Shown: positions 1-37,929 of the stretch, piece by piece | How the letters are laid out: every line of letters starts with the position of its first letter | Numbering within the stretch: position 1 is the first letter of the stretch | Virus record (IMG/VR): IMGVR_UViG_3300034073_002127 | Coordinates: 1-37,929 of that record | DNA: 37,929 bases | Origin: a virus | Strand: one strand, 5' to 3' | The notes under the pieces: model-generated | What the model was told of the DNA's origin: nothing | Seen by the model: only the letters and a program-made list of their open reading frames with translations | The model's database searches: none | Position numbers and translations under genes: made by a program

Positions 1-1
1 T

Positions 2-400
2 ATGTCAAAATTTAAAAAAGAGGAAGAATATAGTGAAGAAATTAGTAAAAAAAGATTCCCAGAATATTCTAATCAAGAATTAAGGGAGTTTGAAAAAGAA
101 GTAGAAAAATATCGGGTTGAGAAAGAAGACAAAAAAGGTAAATACACCTATATTGATTTTTGGAAATATTTACAAGATCAGGGTGCTATTTCTAAAGACA
201 ACGCTATCCAAATTACCGGATTTAAATATGTAAAATGTCACGAGCATAAAGATTGTGAAAAAATAGAGTGTGATTTACCTATTTACGAGATTTTAAACGA
301 TAAATGGAGACAACTCTGTAAATTACGAGGTCGGACAGAGTATGCGAAAGCACAAGATTTAAAAAGTTTAGACGGTATAGCAGATAAATTTAAAATTTAA
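2..400 (+). CDS. Hypothetical protein; probable C-terminal part of the replication initiator if the map is circular
   Basis: A 132-residue lysine- and glutamate-rich protein with no domain I recognise. Its ATG is the second base of the window and no upstream sequence is available to judge the start. The unfinished initiator gene at 37220-37929 ends with two bases of a codon. Joined to base 1 they make GTT (Val), and the frame then continues into this ORF without a stop. If the molecule is circular, this is therefore the C-terminal third of a roughly 369-residue initiator and the apparent ATG is internal. The alternative is an independent small gene. The reading frame is certain; its identity is inference. 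Confidence 0.6.
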   Translation: MSKFKKEEEYSEEISKKRFPEYSNQELREFEKEVEKYRVEKEDKKGKYTYIDFWKYLQDQGAISKDNAIQITGFKYVKCHEHKDCEKIECDLPIYEILNDKWRQLCKLRGRTEYAKAQDLKSLDGIADKFKI

Positions 401-402
401 TT

Positions 403-555
403 ATGTCCTGCCTCAAACACAACTACCGCCCTGTAAATAACCGATACAAAGACGGTAAGCCAGTCATCTCTGGTGGCGAATGGGTGACCGAGATAAGATG
501 TGAAGTATGTGACAAGAAGTTTGTAGAGCCGAGGTGGAAGGAGAAAGTTATTTAA
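403..555 (+). CDS. Zinc-ribbon-like microprotein (50 aa)
   Basis: The ATG follows the preceding stop by two bases. The 50-residue product has an N-terminal C-x2-H pair (CLKH) and a C-x2-C knuckle (CEVC) about 30 residues later, which fits a small zinc-binding fold. No family is recognised. It is the first of a run of Cys-rich microproteins on this strand (see 1490, 1701, 1826 and 2247). There is no Shine-Dalgarno sequence, as for most genes here. Confidence 0.6.
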   Translation: MSCLKHNYRPVNNRYKDGKPVISGGEWVTEIRCEVCDKKFVEPRWKEKVI

Positions 556-559
556 CAAC

Positions 560-790
560 AAGATTGTCGGTTCGCTCTAGTATATCTGCGACCTATTTGA
601 GTCTGGGACTGGTAGGTTCGACTCCTACAGAAAATAATAGCACTAAGATATACTAGCGAGAGCCGATAATCAAATCAAAGAGGGTGGGAGATGGGGGATA
701 AACCTATAAAGTTCTAGGGCTTTCCTGGGACGGTAGAGGAATGACACGTGGTAAAAATTCATTCCTACTCCCCACCTCCCACTCTCACAA
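560..790 (+). ncRNA. Structured intergenic RNA candidate, two domains, with a T-arm-like hairpin
   Basis: Domain 1: bases 562-587 can pair with 646-671 (22 of 26 identical to the reverse complement; two of the four differences are G-U pairs if the plus strand is transcribed). Its apical loop holds a perfect T-arm-like hairpin, stem 612-616/624-628 with loop TTCGACT, matching the tRNA T-loop consensus. Domain 2: 679-696 pairs with 770-785 (15 of 16 after a 2-base bulge) and encloses a second stem, 733-742 with 761-768. No tRNA acceptor or anticodon arm can be drawn. No coding frame of note crosses the region. The class is unknown to me and the strand is not firmly settled. Confidence 0.5.
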
Positions 791-840
791 GTCTAGCAAG
801 ATAACTCGTTCTCACTCGTTGAGAATAATAAAAAAATAAT

Positions 841-1290
841 ATGACAAAACAAGAAGCATTAAATAAAATAGAAGAACTAAAGAAGTTTGTAGAGGAAACT
901 GATAAAAAAACAGAAGAAAGGGTTATCGGTATAGCTTTTAAAAATCGTTGGACTGGTGAAATTATATTCCAAAGCACCAAGACTACTTATAAAGAGGCGA
1001 TTATTGAGAAAGGTAATGCTGACCTCAGTAATGCTGACTTCAGTAATGCTGACCTCCGTGATGCTGACCTCCGTGGTGCTTACCTCCGTGATGCTGACCT
1101 CAGTGGTGCTGACCTCAGTGGTGCTGACCTCCGTGATGCTGACCTCCGTGGTGCTGACCTCCGTGGTGCTTACCTCAGTGGTGCTGAATTAAACTGTGCT
1201 AAATTTTTTGGTCGTGGTGGAACTAAAGTCTTAAAAAGAAGTCAATTACCTAGTTTCTTGGGTGCATTAGGATTTATCATTGAGGAATAA
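841..1290 (+). CDS. Pentapeptide-repeat protein
   Basis: A 149-residue protein. The N-terminal third (about 1-58) is charged and probably helical. Residues about 59-120 are tandem pentapeptide repeats of type A(D/N)LxG/x (ADLSN, ADFSN, ADLRD, ADLRG, AYLSG). Such repeats form a right-handed quadrilateral beta-helix, as in MfpA/Qnr-type DNA mimics. The DNA of this part (about 1014-1196) is a near-perfect 15-base tandem repeat alternating GGTGCTGACCTC- and GATGCTGACCTC-type units, so recent expansion is likely. The tail (121-149) is non-repetitive. Whether it protects a topoisomerase, as some family members do, cannot be told. It follows the structured intergenic region directly. Confidence 0.85.
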   Translation: MTKQEALNKIEELKKFVEETDKKTEERVIGIAFKNRWTGEIIFQSTKTTYKEAIIEKGNADLSNADFSNADLRDADLRGAYLRDADLSGADLSGADLRDADLRGADLRGAYLSGAELNCAKFFGRGGTKVLKRSQLPSFLGALGFIIEE

Positions 1291-1323
1291 TTTACTAACC
1301 TAACCGCTAAATAGCTAAAAAAG

Positions 1324-1488
1324 ATGAAAAATAAAATAGGTATATTTCACAGAAGAGTTGTTAGACATTATCCGCCTTTTATTGAATTTAGAAGCACAAA
1401 CATAATTACTATGGGTTATAGTGAAATTGAAATATATATAGGGCAACATTGTTTTTCAATTATTTACAAATCTATCTTTAAAAACTAA
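1324..1488 (+). CDS. Hypothetical microprotein (54 aa)
   Basis: An open frame from an ATG 33 bases after the pentapeptide gene, ending one base before the next gene. The 54 residues are rich in Ile, Tyr and Arg, with alternating hydrophobic residues (IEIYIG) that suggest beta structure. No motif is recognised. Its tight placement in the rightward run supports it being real. Confidence 0.45.
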   Translation: MKNKIGIFHRRVVRHYPPFIEFRSTNIITMGYSEIEIYIGQHCFSIIYKSIFKN

Positions 1489-1489
1489 A

Positions 1490-1687
1490 ATGCCTAAAAC
1501 AAAGAAAATAAAGGGGGTGAAAATACTAAATAGATGGCAATGCTGGGTAATAGGGATATGGTATAGTTTAAGAGAGGGATTGCCGATTGATGGTTGTGAC
1601 TATAAAGAAATTGAATCAGAAAATAAAACAATAATGACTTTAGAGTGCCAAAGATGTGGAAAAATATCAAGTGGTAAAATAATTTAA
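1490..1687 (+). CDS. Small Cys-pair protein (65 aa)
   Basis: The start lies one base after the previous stop. The product begins with a Lys-rich stretch, contains three Trp, and ends with a CQRCG knuckle plus an earlier single Cys (GCDY), so a zinc site is possible but incomplete by eye. It belongs to the run of Cys-containing microproteins in this arm. Function unknown. Confidence 0.5.
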   Translation: MPKTKKIKGVKILNRWQCWVIGIWYSLREGLPIDGCDYKEIESENKTIMTLECQRCGKISSGKII

Positions 1688-1700
1688 CCCCCACCCCAAA

Positions 1701-1829
1701 ATGAAACCCTATAAAGGAAAACTACACTGTCCTAAATGTCCACCAAATAAAGGTTGCAACTCTGACCCAAAATATCGTTGCTTAAATAAAAACTTTACTA
1801 GAAAAGATAAAAGACATAGACCAAAATGA
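1701..1829 (+). CDS. Cys-rich microprotein (42 aa)
   Basis: A 42-residue basic protein with Cys at CPKC, GCN and RCL, consistent with one zinc knuckle. Its stop overlaps the ATG of the next gene (ATGA), the coupling used throughout this operon. No family recognised. Confidence 0.45.
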   Translation: MKPYKGKLHCPKCPPNKGCNSDPKYRCLNKNFTRKDKRHRPK

Positions 1830-1954
1830 AACTCTACGATAACAGAAGAAAAGCTGATAAAAGATGCCCCAAGTGTAATGCTATAATGGTTCGGCTAAAG
1901 AAAGAATGGGGCTGTGCGTTTTGTAAAATTAGAATTAAGCATAAATTAAAATGA
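1826..1954 (+). CDS. Zinc-ribbon microprotein (42 aa)
   Basis: A 42-residue very basic protein with two clear knuckles, CPKC and CAFC, separated by about 13 residues: a minimal Cys4 zinc ribbon. Four-base ATGA overlaps link it to the genes on both sides (1701 and 1951), which supports translation by coupling. A nucleic-acid-binding role is plausible from its charge but not shown. Confidence 0.55.
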   Translation: MKLYDNRRKADKRCPKCNAIMVRLKKEWGCAFCKIRIKHKLK

Positions 1955-2250
1955 AACATATAGAAAAAATTGAGTCAGATTTATTTGAACTTATAAAAGA
2001 AGGACACGAAGCTGTTATCAATTACGAAGAAGTAGATGAATACCGAGCAAAGGTCAAATCCTTCCTCCGCTCCTCTCACACCTCGTTCATCCAAAACCTC
2101 ATCCAAAGAGTGGAGGGGGAAAGGAAAGACACAGAGTTTGAAATAAGTGCTGATATGGAGTTTGGAAAAGGTAGAGTAGAAGATTATAGGTTTGGATATA
2201 ATGAAGCCCTAGATACTATTATTAAAATGTTAAAAGAAGAAATAGAATGA
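1951..2250 (+). CDS. Hypothetical protein (99 aa)
   Basis: A 99-residue mostly helical, charged protein with predicted amphipathic stretches at both ends. It overlaps its neighbours by ATGA on both sides (1826-1954 and 2247). No motif is recognised. The operon context, with several Cys-pair microproteins, is the only clue. Confidence 0.6.
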   Translation: MKHIEKIESDLFELIKEGHEAVINYEEVDEYRAKVKSFLRSSHTSFIQNLIQRVEGERKDTEFEISADMEFGKGRVEDYRFGYNEALDTIIKMLKEEIE

Positions 2251-2666
2251 ATAGACAAGTAAAAAGTAAATGTTGTGATGCTGAATTGAAGGTTTCACAA
2301 GCCGATGAAGGAACTTGTTGTTTTATATGCACCAAGTGTGGTAAACCATCAGATATGAAAGTAGAAGTGCCAATGGATGCTAAACAATACCAAGATGATA
2401 TTAAAGCAGGGGTGGATATGAACAAAAACTGTCTAGAGCAAGTTTACGGCACTAAAGACTACCCTTCCTTCTGGAAGACTATCGTTGAGAGCAAAGAAGG
2501 AAAGGCGTGGTATAAGGAAATGATGAAACGGTTTAGGAAAATGGCAGATGCACCGATAGGCAAAGTCACCGAACACTGCTTTGATGTAGACGAATCGTTT
2601 GAGTGCGGTTGGATGTCGCCAGCCCACTGGCGTGAGTTTGTTAAATTTATTAAACAACTAAAATGA
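2247..2666 (+). CDS. Hypothetical protein with N-terminal zinc ribbon (139 aa)
   Basis: Residues about 9-32 hold KCCDAEL and CFICTKCG, giving a Cys4 zinc-ribbon pattern. The remainder is a charged, Trp-containing domain with no recognised family, including a conserved-looking stretch around CGWMSPAHW. ATGA overlaps couple it to 1951 and 2663. The ribbon suggests nucleic-acid or protein binding; the rest is unknown. Confidence 0.6.
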   Translation: MNRQVKSKCCDAELKVSQADEGTCCFICTKCGKPSDMKVEVPMDAKQYQDDIKAGVDMNKNCLEQVYGTKDYPSFWKTIVESKEGKAWYKEMMKRFRKMADAPIGKVTEHCFDVDESFECGWMSPAHWREFVKFIKQLK

Positions 2667-2833
2667 AAAAAAAAACAAAAGTAAAAAAGGGAACTATTAA
2701 AGCGTATATGTGGAATAGTGCATTACCACAATGTAATATACTTTCGTTTGATAAAGGCACGGCTGAATTTCTGGCAGGTTTTGGTGAGTTATATGAGGTA
2801 GAGATTAAAAGTTTTAAGAAATTAAAAAAATGA
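2663..2833 (+). CDS. Hypothetical microprotein (56 aa)
   Basis: It starts within the stop of the previous gene (ATGA) and ends in the ATGA of the next. The 56 residues have a poly-Lys head, a central hydrophobic segment and a Lys-rich tail. No motif is recognised; support comes from the unbroken chain of overlapping starts and stops. Confidence 0.45.
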   Translation: MKKKTKVKKGTIKAYMWNSALPQCNILSFDKGTAEFLAGFGELYEVEIKSFKKLKK

Positions 2834-3012
2834 AATTACAAGAGAAAAAAGTAGTGCAATTAGTTATTGAGGAAGATGAAATTCAAATGGTTTATCAAGC
2901 CCTGAAATATGCTTTACACCGTATTACCAAACATCGTAAAGCAGGGTCGGTTGGGACTGAAGACCAAGTGAGAAAGTTCATTGAAGAATTTGATAGACAA
3001 TTAAGAAAATGA
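2830..3012 (+). CDS. Hypothetical protein (60 aa)
   Basis: A 60-residue helical protein, amphipathic in the middle (QMVYQALKYALHRI) with charged ends. It is coupled by ATGA to both 2663 and a 21-codon peptide at 3009. No family recognised. Confidence 0.5.
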   Translation: MKLQEKKVVQLVIEEDEIQMVYQALKYALHRITKHRKAGSVGTEDQVRKFIEEFDRQLRK

Positions 3013-3074
3013 AAGTATTTATCTTAATATTTTGGGTGTCGTTGTTATTATGGGCATTGCAAACATTTTATTAA
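3009..3074 (+). CDS. Tiny membrane peptide (21 aa)
   Basis: A 21-residue, almost wholly hydrophobic peptide (Phe, Leu, Ile, Trp) that starts in the ATGA overlap with 2830-3012. It could be a single transmembrane peptide. So short an ORF in AT-rich DNA could also be chance; the coupling is the main support. Confidence 0.3.
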   Translation: MKVFILIFWVSLLLWALQTFY

Positions 3075-3084
3075 ATGATATAAT
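3057..3084 (+). promoter_or_regulatory. Putative sigma70-type promoter, near-leaderless
   Basis: TTGCAA (3057-3062), 16 bases, then TATAAT (3079-3084). The expected transcription start falls about three bases before the ATG at 3094, so the mRNA would be nearly leaderless. Confidence 0.4.
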
Positions 3085-3093
3085 TAAAACAAT

Positions 3094-3279
3094 ATGAAAA
3101 AAGCAATTTTAATCTCAATTATAAGTTTAGTAGCAGGAGCGCTCTTGGTCTTAGAAGGATATTTTGTCTATACCGTGATCCGAACACAGAATCAGGTAGA
3201 GAAGAATACAGCTACCATAAGCCAGATCGTTCAATTCTTAAATTCACAAGTAGCAAAAAATACACCAGAAGTTAAATAA
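3094..3279 (+). CDS. Single-pass membrane protein with short coiled-coil tail (61 aa)
   Basis: Residues about 4-28 form one hydrophobic helix after a KK start, followed by a heptad-like polar segment (about 30-55). The likely topology is an N-terminal anchor with the coil outside. No Cys lipobox is seen. It follows a good promoter and precedes the 3303/GroEL pair. It may be an accessory envelope or lysis protein, but nothing identifies it. Confidence 0.55.
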   Translation: MKKAILISIISLVAGALLVLEGYFVYTVIRTQNQVEKNTATISQIVQFLNSQVAKNTPEVK

Positions 3280-3302
3280 TTTATTAGTTAATTAAAAAAT
3301 CT

Positions 3303-3509
3303 ATGGAAGAACCAATTACATTTTCATCTTCAGATTACGCCACTCGTGCGGATCTTGAAAGTGAAATAGTTAGAGTTTGTGGCAACAATATTGAAGCGAA
3401 CGAAACGGCCGGACATATAATTTCCGGCACCGAGGCAGACCTGAAAAGGCTTGGCCTCTCTTTATCAACCCGTATTTACGGAGTTAAGTGTGAAATAACA
3501 AATGACTAA
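3303..3509 (+). CDS. Hypothetical protein upstream of GroEL (68 aa)
   Basis: A 68-residue acidic protein. It overlaps the start of the chaperonin gene by eight bases, so the two are probably translated together. It sits where a GroES gene would be in a bacterial groESL operon. However, it is shorter than GroES (about 95 residues), and I see neither the mobile-loop hydrophobic triplet nor a beta-barrel pattern. Function unknown. Confidence 0.55.
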   Translation: MEEPITFSSSDYATRADLESEIVRVCGNNIEANETAGHIISGTEADLKRLGLSLSTRIYGVKCEITND

Positions 3510-5109
3510 AAAAATTATATCTGTCGGGAAGGCGTGCAGGGATCAATTATTGGAAGGAGTCAAAATCCTAGATGTTTTAGTGGGTAATACTTTGGGTCCA
3601 AAAGGGCGAAACTGTATTATTCAGCAAAAATACAAAGCACCGCTTATCACCAATGACGGTGTGACTATTGCTCGAAATACTTATTTAGATAATCCGGTGG
3701 CGGATCTTGGCCTGCAAACCATTGTGGAGGCGGCAATGAAGACCAATGAGAAAGCTGGCGACGGCACAAGCACCACAGTTGTATTAGCTTGTAAAGTGGT
3801 AGAAACCTGTTTTGAAAGATTAGCTTATGATGTCCTTGGTGCTGGGGCTGATGCAATGACAATGTTCCGTGAGATACATAAGGCTAAGGAAATTGTTATT
3901 GAAAAACTAAAAGCAATGTCTAGACCGGTGGCTAGTTTTGAAGAGTTAAATCAAATTATTGCGATCTCTTTGGAAAACGAGGAATTTGCCAAGGTGATTG
4001 CTGGAATGATTGAAGCCCTCGGTGAGAAAGGCTATATCTCCGTAGAAGATAATTTTAATACTAAATACTCCATTGAGCCTGAAACCATTACAGGTATGAA
4101 ATTCTATGGAACTTATGCTAGTCCAATTATGATAACTAATACCAAGAAGGAAGCAGTATGGACTGATACCCCTGTTCTTGTGTGTAATCACGAAATAGAA
4201 AACACCGGAGGCCTTACACCATTACTCAAAGAATTAAACGCCAACGGTAAAATGAAATTAGCCATTGTGGCTGAAAAATTTGATAAGCAATTTATTCGAA
4301 GTATTGCTTATTCAATGAAAGTAGCGCGTGAAGGAGCGGTTGGCCCGGACGGAAAGCAATACGAAGCAATGAAAATTCTAGCAGTTAAAGCTCCGTCAAT
4401 GACCACCGAGCAATTAGAAGACGTGGCTGTCTATGTCAAAGGAGCTTTTGTAAATAAGAATCTAGGAGTGGAATTGAATAAAGTCAAATACCAAGACCTT
4501 GGTTTTGCTAAGAAGATTATTGTGAACGAAGATGATGTAATTATTTCTGGTGGTGCTGGTGAGGGTGATTTGGTAGATGAAAGAGTTAAACTGATTGAAG
4601 AGCATTTAGCAATGGAGAAGGACCCAGCTTTTGCCGAAAGATTAAAGAGAAGAATTGGCTCACTCCGTTCTGGTGTGGGCATAATCCGAGTCGGTGCCTC
4701 CACTGAAAGCGAAAGAGGTTATTTGAAATTAAAGATTGAAGATGCTGTAAATGCAGCCAAAGCGGCAATGGCTGAAGGTGTAGTAGCTGGAGGTGGTAAA
4801 GCCCTAGCTCAAATTGCCGAGGAATTAGGTAAGGATAATATCCTGTATGAAATCTTAAAAGCTCCTTATCAGAGAATTCAAGACAATGCTGGTGGTGTAT
4901 TAGATATTCCAGACACTGTGCTTGATCCGGTAAAGGTAACTCGCCTAGCTATCGAGAACGCTTGCTCGGCTTCTGCCTCCCTTATAACCACTGACTCCGC
5001 TATCGCTGAAAAGAAAGAAACCCTCTGGGATATGCTAGATGATAAATTATACCCAAAGGATGATGAAGATTTTAGAAGTGATGCTAATCAGGACGTAAAG
5101 TTCAAATAA
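3502..5109 (+). CDS. groEL: Phage-encoded GroEL-type chaperonin
   Basis: A 535-residue group I chaperonin, likely an ATP-driven folding ring for capsid or other phage proteins. Equatorial ATP-site motifs are intact: TLGPKGR (30-36), NDG (51-53, Asp52), GDGTSTT (86-92, Asp87), an Asp414 in the ED-x2-NA motif equivalent to E. coli Asp398, and VVAGGG near 427-431. The apical domain is divergent. The segment before VKAP carries an insert of about 15 residues (AREGAVGPDGKQ), and the usual GFGDRRK stretch after it is missing. There is no GGM-type C-terminal tail. No GroES gene was seen in the window. Its place before the terminase genes fits a late morphogenesis role. Confidence 0.95.
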   Translation: MTKKIISVGKACRDQLLEGVKILDVLVGNTLGPKGRNCIIQQKYKAPLITNDGVTIARNTYLDNPVADLGLQTIVEAAMKTNEKAGDGTSTTVVLACKVVETCFERLAYDVLGAGADAMTMFREIHKAKEIVIEKLKAMSRPVASFEELNQIIAISLENEEFAKVIAGMIEALGEKGYISVEDNFNTKYSIEPETITGMKFYGTYASPIMITNTKKEAVWTDTPVLVCNHEIENTGGLTPLLKELNANGKMKLAIVAEKFDKQFIRSIAYSMKVAREGAVGPDGKQYEAMKILAVKAPSMTTEQLEDVAVYVKGAFVNKNLGVELNKVKYQDLGFAKKIIVNEDDVIISGGAGEGDLVDERVKLIEEHLAMEKDPAFAERLKRRIGSLRSGVGIIRVGASTESERGYLKLKIEDAVNAAKAAMAEGVVAGGGKALAQIAEELGKDNILYEILKAPYQRIQDNAGGVLDIPDTVLDPVKVTRLAIENACSASASLITTDSAIAEKKETLWDMLDDKLYPKDDEDFRSDANQDVKFK

Positions 5110-5110
5110 A

Positions 5111-5353
5111 ATGAAAAAGCAAAAAAAGATTAAGGAAAAAACGTATAAAATGTATGGGTATAAAGTGATTTTCTATAGTGAGTATCCTTATAGAAAGGTA
5201 GAGGAAGTTTTAGGAGGTCACCTTGATGAGGCTATGGCCGAATTGGCCGCTGGCTGGAACGATGTAAAGCAAGGTAAAAAGAAAAGACCAACTTATTTTT
5301 TACAAATGAGTAATTCTGAAATTGATGACAGCATAGATAATATATTTAAGTAA
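5111..5353 (+). CDS. Hypothetical protein (80 aa)
   Basis: It starts one base after the GroEL stop. An 80-residue protein with a very basic N-terminus and an acidic C-terminus; residues about 17-60 look like a small alpha/beta domain. No family recognised. It is not GroES-like. Position suggests cotranscription with the chaperonin. Confidence 0.55.
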   Translation: MKKQKKIKEKTYKMYGYKVIFYSEYPYRKVEEVLGGHLDEAMAELAAGWNDVKQGKKKRPTYFLQMSNSEIDDSIDNIFK

Positions 5354-5354
5354 G

Positions 5355-5549
5355 ATGAACAGCCAAGTAGTTAAATTCTTAAAAACTCAAACGGAAGAAG
5401 CCTGTCGAATCAAAGGCATCCCTTATGATAAAAAGTATTTGGCTAGAGTAAAAACAATTTATAACAACACTCCCCGGACAGAAAGAAATGGTTTTACTTT
5501 ATTTGAAAGCAAGAAAAGACTAGCCGGGAATAATCTAGAAACAAAATGA
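5355..5549 (+). CDS. Hypothetical protein (64 aa)
   Basis: A 64-residue basic helical protein linked by ATGA to the next gene. Its last ten codons (RLAGNNLETK) recur, with the same following ATGA, on the minus strand near 24723-24755. There the rest of the gene is lost, so the distal locus is a decayed copy. Function unknown. Confidence 0.55.
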   Translation: MNSQVVKFLKTQTEEACRIKGIPYDKKYLARVKTIYNNTPRTERNGFTLFESKKRLAGNNLETK

Positions 5550-5863
5550 ATTACGAATTAGCAAAGAAATTAAAAGATGCAGGGTTTGTTTTTAAAGAAT
5601 GGTATCTAGAGTGTCATAACGGAGAATCTTCTGAATTAAAATGGGATAATGCTGATTGGGAATATCCAACTCTCTCCGAGCTTATAGAAGCGTGTGGGAA
5701 GGAAATAGACACGATAGAACGAGTCACATCTGGGTGGCGAGCCAGTGGTTCAGTTGAAGATATAGAACTTGGCTACGTTAAAATTGAGGAAATAGGTTCG
5801 ACTATTGAAGAAGCTGTGGCAAATCTTTTCTTATCGATACTAGGAGAAAATGTTAAAGTGTGA
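5546..5863 (+). CDS. Hypothetical protein, paralogue of the minus-strand gene at 24325-24609
   Basis: A 105-residue acidic protein. Its first half is nearly identical to the 94-residue protein encoded at 24325-24609 on the other strand (shared start MNYELAKKLKDAGFVFKEWY and the motif YPTLSELIEACG). The C-terminal halves diverge but both keep an EEAVANL motif. This pattern of a conserved N-terminal module and a variable tail recalls small proteins in other phages that describe themselves only by position. Function unknown. Confidence 0.65.
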   Translation: MNYELAKKLKDAGFVFKEWYLECHNGESSELKWDNADWEYPTLSELIEACGKEIDTIERVTSGWRASGSVEDIELGYVKIEEIGSTIEEAVANLFLSILGENVKV

Positions 5864-5878
5864 TAAAATATAGGGACT

Positions 5879-6253
5879 ATGGCTAAGAAACCAACTATTA
5901 AACAGCAAAGGGCATTGACAAATTTACTAGCAGATGGTGGCTCTAAGGCCTCTGCAATGATTAAAGCTGGTTATTCTCCAAGAACAGCAAGAGATCCAAG
6001 TAAATTATTTGATAGCCCGGTAATGAAACCAGTTATTGATAAACTGGCTCAGCAACTAGAAGATGAACGCCAAGAGGTTTTAGACCGAATGAAAGCTACT
6101 CGTAGCCGAGCAAAATATCGTGACCTAACTTATGCTTTGGATATAGTTACTAAGAATTATCAGCTAGTGACTGGTGGCAGAACAGAGAATGGGGGTATAG
6201 AAGAGTTGGCCACATCTATAAATAATTGGATTAAGAGTTCAAAAAATGACTGA
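5879..6253 (+). CDS. terS: Terminase small subunit-like protein
   Basis: A 124-residue protein directly before the large terminase and overlapping it by eight bases. Residues about 8-45 form a helix-turn-helix-like N-terminal domain with the pattern A-S-A-M-I-K-A-G-Y-S-P-R-T-A common in phage small terminases, followed by a charged helix (about 50-85) that could mediate oligomerisation. It should recognise packaging DNA and recruit the ATPase. Called from position, size and the AGYS HTH pattern. Confidence 0.8.
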   Translation: MAKKPTIKQQRALTNLLADGGSKASAMIKAGYSPRTARDPSKLFDSPVMKPVIDKLAQQLEDERQEVLDRMKATRSRAKYRDLTYALDIVTKNYQLVTGGRTENGGIEELATSINNWIKSSKND

Positions 6254-8612
6254 TGAACAAAGAAACATTTGTCTAAAATTATTAAGCCTATTTGAAATAG
6301 ACGGCAAAAAGGCTAGTGAAGTGGCTACTGATGGCCAGATAGAGATTTTCTTTGAGATAGTATTCCGGGTGCATCCGAGAGTAGAAATTCTAACTGCCAC
6401 TCAGTATGGTAAGAGTTTGTTTGTAGCTTTGGCTAGTATTATTGTGACCTGTATTCAAAAGGAAATGATCTCTGTGGTGGCCCCAACGAATGAAAAGGCG
6501 AAGATTATAATGCGTTACTTCATTGACCACTTAGGGGATAATATCCTATTTTACTCGCAATTAGAAAAAGACTCTAAACTTGACCGCTTGCGGATGGAGG
6601 AAAGCAAAGAGCGAATTAAACTAAAAAATGGCGGTGGTATCTTTGTGGTATCTGTTCAAGCTGGTAATTCTAAAAAGGGTATTGAATCAGCGATGGGTGC
6701 TGGTTCAAAAATAGTCGTGGAAGACGAAGCCGGATTGATTCCTGATAACATTGAGGCTACTGTTTTCCGTATGATTGCCGGTAAAGGAGCCGATGCTTTC
6801 TATTGCAAAATTGGTAATCCCTTTTATCGTAATCATTTTTTACGAAGCTGGCACGATGAAAAATATCATAAAGTTTTTATAGATTATGAACGAGGTTTGA
6901 AAGAAGGCCGTTATACGCAAGAATTTATTGATGAAGCTCGAACTAAACCATTCTTTGATGTGTTGTTTGAGTGTAAGTTTCCAAGTGCTGATGCGATTGA
7001 TACGTCAGGTTATTCTCCATTGATTGTGGAAGAAGTTTTGTTATCTAAAATTCGCAAAGAAGTAGAACTCTTTGGCCGAACATCCTTGTCTTGCGATGTA
7101 GCTGGTGAAGGTAGCAACCAAAGTGTAATTGTTTACCGTGGCCAGAATGGAGCGAAGATTATCTACAAAGAAAACAACCCGGACACAATGAACTTTGCCG
7201 GGGTGATTTTAAAGTTTGCACAAGAATTAAATCCAGATGTAATTTATATTGACAAGGTGGGAATCGGAAAACCAGTGTATGACCGCTTGAAAGAATATCA
7301 AGAGATAGAAACTATTGTCGTGGGTGTAATGGCTGGCGAAAGTGCTGATGATACTGAAAACTTCATAAATAAAAGGGCAGAAATGTTTTGGCGATTAAGG
7401 GAATGGCTGGCTACGGCTGAACTTGAAGGTAACGGTTGGATGGATTTACTCGATGTCCGCTATAAAATTCAGAGTGATAGGAAGGTTAAGATTAAAAGTA
7501 AAGATGAAATGTTGAAGGAGGGAGTGCAAAGCCCGGACTGTTTTGTGGCTGGAACAAATATATTAACTAGAAATGGTGAAGTAAACATAGAAAGTTTATC
7601 TGCTGGTGATAGTGTCATAACCCCTTATGGAGAACGGGAGATACTTAAAAAATGGGAAGTAGAAACTGATAAGCTAATCAAGGTATCTTTCTCTAACGGC
7701 ACAACCTTGACAGGTAAACCAAAACATAAAATACTAACAAAACGAGGCTTTATTCCGCTTGACGCATTACTATTGACTGATATAATAGAAACAAGGAACA
7801 TTTTTTCAAATATATTATGGAAACTAAAAAAGTTATTATTTATAAAGGACGTAAATATTGGCCTACGAAAGCAGGCAGATATTTTTATGCCGACATTTAT
7901 GACGGAAGAGGACAGCGGAAAAAAGAACCACTACATCACAGAGTTTGGCAAGATAATAACAAAGGCAAACAAATTCCTGATGGATATTCTATCCACCACA
8001 TTGATGGAAATACCTTTAACAATAACCCAAAGAATTTACAACTGGTTGAATCAACAAAGCACTCACGCCACCATATGCTGGAACGATTTGATGATAAGGA
8101 CTATAAGAAATCAAATGATAAGCAACTCGAGGCTATCCGTCCGCTTGCCTCTTTATGGCACAAATCCGATGAAGGTAGAAAATGGCACAGAGAACACGCA
8201 AGAAAACAATGGGATAATCCTAAGGTCATCACAGGAAAGTGTATTGAGTGTGGACGAGAATTTGAAGCATACTACAAGACAAAAAAATATTGCAGTAGAA
8301 AATGTGAACAAAAAACAATATGGAAAAATAAAGTGTATAACACTGATAAAAGAATTTGTTTGGTCTGTAAAAAAGAGTTTATGGCAAATCGGCATAGGCC
8401 TACAAGCTGTTGCAGTAGAAAGTGTGGAAGCCATTGGAGGTGGAAAAACAAAAGTATTTAATCTAACTCTTGATAGGGATAATGTTTATTATGCTAATGG
8501 TATTTTAGCGGAAAATTGTGCGGATGCTTTATCCCTAAGTTTTTATAAGCAGACTATCGGCACACCACAGATCAGTCAGTATCGTCCCAAGTGGGCATCA
8601 AAAAGAAAATAG
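6246..8612 (+). CDS. terL: Terminase large subunit interrupted by an intein
   Basis: The 788-codon frame is an extein of 462 residues, normal for TerL, plus a 326-residue intein (432-757). ATPase: Walker A-like TATQYGKS (50-57) and Walker B VVEDEAG (157-163). RNase-H-like nuclease: Asp284 in CDVAGEG, Asp336 in YIDKVG, and the third acidic motif SPD-CADAL. The intein sits exactly between SPD and CADAL and uses Cys758 as the +1 residue. Packaging therefore probably requires splicing to restore the nuclease site. The middle of the intein frame (about residues 520-720) looks like the unintended translation of the HNH gene nested in another frame (7817-8461), yet it contains no stop. Confidence 0.93.
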   Translation: MTDEQRNICLKLLSLFEIDGKKASEVATDGQIEIFFEIVFRVHPRVEILTATQYGKSLFVALASIIVTCIQKEMISVVAPTNEKAKIIMRYFIDHLGDNILFYSQLEKDSKLDRLRMEESKERIKLKNGGGIFVVSVQAGNSKKGIESAMGAGSKIVVEDEAGLIPDNIEATVFRMIAGKGADAFYCKIGNPFYRNHFLRSWHDEKYHKVFIDYERGLKEGRYTQEFIDEARTKPFFDVLFECKFPSADAIDTSGYSPLIVEEVLLSKIRKEVELFGRTSLSCDVAGEGSNQSVIVYRGQNGAKIIYKENNPDTMNFAGVILKFAQELNPDVIYIDKVGIGKPVYDRLKEYQEIETIVVGVMAGESADDTENFINKRAEMFWRLREWLATAELEGNGWMDLLDVRYKIQSDRKVKIKSKDEMLKEGVQSPDCFVAGTNILTRNGEVNIESLSAGDSVITPYGEREILKKWEVETDKLIKVSFSNGTTLTGKPKHKILTKRGFIPLDALLLTDIIETRNIFSNILWKLKKLLFIKDVNIGLRKQADIFMPTFMTEEDSGKKNHYITEFGKIITKANKFLMDILSTTLMEIPLTITQRIYNWLNQQSTHATICWNDLMIRTIRNQMISNSRLSVRLPLYGTNPMKVENGTENTQENNGIILRSSQESVLSVDENLKHTTRQKNIAVENVNKKQYGKIKCITLIKEFVWSVKKSLWQIGIGLQAVAVESVEAIGGGKTKVFNLTLDRDNVYYANGILAENCADALSLSFYKQTIGTPQISQYRPKWASKRK
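7759..7786 (+). promoter_or_regulatory. Promoter inside the intein, driving the nested HNH gene
   Basis: TTGACG (7759-7764), 16 bases, TATAAT (7781-7786). The predicted start (about 7793) lies some 24 bases before the HNH ATG at 7817. The same bases encode the end of intein block B. AT-rich DNA gives chance matches, but a near-consensus pair at this place is suggestive. Confidence 0.5.
7817..8461 (+). CDS. HNH endonuclease with two zinc fingers, nested out of frame in the terL intein
   Basis: A 214-residue complete protein in the frame one base back from terL. HNH domain: IHHIDGN (59-65), then NN-x2-NL (about 69-74) and HSRHH (82-86). The C-terminal part has two Cys4 fingers: C142/C145/C159/C163 and C181/C184/C199/C203. 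Both fingers are intact, so this is a functional-looking gene and not frame noise. The second finger overlaps the bases that encode intein block F, so about 60 bases (8402-8461) are dual coding. No Shine-Dalgarno is seen near the ATG, but a promoter-like pair lies at 7759-7786. Inferred role: homing nuclease cutting intein-less terL alleles. Confidence 0.9.
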   Translation: METKKVIIYKGRKYWPTKAGRYFYADIYDGRGQRKKEPLHHRVWQDNNKGKQIPDGYSIHHIDGNTFNNNPKNLQLVESTKHSRHHMLERFDDKDYKKSNDKQLEAIRPLASLWHKSDEGRKWHREHARKQWDNPKVITGKCIECGREFEAYYKTKKYCSRKCEQKTIWKNKVYNTDKRICLVCKKEFMANRHRPTSCCSRKCGSHWRWKNKSI

Positions 8613-8621
8613 TTTTCCACA
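8613..8621 (+). promoter_or_regulatory. DnaA-box-like site TTTTCCACA
   Basis: TTTTCCACA followed by G, immediately after the terL stop and upstream of the portal gene promoter region (weak TTGTTT/TATATT near 8639-8663). It is one of four such intergenic boxes (26211, 33670, 37056). Confidence 0.4.
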
Positions 8622-8707
8622 GTTTAAATTTGATTAGCTTGTTTTTTAAAAATATGTTATATTATTAGTAACAATGTGAGGAAGGCACATTAAAAACATA
8701 AAACAAA

Positions 8708-10636
8708 ATGTTAGCCTCACCTTACACAGATAATAAAGGAAAAATTATTTCACCTCTCTCCGCTTATCAGCCCTCTGATGCGGTCAAGCAAATTACCAGT
8801 GAAGTCCGTAGTGCGGTAGAAACTGGTGATGAGATATTACAAAGACAATTCCCCGAGTTTAATGATATGTCTTTGGTGCAAAGGATGAACGAAGACCAGA
8901 AAGCCTGGTTATCCTGGACTCCTTCCCCTTCTGACGACCCTGATTTTGAATGGCAATGGACTGGAGTTAGGCCAATTACCCGAAATAAGATCATTTCTAC
9001 CGCCGCTCATCTTACTTCTAGGGTGATTTATCCTAATATCATAGCCCAGAATGATGATGACGAGGAAGATAAAGACTCTGGCTATGTGATGAAAGAGCTT
9101 TTGGAATACAATATGGACCGTTCAAAGTATGATTTGACGTTCCTTTACTCTGTTATTTCAGGCCTTGTGAACCCCGTTTCCTATCTCAAAGTAGATTACT
9201 GCGAGGCCTATCAGGATATTTTAGAAGGCACCAGTTCAGAGTATACCCGAAAGAAAGTGCTTGATGATGTGCTATCAGGCTTTCAAAATAACTTATTGCC
9301 TACCGATGAAGTCTTACTCACCAACCCTTATGTTTTTGATTGGCAGAAGCAACCAGAAATAATGCACCGCCGAAGAATCTCTTATGACGAAGCAGAAGGC
9401 TTACACGGCACCAGTGAAAATTGGCAACACGTTCACGTAGGTAAAATTGCTGTCCCCGGCTCTGATGGAATGTTTTATGATGTGGATGACACGATCGGTG
9501 ATGGTTTGCTAGAAGAAATTACTTATTACAACCGCCGTGGTGACAAGGAGTGTGTCCACGTCAATGGTATTTATGTGTCTAATCCCAATACCGAATACAA
9601 TCCGATTAAGCATAGAGATAATAAAAATAAGCCAAAGTATAACATTGTAAAATTCGGTGCGGAGCCAATAGACAATATGCGCTTCTGGGCCTTCAAATCC
9701 TTGGCCGCTAAACTCTCAAACGATCAAGAACTCGCTGATAGAATGTGGCAGACCGCTATCGATGCCTCACAAATTGAAGCCTACAAGCCGATTGTGACTG
9801 TTGGTGCTGGTGCTATGGACCGTTCAGTAGTTGTCCCTTCATCCGTTACAGACTTACCAAAAGATGCTTCTATTCACCCATTATCTGGCTTGTCTAATCC
9901 AAACGCCGCTTTCAATGCTCTTTCACAAGTAGAAAAATCAATGTCTGAAACTTCTGTTGATCCGCTATTATCTGGTATTCAAGAAGGCCCACAAAAGACC
10001 AAAGGCGAAGTGGATTATTTACAGCAAAATGCCAATACTAATCTAGGCGTGATGTATATAATGCTTGCTAATATGGTGTCCGAAACTGGTGAGCTGATGC
10101 TTGATAATATATTACGCTATCAAACAGTCGGTGAAGTAGATCAAATTTTAGGTGGTGTGCCGAGAATGAAATATCGCTCATTTATGTTACAGAACAAAGT
10201 TAAGAACGGTCGAATGGTATCTGAACAAATCAAATTTACTGATGCTTATGCGGGCATAGAAATGACCGAAGATGAGAAAATGACTGAACAATTAAGATTA
10301 GCTACCAAGGCCGGAGAAGATAAAGAGATTCATTTGGTGAACCCTGCTATCTTTGCTAATCGTAAATTTTTAGTCAAAGTGACTGCTGAAATGGCTACCC
10401 CACGAACCGAAGCGTTTGAAGCTAGATATAAACTAGGAGTTTATGACCGAGCAATAGCAAACCCTTATGTAGACCAAATTGGAATTACTAGGGATTTCTT
10501 ACTAGAACCACTAGTCAAGGGTGAAGCTACCAAATATATGAGACAGGATGCCGAGAAATCATTAGCCGGACTTATTCCGGGGCAGGAAGGTGTCAAACCC
10601 ACGCCCACAAATAAGACGAAGGTCGAGCAAATTTAA
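8708..10636 (+). CDS. Portal protein
   Basis: A 642-residue protein right after the terminase, the expected place for the head-tail connector through which DNA is packaged. It has the acidic, helix-rich character of large portals. Trp-rich N-terminal segments (about 65-90) precede a long central alpha/beta region, then a stretch of long helices (about 440-500: EVDYLQQ..., the probable stem/crown) and a basic, proline-rich tail. The size suits podovirus-type portals (about 500-720). A GAGGAAGG sequence lies about 24 bases before the ATG, too far for a normal ribosome site. Call rests on position, size and general pattern. Confidence 0.8.
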   Translation: MLASPYTDNKGKIISPLSAYQPSDAVKQITSEVRSAVETGDEILQRQFPEFNDMSLVQRMNEDQKAWLSWTPSPSDDPDFEWQWTGVRPITRNKIISTAAHLTSRVIYPNIIAQNDDDEEDKDSGYVMKELLEYNMDRSKYDLTFLYSVISGLVNPVSYLKVDYCEAYQDILEGTSSEYTRKKVLDDVLSGFQNNLLPTDEVLLTNPYVFDWQKQPEIMHRRRISYDEAEGLHGTSENWQHVHVGKIAVPGSDGMFYDVDDTIGDGLLEEITYYNRRGDKECVHVNGIYVSNPNTEYNPIKHRDNKNKPKYNIVKFGAEPIDNMRFWAFKSLAAKLSNDQELADRMWQTAIDASQIEAYKPIVTVGAGAMDRSVVVPSSVTDLPKDASIHPLSGLSNPNAAFNALSQVEKSMSETSVDPLLSGIQEGPQKTKGEVDYLQQNANTNLGVMYIMLANMVSETGELMLDNILRYQTVGEVDQILGGVPRMKYRSFMLQNKVKNGRMVSEQIKFTDAYAGIEMTEDEKMTEQLRLATKAGEDKEIHLVNPAIFANRKFLVKVTAEMATPRTEAFEARYKLGVYDRAIANPYVDQIGITRDFLLEPLVKGEATKYMRQDAEKSLAGLIPGQEGVKPTPTNKTKVEQI

Positions 10637-10656
10637 TAATATAATTTAAAAATACA

Positions 10657-10992
10657 ATGGCAAAAAAAGAAAAAATTGAGGGAGTAGATGATGTTGTAGT
10701 AAAGGACGAGATTGTTTTTGTAAATCCTACCAAGTTGGCTAGGGCTAAAGAAATTGTGGCTTTACTTGCTAGAGCGCCAAAGACTGAAGATGAACAAGAA
10801 TTGAAAGCTAAGTTTGCAAATATGATTAAGGATGATGAAGTTGCCACTGCTGATAACGTAGAATACGTTTACGTTAAGCTAGGTGGATTAGTTAGGACTG
10901 TAGCCGAGCAAGCAAAGGCCGAGGCTGTAGCAACCAAATTGAAGTCAAACAAGAAAGTGACTTCAGACGATGAAGTATCAAACGAAGACTAA
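10657..10992 (+). CDS. Hypothetical head-region protein (111 aa)
   Basis: A 111-residue highly charged protein (many Lys, Glu, Asp) with Ala-rich helices between residues about 25-55 and 75-95. It lies between portal and scaffold genes, so a head-assembly or connector role is likely from position. No family recognised. Confidence 0.6.
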   Translation: MAKKEKIEGVDDVVVKDEIVFVNPTKLARAKEIVALLARAPKTEDEQELKAKFANMIKDDEVATADNVEYVYVKLGGLVRTVAEQAKAEAVATKLKSNKKVTSDDEVSNED

Positions 10993-11017
10993 TTGTTTTT
11001 AGGAAGGAAAAAACAAA

Positions 11018-11359
11018 ATGATAAAGAACCTTAAAAACAGAATAAAAAACGTGTTAGTAAATTATTTAGTGCGAAATCTTTTACAAGCTATTACTGAGGA
11101 AGACATTCTTATAATGGCTGGCAAGGAAATCAAACTAAATGGCCGTAAACTTAGTTTGGAAGAAGTCGCTCAGCTCAAAGAGGAATGTCAAGAATTTGGC
11201 AAATCCTTTTTATGGAAGATGATGAGCCGAGAGATACGCTTTCAAGCCGGACTGCGAATGTTTGAACACTGCAAAACCCCAGATGATATAATTTTTGGTA
11301 AGGCAATGTTATATGATTTGGATTTATTGCGGAAGTTTATGGAAAATCTTAGTAAATAG
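11018..11359 (+). CDS. Hypothetical head-region protein (113 aa)
   Basis: A 113-residue helical protein with a basic N-terminus. Unlike most genes here it is preceded by a GGAAGG purine block about 12 bases before the ATG, a plausible ribosome site. Followed by a 133-base structured intergenic segment before the scaffold-like gene. Function unknown; position suggests morphogenesis. Confidence 0.6.
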   Translation: MIKNLKNRIKNVLVNYLVRNLLQAITEEDILIMAGKEIKLNGRKLSLEEVAQLKEECQEFGKSFLWKMMSREIRFQAGLRMFEHCKTPDDIIFGKAMLYDLDLLRKFMENLSK

Positions 11360-11362
11360 ATC

Positions 11363-11490
11363 ACGCTCGGTGATTCACACAGGCATTCGTCCTTCCACGA
11401 GTGCCGTTGCGAATCACTGAAAAGTGGTCAGCAATGCAGGCTCACTGCAATTTAATGCCGAAAGGCCGTAATATCTACGTCAAGATAATA
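11363..11490 (+). ncRNA. Structured 5' leader before the scaffold-like gene
   Basis: Stem 11368-11376/11411-11419 (9 bp, one G-U) encloses a second 9-bp hairpin, 11382-11390/11397-11405, with loop CCTTCC and one U-G. Then come a 5-bp hairpin 11435-11439/11445-11449 and a GCC-GAAA-GGC tetraloop hairpin (11457-11466), ending about 26 bases before the ATG at 11493. The G-U pairs fit plus-strand RNA. It could be a cis-regulator of the scaffold gene or a processed small RNA; no known riboswitch class is recognised. Confidence 0.5.
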
Positions 11491-11492
11491 AT

Positions 11493-12218
11493 ATGGAAGA
11501 CAAAAATAAGGAGAAAATCGAAGGTGAAGGCGATACCACTCTAACTCCAGAGGAAATAGAGGCCAAGGAACTCAAGGATAAGGAAGGTGCCGAGGGTGAC
11601 GAAAAGGACATTGACTATAAAAAAGAACTGGAGGATTTGGAAGGCAAGAAACCTCGTTCCGAACTTGATAAGGCAAAATTCAGTGCTAAAAGCACATTAA
11701 AGAGGATTGCCGAATTAGGTGGAGATGTAAATGAGGTGCTAGGGGACTTCGTTCCGAAGAAGAAAGTCGAGGATGATGACCAAGAGGATGATAAATTTGC
11801 CACAAAAGACGAATTTAACTCTCTAGTTAGAAACCAAGTAATTGCTCACGCAAAGACCTTGGTAGGGTCAGAAGATGAATTAAAACTCGTTCTCTGGCAC
11901 TTAGACAATTCCATAGTTAAGACCGGTAATATGGTTGAAGACTTGGAAAATGCTCACATCCTAGCCAACCGAGGTAAAATCAAACGCACAATGCAAGAAA
12001 TTGCCCGAGCGAATGAAGCCAAGGATGGCGCGCACGGTCCCTCTGGGGCTGGACAGCGATCTTTAGATAAGAAAATGCCTGATATGCCACAAGCTACTCA
12101 GAATATTCTTAGACAAAGAGGCTTTACGCCGAATCCAAAGACCGGTGAATGGGAAGCAAAGTTCACCAAAGTCGTCTTTAATGAGAAGACTCAATCTTGG
12201 GACACGGTTAGAAAATAA
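11493..12218 (+). CDS. Capsid scaffolding-like protein
   Basis: A 241-residue very charged protein. The N-terminal half is dominated by Glu, Lys and Asp with coiled-coil-like heptads, and the C-terminal part is basic (ending ...DTVRK). It lies between the portal and decoration/capsid genes, the usual site of the internal scaffold that shapes the procapsid and is then expelled. No protease domain is visible. Composition and position support the call; sequence identity was not tested. Confidence 0.7.
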   Translation: MEDKNKEKIEGEGDTTLTPEEIEAKELKDKEGAEGDEKDIDYKKELEDLEGKKPRSELDKAKFSAKSTLKRIAELGGDVNEVLGDFVPKKKVEDDDQEDDKFATKDEFNSLVRNQVIAHAKTLVGSEDELKLVLWHLDNSIVKTGNMVEDLENAHILANRGKIKRTMQEIARANEAKDGAHGPSGAGQRSLDKKMPDMPQATQNILRQRGFTPNPKTGEWEAKFTKVVFNEKTQSWDTVRK

Positions 12219-12256
12219 TCAATGTTCTGGTTTTATTAAAATAATCAACCAGAAAT

Positions 12257-12754
12257 ATGATCAATGATATTAAACTCATCAAAAGTCATTACGGTGTAGA
12301 AGTTTTCAATGCTGAAGACCGAACCACTTCTTCTCTGACTGTCACTATGAAGCCAGGAGAAGTTGTAAAGAGGGGCGGAACAGGCGGAAACTTTGTTATT
12401 CCTGTATTAGACGGCGATGGTGAACAAGGCACTGATATTCTTGTCGGTCTTGTCACAAAGGAATCCACTGAAACTTCTTCAGCTGATGGAGAAGTAGAGG
12501 TAAACATTATTGGCCCAGGCACTATGCTTGAAGGAAAGGCTACCACAGCCGCCAATATTGATACGGCAGCCAAATTATTAGCTATCCAAGGTGACTATGT
12601 TGCCTTTGATGTTAACAGCTTGACTCAGACTATCGATGAAGACGAAGGTGATGATCCAAACGTTCACGCCTTGTTTATTGTAAACGGAGATATTGTAAAA
12701 GGGACTCTTAGAGTCTTGGTCGCCTCCGCTATGCTATTCGGTTCTACCGTTTAG
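12257..12754 (+). CDS. Capsid decoration/stabilisation-like protein
   Basis: A 165-residue beta-rich protein (VTMKPGEVVKRGG, many Gly and Thr) immediately upstream of the major capsid gene. The pattern of a short beta domain with a loop around DILVGLVTKE resembles lambda gpD-like or Shp-like head decoration proteins that clamp the expanded shell. An Asp/Glu-rich loop (TIDEDEGDD) near residue 125 could bind cations. Inferred from position and fold-like pattern. Confidence 0.65.
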   Translation: MINDIKLIKSHYGVEVFNAEDRTTSSLTVTMKPGEVVKRGGTGGNFVIPVLDGDGEQGTDILVGLVTKESTETSSADGEVEVNIIGPGTMLEGKATTAANIDTAAKLLAIQGDYVAFDVNSLTQTIDEDEGDDPNVHALFIVNGDIVKGTLRVLVASAMLFGSTV

Positions 12755-12783
12755 TCTTTATTAGCTTAATCTAAAATAATTTT

Positions 12784-13722
12784 ATGATTATTGCACCAGA
12801 TACCATTAAGTCCGGCCTTGACGAAATCGTGTTCCAGGAATACGAGATGGAAAAGCAGCCGGGTGAGGTTCGTGCTGACGATACTCTCTTCTTCCGCCAG
12901 AAAACTGCGGATTGGGGTGTAGTTCAGTTTGCCGAGTCTATGGGTCCAGGCTCTTTCACCGAAGTCGCTGATGACGAGGAAGTGCCAGATGCTACTGTTC
13001 GTGTTGGAAACAAGACTAACGTAGAGATCAAGACCTATGAAAGAGATTTACCAATTCCTCAAGCTTATCAAGAGGATTCCGAGAAATACGGAACTGTTGA
13101 AGAGTGGGCAAGAGATATGGGAGTTCGAGCTAGAACTACCCGAGATAAATTCGCTTTCAAGCGAAGTTATGCTGATGCCTTTACTGGCGTCACTACCCCA
13201 GATGCAGTAGCTTTGATTTCTAATGCTCACGTTTCACTTTCAGGTGATACTATTGATAACTTAGAGACCGGAGTTGCTAATGCTGATAACGTAGCTATCT
13301 TGATCCGAAGATTGCGCTTAATGAAAGCTCAAGACGGTGATCTAGCTTCCTATCACGCTGATGGTTTGCTATGTCCAGTTAAGTTACATCCAACCTTAGT
13401 GGAAGTAACCAAGTCAGAATTGAAGTCAGGAACTGCTAATAACAACCTGAACTACTTCTCTGATATTTATCCAGGCCTTGTTGTAGGTTCTTCTGAATAT
13501 CTAGATTCAGATTACAATACTTATAACACCAATGCTGACACTTCTTACTTTGCTGTTTCAAAGATGCACAAAATCTCAAGACACCAGAGAATTCCATTCG
13601 CTACCGAGTATATCGGTCCTGAATATTCTAAGAAGAGAATTGCTTACTTGCGCGGTAGATTCCGAGAGCGAGTAGCTGCTCAGTCTTGGGGCGGCGTGGC
13701 TGGAAGTAATGGAACAGTTTAG
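12784..13722 (+). CDS. Major capsid protein
   Basis: A 312-residue protein with the composition and layout of an HK97-fold capsid subunit. An acidic extended arm region (about 1-75) is followed by the mixed core and a basic C-terminus (GRFRERVAAQ). The segment LISNAHVSLSGDTIDNLETG (about 145-164) resembles Mu gpT-type major head subunits. It is preceded by scaffold-like and decoration-like genes and followed by a strong hairpin. No adjacent protease gene is seen, so processing is uncertain. Confidence 0.85.
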   Translation: MIIAPDTIKSGLDEIVFQEYEMEKQPGEVRADDTLFFRQKTADWGVVQFAESMGPGSFTEVADDEEVPDATVRVGNKTNVEIKTYERDLPIPQAYQEDSEKYGTVEEWARDMGVRARTTRDKFAFKRSYADAFTGVTTPDAVALISNAHVSLSGDTIDNLETGVANADNVAILIRRLRLMKAQDGDLASYHADGLLCPVKLHPTLVEVTKSELKSGTANNNLNYFSDIYPGLVVGSSEYLDSDYNTYNTNADTSYFAVSKMHKISRHQRIPFATEYIGPEYSKKRIAYLRGRFRERVAAQSWGGVAGSNGTV

Positions 13723-13725
13723 TTA

Positions 13726-13771
13726 TCGCTTGTCAAGTAGTCCAGTCAATGTGGCTGGACACGCTTGGCGA
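13726..13771 (+). terminator. Strong hairpin after the capsid gene
   Basis: TCGC/GCGA, CAAG/CTTG and GTCCAG/CTGGAC stack into one long stem (13726-13745 with 13755-13771). The T-rich stretch that follows is weak, so it may stabilise the capsid mRNA or pause transcription rather than end it. Confidence 0.5.
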
Positions 13772-13804
13772 AGAGTTTATTAAAATTCTTTAAAATACCA
13801 AAAT

Positions 13805-14110
13805 ATGTTCAAAAAAGAAAACATACTAATCGCTTTGGTTTCAATCTCATTGATCCTTGGCGTAGTTGGACTATTTGGTGATAACAAACAGTCTGACTTA
13901 GGAGGAGCAACGAACTTAGACTCTCTAGAATTGTCTGGCACTTTGTCAGCAACTGGAGCTGTTTCTGGGGCTGCCGCTACCTTTACTGGTATCTCAACCC
14001 TTGCTACAACTTCAGTAACAAGCCTATGTGTTTATAATGGAACAGAGTTCACTAAAATAACTTTTAGTGGTGCTACCCCAGCGTATGCTACATCGACAAC
14101 CTGTCTATAG
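13805..14110 (+). CDS. Membrane-anchored Ser/Thr-rich protein (101 aa)
   Basis: Residues about 8-25 form a hydrophobic helix after a KKE start. The rest is Ser/Thr/Ala/Gly-rich with repeated beta-like units (LSGTLSATGAVSGAAATFTG) and ends in ...TTCL. Such a signal-anchored, repeat-like protein is unusual between a capsid gene and tail genes. It may be a virion surface or membrane-interaction protein. The style resembles secreted proteins of Patescibacteria, which I take only as a host hint. No lipobox is apparent at the N-terminus. Confidence 0.6.
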   Translation: MFKKENILIALVSISLILGVVGLFGDNKQSDLGGATNLDSLELSGTLSATGAVSGAAATFTGISTLATTSVTSLCVYNGTEFTKITFSGATPAYATSTTCL

Positions 14111-14115
14111 TTATT

Positions 14116-14160
14116 GACCTCCCTTGCCTCTTCTATCGACCGAGGGGGCAAGATGAGGTC
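14116..14160 (+). terminator. Strong hairpin between two membrane-anchored protein genes
   Basis: GACCTC (14116-14121)/GAGGTC (14155-14160) outer stem and CTTGCC (14123-14128)/GGCAAG (14147-14152) inner stem, with a further CTC/GAG pairing. A short TTTT follows about seven bases later. Possible terminator or mRNA-stabilising hairpin, similar to that after the capsid gene. Confidence 0.5.
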
Positions 14161-14191
14161 CGTAACCTTTTAAAAATTAAATCTAAAAAAA

Positions 14192-14701
14192 ATGAAAACA
14201 ATTCACAAAATACTCATTGCCCTTGTTATCGCAACTGGTGTGACTATTTATCTTATTGATCAGTTATCAACACCAGAAGGAAGATTTCTTGTTCTTGGTG
14301 GAAAATTACCAGCCAATTCTGAATGTGTTTTGGTAGCTTCTTATTTATCAAGTGCTACACCTTTAAGTGTTACTTGCGATGCTTATCACACTGATAACGC
14401 TATCAATGATGGCACACCAATGGAATCAGCCGCTTTAGCAATTAAAATGACTGTTGCTTCAACCACCGATTCCGATGCTGATGTAAACCTTTCTTATTCT
14501 CAAAATGGAACTGACTGGTATGAAGACCGTCTAGTTTCAGATGAGGCAATGGCTTCCACTACAACTCTTACAAGCGCAACCACTAGTGAGGTGGGATATA
14601 TTTACAATGTTTTAACTCCAACTCGTTATATCAAAGCAACTTTCTCAACTGAGGGTGAGGCTACTTCAACTATTTCTGCTCAATTTATTCCTAAAAAATA
14701 A
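14192..14701 (+). CDS. Membrane-anchored beta-rich protein (169 aa)
   Basis: An N-terminal hydrophobic helix (about 6-24) follows KTIHK. After it comes a beta-sandwich-like domain with Thr/Ser-rich strands and the pattern LSYSQNGTDWYEDR, typical of carbohydrate-binding-like or structural beta domains. It overlaps no neighbour and lies between a similar anchored protein (13805) and a virion protein (14706). It could be a minor virion or receptor-related protein; topology suggests a domain outside the membrane when expressed in the cell. Confidence 0.55.
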   Translation: MKTIHKILIALVIATGVTIYLIDQLSTPEGRFLVLGGKLPANSECVLVASYLSSATPLSVTCDAYHTDNAINDGTPMESAALAIKMTVASTTDSDADVNLSYSQNGTDWYEDRLVSDEAMASTTTLTSATTSEVGYIYNVLTPTRYIKATFSTEGEATSTISAQFIPKK

Positions 14702-14705
14702 TACT

Positions 14706-15869
14706 ATGAATATCACATCATTAAAAAGCACGTTATCAAGGAAATTCCGAGGAGCGACTTTGGATGATGTTCAAGGTATTTCCGATTATTCTCTCTTCAA
14801 AGAGGCCGCCTCAAATTTACTTTCAAACATTGATCCGATTGAAACTCTAAAGAAAAAGGAGTTATTTCTTTACAAGGATGTCTTTGACTATGCTCCTGAA
14901 ACAGATTTGAAAAAGATTGTGGATATTCGTCCGCAAGCTAATCGTTTTTCTTCTGATAACTTCACTAAATCATATATAGAAAATTTTGACCTGTATAAAA
15001 AAGACAGGGATTTTACCATTGAATTTAATAATGGCAGTAAAGTATTGCGAATTTCCAGGGAGGTGGGGACAGCGCAGGAAATAGACTCCTGCAATGAACT
15101 TGATACTTGGGCGGCCGGTGGTGGTGCCTCGAATTTGGCCGAGGACGACTACATCACCACTGGCGGTGGCTCGTTGATGTTTGATCTAGGCGCCACTGGT
15201 GGGTATATTGAAAACACTGGTTATCTCACTGATTTAAGTGGATTTAAGAATCAATCAGCCTTCTTCGTGTGGGTGTATATTCCAGACCCTACAATCGTTA
15301 CCAGTGCATTTCTTTACTGGGGTGATGACTCGACTGACTATTGGTCACAAAGTGTCACCACGCCTCATTTTGGCTCATTTAGACAAGGCTGGAATCTTAT
15401 CCGCTTTGACTGGAATGACGCTACTGAGAATGGTAGCCCTGATGAAACAGCCGTGGACTTTATCCGCTTTGGTCTAGTCACCACTTCGGCTGATACCAAT
15501 ATCCGTATTGATGATATTCAATTACGAAAACCTGTAATGCACGAAGTGGTCTATTACTCACAATATCTATTCCGAAATACAGCCGGAACTTTCTTAGAAA
15601 CTCCGACTGCTGATGAAGACATAATCAATTTAGAGCCTGATGCCGAGAACCTATTTGTGAACGAATGCTGTATTTTAATTGCTGATGGCCTAACAAGAGC
15701 CGAAGAAGCACAGAAATATACTAATGCTTTATATGGCACAGGACAGAAAACTGGTTTGTATGCCAATTATAAAGCTAGTAAGCCAGCAGAGCCAATCAGG
15801 GCAAAGACAGTTTTAAGACCAATCAGACGAATCCGTCAATTTGGTAGTGGTATTTATAAACAAAAATAA
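14706..15869 (+). CDS. Putative virion protein with jelly-roll-like domain (387 aa)
   Basis: I place the start at 14706, four bases after the previous stop, rather than at an in-frame ATG 51 bases upstream that would overlap the preceding gene. Residues about 115-280 look like a galactose-binding or carbohydrate-binding jelly roll (SLMFDLG, FFVWVYIPD, WNLIRFDWND, RIDDIQL). The N-terminal 110 residues are helical and charged; the C-terminus is basic (RPIRRIRQFG). It may be a tail-adaptor or head-tail protein fused to a binding domain. Function is inferred from position. Confidence 0.6.
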   Translation: MNITSLKSTLSRKFRGATLDDVQGISDYSLFKEAASNLLSNIDPIETLKKKELFLYKDVFDYAPETDLKKIVDIRPQANRFSSDNFTKSYIENFDLYKKDRDFTIEFNNGSKVLRISREVGTAQEIDSCNELDTWAAGGGASNLAEDDYITTGGGSLMFDLGATGGYIENTGYLTDLSGFKNQSAFFVWVYIPDPTIVTSAFLYWGDDSTDYWSQSVTTPHFGSFRQGWNLIRFDWNDATENGSPDETAVDFIRFGLVTTSADTNIRIDDIQLRKPVMHEVVYYSQYLFRNTAGTFLETPTADEDIINLEPDAENLFVNECCILIADGLTRAEEAQKYTNALYGTGQKTGLYANYKASKPAEPIRAKTVLRPIRRIRQFGSGIYKQK

Positions 15870-15870
15870 A

Positions 15871-17697
15871 ATGGCAGTAGAAAATGATTTTCAATTAACG
15901 CTAGGATCTAAAGGATATGTCAGCAAGCCGGATATTACGGCTACTGATGAGCTTCTTTTAGTATCTGGCTCCCGAAATATGCTAGTCAATGATCAGGAAA
16001 AGGTGGAAACTAGAGGGGGGACAGAATTGTTTGGCCAAACTTCTAGCGATGCTACTCCGCCAAAGTCATCTCACAAGTGGGAAAACTCCACTGGAGAAGA
16101 AATCTTACTGCGAGAAGCTAATGGTGTGCTGGAATATTACTCCGAAGTCACCAGTCAGTGGGAAACACTCTTGACAGGACTCTCAACTACTTATAAAGTG
16201 CGATTTAATTCTATTTGGAACGCGACCGAACTCCTTGACATCCTATTATTTGTGAATCACTCTGCGATTTTATACGAATGGAGTGGTGGCCGAACGACTT
16301 TTGCTTCTGCAACTACCAATACAATTACAAAACAAGGCACAGAAACCTTTGGCGAGAAGAGATTTTTAACCGCTGGAACAAGAAAGGTGCGAATTAAAGA
16401 CACAGGTAATACTTGGCGCGAATTTGAATACACTGGAGGTGAAGGGACAACCGCTTTGACTGGTGTAACACCTGATCCAACTGGTTTTACTTTTGCCGCT
16501 GGAGCTGAAATTATCCAAATGGTTCGTCAAAATGCTGATGAACCGGCCGCAGGAATCATAAATGACACGATTGGTGTGCTAGAAAATCAGGTTTATCTCG
16601 GTTCTTCTAAGTCCCGAGTAGTCTATATTTCAAAAAATAGCTCTTATACTGATTATGCTTACTCTACTCCTCGTTTACCAGGTGAAGGTTCACAGCTTAT
16701 CCTTGACGACATCACGAATGGTTTTATGCCCGATGATGAAACAATGTTTATTTTCTCTGGTAAGAATAGAGTCTATGCTACCAAATTTATTCTTTCATCT
16801 GGCTCAACCTCTGACCGGGAAATAGTAAAAGTAAAACCGATTGTGGTGGGTTCTAACCAAGGAGCAATATCTCAAGAAGCAATTTTGCGAACCAAAGGTT
16901 CGATTGTGTATTTGAATAACGATAACGAACTTGTGGAACTCGCAATGTCTGAAAGCGGACAAAGAAAACTGATGGAAACTCCGATCTCGGATAATGTGTC
17001 CCCGGATTTCGAAGCTGGTAGTCTAGCTAATTCTCACCTTTATTTATTCCGAAGCTCTATCTTCGTATCTTCCGTGTCTAGCCTAGTATTTATTTTTGAT
17101 ATTACGAAAAAGATTTGGCAACCACCACAGACAATGCCAGTCAAAATGTTCACTGATTATGGCGGTAGAATATACGGCCACTCCAATGTCGTCAAAGAAA
17201 CCTATTTATTATTTGAAGGCTTGCGTGATGATGTAGATCCTTCTGACTCGGACTCTGGTAATCCGATTGCATTTAAGGCTTATTTTGCTTACCGAAATGG
17301 CGGAATGAGAAACAAATTAAAAAACTTTGACAAATACTTCCACGAAATATATATGAGTTCAAATATGACTTTGACTCACCGAATAAACTACGAATATGGT
17401 GGTTCTAAGGGATCACCGACTTATGAAATGTCCGGTAATCAGTCAACTTACATTGTGATTGCTCAAGCCGGTTCTGCTCTTGGTGTGAATTCTATGGGAA
17501 CAAATCCATTTGGTGCAACAACCGAAGTGCCAGTGGAGATGCCAAAATATAGGAGAATCCGTCCGATCAGACCAGTAGACTTCTTTGAATTTCAGAGTCA
17601 ATACGAATGCGACACCCTCGATGCCAAATTCCAAATCCTTGCTCACGGTCCAAATATGGTTTTATCAAAAAATGCCCCGGCAATAATTACAAGTTAA
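15871..17697 (+). CDS. Beta-propeller-like tail protein (608 aa)
   Basis: The start chosen is the ATG one base after the previous stop, giving MAVENDFQLTL; an upstream in-frame ATG would overlap the earlier gene. The protein has the repeating strands and WEN/WQPP-type aromatic turns of a beta-propeller, resembling podovirus tail nozzle or DNA-stabilisation proteins. Examples are LLFVNHSAILYEW and VFIFDITKKIWQPP. The C-terminal 60 residues are basic with RRIRPIRP. Probably the stopper or nozzle at the end of a short tail. Family assignment is by pattern only. Confidence 0.65.
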   Translation: MAVENDFQLTLGSKGYVSKPDITATDELLLVSGSRNMLVNDQEKVETRGGTELFGQTSSDATPPKSSHKWENSTGEEILLREANGVLEYYSEVTSQWETLLTGLSTTYKVRFNSIWNATELLDILLFVNHSAILYEWSGGRTTFASATTNTITKQGTETFGEKRFLTAGTRKVRIKDTGNTWREFEYTGGEGTTALTGVTPDPTGFTFAAGAEIIQMVRQNADEPAAGIINDTIGVLENQVYLGSSKSRVVYISKNSSYTDYAYSTPRLPGEGSQLILDDITNGFMPDDETMFIFSGKNRVYATKFILSSGSTSDREIVKVKPIVVGSNQGAISQEAILRTKGSIVYLNNDNELVELAMSESGQRKLMETPISDNVSPDFEAGSLANSHLYLFRSSIFVSSVSSLVFIFDITKKIWQPPQTMPVKMFTDYGGRIYGHSNVVKETYLLFEGLRDDVDPSDSDSGNPIAFKAYFAYRNGGMRNKLKNFDKYFHEIYMSSNMTLTHRINYEYGGSKGSPTYEMSGNQSTYIVIAQAGSALGVNSMGTNPFGATTEVPVEMPKYRRIRPIRPVDFFEFQSQYECDTLDAKFQILAHGPNMVLSKNAPAIITS

Positions 17698-17725
17698 TTT
17701 ATTAGTTTAATAATTGCACATTTCG

Positions 17726-17734
17726 TGCTATAAT
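17726..17734 (+). promoter_or_regulatory. Extended -10 promoter, near-leaderless
   Basis: TGCTATAAT (17726-17734) is a perfect extended -10. The expected start (about 17741) is two bases before the ATG at 17743. A small GCAC/GTGC hairpin overlaps its upstream edge. No good -35 is visible. Confidence 0.5.
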
Positions 17735-17742
17735 AAAAATAT

Positions 17743-19722
17743 ATGATAAACATCTTAGCAAAAATTTTAATCGCTCCTATCATTTTCGTAATGTCTTTAG
17801 CTGGTTATTCTGTCCCTTTGGATGACTCAGCTAATCTTGGTTCGTATTACACTGTCGGTGCTAAAAATTATTATCTTGGTGGCGCTGGTGTCAGTGGCAC
17901 TGATACTTCTATTGCTCTGACTTCCTTTACTATTCCAGTGTCAGGCGCGGATTTAACAATGACCAACTTTGGTGAAATTGGTTTTGCCACTATTGACCCT
18001 TCATCCCCAACTCGTCAAGAGTTTATTTCCTTTACTGGTATTACCCAAAATGTAGACGGCACCGCTACCCTAACTGGTGTATCTCGTGGTTTACTTCCTG
18101 TCTATCCCTACACTACCGATAATGCCTATAAAAAAGCTCATCCGGGTGGTTCTGTTTTAATTATCTCCAACTCCCCACAAGTCTATAATGAATTTGCCGC
18201 CAAGAAAAACACTGAAACTATTTCAGGTGCGTGGACTTTTAATGCCACTTCAACCTTTTCTTCCACAACTCTAGTCAGCACTACACCTACCACAGATACT
18301 ATGGTGGCCAATAAATTGTATGTAGACACTCAAGATACTGCGACTCTAGCGACAGCCACCTCAACAGCTGGCGGATATATCACTGCATTAAAAGCGGCAA
18401 ATAATATTTGGTCTGGAACAAATATATTTAATGCCACCTCAACCTTTGCCTCAACTACTTTTAATGGGTTAGCAAATTTTGTTCAAAATCTAACTATTCC
18501 ACTTCTTCCAATAGCAAATTCTGATGCTGCTTCAAAAGAATATGTAGACACTACCGTAGCGGCGGGTGTCCCTATTTCAAATCATACAACTACTGGTGCC
18601 GGCCGAACTGCTATCTCTTCTGAAATTGCCTCTGGTTATTCTTCTACCACTCCGTATTTTATTCCTTCTTCTCTTGCCTCCAGCACAGCAAGTTCAACTG
18701 CAATCGTGGTTTCTACACTCGCTGGAACAGGAAAAATTGATACGAGTTTTATTTCAAATCTAGTCGCTTACGCCTTTAGCACAACCACAACGTTCGGTGG
18801 TATTTCTTTTGAAGATCAAAAAACAAAAATAGAAGTATTTGACGCTAGTGGAACTTGGACAAAAGCAACCGGAGCAAAGGTGGTTGAAGTTATTGCTATT
18901 GGCGCTGGTGGTGGTGGTGGAACTGGTTACCACAAAACAGCAGCTGGTAATCAAGTTGCTGGTGGGAGTGGTGGTGGTGGTGGTGCAATCACAAAAAAAA
19001 TAATGAGGGCTAGTGATCTGGCGGCAACCGTTGCTGTTACCGTAGCATCCGCACCTGCTTCTGATAATCCCGGTGGTAGTTCTTCTTTTGGAACACATTT
19101 AGTTGCTTATGGTGGTGGACAGGGTAGTAATGGAACTATTTCTGGTGCATCTGGAGGAAGTGGTGGTGGTTCAGCTGGTGCAGGTGTATCTGGTAATAAT
19201 TCTGGAGATGTCATTGGTGGCTCTCCGGCAACCACAGCTGCCGCCAACGGTATTTCTGGTCAAGGTGGTGGTTCTGATATAGCCGGTGCAGGTAAAAATG
19301 CTGAATTTGGCGGAGGCGGTGGAGGTGGAGGAGAACAAAGCGGTGACGGTCTTACTGGTGGTAGTTCACTATTTTGTGGAGGGGGAGGAGGTGGAGGAGG
19401 TGGAATGAATGGATCTGACCCGGGAAGCGAAAATGATGGTGTAGCTGGTGGAAAACACGGTGCCTACACGGCGGGTGGTGGTGGAGCTGGTGGTGCGGCT
19501 GGTGGAACAGCAGGCACGGCTGGGACTTCTCGTTCTGGTTATGGTTGTGGTGATGGTGGGGGTGGTGGTGGTTCAAAAAACACAGGAACAGCTGGTGCTG
19601 GAGGGGCTGGTGGCGCACCCGGTGGTGGAGGAGGTGGGGGTGGTGCTTCTGCTGTGGGTGGAACAAGTGGCGCCGGTGGGGCAGGTGGTCGTGGCGAAGT
19701 AATCGTCATAACCTACTTCTAA
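17743..19722 (+). CDS. Glycine-rich adhesin-like tail protein with N-terminal membrane segment
   Basis: 659 residues. Residues about 3-24 are hydrophobic (signal or anchor). About 25-160 is a beta domain with phage fibre flavour. About 160-350 holds repeats of the type NATSTF-x-STT and the spacer KEYVDT, each followed by short coils, typical of trimeric fibres. About 370 to the end begins with FDASGTWTKATGAKVVEV and becomes a run of poly-Gly segments, ending VIVITYF. Gly-rich domains of this type form polyglycine-II sandwiches in phage adhesins. It is probably the receptor-binding tip. A signal-like N-terminus is odd for a virion fibre. Confidence 0.75.
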   Translation: MINILAKILIAPIIFVMSLAGYSVPLDDSANLGSYYTVGAKNYYLGGAGVSGTDTSIALTSFTIPVSGADLTMTNFGEIGFATIDPSSPTRQEFISFTGITQNVDGTATLTGVSRGLLPVYPYTTDNAYKKAHPGGSVLIISNSPQVYNEFAAKKNTETISGAWTFNATSTFSSTTLVSTTPTTDTMVANKLYVDTQDTATLATATSTAGGYITALKAANNIWSGTNIFNATSTFASTTFNGLANFVQNLTIPLLPIANSDAASKEYVDTTVAAGVPISNHTTTGAGRTAISSEIASGYSSTTPYFIPSSLASSTASSTAIVVSTLAGTGKIDTSFISNLVAYAFSTTTTFGGISFEDQKTKIEVFDASGTWTKATGAKVVEVIAIGAGGGGGTGYHKTAAGNQVAGGSGGGGGAITKKIMRASDLAATVAVTVASAPASDNPGGSSSFGTHLVAYGGGQGSNGTISGASGGSGGGSAGAGVSGNNSGDVIGGSPATTAAANGISGQGGGSDIAGAGKNAEFGGGGGGGGEQSGDGLTGGSSLFCGGGGGGGGGMNGSDPGSENDGVAGGKHGAYTAGGGGAGGAAGGTAGTAGTSRSGYGCGDGGGGGGSKNTGTAGAGGAGGAPGGGGGGGGASAVGGTSGAGGAGGRGEVIVITYF

Positions 19723-19734
19723 TTTAATAATAAT

Positions 19735-21438
19735 ATGGCAATACTAAGATCAAAATCAGGAGCTTCATACAACACAAAGACTGGAAAGAAAACTACAGCT
19801 TCTGGTGTTGTTTCCTATCAAACTCCCGGAAAAGAACCAGAAAGAAAATCAACTGGTAGTAATTCAGGCGGTGGCTCTTCTCAAAAAACCCTCACCTACG
19901 CCCCTGGCTCTCTGGAAACAATGACCGTGCAACAAGCCAAAGATGCCGGACGTTTTGATGAATATAACGAAATTGTAAAAGGTTTTGGCTATGGTGGTGT
20001 ATCTGAACCAGCTGTTATCTCATCTACAGGTGCCAGACAAACCATTGCTGAAGACGGCAAGACTATCACCCAGGCTGAAGCTGGACTTTCCCCAAAACCA
20101 AAAGAAGAAAAAGTCAACGAAGGGAAAACTACTGATGACTATATGGCTGAAAACTTACGCAATGAAAGTGAAACCCCCGAAGAAAAAAAACTAAGACTCG
20201 CTAGACAAGCTCTGGAAGACACCTATCAAAGTATAGCGGACTCCTATGACTCCCTTGCTCTGGCCCGTGAAAATGCTTTTAACGCTAATTTGCAAGAATT
20301 AAAATCTGCTTACAATGAAAGAAAAGAGGATATAATACAGATCAATAAAATGAATGTAGCGGTAGTAAATCAAGCCGGTATTCGCTCTGGTCAATCTCGC
20401 TATGCGCCAATGATGCAGGGGGATATTGTGACGGCCGAAGAAGTAGCTGGTCAGAATCGTTTAAAAAAACTAGATACTGATTATCGTAATACCGTAGCGG
20501 CCGCTCGTGCTGCCTTAGATGCTGGCAATTATGAATTGGCCAATAAAAAAGCAATGCTGATTTTAGATTTGAAAGAAAAGGCGTATAATGAGGCGGTGAA
20601 GCAAGCTGAGTATGCACAGGAACTAAATGAAAAAACAAAGGAGAAGAAAGCACAAATTGGTTTAGACTTAGCTGTTAGTGGTTTGGTTTCTCAAATGAAT
20701 ACCAGCGATATATCTGAAATGGTAAAATCTCTGAATGAATCTGGTTATGAAGTGACGGCTGATGAAGTGAAAAAATCTTATGACAATTTGTTTCCTACTA
20801 GGAAGAATAATTATGCTGGTTTAGGTGCTGATCTTGAAGAGTATTACACAATGAAAGATTTAGGGCTACCACTGCCACCAGAAATTGCCAGTTTGGATGA
20901 ATCAAAACAGCCGTTTGAATATATTAAATACAAAGACAGAATAACAAAACAAAACAAGGCGGTGGAGCAAATAGAACCATTAAATATTTTAGACGTCCAA
21001 AGATACAATGAATTATACCCAGATGCTGGTGTTATTGCCGGTGATACAAAGGCTCAAGCTAATGCAAAAATTGCCACTTTAAATAGCCCAGAAGCTAAAC
21101 TAAGAACCCTTATTGTTGGAGCAAAAGACTCAAATAATAGTTATGAAACCGTTATCAAGGAAATTGAAAATGATAAAACTATTACAGACAAAGAAGCCGC
21201 CAAAGAAATAGCTGATGAAGTTTATGGTGTTTCAGGTGAAACAACAAAGGTAAATACCCAAGCGGATAGCCGTGCGGAATTCTTGGCTAAACAAGGTTCA
21301 AGCACTGGAAGCATTATAGACACTCTTATTCGTGAGGGATATTCAAAAGTAGAAGCGACAAGTGCTGCGAATAGAGCAAAAGGAGAGGATGCTTTAAATT
21401 CCACAATCAACCAGATCAGCAGTTTCTTATTTAAATAA
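19735..21438 (+). CDS. Putative internal virion protein, coiled-coil-rich (567 aa)
   Basis: The N-terminal 130 residues are low-complexity (Ser, Gly, Lys, Pro). Residues about 150-340 form long charged helices with coiled-coil character. The C-terminal half repeats short helical units ending in motifs such as GYSKVEATSAANRAKG. It sits between the adhesin and a 900-residue protein, where podoviruses encode ejection or internal core proteins. No enzyme motif is visible. It is likely injected or forms an internal scaffold; inference only. Confidence 0.6.
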   Translation: MAILRSKSGASYNTKTGKKTTASGVVSYQTPGKEPERKSTGSNSGGGSSQKTLTYAPGSLETMTVQQAKDAGRFDEYNEIVKGFGYGGVSEPAVISSTGARQTIAEDGKTITQAEAGLSPKPKEEKVNEGKTTDDYMAENLRNESETPEEKKLRLARQALEDTYQSIADSYDSLALARENAFNANLQELKSAYNERKEDIIQINKMNVAVVNQAGIRSGQSRYAPMMQGDIVTAEEVAGQNRLKKLDTDYRNTVAAARAALDAGNYELANKKAMLILDLKEKAYNEAVKQAEYAQELNEKTKEKKAQIGLDLAVSGLVSQMNTSDISEMVKSLNESGYEVTADEVKKSYDNLFPTRKNNYAGLGADLEEYYTMKDLGLPLPPEIASLDESKQPFEYIKYKDRITKQNKAVEQIEPLNILDVQRYNELYPDAGVIAGDTKAQANAKIATLNSPEAKLRTLIVGAKDSNNSYETVIKEIENDKTITDKEAAKEIADEVYGVSGETTKVNTQADSRAEFLAKQGSSTGSIIDTLIREGYSKVEATSAANRAKGEDALNSTINQISSFLFK

Positions 21439-21443
21439 AAACT

Positions 21444-24146
21444 ATGTCTCTAGCCTCCCTGTCACAAAAGAAAGCGACTACAACTAGCGGGCTTAAAGGC
21501 CTTGCTGGTTTATCAACTCCTAAAGTGACAACTAAAAAAGCTGACCTATCAACTGTTGAGGGATTAAAACAAAAAGCGGAAGAAGTGGGACTTGGAAGAC
21601 TAGCTGGAAAAATTACTGATACTGCACCAAAGTTATCAGTCTTGCAAAGATTAAGTAAAGGACTAGGGGCTTTTAATCCGGCCGAAGCATTACTCACGGG
21701 AATTGAAGAAGGAAGTGTTTTGTCTGGTGCCGGTGAATACGCCAAAGGAATAGCTAAAGGTTTAGGTTCTGCTCTTACTGGTAAAGATTACGAGGGGACA
21801 AGAAGGACATTTTCTGATGTGGCTGAAAAAATGGGAGTAGAAAATAAAATTGCTAAATTTGGAATAGGATTTGTGGGGGATGTGCTTTTGGACCCAACTA
21901 CTTATTTTGGTGGGGCGATAATGAGAGGAATTGGAGCCACCGCTAAAGGGGCTACAAAGCTCACCTTGAAAGGAATTGGTAAAGTTGCACCGGAAGCCGA
22001 AATGGGCCTAAAACTCGTTGGCACAGGCCTTCAGGACGCTATTGGCCGTGCTTTTGCCTATGGTTATAAGTCTACAAAGGGAGCAAAGGAAGATGTGTTG
22101 ACATTTTTGAGCCGAGAACAGAAAGCGAAACTTGGGCTGGCTTCATCTAACCTTGACCGTCTTGGCACTGGAATCTTAACTCCTTCTCAGAGAGAAGAAC
22201 TAGCATTAAAACTTATTGCTGGTAAAAGAGCAGAATTTGTGGCCCGTGAAGCAGGAAAATCTGGTGACGAACTAGCAACCCTTGCTAGACAAGCGGCTGA
22301 AACAACTGACCCTGTATTAAAAAAGACGATTGAAGAACAAATAGATCGTTCTAAAAAGTTTGCCGAAGGAATTACCGAAAATCCTTACGAAACTTATTTT
22401 CCATTTATCAAAAAAGACAAAGTGCAGAAATTCCTTAACGAAACTACTGGTATAAAAGTGGGAAGTGAGGGATACAGAAAACAATTTAAAAACCTTTTGA
22501 CTAATGAAAATATGGAGCTTGACCCAGCCAAAGCGTTCTTTACCAGAGAAAGCCAAATTGTGAGTGATAGAATGACAAGTGATTTTCTTGAGGGCTTTGT
22601 GAGTAAATACGGCAAGAAACTGGACGATTTTAAAAGTGTTGATGAGGCAATGCAGAATGGTTTTACTTTGATTAAAGAAAAAGGTAGTTTTGGAAAAGAA
22701 CTTGGTTATGTTTCAAAATATGATGGGGCATTGATCCGTGATAGTCTTGATACTGGATTCCAAACTATAAACACTCTGGCTAAAGCAACAGGTTTTGATG
22801 CCGTTACCTCATTATTTAAGCGTTCTGTAACTGGATTATTTGCACCTTTCCACGTCCGAAACTATGTATCCGGTAATATTCAGAACTTTGAAGTGCTTGG
22901 AAAGGATGTATTTAATCCTAAAAATATTGCGGTGGGCCAGAAGATAGCCTACTTAATGGGCAAAGGTGAGAAAATACCAGCTGGAACTATTACTCTGGGT
23001 GGCAAAACTACAAAATTTTCTGATGTAATGCAACCTTTTGTAGATAGATTTTCTGGTGATACTTTTTACAATAATGATTTCCTCAATGCAATAGATAAAG
23101 GAACGGAACTTAAACAAGTGGCTGGTGCTTTTTCAAAAGAAGCCCTTAAAACTACATTAAAAACTGCTGGACTTGGGCAAGAAGCTACACCATTTAAAAT
23201 TGCCAGAGCTATTGGCCAGTATATTGAACACCAACAGAAAGCTACCGCTTATGTTACGGCACTGAGTCAAGGTAAAAAAGTAGATGAGGCTTTGCGTTTA
23301 GCAGAGGCGGCTGGATTTGATTACCGTGCTTTGACTAGTTTTGAAAGCCAAATAATGAGGAGAATAATACCTTTCTATTCATTCACCAGAAAGAATCTTG
23401 AACTGCAATTAAAAACACTTGGGGAAAATCCTGAAAGGATAAATAACGTGCTTAATTTCTTTGAGAACTTAGCCAGTGCTGGAGGTTTGACTCCAGAAGA
23501 GAGAGAGAAACTACCAGACTATTTGAAAGAACAGCTGATAATTAGCTTTGGTAAAAATAAACTAGGAGAGCCGATTGTGGCTGGCGGTTTTGGAACTCCG
23601 ATTGAACAACCTGGCCAAGTGGGTGGCCCGACATTCACTGACACAATTAGAAAGATAGCTTCGTCTATGAACCCTCTGATTAAGGCTCCACTAGAACAAG
23701 CTTTTGGTAAAGACTTCTTCCAGGATAGACCGCTTGGTGAAATTGTGGATGCAAAGCAATATCAGATTTTGCCAGATTTTCTAAAAGAATTTATTGGCTT
23801 TAAAGAAGTTCCTAAAAATGTCTATACTAAAAATGCACAAGGTAAAATGATAAAGACTGGAGAGAAAATGACTTATACAGCTGATCCAGAAAAACTGCAT
23901 ATATTAAGAAACCTACCTACATCACGTTTGTTTGGTTATCTTTATGAAATATATAGGCCAGAAGATGAGACTATTGGCGGTGCGAAAGCCTTGAATTTAT
24001 TTACTGGAGTCAAGCCGAAACCTATTGATTTGGAAACTGTTGAGTATTTTAGAGACAAAGACAAAAGAACAGAACTTGAAAATCTGCTTATTAGAGCTGG
24101 TGTATTAAAAGAATTTAAAAACATCTACGCACCTAAAGAAGACTAA
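21444..24146 (+). CDS. Large internal virion / ejection-like protein (900 aa)
   Basis: The largest virion-like gene, starting six bases after the previous stop. The N-terminal part is basic and Gly/Ala-rich with amphipathic helices (GIGFVGDVLLDPTTYFGG) that could insert in membranes. Around residues 610-660 it has the motif FDYRALTSFE...RRIIPFYSFTRKN, which I recognise from large polyvalent (LPD-like) phage proteins carried in virions. The C-terminus is charged. The podovirus layout suggests a core or ejection protein. Its stop shares four bases with the stop of the leftward gene at 24143, so transcription converges here. Confidence 0.65.
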   Translation: MSLASLSQKKATTTSGLKGLAGLSTPKVTTKKADLSTVEGLKQKAEEVGLGRLAGKITDTAPKLSVLQRLSKGLGAFNPAEALLTGIEEGSVLSGAGEYAKGIAKGLGSALTGKDYEGTRRTFSDVAEKMGVENKIAKFGIGFVGDVLLDPTTYFGGAIMRGIGATAKGATKLTLKGIGKVAPEAEMGLKLVGTGLQDAIGRAFAYGYKSTKGAKEDVLTFLSREQKAKLGLASSNLDRLGTGILTPSQREELALKLIAGKRAEFVAREAGKSGDELATLARQAAETTDPVLKKTIEEQIDRSKKFAEGITENPYETYFPFIKKDKVQKFLNETTGIKVGSEGYRKQFKNLLTNENMELDPAKAFFTRESQIVSDRMTSDFLEGFVSKYGKKLDDFKSVDEAMQNGFTLIKEKGSFGKELGYVSKYDGALIRDSLDTGFQTINTLAKATGFDAVTSLFKRSVTGLFAPFHVRNYVSGNIQNFEVLGKDVFNPKNIAVGQKIAYLMGKGEKIPAGTITLGGKTTKFSDVMQPFVDRFSGDTFYNNDFLNAIDKGTELKQVAGAFSKEALKTTLKTAGLGQEATPFKIARAIGQYIEHQQKATAYVTALSQGKKVDEALRLAEAAGFDYRALTSFESQIMRRIIPFYSFTRKNLELQLKTLGENPERINNVLNFFENLASAGGLTPEEREKLPDYLKEQLIISFGKNKLGEPIVAGGFGTPIEQPGQVGGPTFTDTIRKIASSMNPLIKAPLEQAFGKDFFQDRPLGEIVDAKQYQILPDFLKEFIGFKEVPKNVYTKNAQGKMIKTGEKMTYTADPEKLHILRNLPTSRLFGYLYEIYRPEDETIGGAKALNLFTGVKPKPIDLETVEYFRDKDKRTELENLLIRAGVLKEFKNIYAPKED

Positions 24147-24304
24147 CAATTAACGCTATATTGACCGCTATTCATAAAGTCACAAGGGTTTTCCAAATTC
24201 TGATTTCTATTATAATTTCTAACATCAGGTTTTGAATCACCAAAAAACAACATAAATCCTACCCAGATTACTACTAATATAATTCCTGCTATTGTTTGTT
24301 TCAT
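24143..24304 (-). CDS. Secreted or anchored microprotein (53 aa)
   Basis: A 53-residue protein: hydrophobic helix (about 4-22, IAGIILVVIWVGFMLFF) then a short polar tail with two Cys (NPCDF and a terminal NC) that could form a disulphide outside the membrane. It is the last gene of the leftward operon, and its stop overlaps the stop of the convergent 900-residue gene. Function unknown. Confidence 0.55.
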   Translation of the reverse strand: MKQTIAGIILVVIWVGFMLFFGDSKPDVRNYNRNQNLENPCDFMNSGQYSVNC

Positions 24305-24324
24305 ATATTTATTGTATTACTTTT

Positions 24325-24609
24325 TTATTTGTTTTGTAATTTTAGCCAAAGATTTGCTACAGCTTCTTCCGGTGTAGAATAATTCTTACATTCTCCATAA
24401 CAAGGACGGCAATGCCACTGGTTTAATCCTTTCCTTTCTAATAATTCAAATCTATCCCCGCACGCTTCTATAAGCTCGGAGAGGGTTGGATATTCCCACT
24501 CAGCATTATCCCATTGTAATTCAGAACTTTGTCCATTATGACACTCTAAATACCATTCTTTAAAAACGAAACCTGCATCTTTTAGTTTTTTTGCTAGTTC
24601 GTAATTCAT
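24325..24609 (-). CDS. Hypothetical protein, diverged paralogue of 5546-5863
   Basis: 94 residues; residues 1-50 almost match the 5546 product (MNYELAKKLKDAGF..., YPTLSELIEACG), while the tail differs and has Cys/His residues (HCRPCYGEC) that could bind zinc. The shared EEAVANL motif remains near the C-terminus. It overlaps the upstream 38-residue membrane gene by ATGA. The copy is inverted relative to 5546, so a duplication with inversion, or acquisition from a relative, is implied. Confidence 0.65.
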   Translation of the reverse strand: MNYELAKKLKDAGFVFKEWYLECHNGQSSELQWDNAEWEYPTLSELIEACGDRFELLERKGLNQWHCRPCYGECKNYSTPEEAVANLWLKLQNK

Positions 24610-24722
24610 TTCAGTAATAAAGTTAAAAGTAATATAAACAAAATACTATATTGCAATACTAAATTAGCTTGTGTATTTCGTTTTGTGCTTATCAATGTTT
24701 TCTCTAATTCTGTTTCGTTCAT
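24606..24722 (-). CDS. Small membrane protein inserted in a duplicated locus (38 aa)
   Basis: 38 residues: a polar N-terminal third and a hydrophobic C-terminal helix (LQYSILFILLLTLLLK), a tail-anchored layout. It starts at an ATGAA that continues the decayed copy of the 5355 gene tail, and ends in the ATGA that starts the 5546 paralogue. Compared with the plus-strand locus, where those two are directly joined, this gene looks inserted between ATGAA repeats. Confidence 0.5.
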   Translation of the reverse strand: MNETELEKTLISTKRNTQANLVLQYSILFILLLTLLLK

Positions 24723-24770
24723 TTTGTTTCTAAGTTATTCCCGGCTAGCCTTCTAGTTCTTTATCCATAT
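24723..24770 (-). pseudogene. Decayed copy of the 3' end of the gene at 5355
   Basis: On the minus strand these bases still encode RLAGNNLETK and a stop in the ATGA context, matching the last codons of 5355-5549. A stop lies in frame just upstream and no start remains. Confidence 0.55.
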
Positions 24771-24809
24771 ATGTATAATACTACTTAATCTATTTTTGTA
24801 AAGCGACCT

Positions 24810-24959
24810 TTAATTGATAAACTTTGCTAAAATCTTAGCCCAAAATGTGAAGACTATTGAGTCGTCCATCCTTATAACCCTTTTCTCTCGTTCTCGGACT
24901 TCTTTGATGTATTTAAAATACCCCCAAAATCCTATCACTTTTTTATTTTGATATTTCAT
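24810..24959 (-). CDS. Hypothetical microprotein (49 aa)
   Basis: A 49-residue basic, aromatic-rich protein (FWGYFKYIKE; VFTFWAKILAKF) with a charged centre. It starts inside the last codons of the upstream HNH gene, overlapping it by 17 bases, so it is probably translated by coupling. No motif recognised. Confidence 0.45.
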   Translation of the reverse strand: MKYQNKKVIGFWGYFKYIKEVREREKRVIRMDDSIVFTFWAKILAKFIN

Positions 24960-25587
24960 ATTGTTTGATTATATCACAAAGCGGAACTCCAATCTTTGTT
25001 TTGTATTTAATAAAACTATAAGGAATCTTTAAAAAGTCTGACCATTCAGAGATGGTTTTACTCACACCATTCAAGCGTATAAAATGGTTTGAGCTTTTGT
25101 TATTTTGTTGCTCTTTAATGGTTGCCCACCGACAGTTTTCTTTACAATAATTTCCAAGACTATTTATTCTATCAATAGTAGTGTTTTTTTCTCCATATAA
25201 TTCAACGTGTTTTAGGTATTCTTCATACATATCATCTCTAAATTCCTCAAAGGATTTCCACTCATTTTTAATACCACGCAAGAAGTAGCTTTTTGCAGTT
25301 TTTACTTGGCTAGCATTATGGCATCTGTTTTGTATACCTCTAAATATATTATTAAATCTACAAAAGGACATTCCGTGCTTGAAATTTCTTTTGGCAGTGA
25401 CCTCTGATTGCAAACACCCACACGATCTGGTGTGTCCACTTCTAATATCTCCGCCCGGTAAGATTACCTTATTTCCGCACTCACAAAGGCAAAGCCATTT
25501 TAACCGACCCCAATTATCTTTACCAGCCATACTTAGAGCCGTTAGTCTATTGAATTTTTGATTTGTAATGTCTGCTCGTTTTGCCAT
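24943..25587 (-). CDS. HNH-type homing endonuclease-like protein
   Basis: 214 residues from the ATG at 25587, which I prefer over an in-frame ATG 36 bases upstream because the product then starts with a typical charged MAKRAD. The N-terminal part has a Cys4 pattern (CLCECG ... SCGC) used for DNA binding. The centre carries TTIDRINSLGNYCKENCRWA, matching free-standing phage HNH nucleases with the DRI-x-GNYC-x-NCRWAT signature. The C-terminal part looks like a small DNA-recognition helix domain (LNGVSKTISEWSDFLKIP). It is the first gene of the only leftward operon. Likely a selfish homing nuclease. Confidence 0.8.
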   Translation of the reverse strand: MAKRADITNQKFNRLTALSMAGKDNWGRLKWLCLCECGNKVILPGGDIRSGHTRSCGCLQSEVTAKRNFKHGMSFCRFNNIFRGIQNRCHNASQVKTAKSYFLRGIKNEWKSFEEFRDDMYEEYLKHVELYGEKNTTIDRINSLGNYCKENCRWATIKEQQNNKSSNHFIRLNGVSKTISEWSDFLKIPYSFIKYKTKIGVPLCDIIKQYEISK

Positions 25588-26131
25588 TTTTTTAGTTAGA
25601 TTAGAGTTAATAAAAGAAAACAAGAGAAAGTGGACAAAGAGAAAAAAGAAAAAGTCCCCAGAAAAAGAAAAAGAAAAAGGTTACCCAAATTAGAGCCATC
25701 CTTCCTTCCAGAAAGTCCGATATTAAAAAACCCTTAGACGGAGACCCGAACTTTCGCTCGGGGCTACCTCTAAAGGTTCTTTGATATTATCTAAAACTAT
25801 TTTTTGGTAGCATTGTTCTCTCGTCCGTAGACCTACTACGATATATCAAGTATATTCTCAGCTCTGTTTTTTGTCAAGCATATTTCTAACTTTGTATTTT
25901 TGTGATAGTATTGCTGTATCCCTGAGTTGTTGAACGATAAGGCGGGAGAGTGCAAATAATCGGCCTCGGTTCACCTCCGACTAGCCAGCCTAGTATGCTC
26001 TCCCTCGGTGTAATGGCATCCAGAAAGAAAATAAAACGATATACTTGGACTTGGTCCGGACGAAAAGCGTCCAAGCGTTTTTACAAAGACCAGAAAGAAT
26101 TTAAAAAGCAAAAATATTTAATATTAAGATC
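25588..26131. other. Non-coding stretch with purine tract and hairpins
   Basis: No convincing gene lies here. It holds an A/G-rich tract with GAAAAA repeats (25621-25680). It also has a CCCGA/TCGGG hairpin (25745-25749/25758-25762) and GCTACC/GGTAGC pairing (25763-25768 with 25806-25811). A GGGAGAG/CTCTCCC stem lies at about 25943-25949 with 25999-26005. A hairpin CTTGGAC/GTCCAAG (about 26042-26074) followed by GCGTTTTT looks like an intrinsic terminator on the plus strand. A small RNA between about 25920 and 26085 is possible. The leftward operon promoter should also lie at its left edge, but no strong match is seen. Confidence 0.4.
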
Positions 26132-26203
26132 GGGGGTGGGTGGTGAAGTCATCACGGTTGGCTCATAACCAGCACAAATCGGAGCGTTACCGGTATCCCC
26201 TAC
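26132..26203 (+). tRNA. tRNA-Met-like cloverleaf (CAU anticodon) lacking elbow bases
   Basis: A full cloverleaf can be drawn. Acceptor 26132-26138/26196-26202 has six of seven pairs, failing only at the terminal C-U. The D stem is 26141-26144/26153-26156 with an 8-base loop. The anticodon stem is 26158-26162/26170-26174 with loop CTCATAA. The variable region is four bases, and the T stem is 26179-26183/26191-26195 with a 7-base loop. Four pairs are G-U on this strand and would be C-A on the other, so the RNA is the plus strand. The D loop has no GG and the T loop (AGCGTTA) lacks TTC; base 8 is G. It is either a degenerate tRNA or a tRNA mimic. Confidence 0.55.
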
Positions 26204-26210
26204 AAAATTT

Positions 26211-26219
26211 TATCCACAC
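26211..26219 (+). promoter_or_regulatory. DnaA box TTATCCACA
   Basis: Exact match to the bacterial DnaA-box consensus, five bases upstream of the -35 of the promoter at 26224. One of four related boxes in intergenic DNA. Confidence 0.45.
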
Positions 26220-26223
26220 CATA

Positions 26224-26252
26224 TTGTTGAAACTACTTTTTTATGCTAATAT
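26224..26252 (+). promoter_or_regulatory. Sigma70-type promoter for the fibre genes
   Basis: TTGTTG (26224-26229), 17 bases, TAATAT (26247-26252) with an upstream TG (extended -10). The expected start is about 26259, 28 bases before the ATG at 26287. Confidence 0.5.
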
Positions 26253-26286
26253 TATTTCAGCAAATGGAAGGTTGTTACATTTTAAA

Positions 26287-27159
26287 ATGACTTCTAAAAT
26301 AAATCCCAAAGAATACTTAACTCTATCGGCTAAATTCAAAGCCAACCCTGTAATGGCTCTTTTGGAAATGACTCAAAAAATCTCTGGCGAGTATATGCAG
26401 AAAATGGATGAGCTGAAATCTGTTTATGAAGATAAAACAAAAAAAATACTGTCTGAACTTGGCTCGCAAATCGCTAAGAAAGAAGCCGGGGAAGTAATTC
26501 GTGGCAGTATTGCTGATATAACTAAAAAAATACAAGCTGGAATTAAGATACCAGAAGTAAAAGACGGCTACACCCCTGTAAAAAACAGGGATTATTTTGA
26601 TGGTGAGGACGGCAAGACCCCTCAGAAGGGCATAGATTATCCCTCAAAGGCTCAAATCCGTGAAATGGTATCAGACTGCGTTATGTCCGAAACAACTATG
26701 CTAGAGGGTGAAATGGAGGCTAAGCACAAGAAACATTCTGTAGAGATAAAAATGCTAGTGGAAAAAATCAAAAAAGACTTTCCAAAATTTGAATTAAAAG
26801 GCGAGGATATTGTAAGGGAAATAAATAGCTTGCCGATCACCCCAGACAAACAAATAGATGCAAAGCATATTAAAAATCTTCCAAAAGTAAAAGTGGATGG
26901 AAAGAAAAGATTAGGCCGTGGCACCGGAACTTTTGGTAGTAATGTCCAGTATTACGATTTAACGGATCAATGTAATGGTGTAACTAAAAGTTTTACTATC
27001 CCAGCTCACAGCCGAGTATTGGCCGTTTACAGCACGCAGTTTCCTATTGTTTACCGGCCTTTAATAGATTGGACTGATACTGCTTTAACGCTTGAAATGA
27101 CAGCAGAAGTAGGCGCTCCCGAGCAGAACCAAACTTTATTTATATTATATGTTGAATGA
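26287..27159 (+). CDS. Collagen-like tail fibre protein (290 aa)
   Basis: The start chosen is at 26287 (MTSKINPKEYL), downstream of a promoter; an in-frame ATG 147 bases earlier would begin inside the tRNA-like element. The N-terminal half is helical and charged. Residues about 95-125 have collagen-like and KDGxTPxKxxDYxDG-type repeats (GYTPVKNRDYFDGEDGKTP) common in phage fibres. A helical segment follows, and the C-terminal 80 residues form a compact beta domain ending FILYVE, possibly a trimerisation or receptor-binding head. It overlaps the next fibre gene by 11 bases. Confidence 0.65.
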   Translation: MTSKINPKEYLTLSAKFKANPVMALLEMTQKISGEYMQKMDELKSVYEDKTKKILSELGSQIAKKEAGEVIRGSIADITKKIQAGIKIPEVKDGYTPVKNRDYFDGEDGKTPQKGIDYPSKAQIREMVSDCVMSETTMLEGEMEAKHKKHSVEIKMLVEKIKKDFPKFELKGEDIVREINSLPITPDKQIDAKHIKNLPKVKVDGKKRLGRGTGTFGSNVQYYDLTDQCNGVTKSFTIPAHSRVLAVYSTQFPIVYRPLIDWTDTALTLEMTAEVGAPEQNQTLFILYVE

Positions 27160-28984
27160 TATTAAAAAAATAATAATTGGAGTTCTTGGCTTTGCGGTAG
27201 TTTTTTCTGCTTTACAGTTTTTTACGTCAGAAGATATTAAACTTGGAGCAGCACCTTATAGGATAGAAAGAACATTGATACCGGAAACAGATAGCACCTA
27301 CGACCTTGGCACCACAACTAGACGGTGGCGAACTGGTTATTTTGATACTGTAGATGCAACAAACTATGTAGGCATAACAGCCACTACCACTTGGGGAACT
27401 ATTGTCGGCACTATTACAGATCAAACTGATTTGATAGCTTATGCTACTAGCACCTTTCAGCCTATTGGTTCATATTTAACTGATGAAACCGACCCACTCT
27501 CTCTTCACTTAGACCAAACCACTCCACAAACAGTCACGGGTGGTTCTCCAGTTTTTGATGACGGCATTACGGTTAATGATTATTTCTCAATGAACCACGA
27601 CCTTGGTGGTGGCACTTATGCCAACTTTAATAACGAACCAGTCCCTGGCGAGCCAAACTTTGTTTTTGATATTGTAAAGTATCTAGGGGTTTCTCAGGTA
27701 GGTAGAGGGTATATTACTTTGGGAACTGATGACACAGCTGTCTTAGACCTAGAAGGAGGTATAAACTTTCCAGGCTATGTTGCTTTCTTTGATTATGGAA
27801 ATGTAGACTCCAATGTTTATGGCAACTATGTCCACGATGATAATAACTATGTAAAAGTTCTTGATAGAACCAACGATTTAGCTTTAAGAGTGAAAGGTGG
27901 TGTTAGATTAGAATCCCTAGCTGGTAATGGGGCTGGAGTAGTAGCAGTAGATGATGATGGTAACTTATCTTTTGGTGCTGGTGGTGCTGCTCTCTTAGAT
28001 GGAAGTAATCAGCCGTTTACTGGGGATTTAACAATAAGTAAAACAACTCCTAAACTTACTCTTACTGATTCTGGTGGGTCAACTGGTTATCTCGCATTAG
28101 ATAATACTAATGATAAACTTAAAATTGGTATTGGGTCAACAATAGATTCACCACATATCTATATGAGTCCAAGTGGTTCAGCACCAGTTACCGCTTATAC
28201 AAACACAGGCGGTTCGGGAGATAGAAGGGGATGGGTAACTGTTTCTACAAATATGACTTATGCTAACACCCTAGCAAATATTATAGACGGTTCTCAAAGT
28301 AACAATTTGTATTTTAATACACAATCCGCCACTGGAAAATATTTAAGATTTGATTTTGGTGTTGGTGCAAATTACTGGATTGATAATTTCAAAATATATT
28401 ATAACGGAACTTTTAATGGAGATGGTACTTGGAAAGTACAGGGTAGTAATGATGGTTCTAATTGGACTGATGTTTCTTCAAATTTTACTTGGGGTGGTTC
28501 TGCTGCTGGAACAGAATTTAGTGTGGATTTAATTGATTCGGGGTATAGGTATTATCAGTTTCTTGGAGTTAGTGGTAATATGACCGATGGTTATTACCAA
28601 AGAGAAATTACCTTTAAAATCGGTGTTCCTGGTCCATCTGCAGTAGGCATTTTTACTAGCGATACAACAGAAGCTATAAACCTTAGCGGAACTACTGCAA
28701 CAGATGATGATATATTTATAAGGGCAGATAATAAAAAGCTTTATTTCGGAGCAGGAGATGATGCTTCAATATACTATGACGGCACTAATATGCTTATCAA
28801 TCCGAAGGTCGTAGGAACTGGTATATTAGATGTCGCTGGAGTATTACAGACAGACGGATATAACAGTTCTGACGGAACAGCTGGAATGACTGACACCAGA
28901 AGCTTTAATGATGCCGATGGTAATGCACACGCTGTGACAATCAAAAATGGTTTAATAACTGGATGGGTAGTCACCCCTCCATAA
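27149..28984 (+). CDS. Large fibre-like protein with F5/8-type (discoidin) domain and membrane anchor
   Basis: 611 residues. N-terminal hydrophobic helix (about 8-27). The motif STYDLGTTTRRWRTGYF (about 48-64) is typical of phage tail fibres. A repetitive beta region follows, with ATSTFQPIGSYLT-type spacers. Residues about 345-490 form a discoidin-like carbohydrate-binding domain: ANIIDGSQSNNLYF, YLRFDFG, WKVQGSNDGSNWTDVSS, YYQFLGVSG. The C-terminus has short strand repeats and ends in GLITGWVVTPP, a frequent fibre ending. Probably surface-binding. The membrane segment is unexpected for a virion fibre and recurs in three other proteins here. Confidence 0.7.
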   Translation: MLNDIKKIIIGVLGFAVVFSALQFFTSEDIKLGAAPYRIERTLIPETDSTYDLGTTTRRWRTGYFDTVDATNYVGITATTTWGTIVGTITDQTDLIAYATSTFQPIGSYLTDETDPLSLHLDQTTPQTVTGGSPVFDDGITVNDYFSMNHDLGGGTYANFNNEPVPGEPNFVFDIVKYLGVSQVGRGYITLGTDDTAVLDLEGGINFPGYVAFFDYGNVDSNVYGNYVHDDNNYVKVLDRTNDLALRVKGGVRLESLAGNGAGVVAVDDDGNLSFGAGGAALLDGSNQPFTGDLTISKTTPKLTLTDSGGSTGYLALDNTNDKLKIGIGSTIDSPHIYMSPSGSAPVTAYTNTGGSGDRRGWVTVSTNMTYANTLANIIDGSQSNNLYFNTQSATGKYLRFDFGVGANYWIDNFKIYYNGTFNGDGTWKVQGSNDGSNWTDVSSNFTWGGSAAGTEFSVDLIDSGYRYYQFLGVSGNMTDGYYQREITFKIGVPGPSAVGIFTSDTTEAINLSGTTATDDDIFIRADNKKLYFGAGDDASIYYDGTNMLINPKVVGTGILDVAGVLQTDGYNSSDGTAGMTDTRSFNDADGNAHAVTIKNGLITGWVVTPP

Positions 28985-28999
28985 TAATAAAATAAAAAT

Positions 29000-29371
29000 A
29001 TGAGTATATTTGATGGACAAATAAATGAGAGTGAAGGGGTAAAGATTTATAAGAATCTTTGTGCAAAAGCTCCTAATCAAAAAATGGGTGAGGAGAATAG
29101 GTGTATATCAGCTTTTACCGATTTATGGGGAAGTGATGTAGTAGATATTCCTGATACTAATTATCGGACAGTGGCTAATCCAATTAGCCGAGAGGTAGCA
29201 AGTGAAGTCTTGGGTTATTTAGGCACGGAGGCATATAAAATCTTTGCTTCCCATTCAATGTGGCAGGATTCTATTATGATTATCAATCCTGACTGGAAGA
29301 AATTAGTGCCACCTTATGAAGTTATCTTTAACGAAGATGGTTCAGCCCAATTAAAAGATGCAGAAGAATAA
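29000..29371 (+). CDS. Hypothetical protein (123 aa)
   Basis: A 123-residue mixed alpha/beta protein with no recognised motif, following the fibre genes. Its C-terminus overlaps the start of the next gene by 14 bases, so the two are likely coexpressed. Perhaps a fibre accessory or early lysis-linked protein. Confidence 0.5.
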   Translation: MSIFDGQINESEGVKIYKNLCAKAPNQKMGEENRCISAFTDLWGSDVVDIPDTNYRTVANPISREVASEVLGYLGTEAYKIFASHSMWQDSIMIINPDWKKLVPPYEVIFNEDGSAQLKDAEE

Positions 29372-29624
29372 TCAAAAAATAATAACAGGGTTGCTGATTG
29401 GCGAGTGCTTACTGGCTACTCTTTATACTTGGCTCGTTGGTGAGTCTTGGTTATCGGGTATCTTAATCTCCCTGTTTGGAGTGATAAGTGTCTGGGAATA
29501 TGTCTCACTTAAAATCACAGGTAAGACCGTATCTAAAAGATACGAATTGAGTTCAAAGAAAACAGGAATGTCGGTTATCTTGGCTATTTTGCTAAGTTTA
29601 TTGTTCGCACATTTGACAATCTAG
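29358..29624 (+). CDS. Three-helix membrane protein, holin candidate
   Basis: 88 residues with three hydrophobic segments (about 8-28, 30-50 and 70-86) and a charged loop between the second and third. Size and topology suit a class I holin. It lies upstream of, but some 1.7 kb away from, the protease lysis cassette at 31298, so an alternative membrane role is possible. It overlaps the preceding gene. Confidence 0.5.
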   Translation: MQKNNQKIITGLLIGECLLATLYTWLVGESWLSGILISLFGVISVWEYVSLKITGKTVSKRYELSSKKTGMSVILAILLSLLFAHLTI

Positions 29625-29642
29625 ACGATTCTATACGTCTAT
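29622..29642. promoter_or_regulatory. Inverted repeat TAGACG...CGTCTA before the HNH gene
   Basis: TAGACG and CGTCTA with an 8-base centre (29622-29641) lie 20-odd bases upstream of the -10 at 29663. It could be an operator for this promoter or, as RNA, a short terminator for the holin-like gene. Confidence 0.35.
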
Positions 29643-29662
29643 AAATAAGATAGATAATATTA

Positions 29663-29668
29663 TATAAT
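29663..29668 (+). promoter_or_regulatory. -10 element giving a leaderless HNH mRNA
   Basis: TATAAT (29663-29668). The A of the ATG at 29675 is seven bases after it, the usual start site, so the transcript would be leaderless. No good -35 is seen. Confidence 0.4.
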
Positions 29669-29674
29669 AGAGAA

Positions 29675-30043
29675 ATGACAAAAGAAAAAGACTTAAAACG
29701 ACATAGAGAGTGGGCAAAAAATAATCAAGAGTATGCTCAACTTTACCATTTCTATTGGAGACAAAAGAGAAAAAATGGTGAATCTACTAAAAGAAAAATA
29801 ATTCTCTACAAAAATAAACTAGAAAGTTTTTTAAGACGATCTGCTTGGAATAAAATTAAGGATGAGATTAAATTTGGCAGGATGAAAAAATTACCTTGTG
29901 AGATTTGTAAGACAACTAAAAATATAGAAGCTCATCATTATTTGGGTTATGAGAAAGAAAATTGGTTAAAGGTCAAATGGTTATGTATTAAACATCACAG
30001 AGCGGAACATCGTAGTTTTAAAATAAAAAAAACGACCCCATAA
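29675..30043 (+). CDS. Small HNH nuclease-like protein (122 aa)
   Basis: The N-terminal 70 residues are basic and helical (DNA contact likely). The C-terminal HNH/treble-clef region reads C75-x2-C78, then H87-H88 in EAHHYLGY, N96-W97, C104 and H107-H108. This matches small HNH proteins in which Cys pairs hold zinc and the HH carries catalysis. It lies directly upstream of the structured RNA at 30074. Whether it belongs to that cassette, or is an independent homing-type nuclease, is open. Confidence 0.75.
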   Translation: MTKEKDLKRHREWAKNNQEYAQLYHFYWRQKRKNGESTKRKIILYKNKLESFLRRSAWNKIKDEIKFGRMKKLPCEICKTTKNIEAHHYLGYEKENWLKVKWLCIKHHRAEHRSFKIKKTTP

Positions 30044-30050
30044 TGTCGTT
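30024..30050 (-). terminator. Intrinsic terminator oriented leftward
   Basis: AACGAC (30031-30036) pairs with GTCGTT (30045-30050). Read on the minus strand the stem is followed by a T-run (from the A-run at 30024-30032). No leftward gene to the right is evident, so its substrate is unclear. On the plus strand its U-tract is weak. Confidence 0.5.
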
Positions 30051-30073
30051 AAACTTATAGTTCTTTAACACAA

Positions 30074-30292
30074 GTTAGTAATTCAATTCAGGGCAGACTA
30101 AACGTCTACAATGAATTAGACTTTGGAGAAATATGATGGCAACATAATTGTAAGGTGATGCTAACGCACCCGAGCAAGAATTAGTTTCTCCGAGAATTAC
30201 ATCGGCTGAAAGTCCGTCAGCGGGTGGCGAGCCACGCTAAGACCTTAAATGGCAACTGTTGTGAAGTGTCTGCTTTGAATTGAATTACTAAC
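30074..30292 (+). ncRNA. Structured RNA closed by a 25-bp stem
   Basis: Bases 30074-30098 pair with 30268-30292 over 25 positions; the only two deviations are G-U on the plus strand. Inside are stem GGAGAAA/TTTCTCC (about 30125-30131/30185-30191) with a GGTG/CACC hairpin, GCTGA/TCAGC and AGCG/CGCT enclosing TGG-CGAG-CCA. Such long-stem, multi-hairpin architecture between HNH-type genes suggests a functional RNA of a mobile element. I do not recognise a group I or II intron core, RNase P, tmRNA or HEARO pattern. Confidence 0.6.
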
Positions 30293-30308
30293 ATATAGGG
30301 GGTCAAAA

Positions 30309-30470
30309 ATGATAATCTGTCTGCATAGATTCACAGGCGACTGCCCTGATTGCGGTGAGGATTTGGACACAAATCACCACCCCAACAATCTGGACTGTCG
30401 GAACTATACGCCTATCAGTGTTCACATTGAGGAGGTGCAAGATGATAACAGCACTACTGGCGGTGTGTGA
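30309..30470 (+). CDS. Zinc-ribbon microprotein in the cassette (53 aa)
   Basis: Starts after AGGGGG, about nine bases upstream of the ATG. The 53 residues contain CLHR, CPDCG, HH and DC: a C-H-C-C-type zinc cluster (Cys12/Cys15 knuckle). The 3' end overlaps the next gene by 29 bases. No family is recognised. Confidence 0.6.
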   Translation: MIICLHRFTGDCPDCGEDLDTNHHPNNLDCRNYTPISVHIEEVQDDNSTTGGV

Positions 30471-30738
30471 GAAGTTTAAGCTCCACCCTGTCGTAGTGTT
30501 TGCTCTAGCACTTCACTACAATGAACGGCACTGGAGTAACAAGCGTGTTCACGAATACTTCGTCTCTTGGCTAGAACAAGATGAAGAAATGGAAGACACG
30601 ATGAGGTTGACAGAAATCCCCAAATTCATTGAGGATTACTGCATCGACCTGATGGCTGGAATTACTGTCCTGCCGAAATGGTTCACGGAGAAAACCAAAC
30701 AACTGGAGGCACAGAATGAATTGGACAGTGCATCATAG
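30442..30738 (+). CDS. Hypothetical helical protein in the cassette (98 aa)
   Basis: I choose the ATG at 30442 because GAGGAGG lies seven to twelve bases upstream, rather than an earlier in-frame ATG at 30355. The 98 residues are mainly helical, with Trp and His (HYNERHWSNKRVHEYF) in the middle and an acidic patch. It overlaps both neighbours. No motif known to me. Confidence 0.6.
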   Translation: MITALLAVCEKFKLHPVVVFALALHYNERHWSNKRVHEYFVSWLEQDEEMEDTMRLTEIPKFIEDYCIDLMAGITVLPKWFTEKTKQLEAQNELDSAS

Positions 30739-30961
30739 GAAGGAGAAGTCTCGGGGAGGTGATAACTCCCAGAGAAATACGGCTTTGGTTCCACAATCAA
30801 GGCACGTGGCGTGGCATATTCTGAAAGGAACAATGCCATTAGAGAAGCTCTGCTTCTACATCAACACCTTTCTCATTGACCCCGACTACGAGATACAGCT
30901 CGTGCAGAAGCACCCGCCTGTGTCTCCTGACCAACTGGATTTGCCGTTAGGACACTCCTAA
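30716..30961 (+). CDS. Small HNH-like protein of the cassette (81 aa)
   Basis: Residues 6-7 (HH), GGDNSQRN (14-21) and H30/H34 give the H-x-S-x-GG-x-N ... N ... H-x3-H pattern of minimal HNH nucleases. There are no Cys pairs. At 81 residues it is only the HNH core, so it may cut or nick as part of a complex, perhaps with the upstream proteins or RNA. It starts inside the previous gene and is followed by a hairpin. Confidence 0.65.
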   Translation: MNWTVHHRKEKSRGGDNSQRNTALVPQSRHVAWHILKGTMPLEKLCFYINTFLIDPDYEIQLVQKHPPVSPDQLDLPLGHS

Positions 30962-30977
30962 CGATAACCCACGCTTT

Positions 30978-30997
30978 GCCCTGTGCGATAACAGGGC
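30978..30997 (+). terminator. Hairpin closing the cassette
   Basis: GCCCTGT (30978-30984) pairs perfectly with ACAGGGC (30991-30997), loop GCGATA. The following bases are A/T-rich but lack a clear T-run. Confidence 0.4.
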
Positions 30998-31061
30998 TAA
31001 ATACCAATGATTTTATTAACGTTCTGGGCTTATAAAATACCCAGACACAATTTATAAGCAA

Positions 31062-31301
31062 ATGGATCAACAACAAAAAGATCACGACAATTTAATAAGG
31101 TTTGAAACAAAGCTGGACCAGATTTTGGCACAGACAATTAAAACCAACGGTCGAGTCACAAAACTTGAGGGTTGGAAAATGTATATATCAGGGGGATTAG
31201 CACTCTTCTGCCTGATCATTTTACCAGTTATTTTTATTACTGTTCGGGATTCTTTTAATACTAGAGATATGGTAATTGAGCATATTGCTAAAGACAAATG
31301 A
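31062..31301 (+). CDS. XhlA-like membrane protein, lysis accessory (79 aa)
   Basis: Residues about 1-38 form an amphipathic charged helix (RFETKLDQILAQTIK, then LEGWKMY) and 42-62 a single transmembrane helix, the layout of XhlA-type haemolysin/holin partners. It overlaps the first papain-like protease gene by four bases. Two interleaved inverted repeats (31022-31060) lie directly upstream. Likely role: membrane component of lysis. Confidence 0.6.
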   Translation: MDQQQKDHDNLIRFETKLDQILAQTIKTNGRVTKLEGWKMYISGGLALFCLIILPVIFITVRDSFNTRDMVIEHIAKDK

Positions 31302-32098
31302 AAAATTTTGGTTTACAATTTGATGAAATAAAACCAGAAGACTACTATCTAGGTGGTGGCTTTATTGGCACAGAAGAAATCCAGCCGGACGGACAATGGG
31401 ATAATTTTTTGCCACCGAAAGAGATACAAAATACAAATGACGTAGAAACAATGGCTTGCACTATTTTTGGAACTATAAATTGCGTTGAGATACTTTTTAA
31501 TAAAATGTTCCACGAAGAGAGAGATTTTGCTGAAAGGTTTAATGGAGTCTTGGCAAATATAGGTCCAACTGGTGGATCACCACATACCGCTGGGGAGGCC
31601 ATCAGGAAGAATGGATTGATTGACCAAATCCTTTTACCCTTTGATGAAACGATACAGTCTTGGGATGATTTTTATTCACCAAAGCCGATGACTCAGCACT
31701 TCCTAAAAAAAGGTAAAGAATTTTTAAAACATTTTGATATAAAACACGAATGGGTTTTTACAAATGGAACGAAGGAAGAAAAAATAAAATTGATTAAAGA
31801 AGCTCTGAAACGAAGCCCAGTTGGTATGGCCGTCTTTGCTTGGTCTTGTGATGATGAAGGCATCTATCAACAAATCGCCCAACCAAATCATTATGTTTGT
31901 TGCTATGGCTGGAACGATCACGGCTGGAAAATATTTGATAGTTATACTAATTCTTATAAACTCTATTCCTTTGATGCAGATATTGCAATGGCTAAATTGT
32001 ATTGGCTAAAAAAAAGATCTGTGAATAAAGAGTATTGGTTTGTGGACTTGTTTAAAAGATTATTTAATTTTATAATAGATATATGTGGAATTTCATAA
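31298..32098 (+). CDS. Papain-like cysteine peptidase, lysis candidate (266 aa)
   Basis: The fold is suggested by a C1-family triad: Cys54 (DVETMACTIFGTINC), His198 (PNHYVCCYGWN) and Asp214 (KIFDSYTN). The sequence around His follows the family's H-x-V-x-x-x-G-W pattern. The C-terminal 40 residues hold a hydrophobic stretch (YWFVDLFKRLFNFIIDICG), perhaps a membrane contact. It is encoded between an XhlA-like gene and a second C1-like peptidase with a wall-binding domain, so I infer cleavage of a surface protein or peptide cross-link during exit or entry. Another reading is a maturation protease. Confidence 0.7.
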   Translation: MKNFGLQFDEIKPEDYYLGGGFIGTEEIQPDGQWDNFLPPKEIQNTNDVETMACTIFGTINCVEILFNKMFHEERDFAERFNGVLANIGPTGGSPHTAGEAIRKNGLIDQILLPFDETIQSWDDFYSPKPMTQHFLKKGKEFLKHFDIKHEWVFTNGTKEEKIKLIKEALKRSPVGMAVFAWSCDDEGIYQQIAQPNHYVCCYGWNDHGWKIFDSYTNSYKLYSFDADIAMAKLYWLKKRSVNKEYWFVDLFKRLFNFIIDICGIS

Positions 32099-33084
32099 AA
32101 AAACTTTTTAGTAGAGAAGAAGAATGGATCCCAGGAGCTTTACCTGAAAGGAATCTTGGTAATAGTATTCATTCTTTTGAGGAAGGTGTTGGTGTGAGTG
32201 TTGCTCCAAATTTTCCTGTTAAAAAAATAACTGAACTAGAGAAATTTACTTATCAATATCAGGCTCGCCAGTCCTCGTGCGTAGCCTTCACAATGGCCAA
32301 GATCGCCCAGATACTTTACTACCGTCTGACTGGCCGGAAGGTTAAGTTCTCCCCAGGTTTTTATTATCCTAGGCGCTTAAACAAGCCAGGCCTTGGTATG
32401 CATTTTACTGATATTAGAGCATTAGCATCCGAAGGGGCTTGCCTTTATGATTTACTTCCGTGCGAAGGACTGACAGAAGAACAGATAAATAACCTCAAGG
32501 TGGAAGATTATCATAAGCAAAGCGCTGATGCTTTTGCTTTACCCCCGGACTGGATAGACACGGTAGATTTTGACACTACTGCCGCCACCCTTGAAAAAAC
32601 CAAGAAGCCTATAATGCTTTGGTTCGCTTTCGGTCCAGGAGAGTGGTTTGGAACTTCTAAACCAAAGATACTTGGTAATGATAAGCGATATAATCACAGT
32701 GTAGTAGGAACTGAATCCTTTACTGATATAAAAAATGGAATCCAGTATATTAAAATAGAGGACTCGGCTGATACCGAACAATATTATCAGAAATATATTA
32801 GTCGTGAGTTTTTTAATAGTAGATGTTGGATACACGCATACCCTCGCCGATTTAAGTTCACGAAAGAGCAAACCGTGCCGGTCTATACTGGAACCGTGAA
32901 ATCAATGCAGGCTGTTTTACAAGCCTTGGGTTACTTCCCTAATGATCCGACACTCCTGACAGGAAACTGGTTTTCCGTGACCGACAATGCCGTTCGTGAT
33001 TTTTGTAAAGCCTACTCCGTAGCCTTCGTGGCTGGTCGGAAGAGTTGGGCTGAGTTAGAGCAAAAACTTTATTCGTTTAATTAA
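32083..33084 (+). CDS. Papain-like peptidase with peptidoglycan-binding domain, endolysin candidate (333 aa)
   Basis: Residues about 55-255 form a C1-like peptidase: Gln60/63 and Cys66 in YQARQSSCVAF, His205 in YNHSVVG and Asp227 in IKIEDSA. Residues 272-330 look like a PG_binding_1 domain (VKSMQAVLQALGYF, then LLTGNWFSVTDNAV and DFCKAYSVAF). The pairing of a peptidase with a wall-binding domain suggests an endolysin that cuts peptide bonds. The gene overlaps the preceding peptidase by 16 bases and is followed by a small membrane protein. No muramidase or amidase gene is seen in the window. Confidence 0.75.
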   Translation: MWNFIKKLFSREEEWIPGALPERNLGNSIHSFEEGVGVSVAPNFPVKKITELEKFTYQYQARQSSCVAFTMAKIAQILYYRLTGRKVKFSPGFYYPRRLNKPGLGMHFTDIRALASEGACLYDLLPCEGLTEEQINNLKVEDYHKQSADAFALPPDWIDTVDFDTTAATLEKTKKPIMLWFAFGPGEWFGTSKPKILGNDKRYNHSVVGTESFTDIKNGIQYIKIEDSADTEQYYQKYISREFFNSRCWIHAYPRRFKFTKEQTVPVYTGTVKSMQAVLQALGYFPNDPTLLTGNWFSVTDNAVRDFCKAYSVAFVAGRKSWAELEQKLYSFN

Positions 33085-33092
33085 ACAAAATT

Positions 33093-33269
33093 ATGAGTCA
33101 AGAATATGTGGGGGCAATAGCATTGGTGATTGTTGGTGTTTTAAAAGCCTTTGGGATTGAAATTGCAAACGATGCCATTGCTGGTATCTTAACCGGTGGA
33201 GTAGCTTTGTATATTGCCTTTAGAAGGTATCAGAAAGGTGACATTAGTTTGGGTGGTGTAAAAAAATAA
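33093..33269 (+). CDS. Two-segment small membrane protein, holin candidate (58 aa)
   Basis: 58 residues with hydrophobic stretches at about 5-21 and 27-43 and a basic C-terminal tail (RRYQKGD ... VKK). Size and topology fit a class II holin. It starts nine bases after the peptidase stop, so the module is XhlA-like, two peptidases, then this protein. Confidence 0.6.
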   Translation: MSQEYVGAIALVIVGVLKAFGIEIANDAIAGILTGGVALYIAFRRYQKGDISLGGVKK

Positions 33270-33278
33270 ATATTATTT

Positions 33279-33595
33279 TGTGGCAGGAAGGCCTGTCTGG
33301 TCTCAAGGTAGCACAATGGGGGTAATCGTCTATCATTTTCAGTAGCCGAGGAATAACCACCGCCTAAGCATAAATAATGGCCTTGAGCGGGGCTTCCTGT
33401 CACAAACTTTGCTCGCTATTCTGACAGCCGATCTAGTAGGTGCTTAATTGCAAGGAACGACCGATACATCGTCTAGTGGCGTGACGGTTCCAATTATACC
33501 GGGAAAAAATTTGGACTATAATTTCGTGCTTCGCCTGATTGCAAAGCATCGAGCGAGAACCCCCTAGCACCTAAAAAGAATAGGGGTTTTTTGCT
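33279..33595 (+). ncRNA. Structured RNA ending in an intrinsic terminator
   Basis: Domain 1 is closed by a 12-bp stem (33279-33290/33393-33404, one G-U on this strand), with CTCAAGG/CCTTGAG (33302-33308/33381-33387) inside. Domain 2: CTCGCT (33412-33417) with AGCGAG (33552-33557), and TAGGTGCT (33437-33444) with AGCACCTA (33566-33573). These last two pairings interleave, so they form a pseudoknot. AGCACCTA sits in the loop of the terminator hairpin (33558-33566/33581-33588, then a T-run). Local hairpins lie at 33454-33491 and 33527-33548. The class is unknown to me. No gene of note is present here. Confidence 0.6.
33558..33592 (+). terminator. Intrinsic terminator at the end of the lysis/RNA region
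   Basis: AACCCCCTA ... TAGGGG followed by a TTTTTT run (33587-33592). The 14-base loop contains the bases that can pair far upstream at 33437-33444. Confidence 0.75.
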
Positions 33596-33669
33596 ACCTC
33601 AATATTTTTTATAGTATTTTTTATGTTGATATTTAAGGGTATTTTAGAAAATAGTCAGATGAAATGGAG

Positions 33670-33678
33670 TTTTCCACA
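33670..33678 (+). promoter_or_regulatory. DnaA-box-like site TTTTCCACA
   Basis: TTTTCCACA followed by G, nine bases upstream of the -35 of the next promoter. Confidence 0.4.
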
Positions 33679-33687
33679 GCCCCACGC

Positions 33688-33715
33688 TTGTTATTATAAT
33701 TTTATAATATATAAT
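33688..33715 (+). promoter_or_regulatory. Promoter of the replication/recombination operon
   Basis: TTGTTA (33688-33693), 16 bases, TATAAT (33710-33715); the expected start is about 33722, leaving a 33-base leader before the ATG at 33755. A second TATAAT lies at 33703-33708. Confidence 0.5.
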
Positions 33716-33754
33716 ATATGAAATGGTCGATATTATTAAATTAAAAACAAGCAA

Positions 33755-33931
33755 ATGATAAAAGAAAATTTAAAGATAGATGCAGATGAAATGAAGGCGG
33801 TATGGATGCCACCGGAAGTTCATTTAGCTTTGAAGAAGACAGCAGACAAGGAAGGCGTAAAAATTCATAATTTAGTAGCAATTTTGATTAACAATTATTT
33901 GATTCATCAAAATGAAAAGAAAATATCCTAA
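33755..33931 (+). CDS. Ribbon-helix-helix regulator-like protein (58 aa)
   Basis: A strand-like segment (KAVWMPPEVHLALKKTA) followed by two helices with EGVKIHNLVAILINNYL matches the Arc/CopG-type ribbon-helix-helix pattern of small dimeric repressors (P-x-x-V-h-x-x-L-K-x-x-A). It is the first gene after the promoter at 33688 and may autoregulate the early operon. The next gene starts inside it. Confidence 0.65.
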   Translation: MIKENLKIDADEMKAVWMPPEVHLALKKTADKEGVKIHNLVAILINNYLIHQNEKKIS

Positions 33932-34070
33932 GTGTGAAATTTGTGGTGGGGATGGTGTTATAACTAGAGAAGCCGGCACCGATAGCGAATATTATGAACC
34001 TTGTCCGGTTTGTAATCCCCCAAAAGAAGAAGACCCTGATAGTTATCGAGATAATTTAGAGGATAGGTAA
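33912..34070 (+). CDS. Zinc-knuckle protein (52 aa)
   Basis: 52 residues with C8-x2-C-x-G-x-G (CEICGGDG) and a second CPVC knuckle, resembling one DnaJ-type zinc unit, followed by an acidic tail. It overlaps the regulator gene by 20 bases. Function unknown; likely an early accessory protein. Confidence 0.6.
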   Translation: MKRKYPKCEICGGDGVITREAGTDSEYYEPCPVCNPPKEEDPDSYRDNLEDR

Positions 34071-34081
34071 TAAACAAAAAT

Positions 34082-34210
34082 ATGAGAAAAGAATTAAAAA
34101 CATTTATTGGAGGGTTCGTTATCGGAGGTATAATTTGTGGAATTATTGTGGCCCTAGCCGTATCAGCCGTTTGGGCGACAGCGTTTATAAATGCAGGTTT
34201 AATTAAATAA
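34082..34210 (+). CDS. Single-pass membrane microprotein (42 aa)
   Basis: 42 residues, almost all one glycine- and valine-rich hydrophobic helix (about 8-36) flanked by charged ends. The G-x3-G spacing suggests helix packing. Function unknown. Confidence 0.55.
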   Translation: MRKELKTFIGGFVIGGIICGIIVALAVSAVWATAFINAGLIK

Positions 34211-34217
34211 CACGACA

Positions 34218-34715
34218 ATGGGTAAAAAAACAGATACAATTGATCTCAAAGGAAAAGCCTATGCCACAGTGCCGGCCCGAATAAAGGAGTTTAGAGAGGC
34301 TTGCCCGAATGGCTTGATTGAAACGCATCCAGAGCCTCAAACTGACGGCACAATGATGTTTACTGCCCGTATCTTAAAAGATAAAGCTAATCCAAATTCT
34401 GGTGAGGCGACTGGCCACTCTATCGGTAAAATAACAGGTGATAAAAATTTTGAGAAACTTGAGACCATAGCAATCGGTCGAGCCTTAGCTATTCTAGGTT
34501 ATATGGCTTCTGGCGAAATTGCTAGTTCAGAAGAAATGGAAGAGTTCAACAAATTCAAACTAGAGAAGCACGAAAAGGAAGTAGCCGGGGTGATTAAACA
34601 ATTAAAAGAAGCTAAGGACTTGGCCGAGCTACAGAAAATCTTTGTGGACAGTCCAGTCAAAAGCGACAAAGATGTTATTAGTGTTAAAGACGAGATGAAG
34701 TTAATCTTAAAATAA
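34218..34715 (+). CDS. Single-strand annealing protein-like (ERF/Rad52-type)
   Basis: 165 residues. The first 110 follow the pattern YATVPARIKEFREACP, then ETIAIGRALAILGYMASGEIASSEEME, which I associate with phage single-strand annealing proteins of the ERF/Rad52-like group. The C-terminal 55 residues are helical and charged, perhaps for partner binding. It stands directly before a YqaJ-type exonuclease, the usual pair for double-strand break repair and concatemer handling. The family call is by pattern and context. Confidence 0.65.
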   Translation: MGKKTDTIDLKGKAYATVPARIKEFREACPNGLIETHPEPQTDGTMMFTARILKDKANPNSGEATGHSIGKITGDKNFEKLETIAIGRALAILGYMASGEIASSEEMEEFNKFKLEKHEKEVAGVIKQLKEAKDLAELQKIFVDSPVKSDKDVISVKDEMKLILK

Positions 34716-34717
34716 TT

Positions 34718-35329
34718 ATGATTACTAAAATTTTTGAAACACAAGAGGACTGGTTAAAATTTAGAGAAGGTAAAATTACCGGCTCAAAACTTGGTGATAT
34801 TACTTTAAAGCGCGGTGGTGGATATAAAAAAGGCTATTACAAAATAATTGCTGAACAGGTGGCGATTGAAGATGAAGAAGAAGTGCCATCTGATCCAAAA
34901 GAACGTGGCCACTATTTAGAGCCTATCTGTTTGGAAAGATTTGCCAAAGAGACCGGCAAAAAAGTAGATGGTAGTTTAATTATGTGGGTCCGAGAAGATA
35001 ATAGAAATATTGCCTATTCTCCAGACGGAGTTATCAGTGAGGCTGAAGTGGTAGAGTGTAAAAGTCTAGCCAGTGAGAGTCATATTGAGGCTTGGCTGAC
35101 AAAGAAAGTGCCTAGCGAATATGAAGAGCAGGTATTACAAGCCTTCATTGTAAACGAAAAGCTAGAAAAACTTTACTTCTGTTTCTATGATCCGCGCATA
35201 CCATCAAAAGACTTCTTTTATTTCACGGTGACGAGGGATGAGGTGAAAGATAAGGTAGCTGAAATGTTGGACTTTGAGATGATAACTTTGGAGGAAGTTA
35301 AAAGAATTGTAACCGAACTTACATTCTAA
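34718..35329 (+). CDS. YqaJ / lambda-exonuclease family nuclease
   Basis: 203 residues. PD-(D/E)XK site: Asp103 in SPDG and E113-x-K115 in VVECKSL, with RG-x3-E (63-68, KERGHYLE) upstream and P-x-E-Y-x3-Q (about 132-138) downstream. The N-terminal WLKFREGKITGSKLGD is the family's typical start. The enzyme should degrade one strand 5' to 3' and supply single strands to the annealing protein encoded upstream. Confidence 0.88.
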   Translation: MITKIFETQEDWLKFREGKITGSKLGDITLKRGGGYKKGYYKIIAEQVAIEDEEEVPSDPKERGHYLEPICLERFAKETGKKVDGSLIMWVREDNRNIAYSPDGVISEAEVVECKSLASESHIEAWLTKKVPSEYEEQVLQAFIVNEKLEKLYFCFYDPRIPSKDFFYFTVTRDEVKDKVAEMLDFEMITLEEVKRIVTELTF

Positions 35330-35661
35330 TGCACCGAATTACTATCAGGCCTCTTTCGCTCAATTCTGCGTATAGGGGCAGGAGATTCGCCACAGAAGAA
35401 CTTTCCTCATATAAGCAAGCAATCGGCCTTCTAGCCCCAAAATTACCCCAAATTCAGGCTTCCACAGCTAGGTTAGAAGTTGAGTATGAGTTCGGAGTAA
35501 GCTCAAAAAGATGTGACGCTGACAATTTGGTAAAATGTGTAAATGATGCCTTAGCCGAGAAGTATGGATATAACGATAATCAGATTTACAAATTTATTGT
35601 GAGCAAGGTGGATGTTCCTAAAGGAAAAGAATATATAGCGTTTAATATTAAAAAATTATGA
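35329..35661 (+). CDS. rusA: RusA-type Holliday junction resolvase
   Basis: 110 residues, the usual RusA length. N-terminal RPLSLNSAYRGRR, the metal-site motif RCDADN (61-66) with Lys69, and YNDNQI (81-86) carry the conserved acidic residues of the family. It acts as a dimer cutting four-way junctions before packaging. The ATG overlaps the exonuclease stop by one base. Confidence 0.88.
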   Translation: MHRITIRPLSLNSAYRGRRFATEELSSYKQAIGLLAPKLPQIQASTARLEVEYEFGVSSKRCDADNLVKCVNDALAEKYGYNDNQIYKFIVSKVDVPKGKEYIAFNIKKL

Positions 35662-35972
35662 CTCCAATACCTCCTAAATTAAGACAAGAAATGGCCGAAG
35701 ACATCTTTTACAAGCAGTGCTGTATTACAGGAAAGACTGATGAAAAAATAGAATGGCACCACGCATACCGCTTCGCTGGTAAAAATGTTCAAGAAAAATG
35801 GTGTATTCTTCCCCTAGCGAAAAGTGTTCACGAGAATATTACCTATTACCAAGAACAGTGCGAACACATAATGTTAAACAGAGCGGATGAAGCTACACTC
35901 CGAAAATATTCAAAAGCAACAGATCTTATTAGAAAACGAGATTATCTTAATAAAAAATACAATGGACTTTAG
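35658..35972 (+). CDS. HNH-type nuclease-like protein (104 aa)
   Basis: Cys21-Cys22 ... H34-H35 (IEWHHAYRFAGKN) ... C49 ... H58 (SVHENI) gives a compact HNH/treble-clef motif. Its place between RusA and a NinB-like gene recalls NinG-type phage recombination nucleases. Basic C-terminal helix (RKYSKATDLIRKRDYL). Overlaps RusA by four bases. Confidence 0.65.
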   Translation: MTPIPPKLRQEMAEDIFYKQCCITGKTDEKIEWHHAYRFAGKNVQEKWCILPLAKSVHENITYYQEQCEHIMLNRADEATLRKYSKATDLIRKRDYLNKKYNGL

Positions 35973-36399
35973 GAAGAATTGTGACTGTTGTGGCCATATG
36001 ACAAGTGCATATACCCATAACGTCAACGCGCAAATGATTCAGTCTTTAGAACAGCTAAATGATTTCTATTTTAGAAAGCATACAGGTTGTAATTTACAAA
36101 AGGATTTAAACCTCACTAAAAACCAATACAACAATTTTCAGAAACTTCAGTATTTTAATTTGGTGGTCCGAAAAGAAGAGGGTTGGTATCCCACAGTAAT
36201 TGGCACGAACTTTCTCCGGGGAGATATAACCATAGAGGCTCCGGTGGCTACCTTTGGCAAAGAAATACTAAGTAAGTGGCACGAGGCTTGGCAGACAGCA
36301 GAGAAAAAACCGAAACTGGTCCATATATCGCAGATCAAGAACTATAACTGGAAAGGGAGAAAAGAATATCAAGAAGAAAAAGTTAAAACTTTATTTTAA
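35962..36399 (+). CDS. Hypothetical protein with Cys knuckle (145 aa)
   Basis: I start it at 35962 (MDFRKNCDCCGHMTSAY), 11 bases before the end of the HNH gene, rather than at an in-frame ATG 75 bases earlier that lies deep in that gene. The product has one CDCCG knuckle, a single further Cys and a helical middle. No family recognised; context suggests DNA metabolism. Confidence 0.6.
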   Translation: MDFRKNCDCCGHMTSAYTHNVNAQMIQSLEQLNDFYFRKHTGCNLQKDLNLTKNQYNNFQKLQYFNLVVRKEEGWYPTVIGTNFLRGDITIEAPVATFGKEILSKWHEAWQTAEKKPKLVHISQIKNYNWKGRKEYQEEKVKTLF

Positions 36400-36400
36400 A

Positions 36401-36919
36401 ATGAAAAAAGAATTTTTGGTTCAGATCAAATATGCCATTGGTTATCCCTATTTTGAGCTAGGTGGCACGGAAACAAAACAGCAGATGTTTGCTCAATTTG
36501 CTAGGGAAAATGACGGCAAGCGGGCAAAATTTATTTTAGACGAGGAGATTTCCTATGATATGCGGAAGTTTTTTGAGGGGGCAGTGGCACCATATTTCTT
36601 TTTCCAGTCGGAAGTAGCTTATAACTCAATTTCAGAGGCTAGGGAGGCTTTAAAAATGGAGTTTGGAAAGAAGATTTATCAGAAAAACATCAAAGGAGCA
36701 ACCTTGATTGTCCCGATCAGCACGGCAAAATATAACAAGGCGGATATGCAGAATTTGCTTGATAACATTTTACGTTACTTCCAAGAAAATGGGTTTGAAT
36801 TTCCTGATAGCCCCGACTACCTAGCCTGGAGAGATTCTGCACCGGCAATAGGACAAATATATCCTGGACTGGATAGATTAAAGAAAATATGGGAAAATAA
36901 AAGAAAAATAGGAAAATAA
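36401..36919 (+). CDS. NinB-like recombination protein (172 aa)
   Basis: The C-terminal part (PISTAKYNKADMQNLLDNIL, then RYFQENGFEFPDSP) resembles the lambda NinB/Orf C-terminal pattern STSRMRVGEFAELLELI followed by GV-W-D. The N-terminal half contains a helix with EISYDMRKFFEGAVAPYFFF, a plausible NinB-type core. NinB binds ssDNA and aids recombination. It starts one base after the previous stop. The similarity is weak by eye. Confidence 0.5.
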   Translation: MKKEFLVQIKYAIGYPYFELGGTETKQQMFAQFARENDGKRAKFILDEEISYDMRKFFEGAVAPYFFFQSEVAYNSISEAREALKMEFGKKIYQKNIKGATLIVPISTAKYNKADMQNLLDNILRYFQENGFEFPDSPDYLAWRDSAPAIGQIYPGLDRLKKIWENKRKIGK

Positions 36920-36920
36920 A

Positions 36921-37085
36921 ATGAGAAAGATAATATTAAAATGCCAATATTGTAGTAAGTTAATTGAAAGAAATAATTATTGTGATAGGGCAACTTGTCA
37001 TTCCTGTAGAATTATATTAAACAGAAATAGAGCCACTAAATACTATACAAAAAAGTTATCCACAGTGGTCACTAAAAGTCGCTAG
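36921..37085 (+). CDS. Zinc-binding microprotein before the initiator gene (54 aa)
   Basis: 54 residues with CQYC, CDRATC and HSC: four to five Cys in about 25 residues, a Cys-rich zinc domain, followed by a basic tail. The last codons cover the DnaA box at 37056-37064. No family recognised. Confidence 0.55.
   Translation: MRKIILKCQYCSKLIERNNYCDRATCHSCRIILNRNRATKYYTKKLSTVVTKSR
37056..37064 (+). promoter_or_regulatory. DnaA box TTATCCACA
   Basis: Exact consensus, inside the end of the 36921 gene and 18 bases upstream of the -35-like TAGACA. It is followed by an AT-rich segment (37090-37120) and the initiator gene, so it may be part of an origin. Confidence 0.5.
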
Positions 37086-37111
37086 ACACTAAAATTTATT
37101 AAGAATATAAT
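37083..37111 (+). promoter_or_regulatory. Promoter of the replication initiator gene
   Basis: TAGACA (37083-37088), 17 bases, TATAAT (37106-37111). The predicted transcript would start near 37118 and carry the interleaved inverted repeats (37123-37201) in its leader. Confidence 0.5.
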
Positions 37112-37122
37112 ATATATATATG

Positions 37123-37201
37123 ACCGCGCTAAATTTTTTAAAAATTGAAAACTGTAGGCAAGAGAAAACTGTTAGCGCGGTTACATCTTGTCTGCAGTTT
37201 T
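37123..37201. promoter_or_regulatory. Interleaved inverted repeats before the initiator gene
   Basis: Repeat A: ACCGCGCTAA (37123-37132) and TTAGCGCGGT (37172-37181), 10 bp perfect. Repeat B: 37148-37163 with 37186-37201, 14 of 16. Order A-B-A'-B', so RNA would form a pseudoknot. GAAAACTGT is also directly repeated (37147-37155, 37164-37172). It may be an operator/origin element or an RNA leader control of the initiator gene. Confidence 0.55.
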
Positions 37202-37219
37202 TAGTTGTTAAGAAATAAA

Positions 37220-37929
37220 ATGGCAAATCCGCAAAAAGAAAATGGATATACAGTAATAGCGAATGAAATATTAGAGAAGATTTGTTCTTACAGAATCTCC
37301 GGTGAAGAACATTTGGTAATGTGGACAATAATCAGGAAAACCTATGGATTTAATAAAAAAGAAGATCATATAGCCCTATCCCAATTCTCTCAAATTACTG
37401 GTATGAAGAAGCCAACCTGTCAAAGAGCCATAACCAAGCTGGTATCAAAAAAGATAATAGAGGTTATCAAAAAAGATAACCAAAGAGGTAATATATACAA
37501 GTTTAATAAGGATTTTGATAAATGGGAACAATTATCAAAAAAGATAACTAGTAAAAAAGAGGTTATCAAAAAAGATAATAAGGTGGTTATCAAAAAAGAT
37601 AATTTGGGGGAATCAAAAATGATATATACAAAAGAAAAGATAAAAGAAAGAGATACAAAAGAAAAGATTGCGCCGGCAAGCGGCGCGCCACCCAAATTAT
37701 TTAATTTTAAAGAATACTTAAAGGAGATGGAAAACCATAAAGCTAGGCACATCAACGTAATAGGCCATTACTTTGAAGAGAAAGGGATAAAATTTGATAC
37801 TAGGGATGAAGCTAATGCCGCCGTTAAAAGACACCTAAGACCAGCAGTAGAAGTATCAAAATTTTCTGATCAAAAGATAGTAGAGGCAACAAATGAGGCA
37901 AAAGCACAATACAAAGATCTATACACCGT
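37220..37929 (+). CDS. Replication initiator (phage O-like), truncated by the window end
   Basis: At least 236 residues. Residues about 5-85 form a winged-helix of the phage replication protein O type (VIANEILEKI, MWTIIRKTYGF, LSQFSQITGMKKPTCQRAI). After it comes a low-complexity region with four or five VIKKDN-type repeats, encoded by iterons. The C-terminal part seen is helical. The reading frame is open at the end and would join the frame at base 2. As in lambda, the origin probably lies within the gene, and the protein would open it and load a helicase. No helicase gene is seen in the window, so a host helicase is likely used. Confidence 0.8.
   Translation, partial: MANPQKENGYTVIANEILEKICSYRISGEEHLVMWTIIRKTYGFNKKEDHIALSQFSQITGMKKPTCQRAITKLVSKKIIEVIKKDNQRGNIYKFNKDFDKWEQLSKKITSKKEVIKKDNKVVIKKDNLGESKMIYTKEKIKERDTKEKIAPASGAPPKLFNFKEYLKEMENHKARHINVIGHYFEEKGIKFDTRDEANAAVKRHLRPAVEVSKFSDQKIVEATNEAKAQYKDLYT
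37442..37602 (+). repeat. Five iterons within the initiator gene, probable origin
   Basis: TTATCAAAAAAGATAA occurs at 37464, 37532, 37563 and 37587, with a one-base variant at 37442 and a degenerate copy near 37611. Each is itself an inverted repeat (TTATC/GATAA) around six A. Spacing is 22, 68, 31 and 24 bases. The protein repeats the same residues each time (VIKKDN or LSKKIT). This matches the lambda-type pattern of initiator-binding sites within the initiator gene. Confidence 0.7.

Follow-up and report, generated by a model that had tools for sequence, protein, structure and literature searches.

The large terminase gene (terL) of the window, by which we mean the whole 37,929-nucleotide stretch of viral DNA analyzed here (IMG/VR record IMGVR_UViG_3300034073_002127, positions 1 to 37,929), very likely harbors a composite mobile element built from two reading frames: a self-splicing intein in the frame of this essential gene and, in another frame of the same DNA, a separately expressed HNH nuclease that drives homing. 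Computation showed the two frames and the selection that keeps the host frame open, the intactness of the splicing and HNH residues, signals for a promoter and for Shine-Dalgarno sites, a target gene common to the loci, and the repeated occurrence of the arrangement; splicing, cleavage specificity, and homing are inferred.

In the window, terL extends from 6246 to 8612 on the plus strand as a single open frame of 788 amino acids that is not interrupted by the intein. The N-extein (6246..7538), which comprises the ATPase domain and most of the nuclease domain, keeps an open frame and matches the terminase large subunit family phrog_2 of PHROG (1.7e-19). It is followed by an intein of 326 amino acids (7539..8516; residues 432-757 of the terL product) that starts with Cys1 and ends with Asn326 before Cys+1, and by a C-extein of 31 amino acids plus stop codon (8517..8612, CADALSLSF...) that was delimited by alignment with the intein-less TerL proteins of C72C1, vir555, and a P22-like phage. 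In the terL frame, the intein gave a Pfam match to Hint_2 (2.9e-9) and a match to the Intein_splicing domain below the Pfam cut-off. AlphaFold2 (AF2) modelled both ends (residues 1-80 and 301-326) as a Hint domain with block means mostly above 90 pLDDT, and residues 100-290, which overlie the HNH gene, mostly with low confidence. Residues 1-90 (7539..7808), the N-terminal portion of this domain, reached a pLDDT of 88-98, and the C-terminal part with blocks F and G (8406..8516) was placed by domain match, alignment, and AF2. The closest solved relative is the gp41-1 split intein, both by profile (1.6e-22) and as the top Foldseek match (8.9e-6).

Excision of the intein in silico leads to the sequence SPD-C-ADAL, which corresponds to SPD-x-ADA in the intein-less TerL of C72C1, vir555, and L002 and to SPN-R-ADA at the matching empty site of the P22-like phage. 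The comparison of TerL homologues with and without inteins, proposed in a first-pass annotation of the window, thus recovered the empty site: the intein lies within SPD|xADA, a conserved motif of the nuclease domain of TerL that contains a catalytic Asp, and intein-less alleles restore the extein, as is required of an intein. The TerL proteins of Obolenskvirus BP10 and Highwayman, only 25% identical, were too dissimilar for an informative empty-site alignment. The window intein retains C1, H63, N326, and C+1, the first three of which are invariant columns across the family. It departs at three assisting positions, with Lys for Thr60 of block B, Asn for the His of block F, and Glu for the penultimate His, and its splicing may therefore be weak. 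Cys1, the terminal Asn, and Cys, Ser, or Thr at +1 were present in 177 of the 177 nested inteins scored, the intein ends having been mapped by a search for such residues no more than a few positions from the ends given by the profiles. Judged by its splicing residues, its predicted Hint fold, and its in-frame position at a conserved site, the element is an intein whose splicing activity is inferred.

The nested gene occupies positions 7817..8461 (ATG to TAA) on the plus strand in the frame of the host minus 1. It encodes a protein of 214 amino acids with matches to HNH_3 (6.1e-10) and to the HNH endonuclease family phrog_15471 (3.7e-29), and this protein was modelled confidently by AF2 (mean pLDDT 95). 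Domain match and alignment place the catalytic motif (HH-x-D...NN...N...H) at 7931..8068, with every family-invariant residue present. Downstream lie two Cys4 zinc fingers, one formed by C142-C145-C159-C163 (8240..8305, from the alignment) and one by C181-C184-C198 or C199-C203 (8357..8425, from sequence and alignment). With the invariant H/H/D/N/N/N/H and Cys4 columns preserved, the protein has the intact HNH motif and DNA-binding modules expected of an HNH homing endonuclease. Its only solved relative by profile was I-HmuI (PDB 1u3e, 2.7e-4), which was also the top, though weak, fold match. Frames, Pfam, and alignment therefore confirm what the first-pass annotation had claimed, namely, that terL is open through the intein and that a complete 214-residue HNH frame with two intact Cys4 fingers lies within it. 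That annotation had named two findings that would refute it, stops in the nested frame of relatives with an intact terL and a sequencing frameshift that hides an in-frame HNH domain, and neither was met. The latter is excluded because both intein ends share one frame and the arrangement recurs in isolate genomes, so that a single sequencing frameshift cannot place HNH in frame.

A tblastn search with the HNH protein retrieved the same arrangement from Tetrasphaera phage TJE1, Acinetobacter phage Highwayman, Rhodobacteraceae phage LS06-2018-MD07, and a gut contig, and a different one, a split intein with an overlapping HNH gene, from Vibrio phages 1.238.A and 1.245.O. For a census, HNH alignments were scanned against IMG/VR and prokaryote genomes, which gave 249 dereplicated loci that were assigned to classes with profiles of the intein ends. 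At 144 of these loci, including the window, a single open terL intein frame corresponds to HNH+1, and at 34 it corresponds to HNH+2. About 25 loci have the N and C parts of the intein in separate frames, and the HNH gene lies between these parts or overlaps them (split terL intein); at about 41 no intein was found. With its one open terL frame, the window itself is not a split intein or fractured gene. An in-frame HNH domain, usual for endonuclease-bearing inteins, was found at none of the 249 loci. The search of other inteins for out-of-frame HNH genes suggested in the first-pass annotation thus yielded 178 dereplicated nested loci in two frames, which supports its idea of a compact selfish unit with splicing domain and nuclease in different frames. 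The arrangement is widespread and occurs in well over a hundred different phages. In nested inteins the HNH gene starts at a median of 266 nt into the intein and stops at a median of 55 nt before its end and hence occupies the usual endonuclease slot.

Searches with the intein C-end only, from which the best 80 matches of each scan were taken, found full-length inteins that all carry a nested HNH gene (43 of 43 and 44 of 44), always in the HNH+1 frame; among these matches there was no full-length intein of the family without the HNH frame. Samples limited in this way lean toward near relatives of the query. The whole intein in the host frame gave few matches as a query because the middle of the host frame is unconstrained. 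In the GenBank records of TJE1, Highwayman, and LS06-2018-MD07 (L006, L007, L008), terL is present as a single gene and the nested HNH gene is unannotated. Where it overlaps or adjoins the HNH gene (7800-8519 in the window, or in relatives), the host frame matches the PHROG families phrog_30251, phrog_35162, and phrog_28563, and some catalogued families of unknown function may thus be out-of-frame translations of HNH genes. The terL N-part of the two Vibrio phages (L009, L010; 212-3085) contains, downstream of the P-loop (GGAK...), another in-frame intein that appears to be ordinary, and terL frames of 1236, 1194, and 1109 codons (L020:1140-4847, L022:1203-4784, L086:509-3835) suggest a further intein in the ATPase part.

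The first-pass annotation had pointed out that the host frame is free of stops over the HNH gene. When synonymous codons were shuffled within each HNH gene and stops were counted in the other frames, the window gene alone had 0 host-frame stops versus a mean of 2.6 expected (P about 0.012), and the observation held for its relatives: 0 stops versus 361 expected at the 144 HNH+1 loci and 0 versus 333 expected at the 34 HNH+2 loci. The unused frame contained 2619 stops versus 2762 expected at HNH+1 loci and 381 versus 342 expected at HNH+2 loci. The HNH+1 frame of free-standing relatives had 297 versus 281 expected, and that of split relatives had 204 versus 202 expected. An ATG start followed by A, which creates TGA in the host frame, was found in 0 of 135 nested HNH+1 genes versus 12 of 33 free-standing genes, and internal ATG codons were half as frequent in HNH+1 genes as in free-standing ones. 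The loci are related, and the counts across loci are therefore not independent events. The single-frame label presupposes an open frame; interrupted loci with detectable intein ends would have shown, and they form the minority split class. These results show that the open host frame is kept by selection.

What the host frame encodes appears to matter only at one end of the HNH gene. At positions with the same residue, codon identity in the middle of HNH+1 genes was 0.411 versus 0.395 expected, equal to the level in free-standing genes (0.411 versus 0.400), and a host-frame protein constraint along the whole gene was therefore rejected. At the 3′ end (last 8 codons), codon identity was weakly raised in HNH+1 genes (0.37 versus 0.30 expected) and strongly raised in HNH+2 genes (0.76 versus 0.35 expected). 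From this profile, flat in the middle and raised at the 3′ end, it follows that along most of the HNH gene the host frame encodes a filler loop and needs only to remain uninterrupted, and that true dual coding is confined to the 3′ end, 8406-8461 in the window, where the HNH C-terminus overlaps the first strand of the C-terminal Hint part (AF2 strand E290-298). Pair differences concentrated at third positions of HNH codons (48% versus 29% and 23%). The codon-pattern check foreseen in the first-pass annotation thus bears out its statement that both products constrain the same DNA near the 3′ end but not elsewhere, where the host frame is merely kept free of stops. Its estimate that the last finger and block F share about 60 bases needs a similar restriction: the overlap amounts to 56 bases if the C-terminal Hint part starts at strand 290-298, but to only about 8 bases for block F proper.

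Within the intein coding sequence of the window, a putative sigma-70-like promoter (TTGACG-16 nt-TATAAT with a TG extension; 7759..7786, plus strand) matches at 11 of 12 positions and ends 30 nt upstream of the HNH ATG. It was the best match in the 4 kb scanned with a matrix built from general knowledge of sigma-70 sites, and it scored higher than synonymous recodings of the same Hint segment (P=0.005). In the same test, 50-52% of 143 HNH+1 loci reached P<=0.05, compared to 2%, 5%, and 8% in three terL control stretches and 13% at the intein start; for HNH+2 loci the share was 29-35% versus 0% in terL controls. Shine-Dalgarno sites of at least 5 nt preceded 35% of HNH+1 starts, equal to free-standing genes (controls 2-9%). 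No such site was present at the chosen HNH+2 starts, and the HNH start of the window has no good Shine-Dalgarno site either. The -10 positions fell into two groups, one at exactly -12 (20 loci), for which the message would be nearly leaderless, and one at about -25 to -45, in which Shine-Dalgarno sites were more common (67% versus 35%, P=0.003). The nested HNH gene apparently has its own promoter, as far as can be read from DNA without transcript data. In N2-class loci (e.g., L107, L109, L110, L111, L119, L120), which lack a Shine-Dalgarno site, a near-identical CTGATACGCTGCGTTAC is located just 5′ of the HNH start; although this stretch fits an extended -10, it may represent a conserved element of another kind.

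The remaining forms of the family bear on the origin of the nested state. Among 27 well-matched members without an intein, 26 adjoin an intein-less terL, mostly at a distance of 22-66 nt and sometimes on the opposite strand. The latter applies to L017, L045, L088, and L290, where expression cannot depend on the terL transcript. In a FastTree phylogeny the classes were clustered yet intermixed, with 29 changes in total versus a mean of 87 after shuffling; HNH+2 requires 4. A single origin of the nested state was not supported, as the starred branches require the HNH+1 label to change at least 10 times, although long branches call for caution here. HNH distances correlated with Hint distances (r 0.50), also when TerL was taken into account (partial r 0.34, P 0.002), and with TerL distances (partial 0.42). 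The simplest account is that a free-standing nuclease targeting terL near SPD|xADA was captured more than once, and in different frames, by an intein at the same site, and that some nested lineages later lost the open frame and became split inteins; the direction of each step is inferred.

The neighborhood of terL could also reflect packaging instead of homing if the HNH protein were a DNA-packaging nuclease aiding the terminase, a role suggested for HK97 gp74. In all nested hosts examined, and in almost all free-standing cases, the gene is located in or beside terL, and the HNH nuclease encoded upstream of the HK97 terminase acts with the terminase in cos cleavage in vitro (PMC10448857). However, a homing nuclease that targets terL would occupy the same location. 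Moreover, intein-less terL relatives without HNH at this place exist, the gene shifts between frames and between sides of terL, including the opposite strand at the four loci named above, and HNH tracks the intein beyond terL relatedness, all of which makes a packaging role unlikely. We give even less credit to the view that a functional intein carries the nested HNH gene merely as a decaying passenger, with the frame of the gene still open but its protein no longer made. The absence of expression data and the weak Shine-Dalgarno sequence at the window start leave room for it; against it stand the intact catalytic and zinc-binding residues, the excess of third-position differences, the retained promoter and Shine-Dalgarno signals, and the lack of any full-length family intein without the HNH frame among the best 80 matches per C-end scan.

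The location of HNH in the -1 frame of the host at 144 of the 178 nested loci would suit programmed -1 frameshifting, by which a TerL-HintN-HNH fusion would be made without independent initiation. This appears very improbable, since HNH stands in the alternative frame at 34 loci, few loci (5 of 144) have a slippery heptamer ahead of the HNH gene (0.0034 per codon versus 0.0020 in terL), the HNH frame stays open for only a short distance 5′ of the gene (median 12 nt), and the HNH starts bear promoters and Shine-Dalgarno sites. Phage group I introns often carry HNH genes, and the insert might on this general ground be a group I RNA intron with an accidentally open terL frame. This possibility can practically be dismissed: a search for catalytic intron RNA over 6200-8800 of the window gave no Rfam match even at E=1, Hint motifs and the Hint fold are found at both ends of the insert, and an open frame, which an intron does not need, is maintained without a single stop where 361 were expected.

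We therefore retain the two-frame composite element as our model. The Hint domain in the terL frame would remove itself from TerL after translation, and the endonuclease slot between blocks B and F would hold a complete HNH homing-endonuclease gene in another frame. A ribosome translating terL would read the HNH region as a filler loop without a sequence to keep, and selection there would consequently only remove stop codons. The HNH protein would be expressed independently, using a sigma-70-type promoter inside the intein and a start codon of its own, with the help of a Shine-Dalgarno site in many relatives and, as the -10 placement suggests, from leaderless mRNA in others. It would most likely cut intein-less terL near SPD|xADA, whereupon repair would copy the intein and the HNH gene together; for homing there are only indirect indications, the terL neighborhood and the covariation with the Hint domain. 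With somewhat more reserve, we favor the wider interpretation that phage inteins include a large, undescribed class in which the homing endonuclease is encoded by an autonomous, overlapping gene that has a promoter of its own and often a leaderless transcript, and that the coexisting forms may display steps of capture and splitting. The same HNH family occurs free-standing, nested in either frame, and between split halves, and could thus display how endonucleases capture inteins and how split inteins and fractured genes arise.

In the nested-HNH terL inteins, two functions that textbook inteins combine in one polypeptide are separated, and a gene of about 600 bases can overlie an intein loop at little more cost than the avoidance of stop codons. 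Because free-standing, nested, and split forms coexist, hypotheses on how split inteins and inteins with an endonuclease originated can be tested. Standard annotation overlooks the nested genes, as the three isolate phage records that show terL only illustrate. Being relatives of the fast gp41-1 split intein that apparently tolerate long unrelated loops, these inteins also have a bearing on intein engineering.

Fractured genes, attributed to Dassa et al. 2009, are reportedly split inteins (gp41-1, NrdJ-1) with an endonuclease gene between the halves. About 25 of our relatives resemble them in having a separate HNH gene of the same family between the N- and C-intein, and gp41-1 is the best solved Hint relative. 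In the window and 177 other loci, however, the intein polypeptide is continuous, with the endonuclease gene overlapping rather than interrupting it. I-HmuI, an intron-encoded HNH homing endonuclease, matches the window HNH protein weakly and only across the HNH core. It is common for inteins to carry an in-frame endonuclease domain. The inteins of mycobacteriophage TerL, for example (PMC5050341), share with the window intein the Hint domain, the endonuclease between blocks B and F, and an essential target gene, but their endonuclease is a domain of the intein polypeptide, whereas the window encodes it as a protein of its own in another frame. So far, the TerL inteins studied in mycobacteriophages are located in the ATPase domain (PMC5050341), and that of the window is located in the nuclease domain. 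For T7-like phages and a cyanophage, free-standing HNH genes next to their target gene and collaborative homing with a nearby intron have been described (PMC10448857). The free-standing members of our family, mostly 22-66 nt from an intein-less terL, are similar in this respect; the difference is that in this family the HNH gene has also moved into the intein, in a different frame.

Text searches of the literature brought up no intein described as carrying its endonuclease gene out of frame; a 2025 preprint on actinobacteriophage inteins of non-canonical architecture may overlap with the present results. The nearest precedent is the hidden HNH gene of the ShiLan domain, which Arsenault, Gosselin and Gogarten (2025) described together with Pacc40 as out-of-frame HNH genes hidden in a phage gene, both lacking a splicing domain (PMC11855218). 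As in the window, the ShiLan HNH gene is out of frame in an insertion that is open in the host frame. The ShiLan insertion, however, lies in a DNA methylase and has no splicing domain, and the authors concluded that the insert stays in the protein (PMC11855218). The terL insert, in contrast, is a full Hint intein with a detectable internal promoter, and two alternative frames are used across the loci. How the ShiLan and Pacc40 HNH genes are translated was left open, with leaderless initiation as a proposal (PMC11855218), and a promoter and start codon inside the host gene, as predicted here, would provide a concrete answer to this question of how a hidden HNH gene is expressed.

What the first reader, a model, noticed from the sequence alone, without database searches (positions are those of the whole stretch)
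30052..30997. RNA with a 25-bp closing stem linked to a Zn microprotein and an HNH gene
A 219-base structured RNA, whose only imperfect closing pairs are G-U on the plus strand, precedes three overlapping small genes with real Shine-Dalgarno sites and a composition unlike the phage. The last is a minimal HNH. Flanking it upstream is another HNH gene. This looks like an undescribed mobile or RNA-guided-type cassette.
Basis: partly seen in the sequence, partly recalled or inferred. Interest (0 to 1): 0.8.

Follow-up and report, generated by a model that had tools for sequence, protein, structure and literature searches.

The report
Stem-closed phage RNA behind boxA leader
A phage carries an undescribed 219-base folded RNA, closed by a 25-base-pair stem and preceded by the same kind of signal that starts ribosomal RNA transcription, directly in front of three small foreign-looking genes; it is probably a stable noncoding RNA, not an RNA-guided nuclease.

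Summary
Window 30074-30292 folds far better than shuffles (z -6.7). Its 25-bp closing stem has 23 Watson-Crick and 2 G-U pairs. Three overlapping, purifying-selected genes with Shine-Dalgarno sites and foreign composition (GC3 0.54-0.60, other phage genes tested 0.24-0.42) follow it. One relative was found, in a circular 46-kb phage (G001) that otherwise shares almost nothing. There the RNA keeps every strong-helix pair, through three G-U-type changes and one fully compensatory change, and keeps all three genes. The upstream HNH gene is absent from that phage, leaving an empty site, so it is a separate insertion.

New here: a perfect match to the published rRNA antitermination signal boxA (GYTCTTTAANA) lies 4 nt before the stem, after a small conserved hairpin. 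Its relaxed form GTTNTTTAACA occurs exactly twice in each phage, always just before a long-stem RNA; in G001 the second such RNA contains a tRNA (Rfam).

The best-supported reading is a stable phage ncRNA made from an rRNA-like leader and probably cut out at the stem, with the genes co-transcribed. Rfam, retron, TnpB, intron and Ro60 tests are negative. The RNA's function is unknown, and with two sequences covariation support is limited. Nothing supports an RNA-guided system.

The parts
30031..30050 (+). small 6-bp hairpin AACGAC/GTCGTT upstream of boxA (boxB-like position); pairing kept in G001
   Evidence: fold -5.9 and -6.3 kcal/mol in the two phages, z -6.8 and -3.9; alignment
30060..30070 (+). 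boxA-like signal GTTCTTTAACA, exact match to published consensus GYTCTTTAANA; the only exact match in the window and likewise in G001
   Evidence: consensus from PMC5725501
30074..30292 (+). 219-nt structured RNA: closing stem 30074-30098/30268-30292, hairpin 30104-30108/30117-30121, arm starting at 30122 that closes at 30193 with variable tip, further small hairpins
   Evidence: folds z -6.65 and -7.22 in the two phages; pair-preserving changes
30309..30470 (+). 53-aa Cys/His microprotein (possible Zn binder)
   Evidence: ORF; dN 0.008, dS 0.173 vs G001
30442..30738 (+). 98-aa protein, no relative found outside G001, probably helical
   Evidence: ORF (listed there from an upstream GTG); dN 0.020, dS 0.220; helical low-confidence model
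30716..30961 (+). 81-aa HNH-like protein (H6-H7, N21, H30)
   Evidence: PF01844 15.2 bits, below cut-off; 17.9 bits on the genome search; dN 0.021, dS 0.126
30978..30997 (+). 7-bp hairpin GCCCTGT/ACAGGGC at the 3' end; similarity between the two phages stops at 31003, 6 nt beyond
   Evidence: fold; BLAST limits

Best explanation
The RNA is a stable, trans-acting phage noncoding RNA made from an rRNA-like transcription leader. A hairpin plus boxA in the nascent transcript would recruit host Nus factors (NusB/S10) so that polymerase reads through the structured RNA. The 25-bp closing stem works like the leader-trailer helix of pre-rRNA: it is cut by a double-strand RNase (RNase III type), freeing a multi-branched core and leaving an mRNA whose Shine-Dalgarno site lies just after the stem for the three small proteins. 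The proteins are co-expressed and may bind or act with the RNA. Shown: RNA fold, pair preservation, exact boxA match and its position, coding selection, linkage in two phages. Inferred: boxA function, processing, stability, action in trans, and any RNA-protein partnership.
For: Fold z -6.7 and -7.2 in the two phages. All 5 substituted nucleotides in the strong helices keep pairing: 3 G-U-type changes and one A-U to G-C double change; 0 of 41 strong-helix pairs broken. Exact match to boxA consensus GYTCTTTAANA (PMC5725501) 4 nt before the stem, about 0.5 expected per genome on both strands. The relaxed motif GTTNTTTAACA occurs exactly twice in each phage, and all four copies lie directly upstream of a long-closing-stem RNA (stems). 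In G001 the second RNA holds a tRNA (Rfam tRNA 36.9 bits, gathering 29), so in these phages a boxA-like motif plus closing stem carries a known kind of noncoding RNA. rRNA precursors combine boxB and boxA leader elements with a leader-trailer helix that RNase III cuts (PMC10250234).
Against: Only two RNA sequences are known. Random placement of the same changes inside the helices leaves no pair broken in about 7% of trials, so covariation support is modest. The second boxA-like site (GTTATTTAACA) departs from the consensus at C4, one of the two positions changed (together with T6) in the boxA mutant of E. coli suhB. The host is unknown, so its true boxA is unknown. The RNA sits directly before the operon's start codon, as a cis-regulatory leader would. 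No expression data.
Confidence: 0.4

Rival explanations
1. The RNA is a cis-acting leader that controls expression of the three-gene operon, for example through binding of the Cys/His microprotein to its own leader, or through the closing stem controlling access to the ribosome site just behind it.
For: The stem ends only a few nt before the Shine-Dalgarno site, and the RNA is contiguous with the operon in both phages.
Against: The SD and start codon are outside the stem. 219 nt with a 25-bp stem is unusually elaborate for a leader, and no riboswitch or leader family of Rfam matches. The other stem-closed RNAs of these phages are not followed by homologues of these genes.
Confidence: 0.27
2. 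The RNA is a tRNA- or rRNA-derived decoy that soaks up a host or defence factor (anticodon nuclease, Nus factor, RNase), one unit of a modular RNA array like the tRNA-like units elsewhere in these phages.
For: The sister RNAs carry T-arms and, in G001, a tRNA with an abnormal 22-nt anticodon loop. RNA units are swapped or inserted cleanly between the boxA-like motif and neighbours.
Against: The RNA at 30074 has no T-arm and no tRNA match.
Confidence: 0.17
3. The RNA and the HNH-like protein form a mobile or RNA-guided cassette (IscB/HEARO-like or intron-like).
For: RNA, HNH-like gene and foreign composition travel together in two phages, and similarity stops right after a 3' hairpin.
Against: Rfam HEARO, group I and group II models do not match even at E 10; no TNB domain and no RT in either phage. 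The HNH-like protein is 81 aa, while HEARO/IscB effectors carry RuvC plus HNH. The shared block also includes ordinary phage genes, and no empty site for RNA plus genes was found.
Confidence: 0.06
4. The closing stem is a DNA-level inverted repeat (miniature transposon or replication/packaging hairpin), not an RNA.
For: It is among the top two inverted repeats of the window within 600 nt.
Against: Both departures in the window and all three stem changes in G001 are G-U compatible on the plus strand. An interior arm shows a compensatory change, and the plus strand folds better than the minus strand.
Confidence: 0.05

Closest known systems
Bacterial rRNA operon leader and leader-trailer helix (boxB-boxA-processing stem)
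   Same: Small hairpin, then exact boxA consensus, then a 25-bp stem that brackets a structured RNA (PMC10250234).
   Different: The RNA inside is 169 nt and matches no rRNA family in Rfam; no boxC was identified; it is followed by protein genes; it is in a phage.
Lambdoid phage nut sites (boxA-boxB)
   Same: Phage-borne boxA with a nearby hairpin.
   Different: The hairpin lies before boxA rather than after it (nut order from general knowledge). No N-like protein was identified, but none was searched for. A long closing stem follows.
HEARO / IscB omega RNA
   Same: Structured RNA upstream of an HNH-motif gene.
   Different: No Rfam HEARO match and an 81-aa protein instead of a RuvC-HNH effector.
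YrlA / bacterial Y RNAs
   Same: Long closing stem; sister RNAs of these phages carry tRNA-like domains.
   Different: No Rfam match and no Ro60/TROVE gene in either phage; the RNA of this finding has no T-arm.
Retron ncRNA (msr-msd with a1/a2 closing stem)
   Same: Long closing stem upstream of an operon.
   Different: No reverse transcriptase in either phage.

Membership tests
rRNA-type boxA antitermination leader | boxA consensus GYTCTTTAANA in the leader | tested here: met
   exact match at 30060-30070 and in G001, one per genome, about 0.5 expected
rRNA-type boxA antitermination leader | Nus factor recruitment / antitermination | not testable with these tools
   needs ChIP or a reporter assay; the host is unknown
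rRNA-type boxA antitermination leader | long leader-trailer helix around the RNA | tested here: met
   25-bp stem, kept by pair-preserving changes
rRNA-type boxA antitermination leader | the RNA product is ribosomal RNA | tested here: not met
   no rRNA family of Rfam matches the stretch at E up to 10; so it works like, but is not, an rRNA unit
HEARO/IscB | HEARO/omega RNA covariance match | tested here: not met
   no match at E up to 10
HEARO/IscB | RuvC plus HNH effector | tested here: not met
   linked gene is an 81-aa HNH-like protein with no other domain; no TNB domain in either phage
group I or II intron | conserved catalytic core (Rfam) | tested here: not met
   no match at E up to 10
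retron | reverse transcriptase gene | tested here: not met
   PF00078 absent in both phages; control rings in 4 of 14 genomes
type III toxin-antitoxin RNA | tandem RNA repeats before an RNase toxin | tested here: not met
   no tandem repeats at 29900-31100
Y RNA / YrlA | Ro60 partner and tRNA-like domain | tested here: not met
   no TROVE domain in either phage record; no T-arm in this RNA
HNH endonuclease family (third gene) | PF01844 above gathering score | tested here: inconclusive
   15.2 and 17.9 bits, cut-off 21.4; motif residues H6-H7/N21/H30 present

The most novel reading that the evidence does not exclude
These phages carry a previously undescribed class of stem-closed noncoding RNA modules driven by rRNA-type boxA leaders, in which different RNA cargos (tRNA-like or novel multi-branched RNA) are exchanged inside or next to the same processing stems; the RNA at 30074-30292 is a new trans-acting RNA partnered with the three small proteins.
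Probability: 0.25. Interest if true: 0.8.

Novelty: new variant of a known kind. Interest (0 to 1): 0.55.

Why it matters
If boxA drives these RNAs, a phage is using the host's ribosomal-RNA transcription machinery to make its own stable RNAs, a use of Nus factors beyond rRNA and lambda-type antitermination. It would also give a sequence signature (boxA plus closing stem) for finding structured RNAs in phage metagenomes; in these two phages ARAGORN called none of the units, and Rfam recognised only the tRNA inside one of them.

Tried and rejected
RNA-guided (IscB/TnpB), intron, retron, type III toxin-antitoxin and Y RNA readings were each tested and not met. Patterns for the RNA and degenerate patterns for the HNH found no further member in viral contigs beyond G001 (the other hits are 16-base matches in sequence that shows no other likeness to the RNA). 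The two genome-contig scans gave no family member: one no relative, one 11 hits without protein similarity. HNH profile searches of 1,294 genomes in four phyla gave two hits at E 7e-4: one judged chance on inspection, the other a 46-residue frame with an internal stop that was not examined further. Phage and plasmid collections: nothing. The RNA model in 12 genomes or records reached through my loci: nothing. AlphaFold models of the HNH-like and 98-aa proteins are too poor for fold searches (pLDDT 51 and 61), so none was run. I first suspected, from memory, a candidate-phyla HNH family; the pattern searches gave no support and I dropped it.

Full report
Observation. The stretch 30074-30292 is a 219-nt inverted-repeat-bounded sequence. 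With short flanks (30065-30300) its plus-strand RNA folds at -79.6 kcal/mol, against -51.5 for shuffles (z -6.65, 0 of 200); the minus strand reaches z -5.6. The closing arms are 25 nt with 23 Watson-Crick and 2 G-U pairs, and are listed second among the inverted repeats of the window within 600 nt. Three overlapping genes follow.

A single relative. Searches of viral contigs with the proteins and RNA patterns found one relative, IMGVR_UViG_3300035670_000369 (G001), a 46.4-kb record with a 112-bp end repeat, hence circular. It shares with the window 28947-29628 (94%, its end repeat 100%) and 30032-31003 (93%) plus a few short pieces elsewhere; the rest of the two phages is different at DNA level. 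In G001 the sequence runs directly from the end of the 29358-29624 gene into the hairpin-boxA-RNA, without the 29675-30043 HNH gene. That gene is therefore an independent insertion (free-standing homing endonuclease is my inference) and not part of the RNA cassette.

RNA-level conservation. Outside a replaced arm tip there are 8 substitutions between the two RNAs. Five of them fall in the strong helices (closing stem, first hairpin, long arm), and none breaks a pair: three are G-U-type and one pair changes from A-U to G-C on both sides. 0 of 41 pairs break in either phage. Random placement within the helices gives no break in 7% of trials, so this alone is modest. With the fold z-scores of both phages (-6.65, -7.22) and the strand-specific G-U pairs, I regard the plus-strand RNA as real.

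Genes. dN is well below dS for all three genes, with third-position changes the commonest. GC3 is 0.54-0.60 against 0.24-0.42 in the other phage genes tested. A foreign origin is therefore likely, yet two genomes keep the genes next to the RNA. The third is HNH-like by motif but sub-threshold. The other two have no convincing relatives in Pfam, PHROGs, NCBIfam or PADLOC.

Leader. Four nucleotides before the stem is GTTCTTTAACA, which fits the boxA consensus GYTCTTTAANA (PMC5725501) exactly. It is the only exact match in the window and again the only one in G001; about 0.5 are expected per genome on both strands, and the chance that such a match falls within 20 nt upstream of a given stem on the same strand is about 1 in 10,000 (my estimate from those numbers). 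A 6-bp hairpin precedes it in both phages. rRNA precursors carry boxB and boxA in the leader and a long leader-trailer helix that RNase III cuts (PMC10250234).

A class within these phages. The relaxed motif GTTNTTTAACA occurs exactly twice in each phage, and every copy precedes a long-closing-stem RNA. In the window the other copy (547) precedes 562-671, an imperfect stem with 36-nt arms (listed first) enclosing a perfect tRNA T-arm GTAGG-TTCGACT-CCTAC by sequence (the MFE fold does not itself form that arm), followed by a second stem-closed unit at about 681-789. In G001 the motif at 33590 runs straight into a unit whose closing-stem arms are 96-97% identical to those of 681-789 but whose interior is a tRNA (Rfam 36.9 bits, gathering 29) with a 22-nt anticodon loop. 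The window's 562-671 unit is thus missing in G001 at a clean joint, and the interior of the next unit is exchanged. These facts suggest modular RNA units behind boxA-like leaders; the RNA of this finding would be one more. The caveat is that GTTATTTAACA departs from consensus boxA at C4, so an alternative, such as an operator or promoter element, is open for those sites.

Mechanism. The reading that explains most is a noncoding RNA transcribed with Nus-factor help and excised at its closing stem, with the mRNA of the three proteins starting just downstream. Whether the RNA then acts in trans, and whether the three proteins are its partners, is inference. A cis-regulatory leader is the main rival. 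RNA-guided, intron, retron, type III toxin-antitoxin and Y-RNA readings were tested and not met.

Limits. Searches in phage and plasmid collections and 1,294 bacterial genomes found nothing convincing; one weak HNH hit was not followed.

Noticed in passing
window 547-671: BoxA-like GTTATTTAACA followed by an RNA with a long imperfect closing stem (z -6.3) that encloses a perfect tRNA T-arm sequence (GTAGG-TTCGACT-CCTAC); not called by ARAGORN or Rfam. Absent from the equivalent place in G001 at a clean joint.
   Followed up: partly
window about 681-789; G001 33607-33735 (L025 2607-2735): Stem-closed RNA units whose closing-stem arms are 96-97% identical between the two phages while the interior is completely exchanged; the G001 interior is a tRNA (Rfam 36.9 bits) with a 22-nt anticodon loop containing AGGACGG, which could pair with the acceptor 3' strand CCGTCCT (a permuted or pseudoknotted tRNA-like form).
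   Followed up: partly
window 29629-30031: Insertion carrying a 122-aa HNH gene (phrog_2340) in a spot where G001 has an intact empty site; looks like a free-standing homing endonuclease gene.
   Followed up: yes
window 6246-8612: Terminase large subunit with a Hint (intein-type) domain match at residues 432-465.
   Followed up: no
window 3502-5109: Phage-encoded GroEL-like chaperonin; the best listed phage-collection matches are about 33% identical.
   Followed up: no
window 37118-37186: Hairpin-forming inverted repeat with 22-nt arms (CCGCGCTAA...TTAGCGCGG) in an AT-rich intergenic stretch.
   Followed up: no

Follow-up and report, generated by a model that had tools for sequence, protein, structure and literature searches.

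Does the noncoding stretch behind the lysis genes of this phage form an independent RNA with a pseudoknot at its terminator, or is it the end of a transcript at which alternative folds could decide on termination? The window analysed is the whole of IMG/VR record IMGVR_UViG_3300034073_002127 (positions 1 to 37,929; 37,929 bases). It encodes GroEL, a terminase large subunit with a central insertion, a portal-like protein and recombination genes of the RecE/RusA type. Sequence searches with the portal-like and lysis proteins produced no match in the phage collection, and near neighbours are rare. Profile searches identified about 60 related IMG/VR contigs and, in addition, two genome contigs, from a Microgenomatus bin (52% capsid identity) and a Methylococcaceae bin; a Patescibacterial host is plausible. 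Thirty-two relatives were examined whole or nearly whole, of which 31 were counted, G006 being nearly identical to G003. The terminase insertion (ORF 6246-8612, + strand) is long and intein-like in appearance (CFVAGTNILT...VYYANGILAENC), with one PHROG terminase profile matching before it and another across it.

Genomic setting and domain 1

The locus lies between the following features.

33093-33269, + strand: last gene of the lysis cassette, a holin-like membrane protein of 58 aa (from its translation)
33277-33406, + strand: stem-closed domain 1, a 14-pair closing stem with an inner CTCAAGGT/GCCTTGAG stem (from folding and shuffles)
33670-33715, + strand: early promoter, a TTTTCCACA box at 33670 and TTGTTA-16-TATAAT at 33688-33715 (from sequence)
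33755-33931, + strand: first ORF of the early operon, 58 aa, without a Pfam match (from sequence)

The interval from the stop codon of the holin-like gene to the first early gene (33270-33754) contains no credible ORF, the frames of at least 20 aa being short and unconvincing, and leader-peptide attenuation was rejected on this ground. The holin-like protein itself has no match in Pfam or PHROGs. There is no turn in GC skew at the RNA region and hence no signal of a replication origin.

The stop codon ends 7 nt upstream of the first stem of the RNA. This closing stem, TTTGTGGCAGGAAG/CTTCCTGTCACAAA (33277-33290/33393-33406), consists of 14 pairs including one G-U and was equalled in none of 200 shuffles; the first-pass annotation had recognized it, although with a length of 12 bp. 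The 130 nt domain that it closes folds at -48.4 kcal/mol (z -3.7), again with no equally stable sequence among 200 shuffles, and is a real and solid structured RNA domain. The annotation had proposed a two-domain RNA, and here only the first half holds: domain 2 (33410-33557) is no better than shuffled sequence (z -0.10; 86 of 200 shuffles equally stable). The whole region folded without pseudoknots gives z -1.6 (five of 100 shuffles).

The relative G019 carries the same type of holin, followed within 10 nt of its stop codon by a long-stemmed hairpin of its own, with z -5.9 for this post-holin hairpin compared with z -4.3 in the studied record. The lysis transcript may thus retain a stem-closed structure at its 3' end by position rather than by sequence, on the strength of two cases only. 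Elsewhere in G019, about 900 bases at the genome ends (L093 1940-2384 and L091 1-480) are apparently noncoding and contain several long closing stems, and positions 42239-42315 hold an 11-bp/24-bp H-type pseudoknot.

Terminator and competing helices

The downstream part of the RNA contains a terminator and three upstream strands that can pair with it or with its immediate flank.

33412-33417, + strand: CTCGCT, 5' arm of a proposed anti-antiterminator, pairing with AGCGAG at 33552-33557 (from sequence)
33416-33422, + strand: CTATTCT, 5' arm of the second antiterminator helix, pairing with AGAATAG at 33577-33583 (in the MFE folds at 33586 and 33592)
33437-33444, + strand: TAGGTGCT, 5' arm of the first antiterminator helix, pairing with AGCACCTA at 33566-33573 (from sequence and folding)
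33558-33592, + strand: intrinsic terminator, AACCCCCTA..TAGGGGTTTTTT (from sequence)

The intrinsic terminator is present as annotated, with a stem at 33558-33566/33581-33590, a 14-nt loop and a T6 run at 33587-33592; the segment 33552-33592 folds alone at -10.3 kcal/mol. The two interleaved helices described with it, CTCGCT/AGCGAG and TAGGTGCT/AGCACCTA, are likewise both found in the sequence. AGCGAG would meet a 6-base partner with P 0.08. Region-wide, the single 8-base complementary pair is close to the 0.65 expected by chance, but the terminator loop in particular would find an 8-base upstream partner with P 0.03. The nested alternative GGTGCTT/AAGCATC for TAGGTGCT was rejected as unfavourable in the full context (-30.1 versus -48.1 kcal/mol).

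The CTATTCT/AGAATAG helix was overlooked in the earlier annotation and unites with TAGGTGCT/AGCACCTA as a single antiterminator. AGAATAG overlaps the 3' arm of the terminator, so that the antiterminator uses up both the terminator loop and its 3' arm, and both the overlap and the folding results indicate that the antiterminator and terminator helices are mutually exclusive. CTATTCT and CTCGCT share two nucleotides; formation of CTCGCT/AGCGAG therefore clashes with the antiterminator and favours the terminator. Of the terminator-loop pseudoknot proposed for this site, the upstream pairing of the loop stands, but the extended helix competes with the terminator instead of coexisting with it. Since the extension excludes the terminator, two alternative folds explain the interleaved helices at least equally well, and with moderate confidence we assign the helices to rival states of a switch and not to a single pseudoknot.

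The exchange of helices was followed by folding transcripts with growing 3' ends. Up to 33565 the MFE structure includes CTCGCT/AGCGAG; by 33575 TAGGTGCT/AGCACCTA has taken its place; and by 33586 CTATTCT/AGAATAG is added, capturing the TAG that opens the 3' arm of the terminator. At 33592 the antiterminator state (A) has an MFE of -48.1 and an ensemble energy of -50.35 kcal/mol, compared with -46.3 and -50.80 kcal/mol for the terminator state (T), so that the ensemble energies differ by only about 0.5 kcal/mol.

The joint antiterminator pairing amounts to -20.3 kcal/mol, against a mean of -10.6 (sd 2.2) in shuffled sequence. Among 6000 shuffles each, four equalled it when the local upstream RNA (33407-33551) was shuffled and 23 when the whole upstream RNA was; shuffling the terminator segment gave one in 3000. 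These frequencies are optimistic because the helix was spotted by looking before testing. Only one of 340 terminator-like hairpins in the studied, related and control phages gave z below -4. Over the whole ensemble, the probability of the terminator is 0.45 and 0.54, compared with shuffled medians of 0.84 and 0.63; values as low occur in 6% and 8% of shuffles, which makes the native RNA only modestly unusual.

Sequence and folding together predict both these helices and their incompatibility, and the order in which CTCGCT/AGCGAG, the antiterminator and the terminator overlap is the one that an anti-antiterminator/antiterminator/terminator set needs. In the reading that we tentatively prefer, while giving it less than an even chance, 33277-33592 would be the noncoding, structured region in which the late (lysis-operon) transcript ends, with domain 1 directly behind the holin-like stop codon and then a terminator that can be opposed by RNA upstream of it. 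With CTCGCT paired to AGCGAG (state T), the terminator hairpin would form and transcription would halt ahead of the early promoter. With CTATTCT and TAGGTGCT paired to AGAATAG and AGCACCTA (state A), the loop and 3' arm of the terminator would be taken up and polymerase could read through. We infer that such switching could occur in the cell and likewise that it would have a trigger, for which domain 1 as a sensor, a bound protein or a bound RNA are candidates. The attenuator that the annotation had offered as one option gains from the overlap of the antiterminator with the terminator and from the near-equal energies of the two states, but its support is moderate, given the 6-8% of shuffles that oppose the terminator equally.

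These same shuffles fit a simpler explanation, in which the locus is a plain structured 3' UTR: the domain would protect or process the lysis mRNA at its 3' end, the terminator would insulate the early promoter and the complementarity of the loop would be due to chance. The position of the RNA, right behind the last lysis gene and ahead of a strong early promoter, agrees well with this explanation, as does the near-chance number of 8-base complementary pairs; against it, an upstream partner for both the loop and the 3' arm is rarely equalled when the local upstream RNA is shuffled. A plain 3' UTR is accordingly a quite possible reading, while also falling short of probable. The strong early promoter at 33688-33715 sits about 95 nt 3' of the terminator and ahead of the first early gene, so the early genes are independent of read-through; under the preferred switch reading, the RNA may still govern whether transcription enters the early operon, but early expression does not require this.

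Homologue searches and comparison with known RNAs

A scan of the whole record against Rfam gave no match at the gathering score and none at E values up to 1, and the RNA region alone gave chance-level matches only; some relatives were also searched, with negative results. Known Rfam families (riboswitches, T-boxes, group I introns and ornate RNAs) were ruled out in that no curated covariance model matched, and a tRNA or tmRNA was rejected as ARAGORN calls none. Searches for homologues of the RNA by blastn (50,697 phage records), by blastn and nhmmer (related phage records) and by two exact-pattern scans of IMG/VR were all negative, and a single-sequence covariance model recovered none of domain 1. 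A DNA match in L069/L070 (E 0.004) was discarded because it lies inside a coding gene. As no homologue was found, the helices have no support from covariation, which limits confidence in them but, by the annotation's own criterion, does not amount to a refutation. An antisense target within the studied record was also rejected (the best match of 12 nt is about that expected by chance), as was pairing of the RNA with the leader at 37121, which is weaker than with shuffled RNA.

The lack of a match among the related phage records also weighs on the proposal that the locus yields a separate, stable noncoding RNA of about 316 nt, transcribed from a promoter of its own and folded in two domains. 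The compact stem-closed domain does begin right after a TATTAT (33271-33276) and the RNA ends in its own terminator, but at the 5' end both an acceptable -35 and a TTNTCCAC box are missing, in contrast to the other inferred promoters of this phage, and the z value of domain 2 is -0.10. Such an RNA is unlikely.

As a putative switch, the RNA seems to be of an ordinary kind, albeit unstudied. The leader attenuator of Bacillus subtilis rplJL consists of an anti-antiterminator, an antiterminator and a terminator (PMC4538822), and the phage RNA resembles it in that its three helices overlap in the same logical succession, closing with an intrinsic terminator. It differs from the rplJL leader in its position at a late operon's 3' end rather than in a leader, in having no known binding protein, leader peptide or kinship, and in that the phage switch is predicted. 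The put RNA of HK022, of about 70 nt with two stem-loops, lies downstream of early promoters and acts on the polymerase so that later terminators are read through (PMC9378689). Both are phage RNAs for which an effect on termination near early genes is proposed; however, the effect here would be on one adjacent terminator, the sizes differ and the RNA lies upstream, not downstream, of the early promoter at 33688-33715. With GOLLD, ROOL and OLE, large ornate RNAs of bacteria and phages (PMC12286853), it shares the character of a structured noncoding RNA of unassigned function, some of those also being found in phages, but it is much smaller and without an Rfam match.

Other structured regions are present in the window. 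Positions 562-672 (+ strand) are noncoding with a long closing stem (12 pairs and about 11 more; z -7.1) that encloses GTAGGTTCGACTCCTAC, resembling a tRNA T-arm, and are followed by a second long stem at about 680-783. Directly 3' of an HNH-like ORF (29675-30043), positions 30074-30293 (+ strand) form a 25-bp stem around a branched structure (z -5.1) with no Rfam match. A degenerate tRNA-like stretch at 26132-26202 (+ strand) contains an anticodon-like arm, GTTGG-CTCATAA-CCAGC (CAT); it is not called by ARAGORN and its fold is insignificant (z -1.4).

Pseudoknot leaders in the phage group

A separate element in the window precedes the gene for replication protein O (Phage_rep_O; Pfam E value 2.8e-22).

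37121-37199, + strand: 5'-terminal H-type pseudoknot leader, TGACCGCGCTAA/TTAGCGCGGTTA and AACTGTAGGCAAGA/TCTTGTCTGCAGTT (from folding, z -6.2)

The studied and related phages were scanned for terminator-like hairpins with a loop that pairs to sequence immediately upstream. With helices of at least S1 26 / S2 28, four cases were observed, compared with none in 15 shuffles and none in reversed sequence; at loose cut-offs, seven pseudoknotted terminators were observed and five in reversed sequence. The idea that the group is rich in pseudoknotted terminators is weakened by this reversed control and supported at the strict cut-offs only, and the link to termination is weak because the reversed control is not much lower at looser cut-offs.

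A different definition started from promoters (a TTNTCCAC box and a -10), with the 5' strand of the pseudoknot starting within 40 nt of the -10 and no T-run needed. Strong H-type pseudoknots follow seven of the 68 box-carrying promoters, against an expectation of 0.08 (shuffled) or 0.15 (random windows). The relatives that bear such leaders are G001, G022, G033, G034, G036 and G040; the leader precedes the gene for a Lin1244-like protein in G001, a helix-turn-helix protein with a weak RepL match in G022, a primase-polymerase in G036 and GroEL in G040. Since several are without a T-run, the leaders are not simply terminators. These promoter-tied leaders are better supported than either the finding at 33277-33592 or the version tied to T-runs.

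The RNA at 33279-33595 falls outside this class, in which the 5' strand lies close to the second stem: here 113 nt separate that strand from the hairpin downstream, and no promoter is nearby. A true pseudoknotted terminator, in which TAGGTGCT/AGCACCTA forms alongside the terminator hairpin, is the least likely reading of the locus and highly improbable: its helix and the terminator stem have a single base (A33566) in common and strong H-type pseudoknots do occur elsewhere in the group, but in these the 5' strand lies within about 25 nt of the hairpin and mostly near the transcript start, and the extra helix reaches into the 3' arm of the terminator, favouring exclusion. That one RNA architecture (5' strand, hairpin arm, loop strand, hairpin arm) controls several operons of this phage group, as compact leaders at transcript starts and, at 33279-33595, as a stretched late-operon terminator switch, is also very doubtful.

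The sequence TT(A/T)TCCACA, which we take to be the DnaA-box consensus or one base off, occurs at 8613, 26210, 33670 and 37056 (+ strand), each time before a -10, and the pattern recurs in relatives; such boxes could mark DnaA-linked promoters. A literature search found no description of recurrent pseudoknot leaders at DnaA-box-like promoters.

If the switch at the end of the lysis operon is real, RNA folding would let these phages decide whether late transcription continues into the early genes. The pseudoknot leaders at DnaA-box-like promoters, often placed before replication genes, matter more than the switch.
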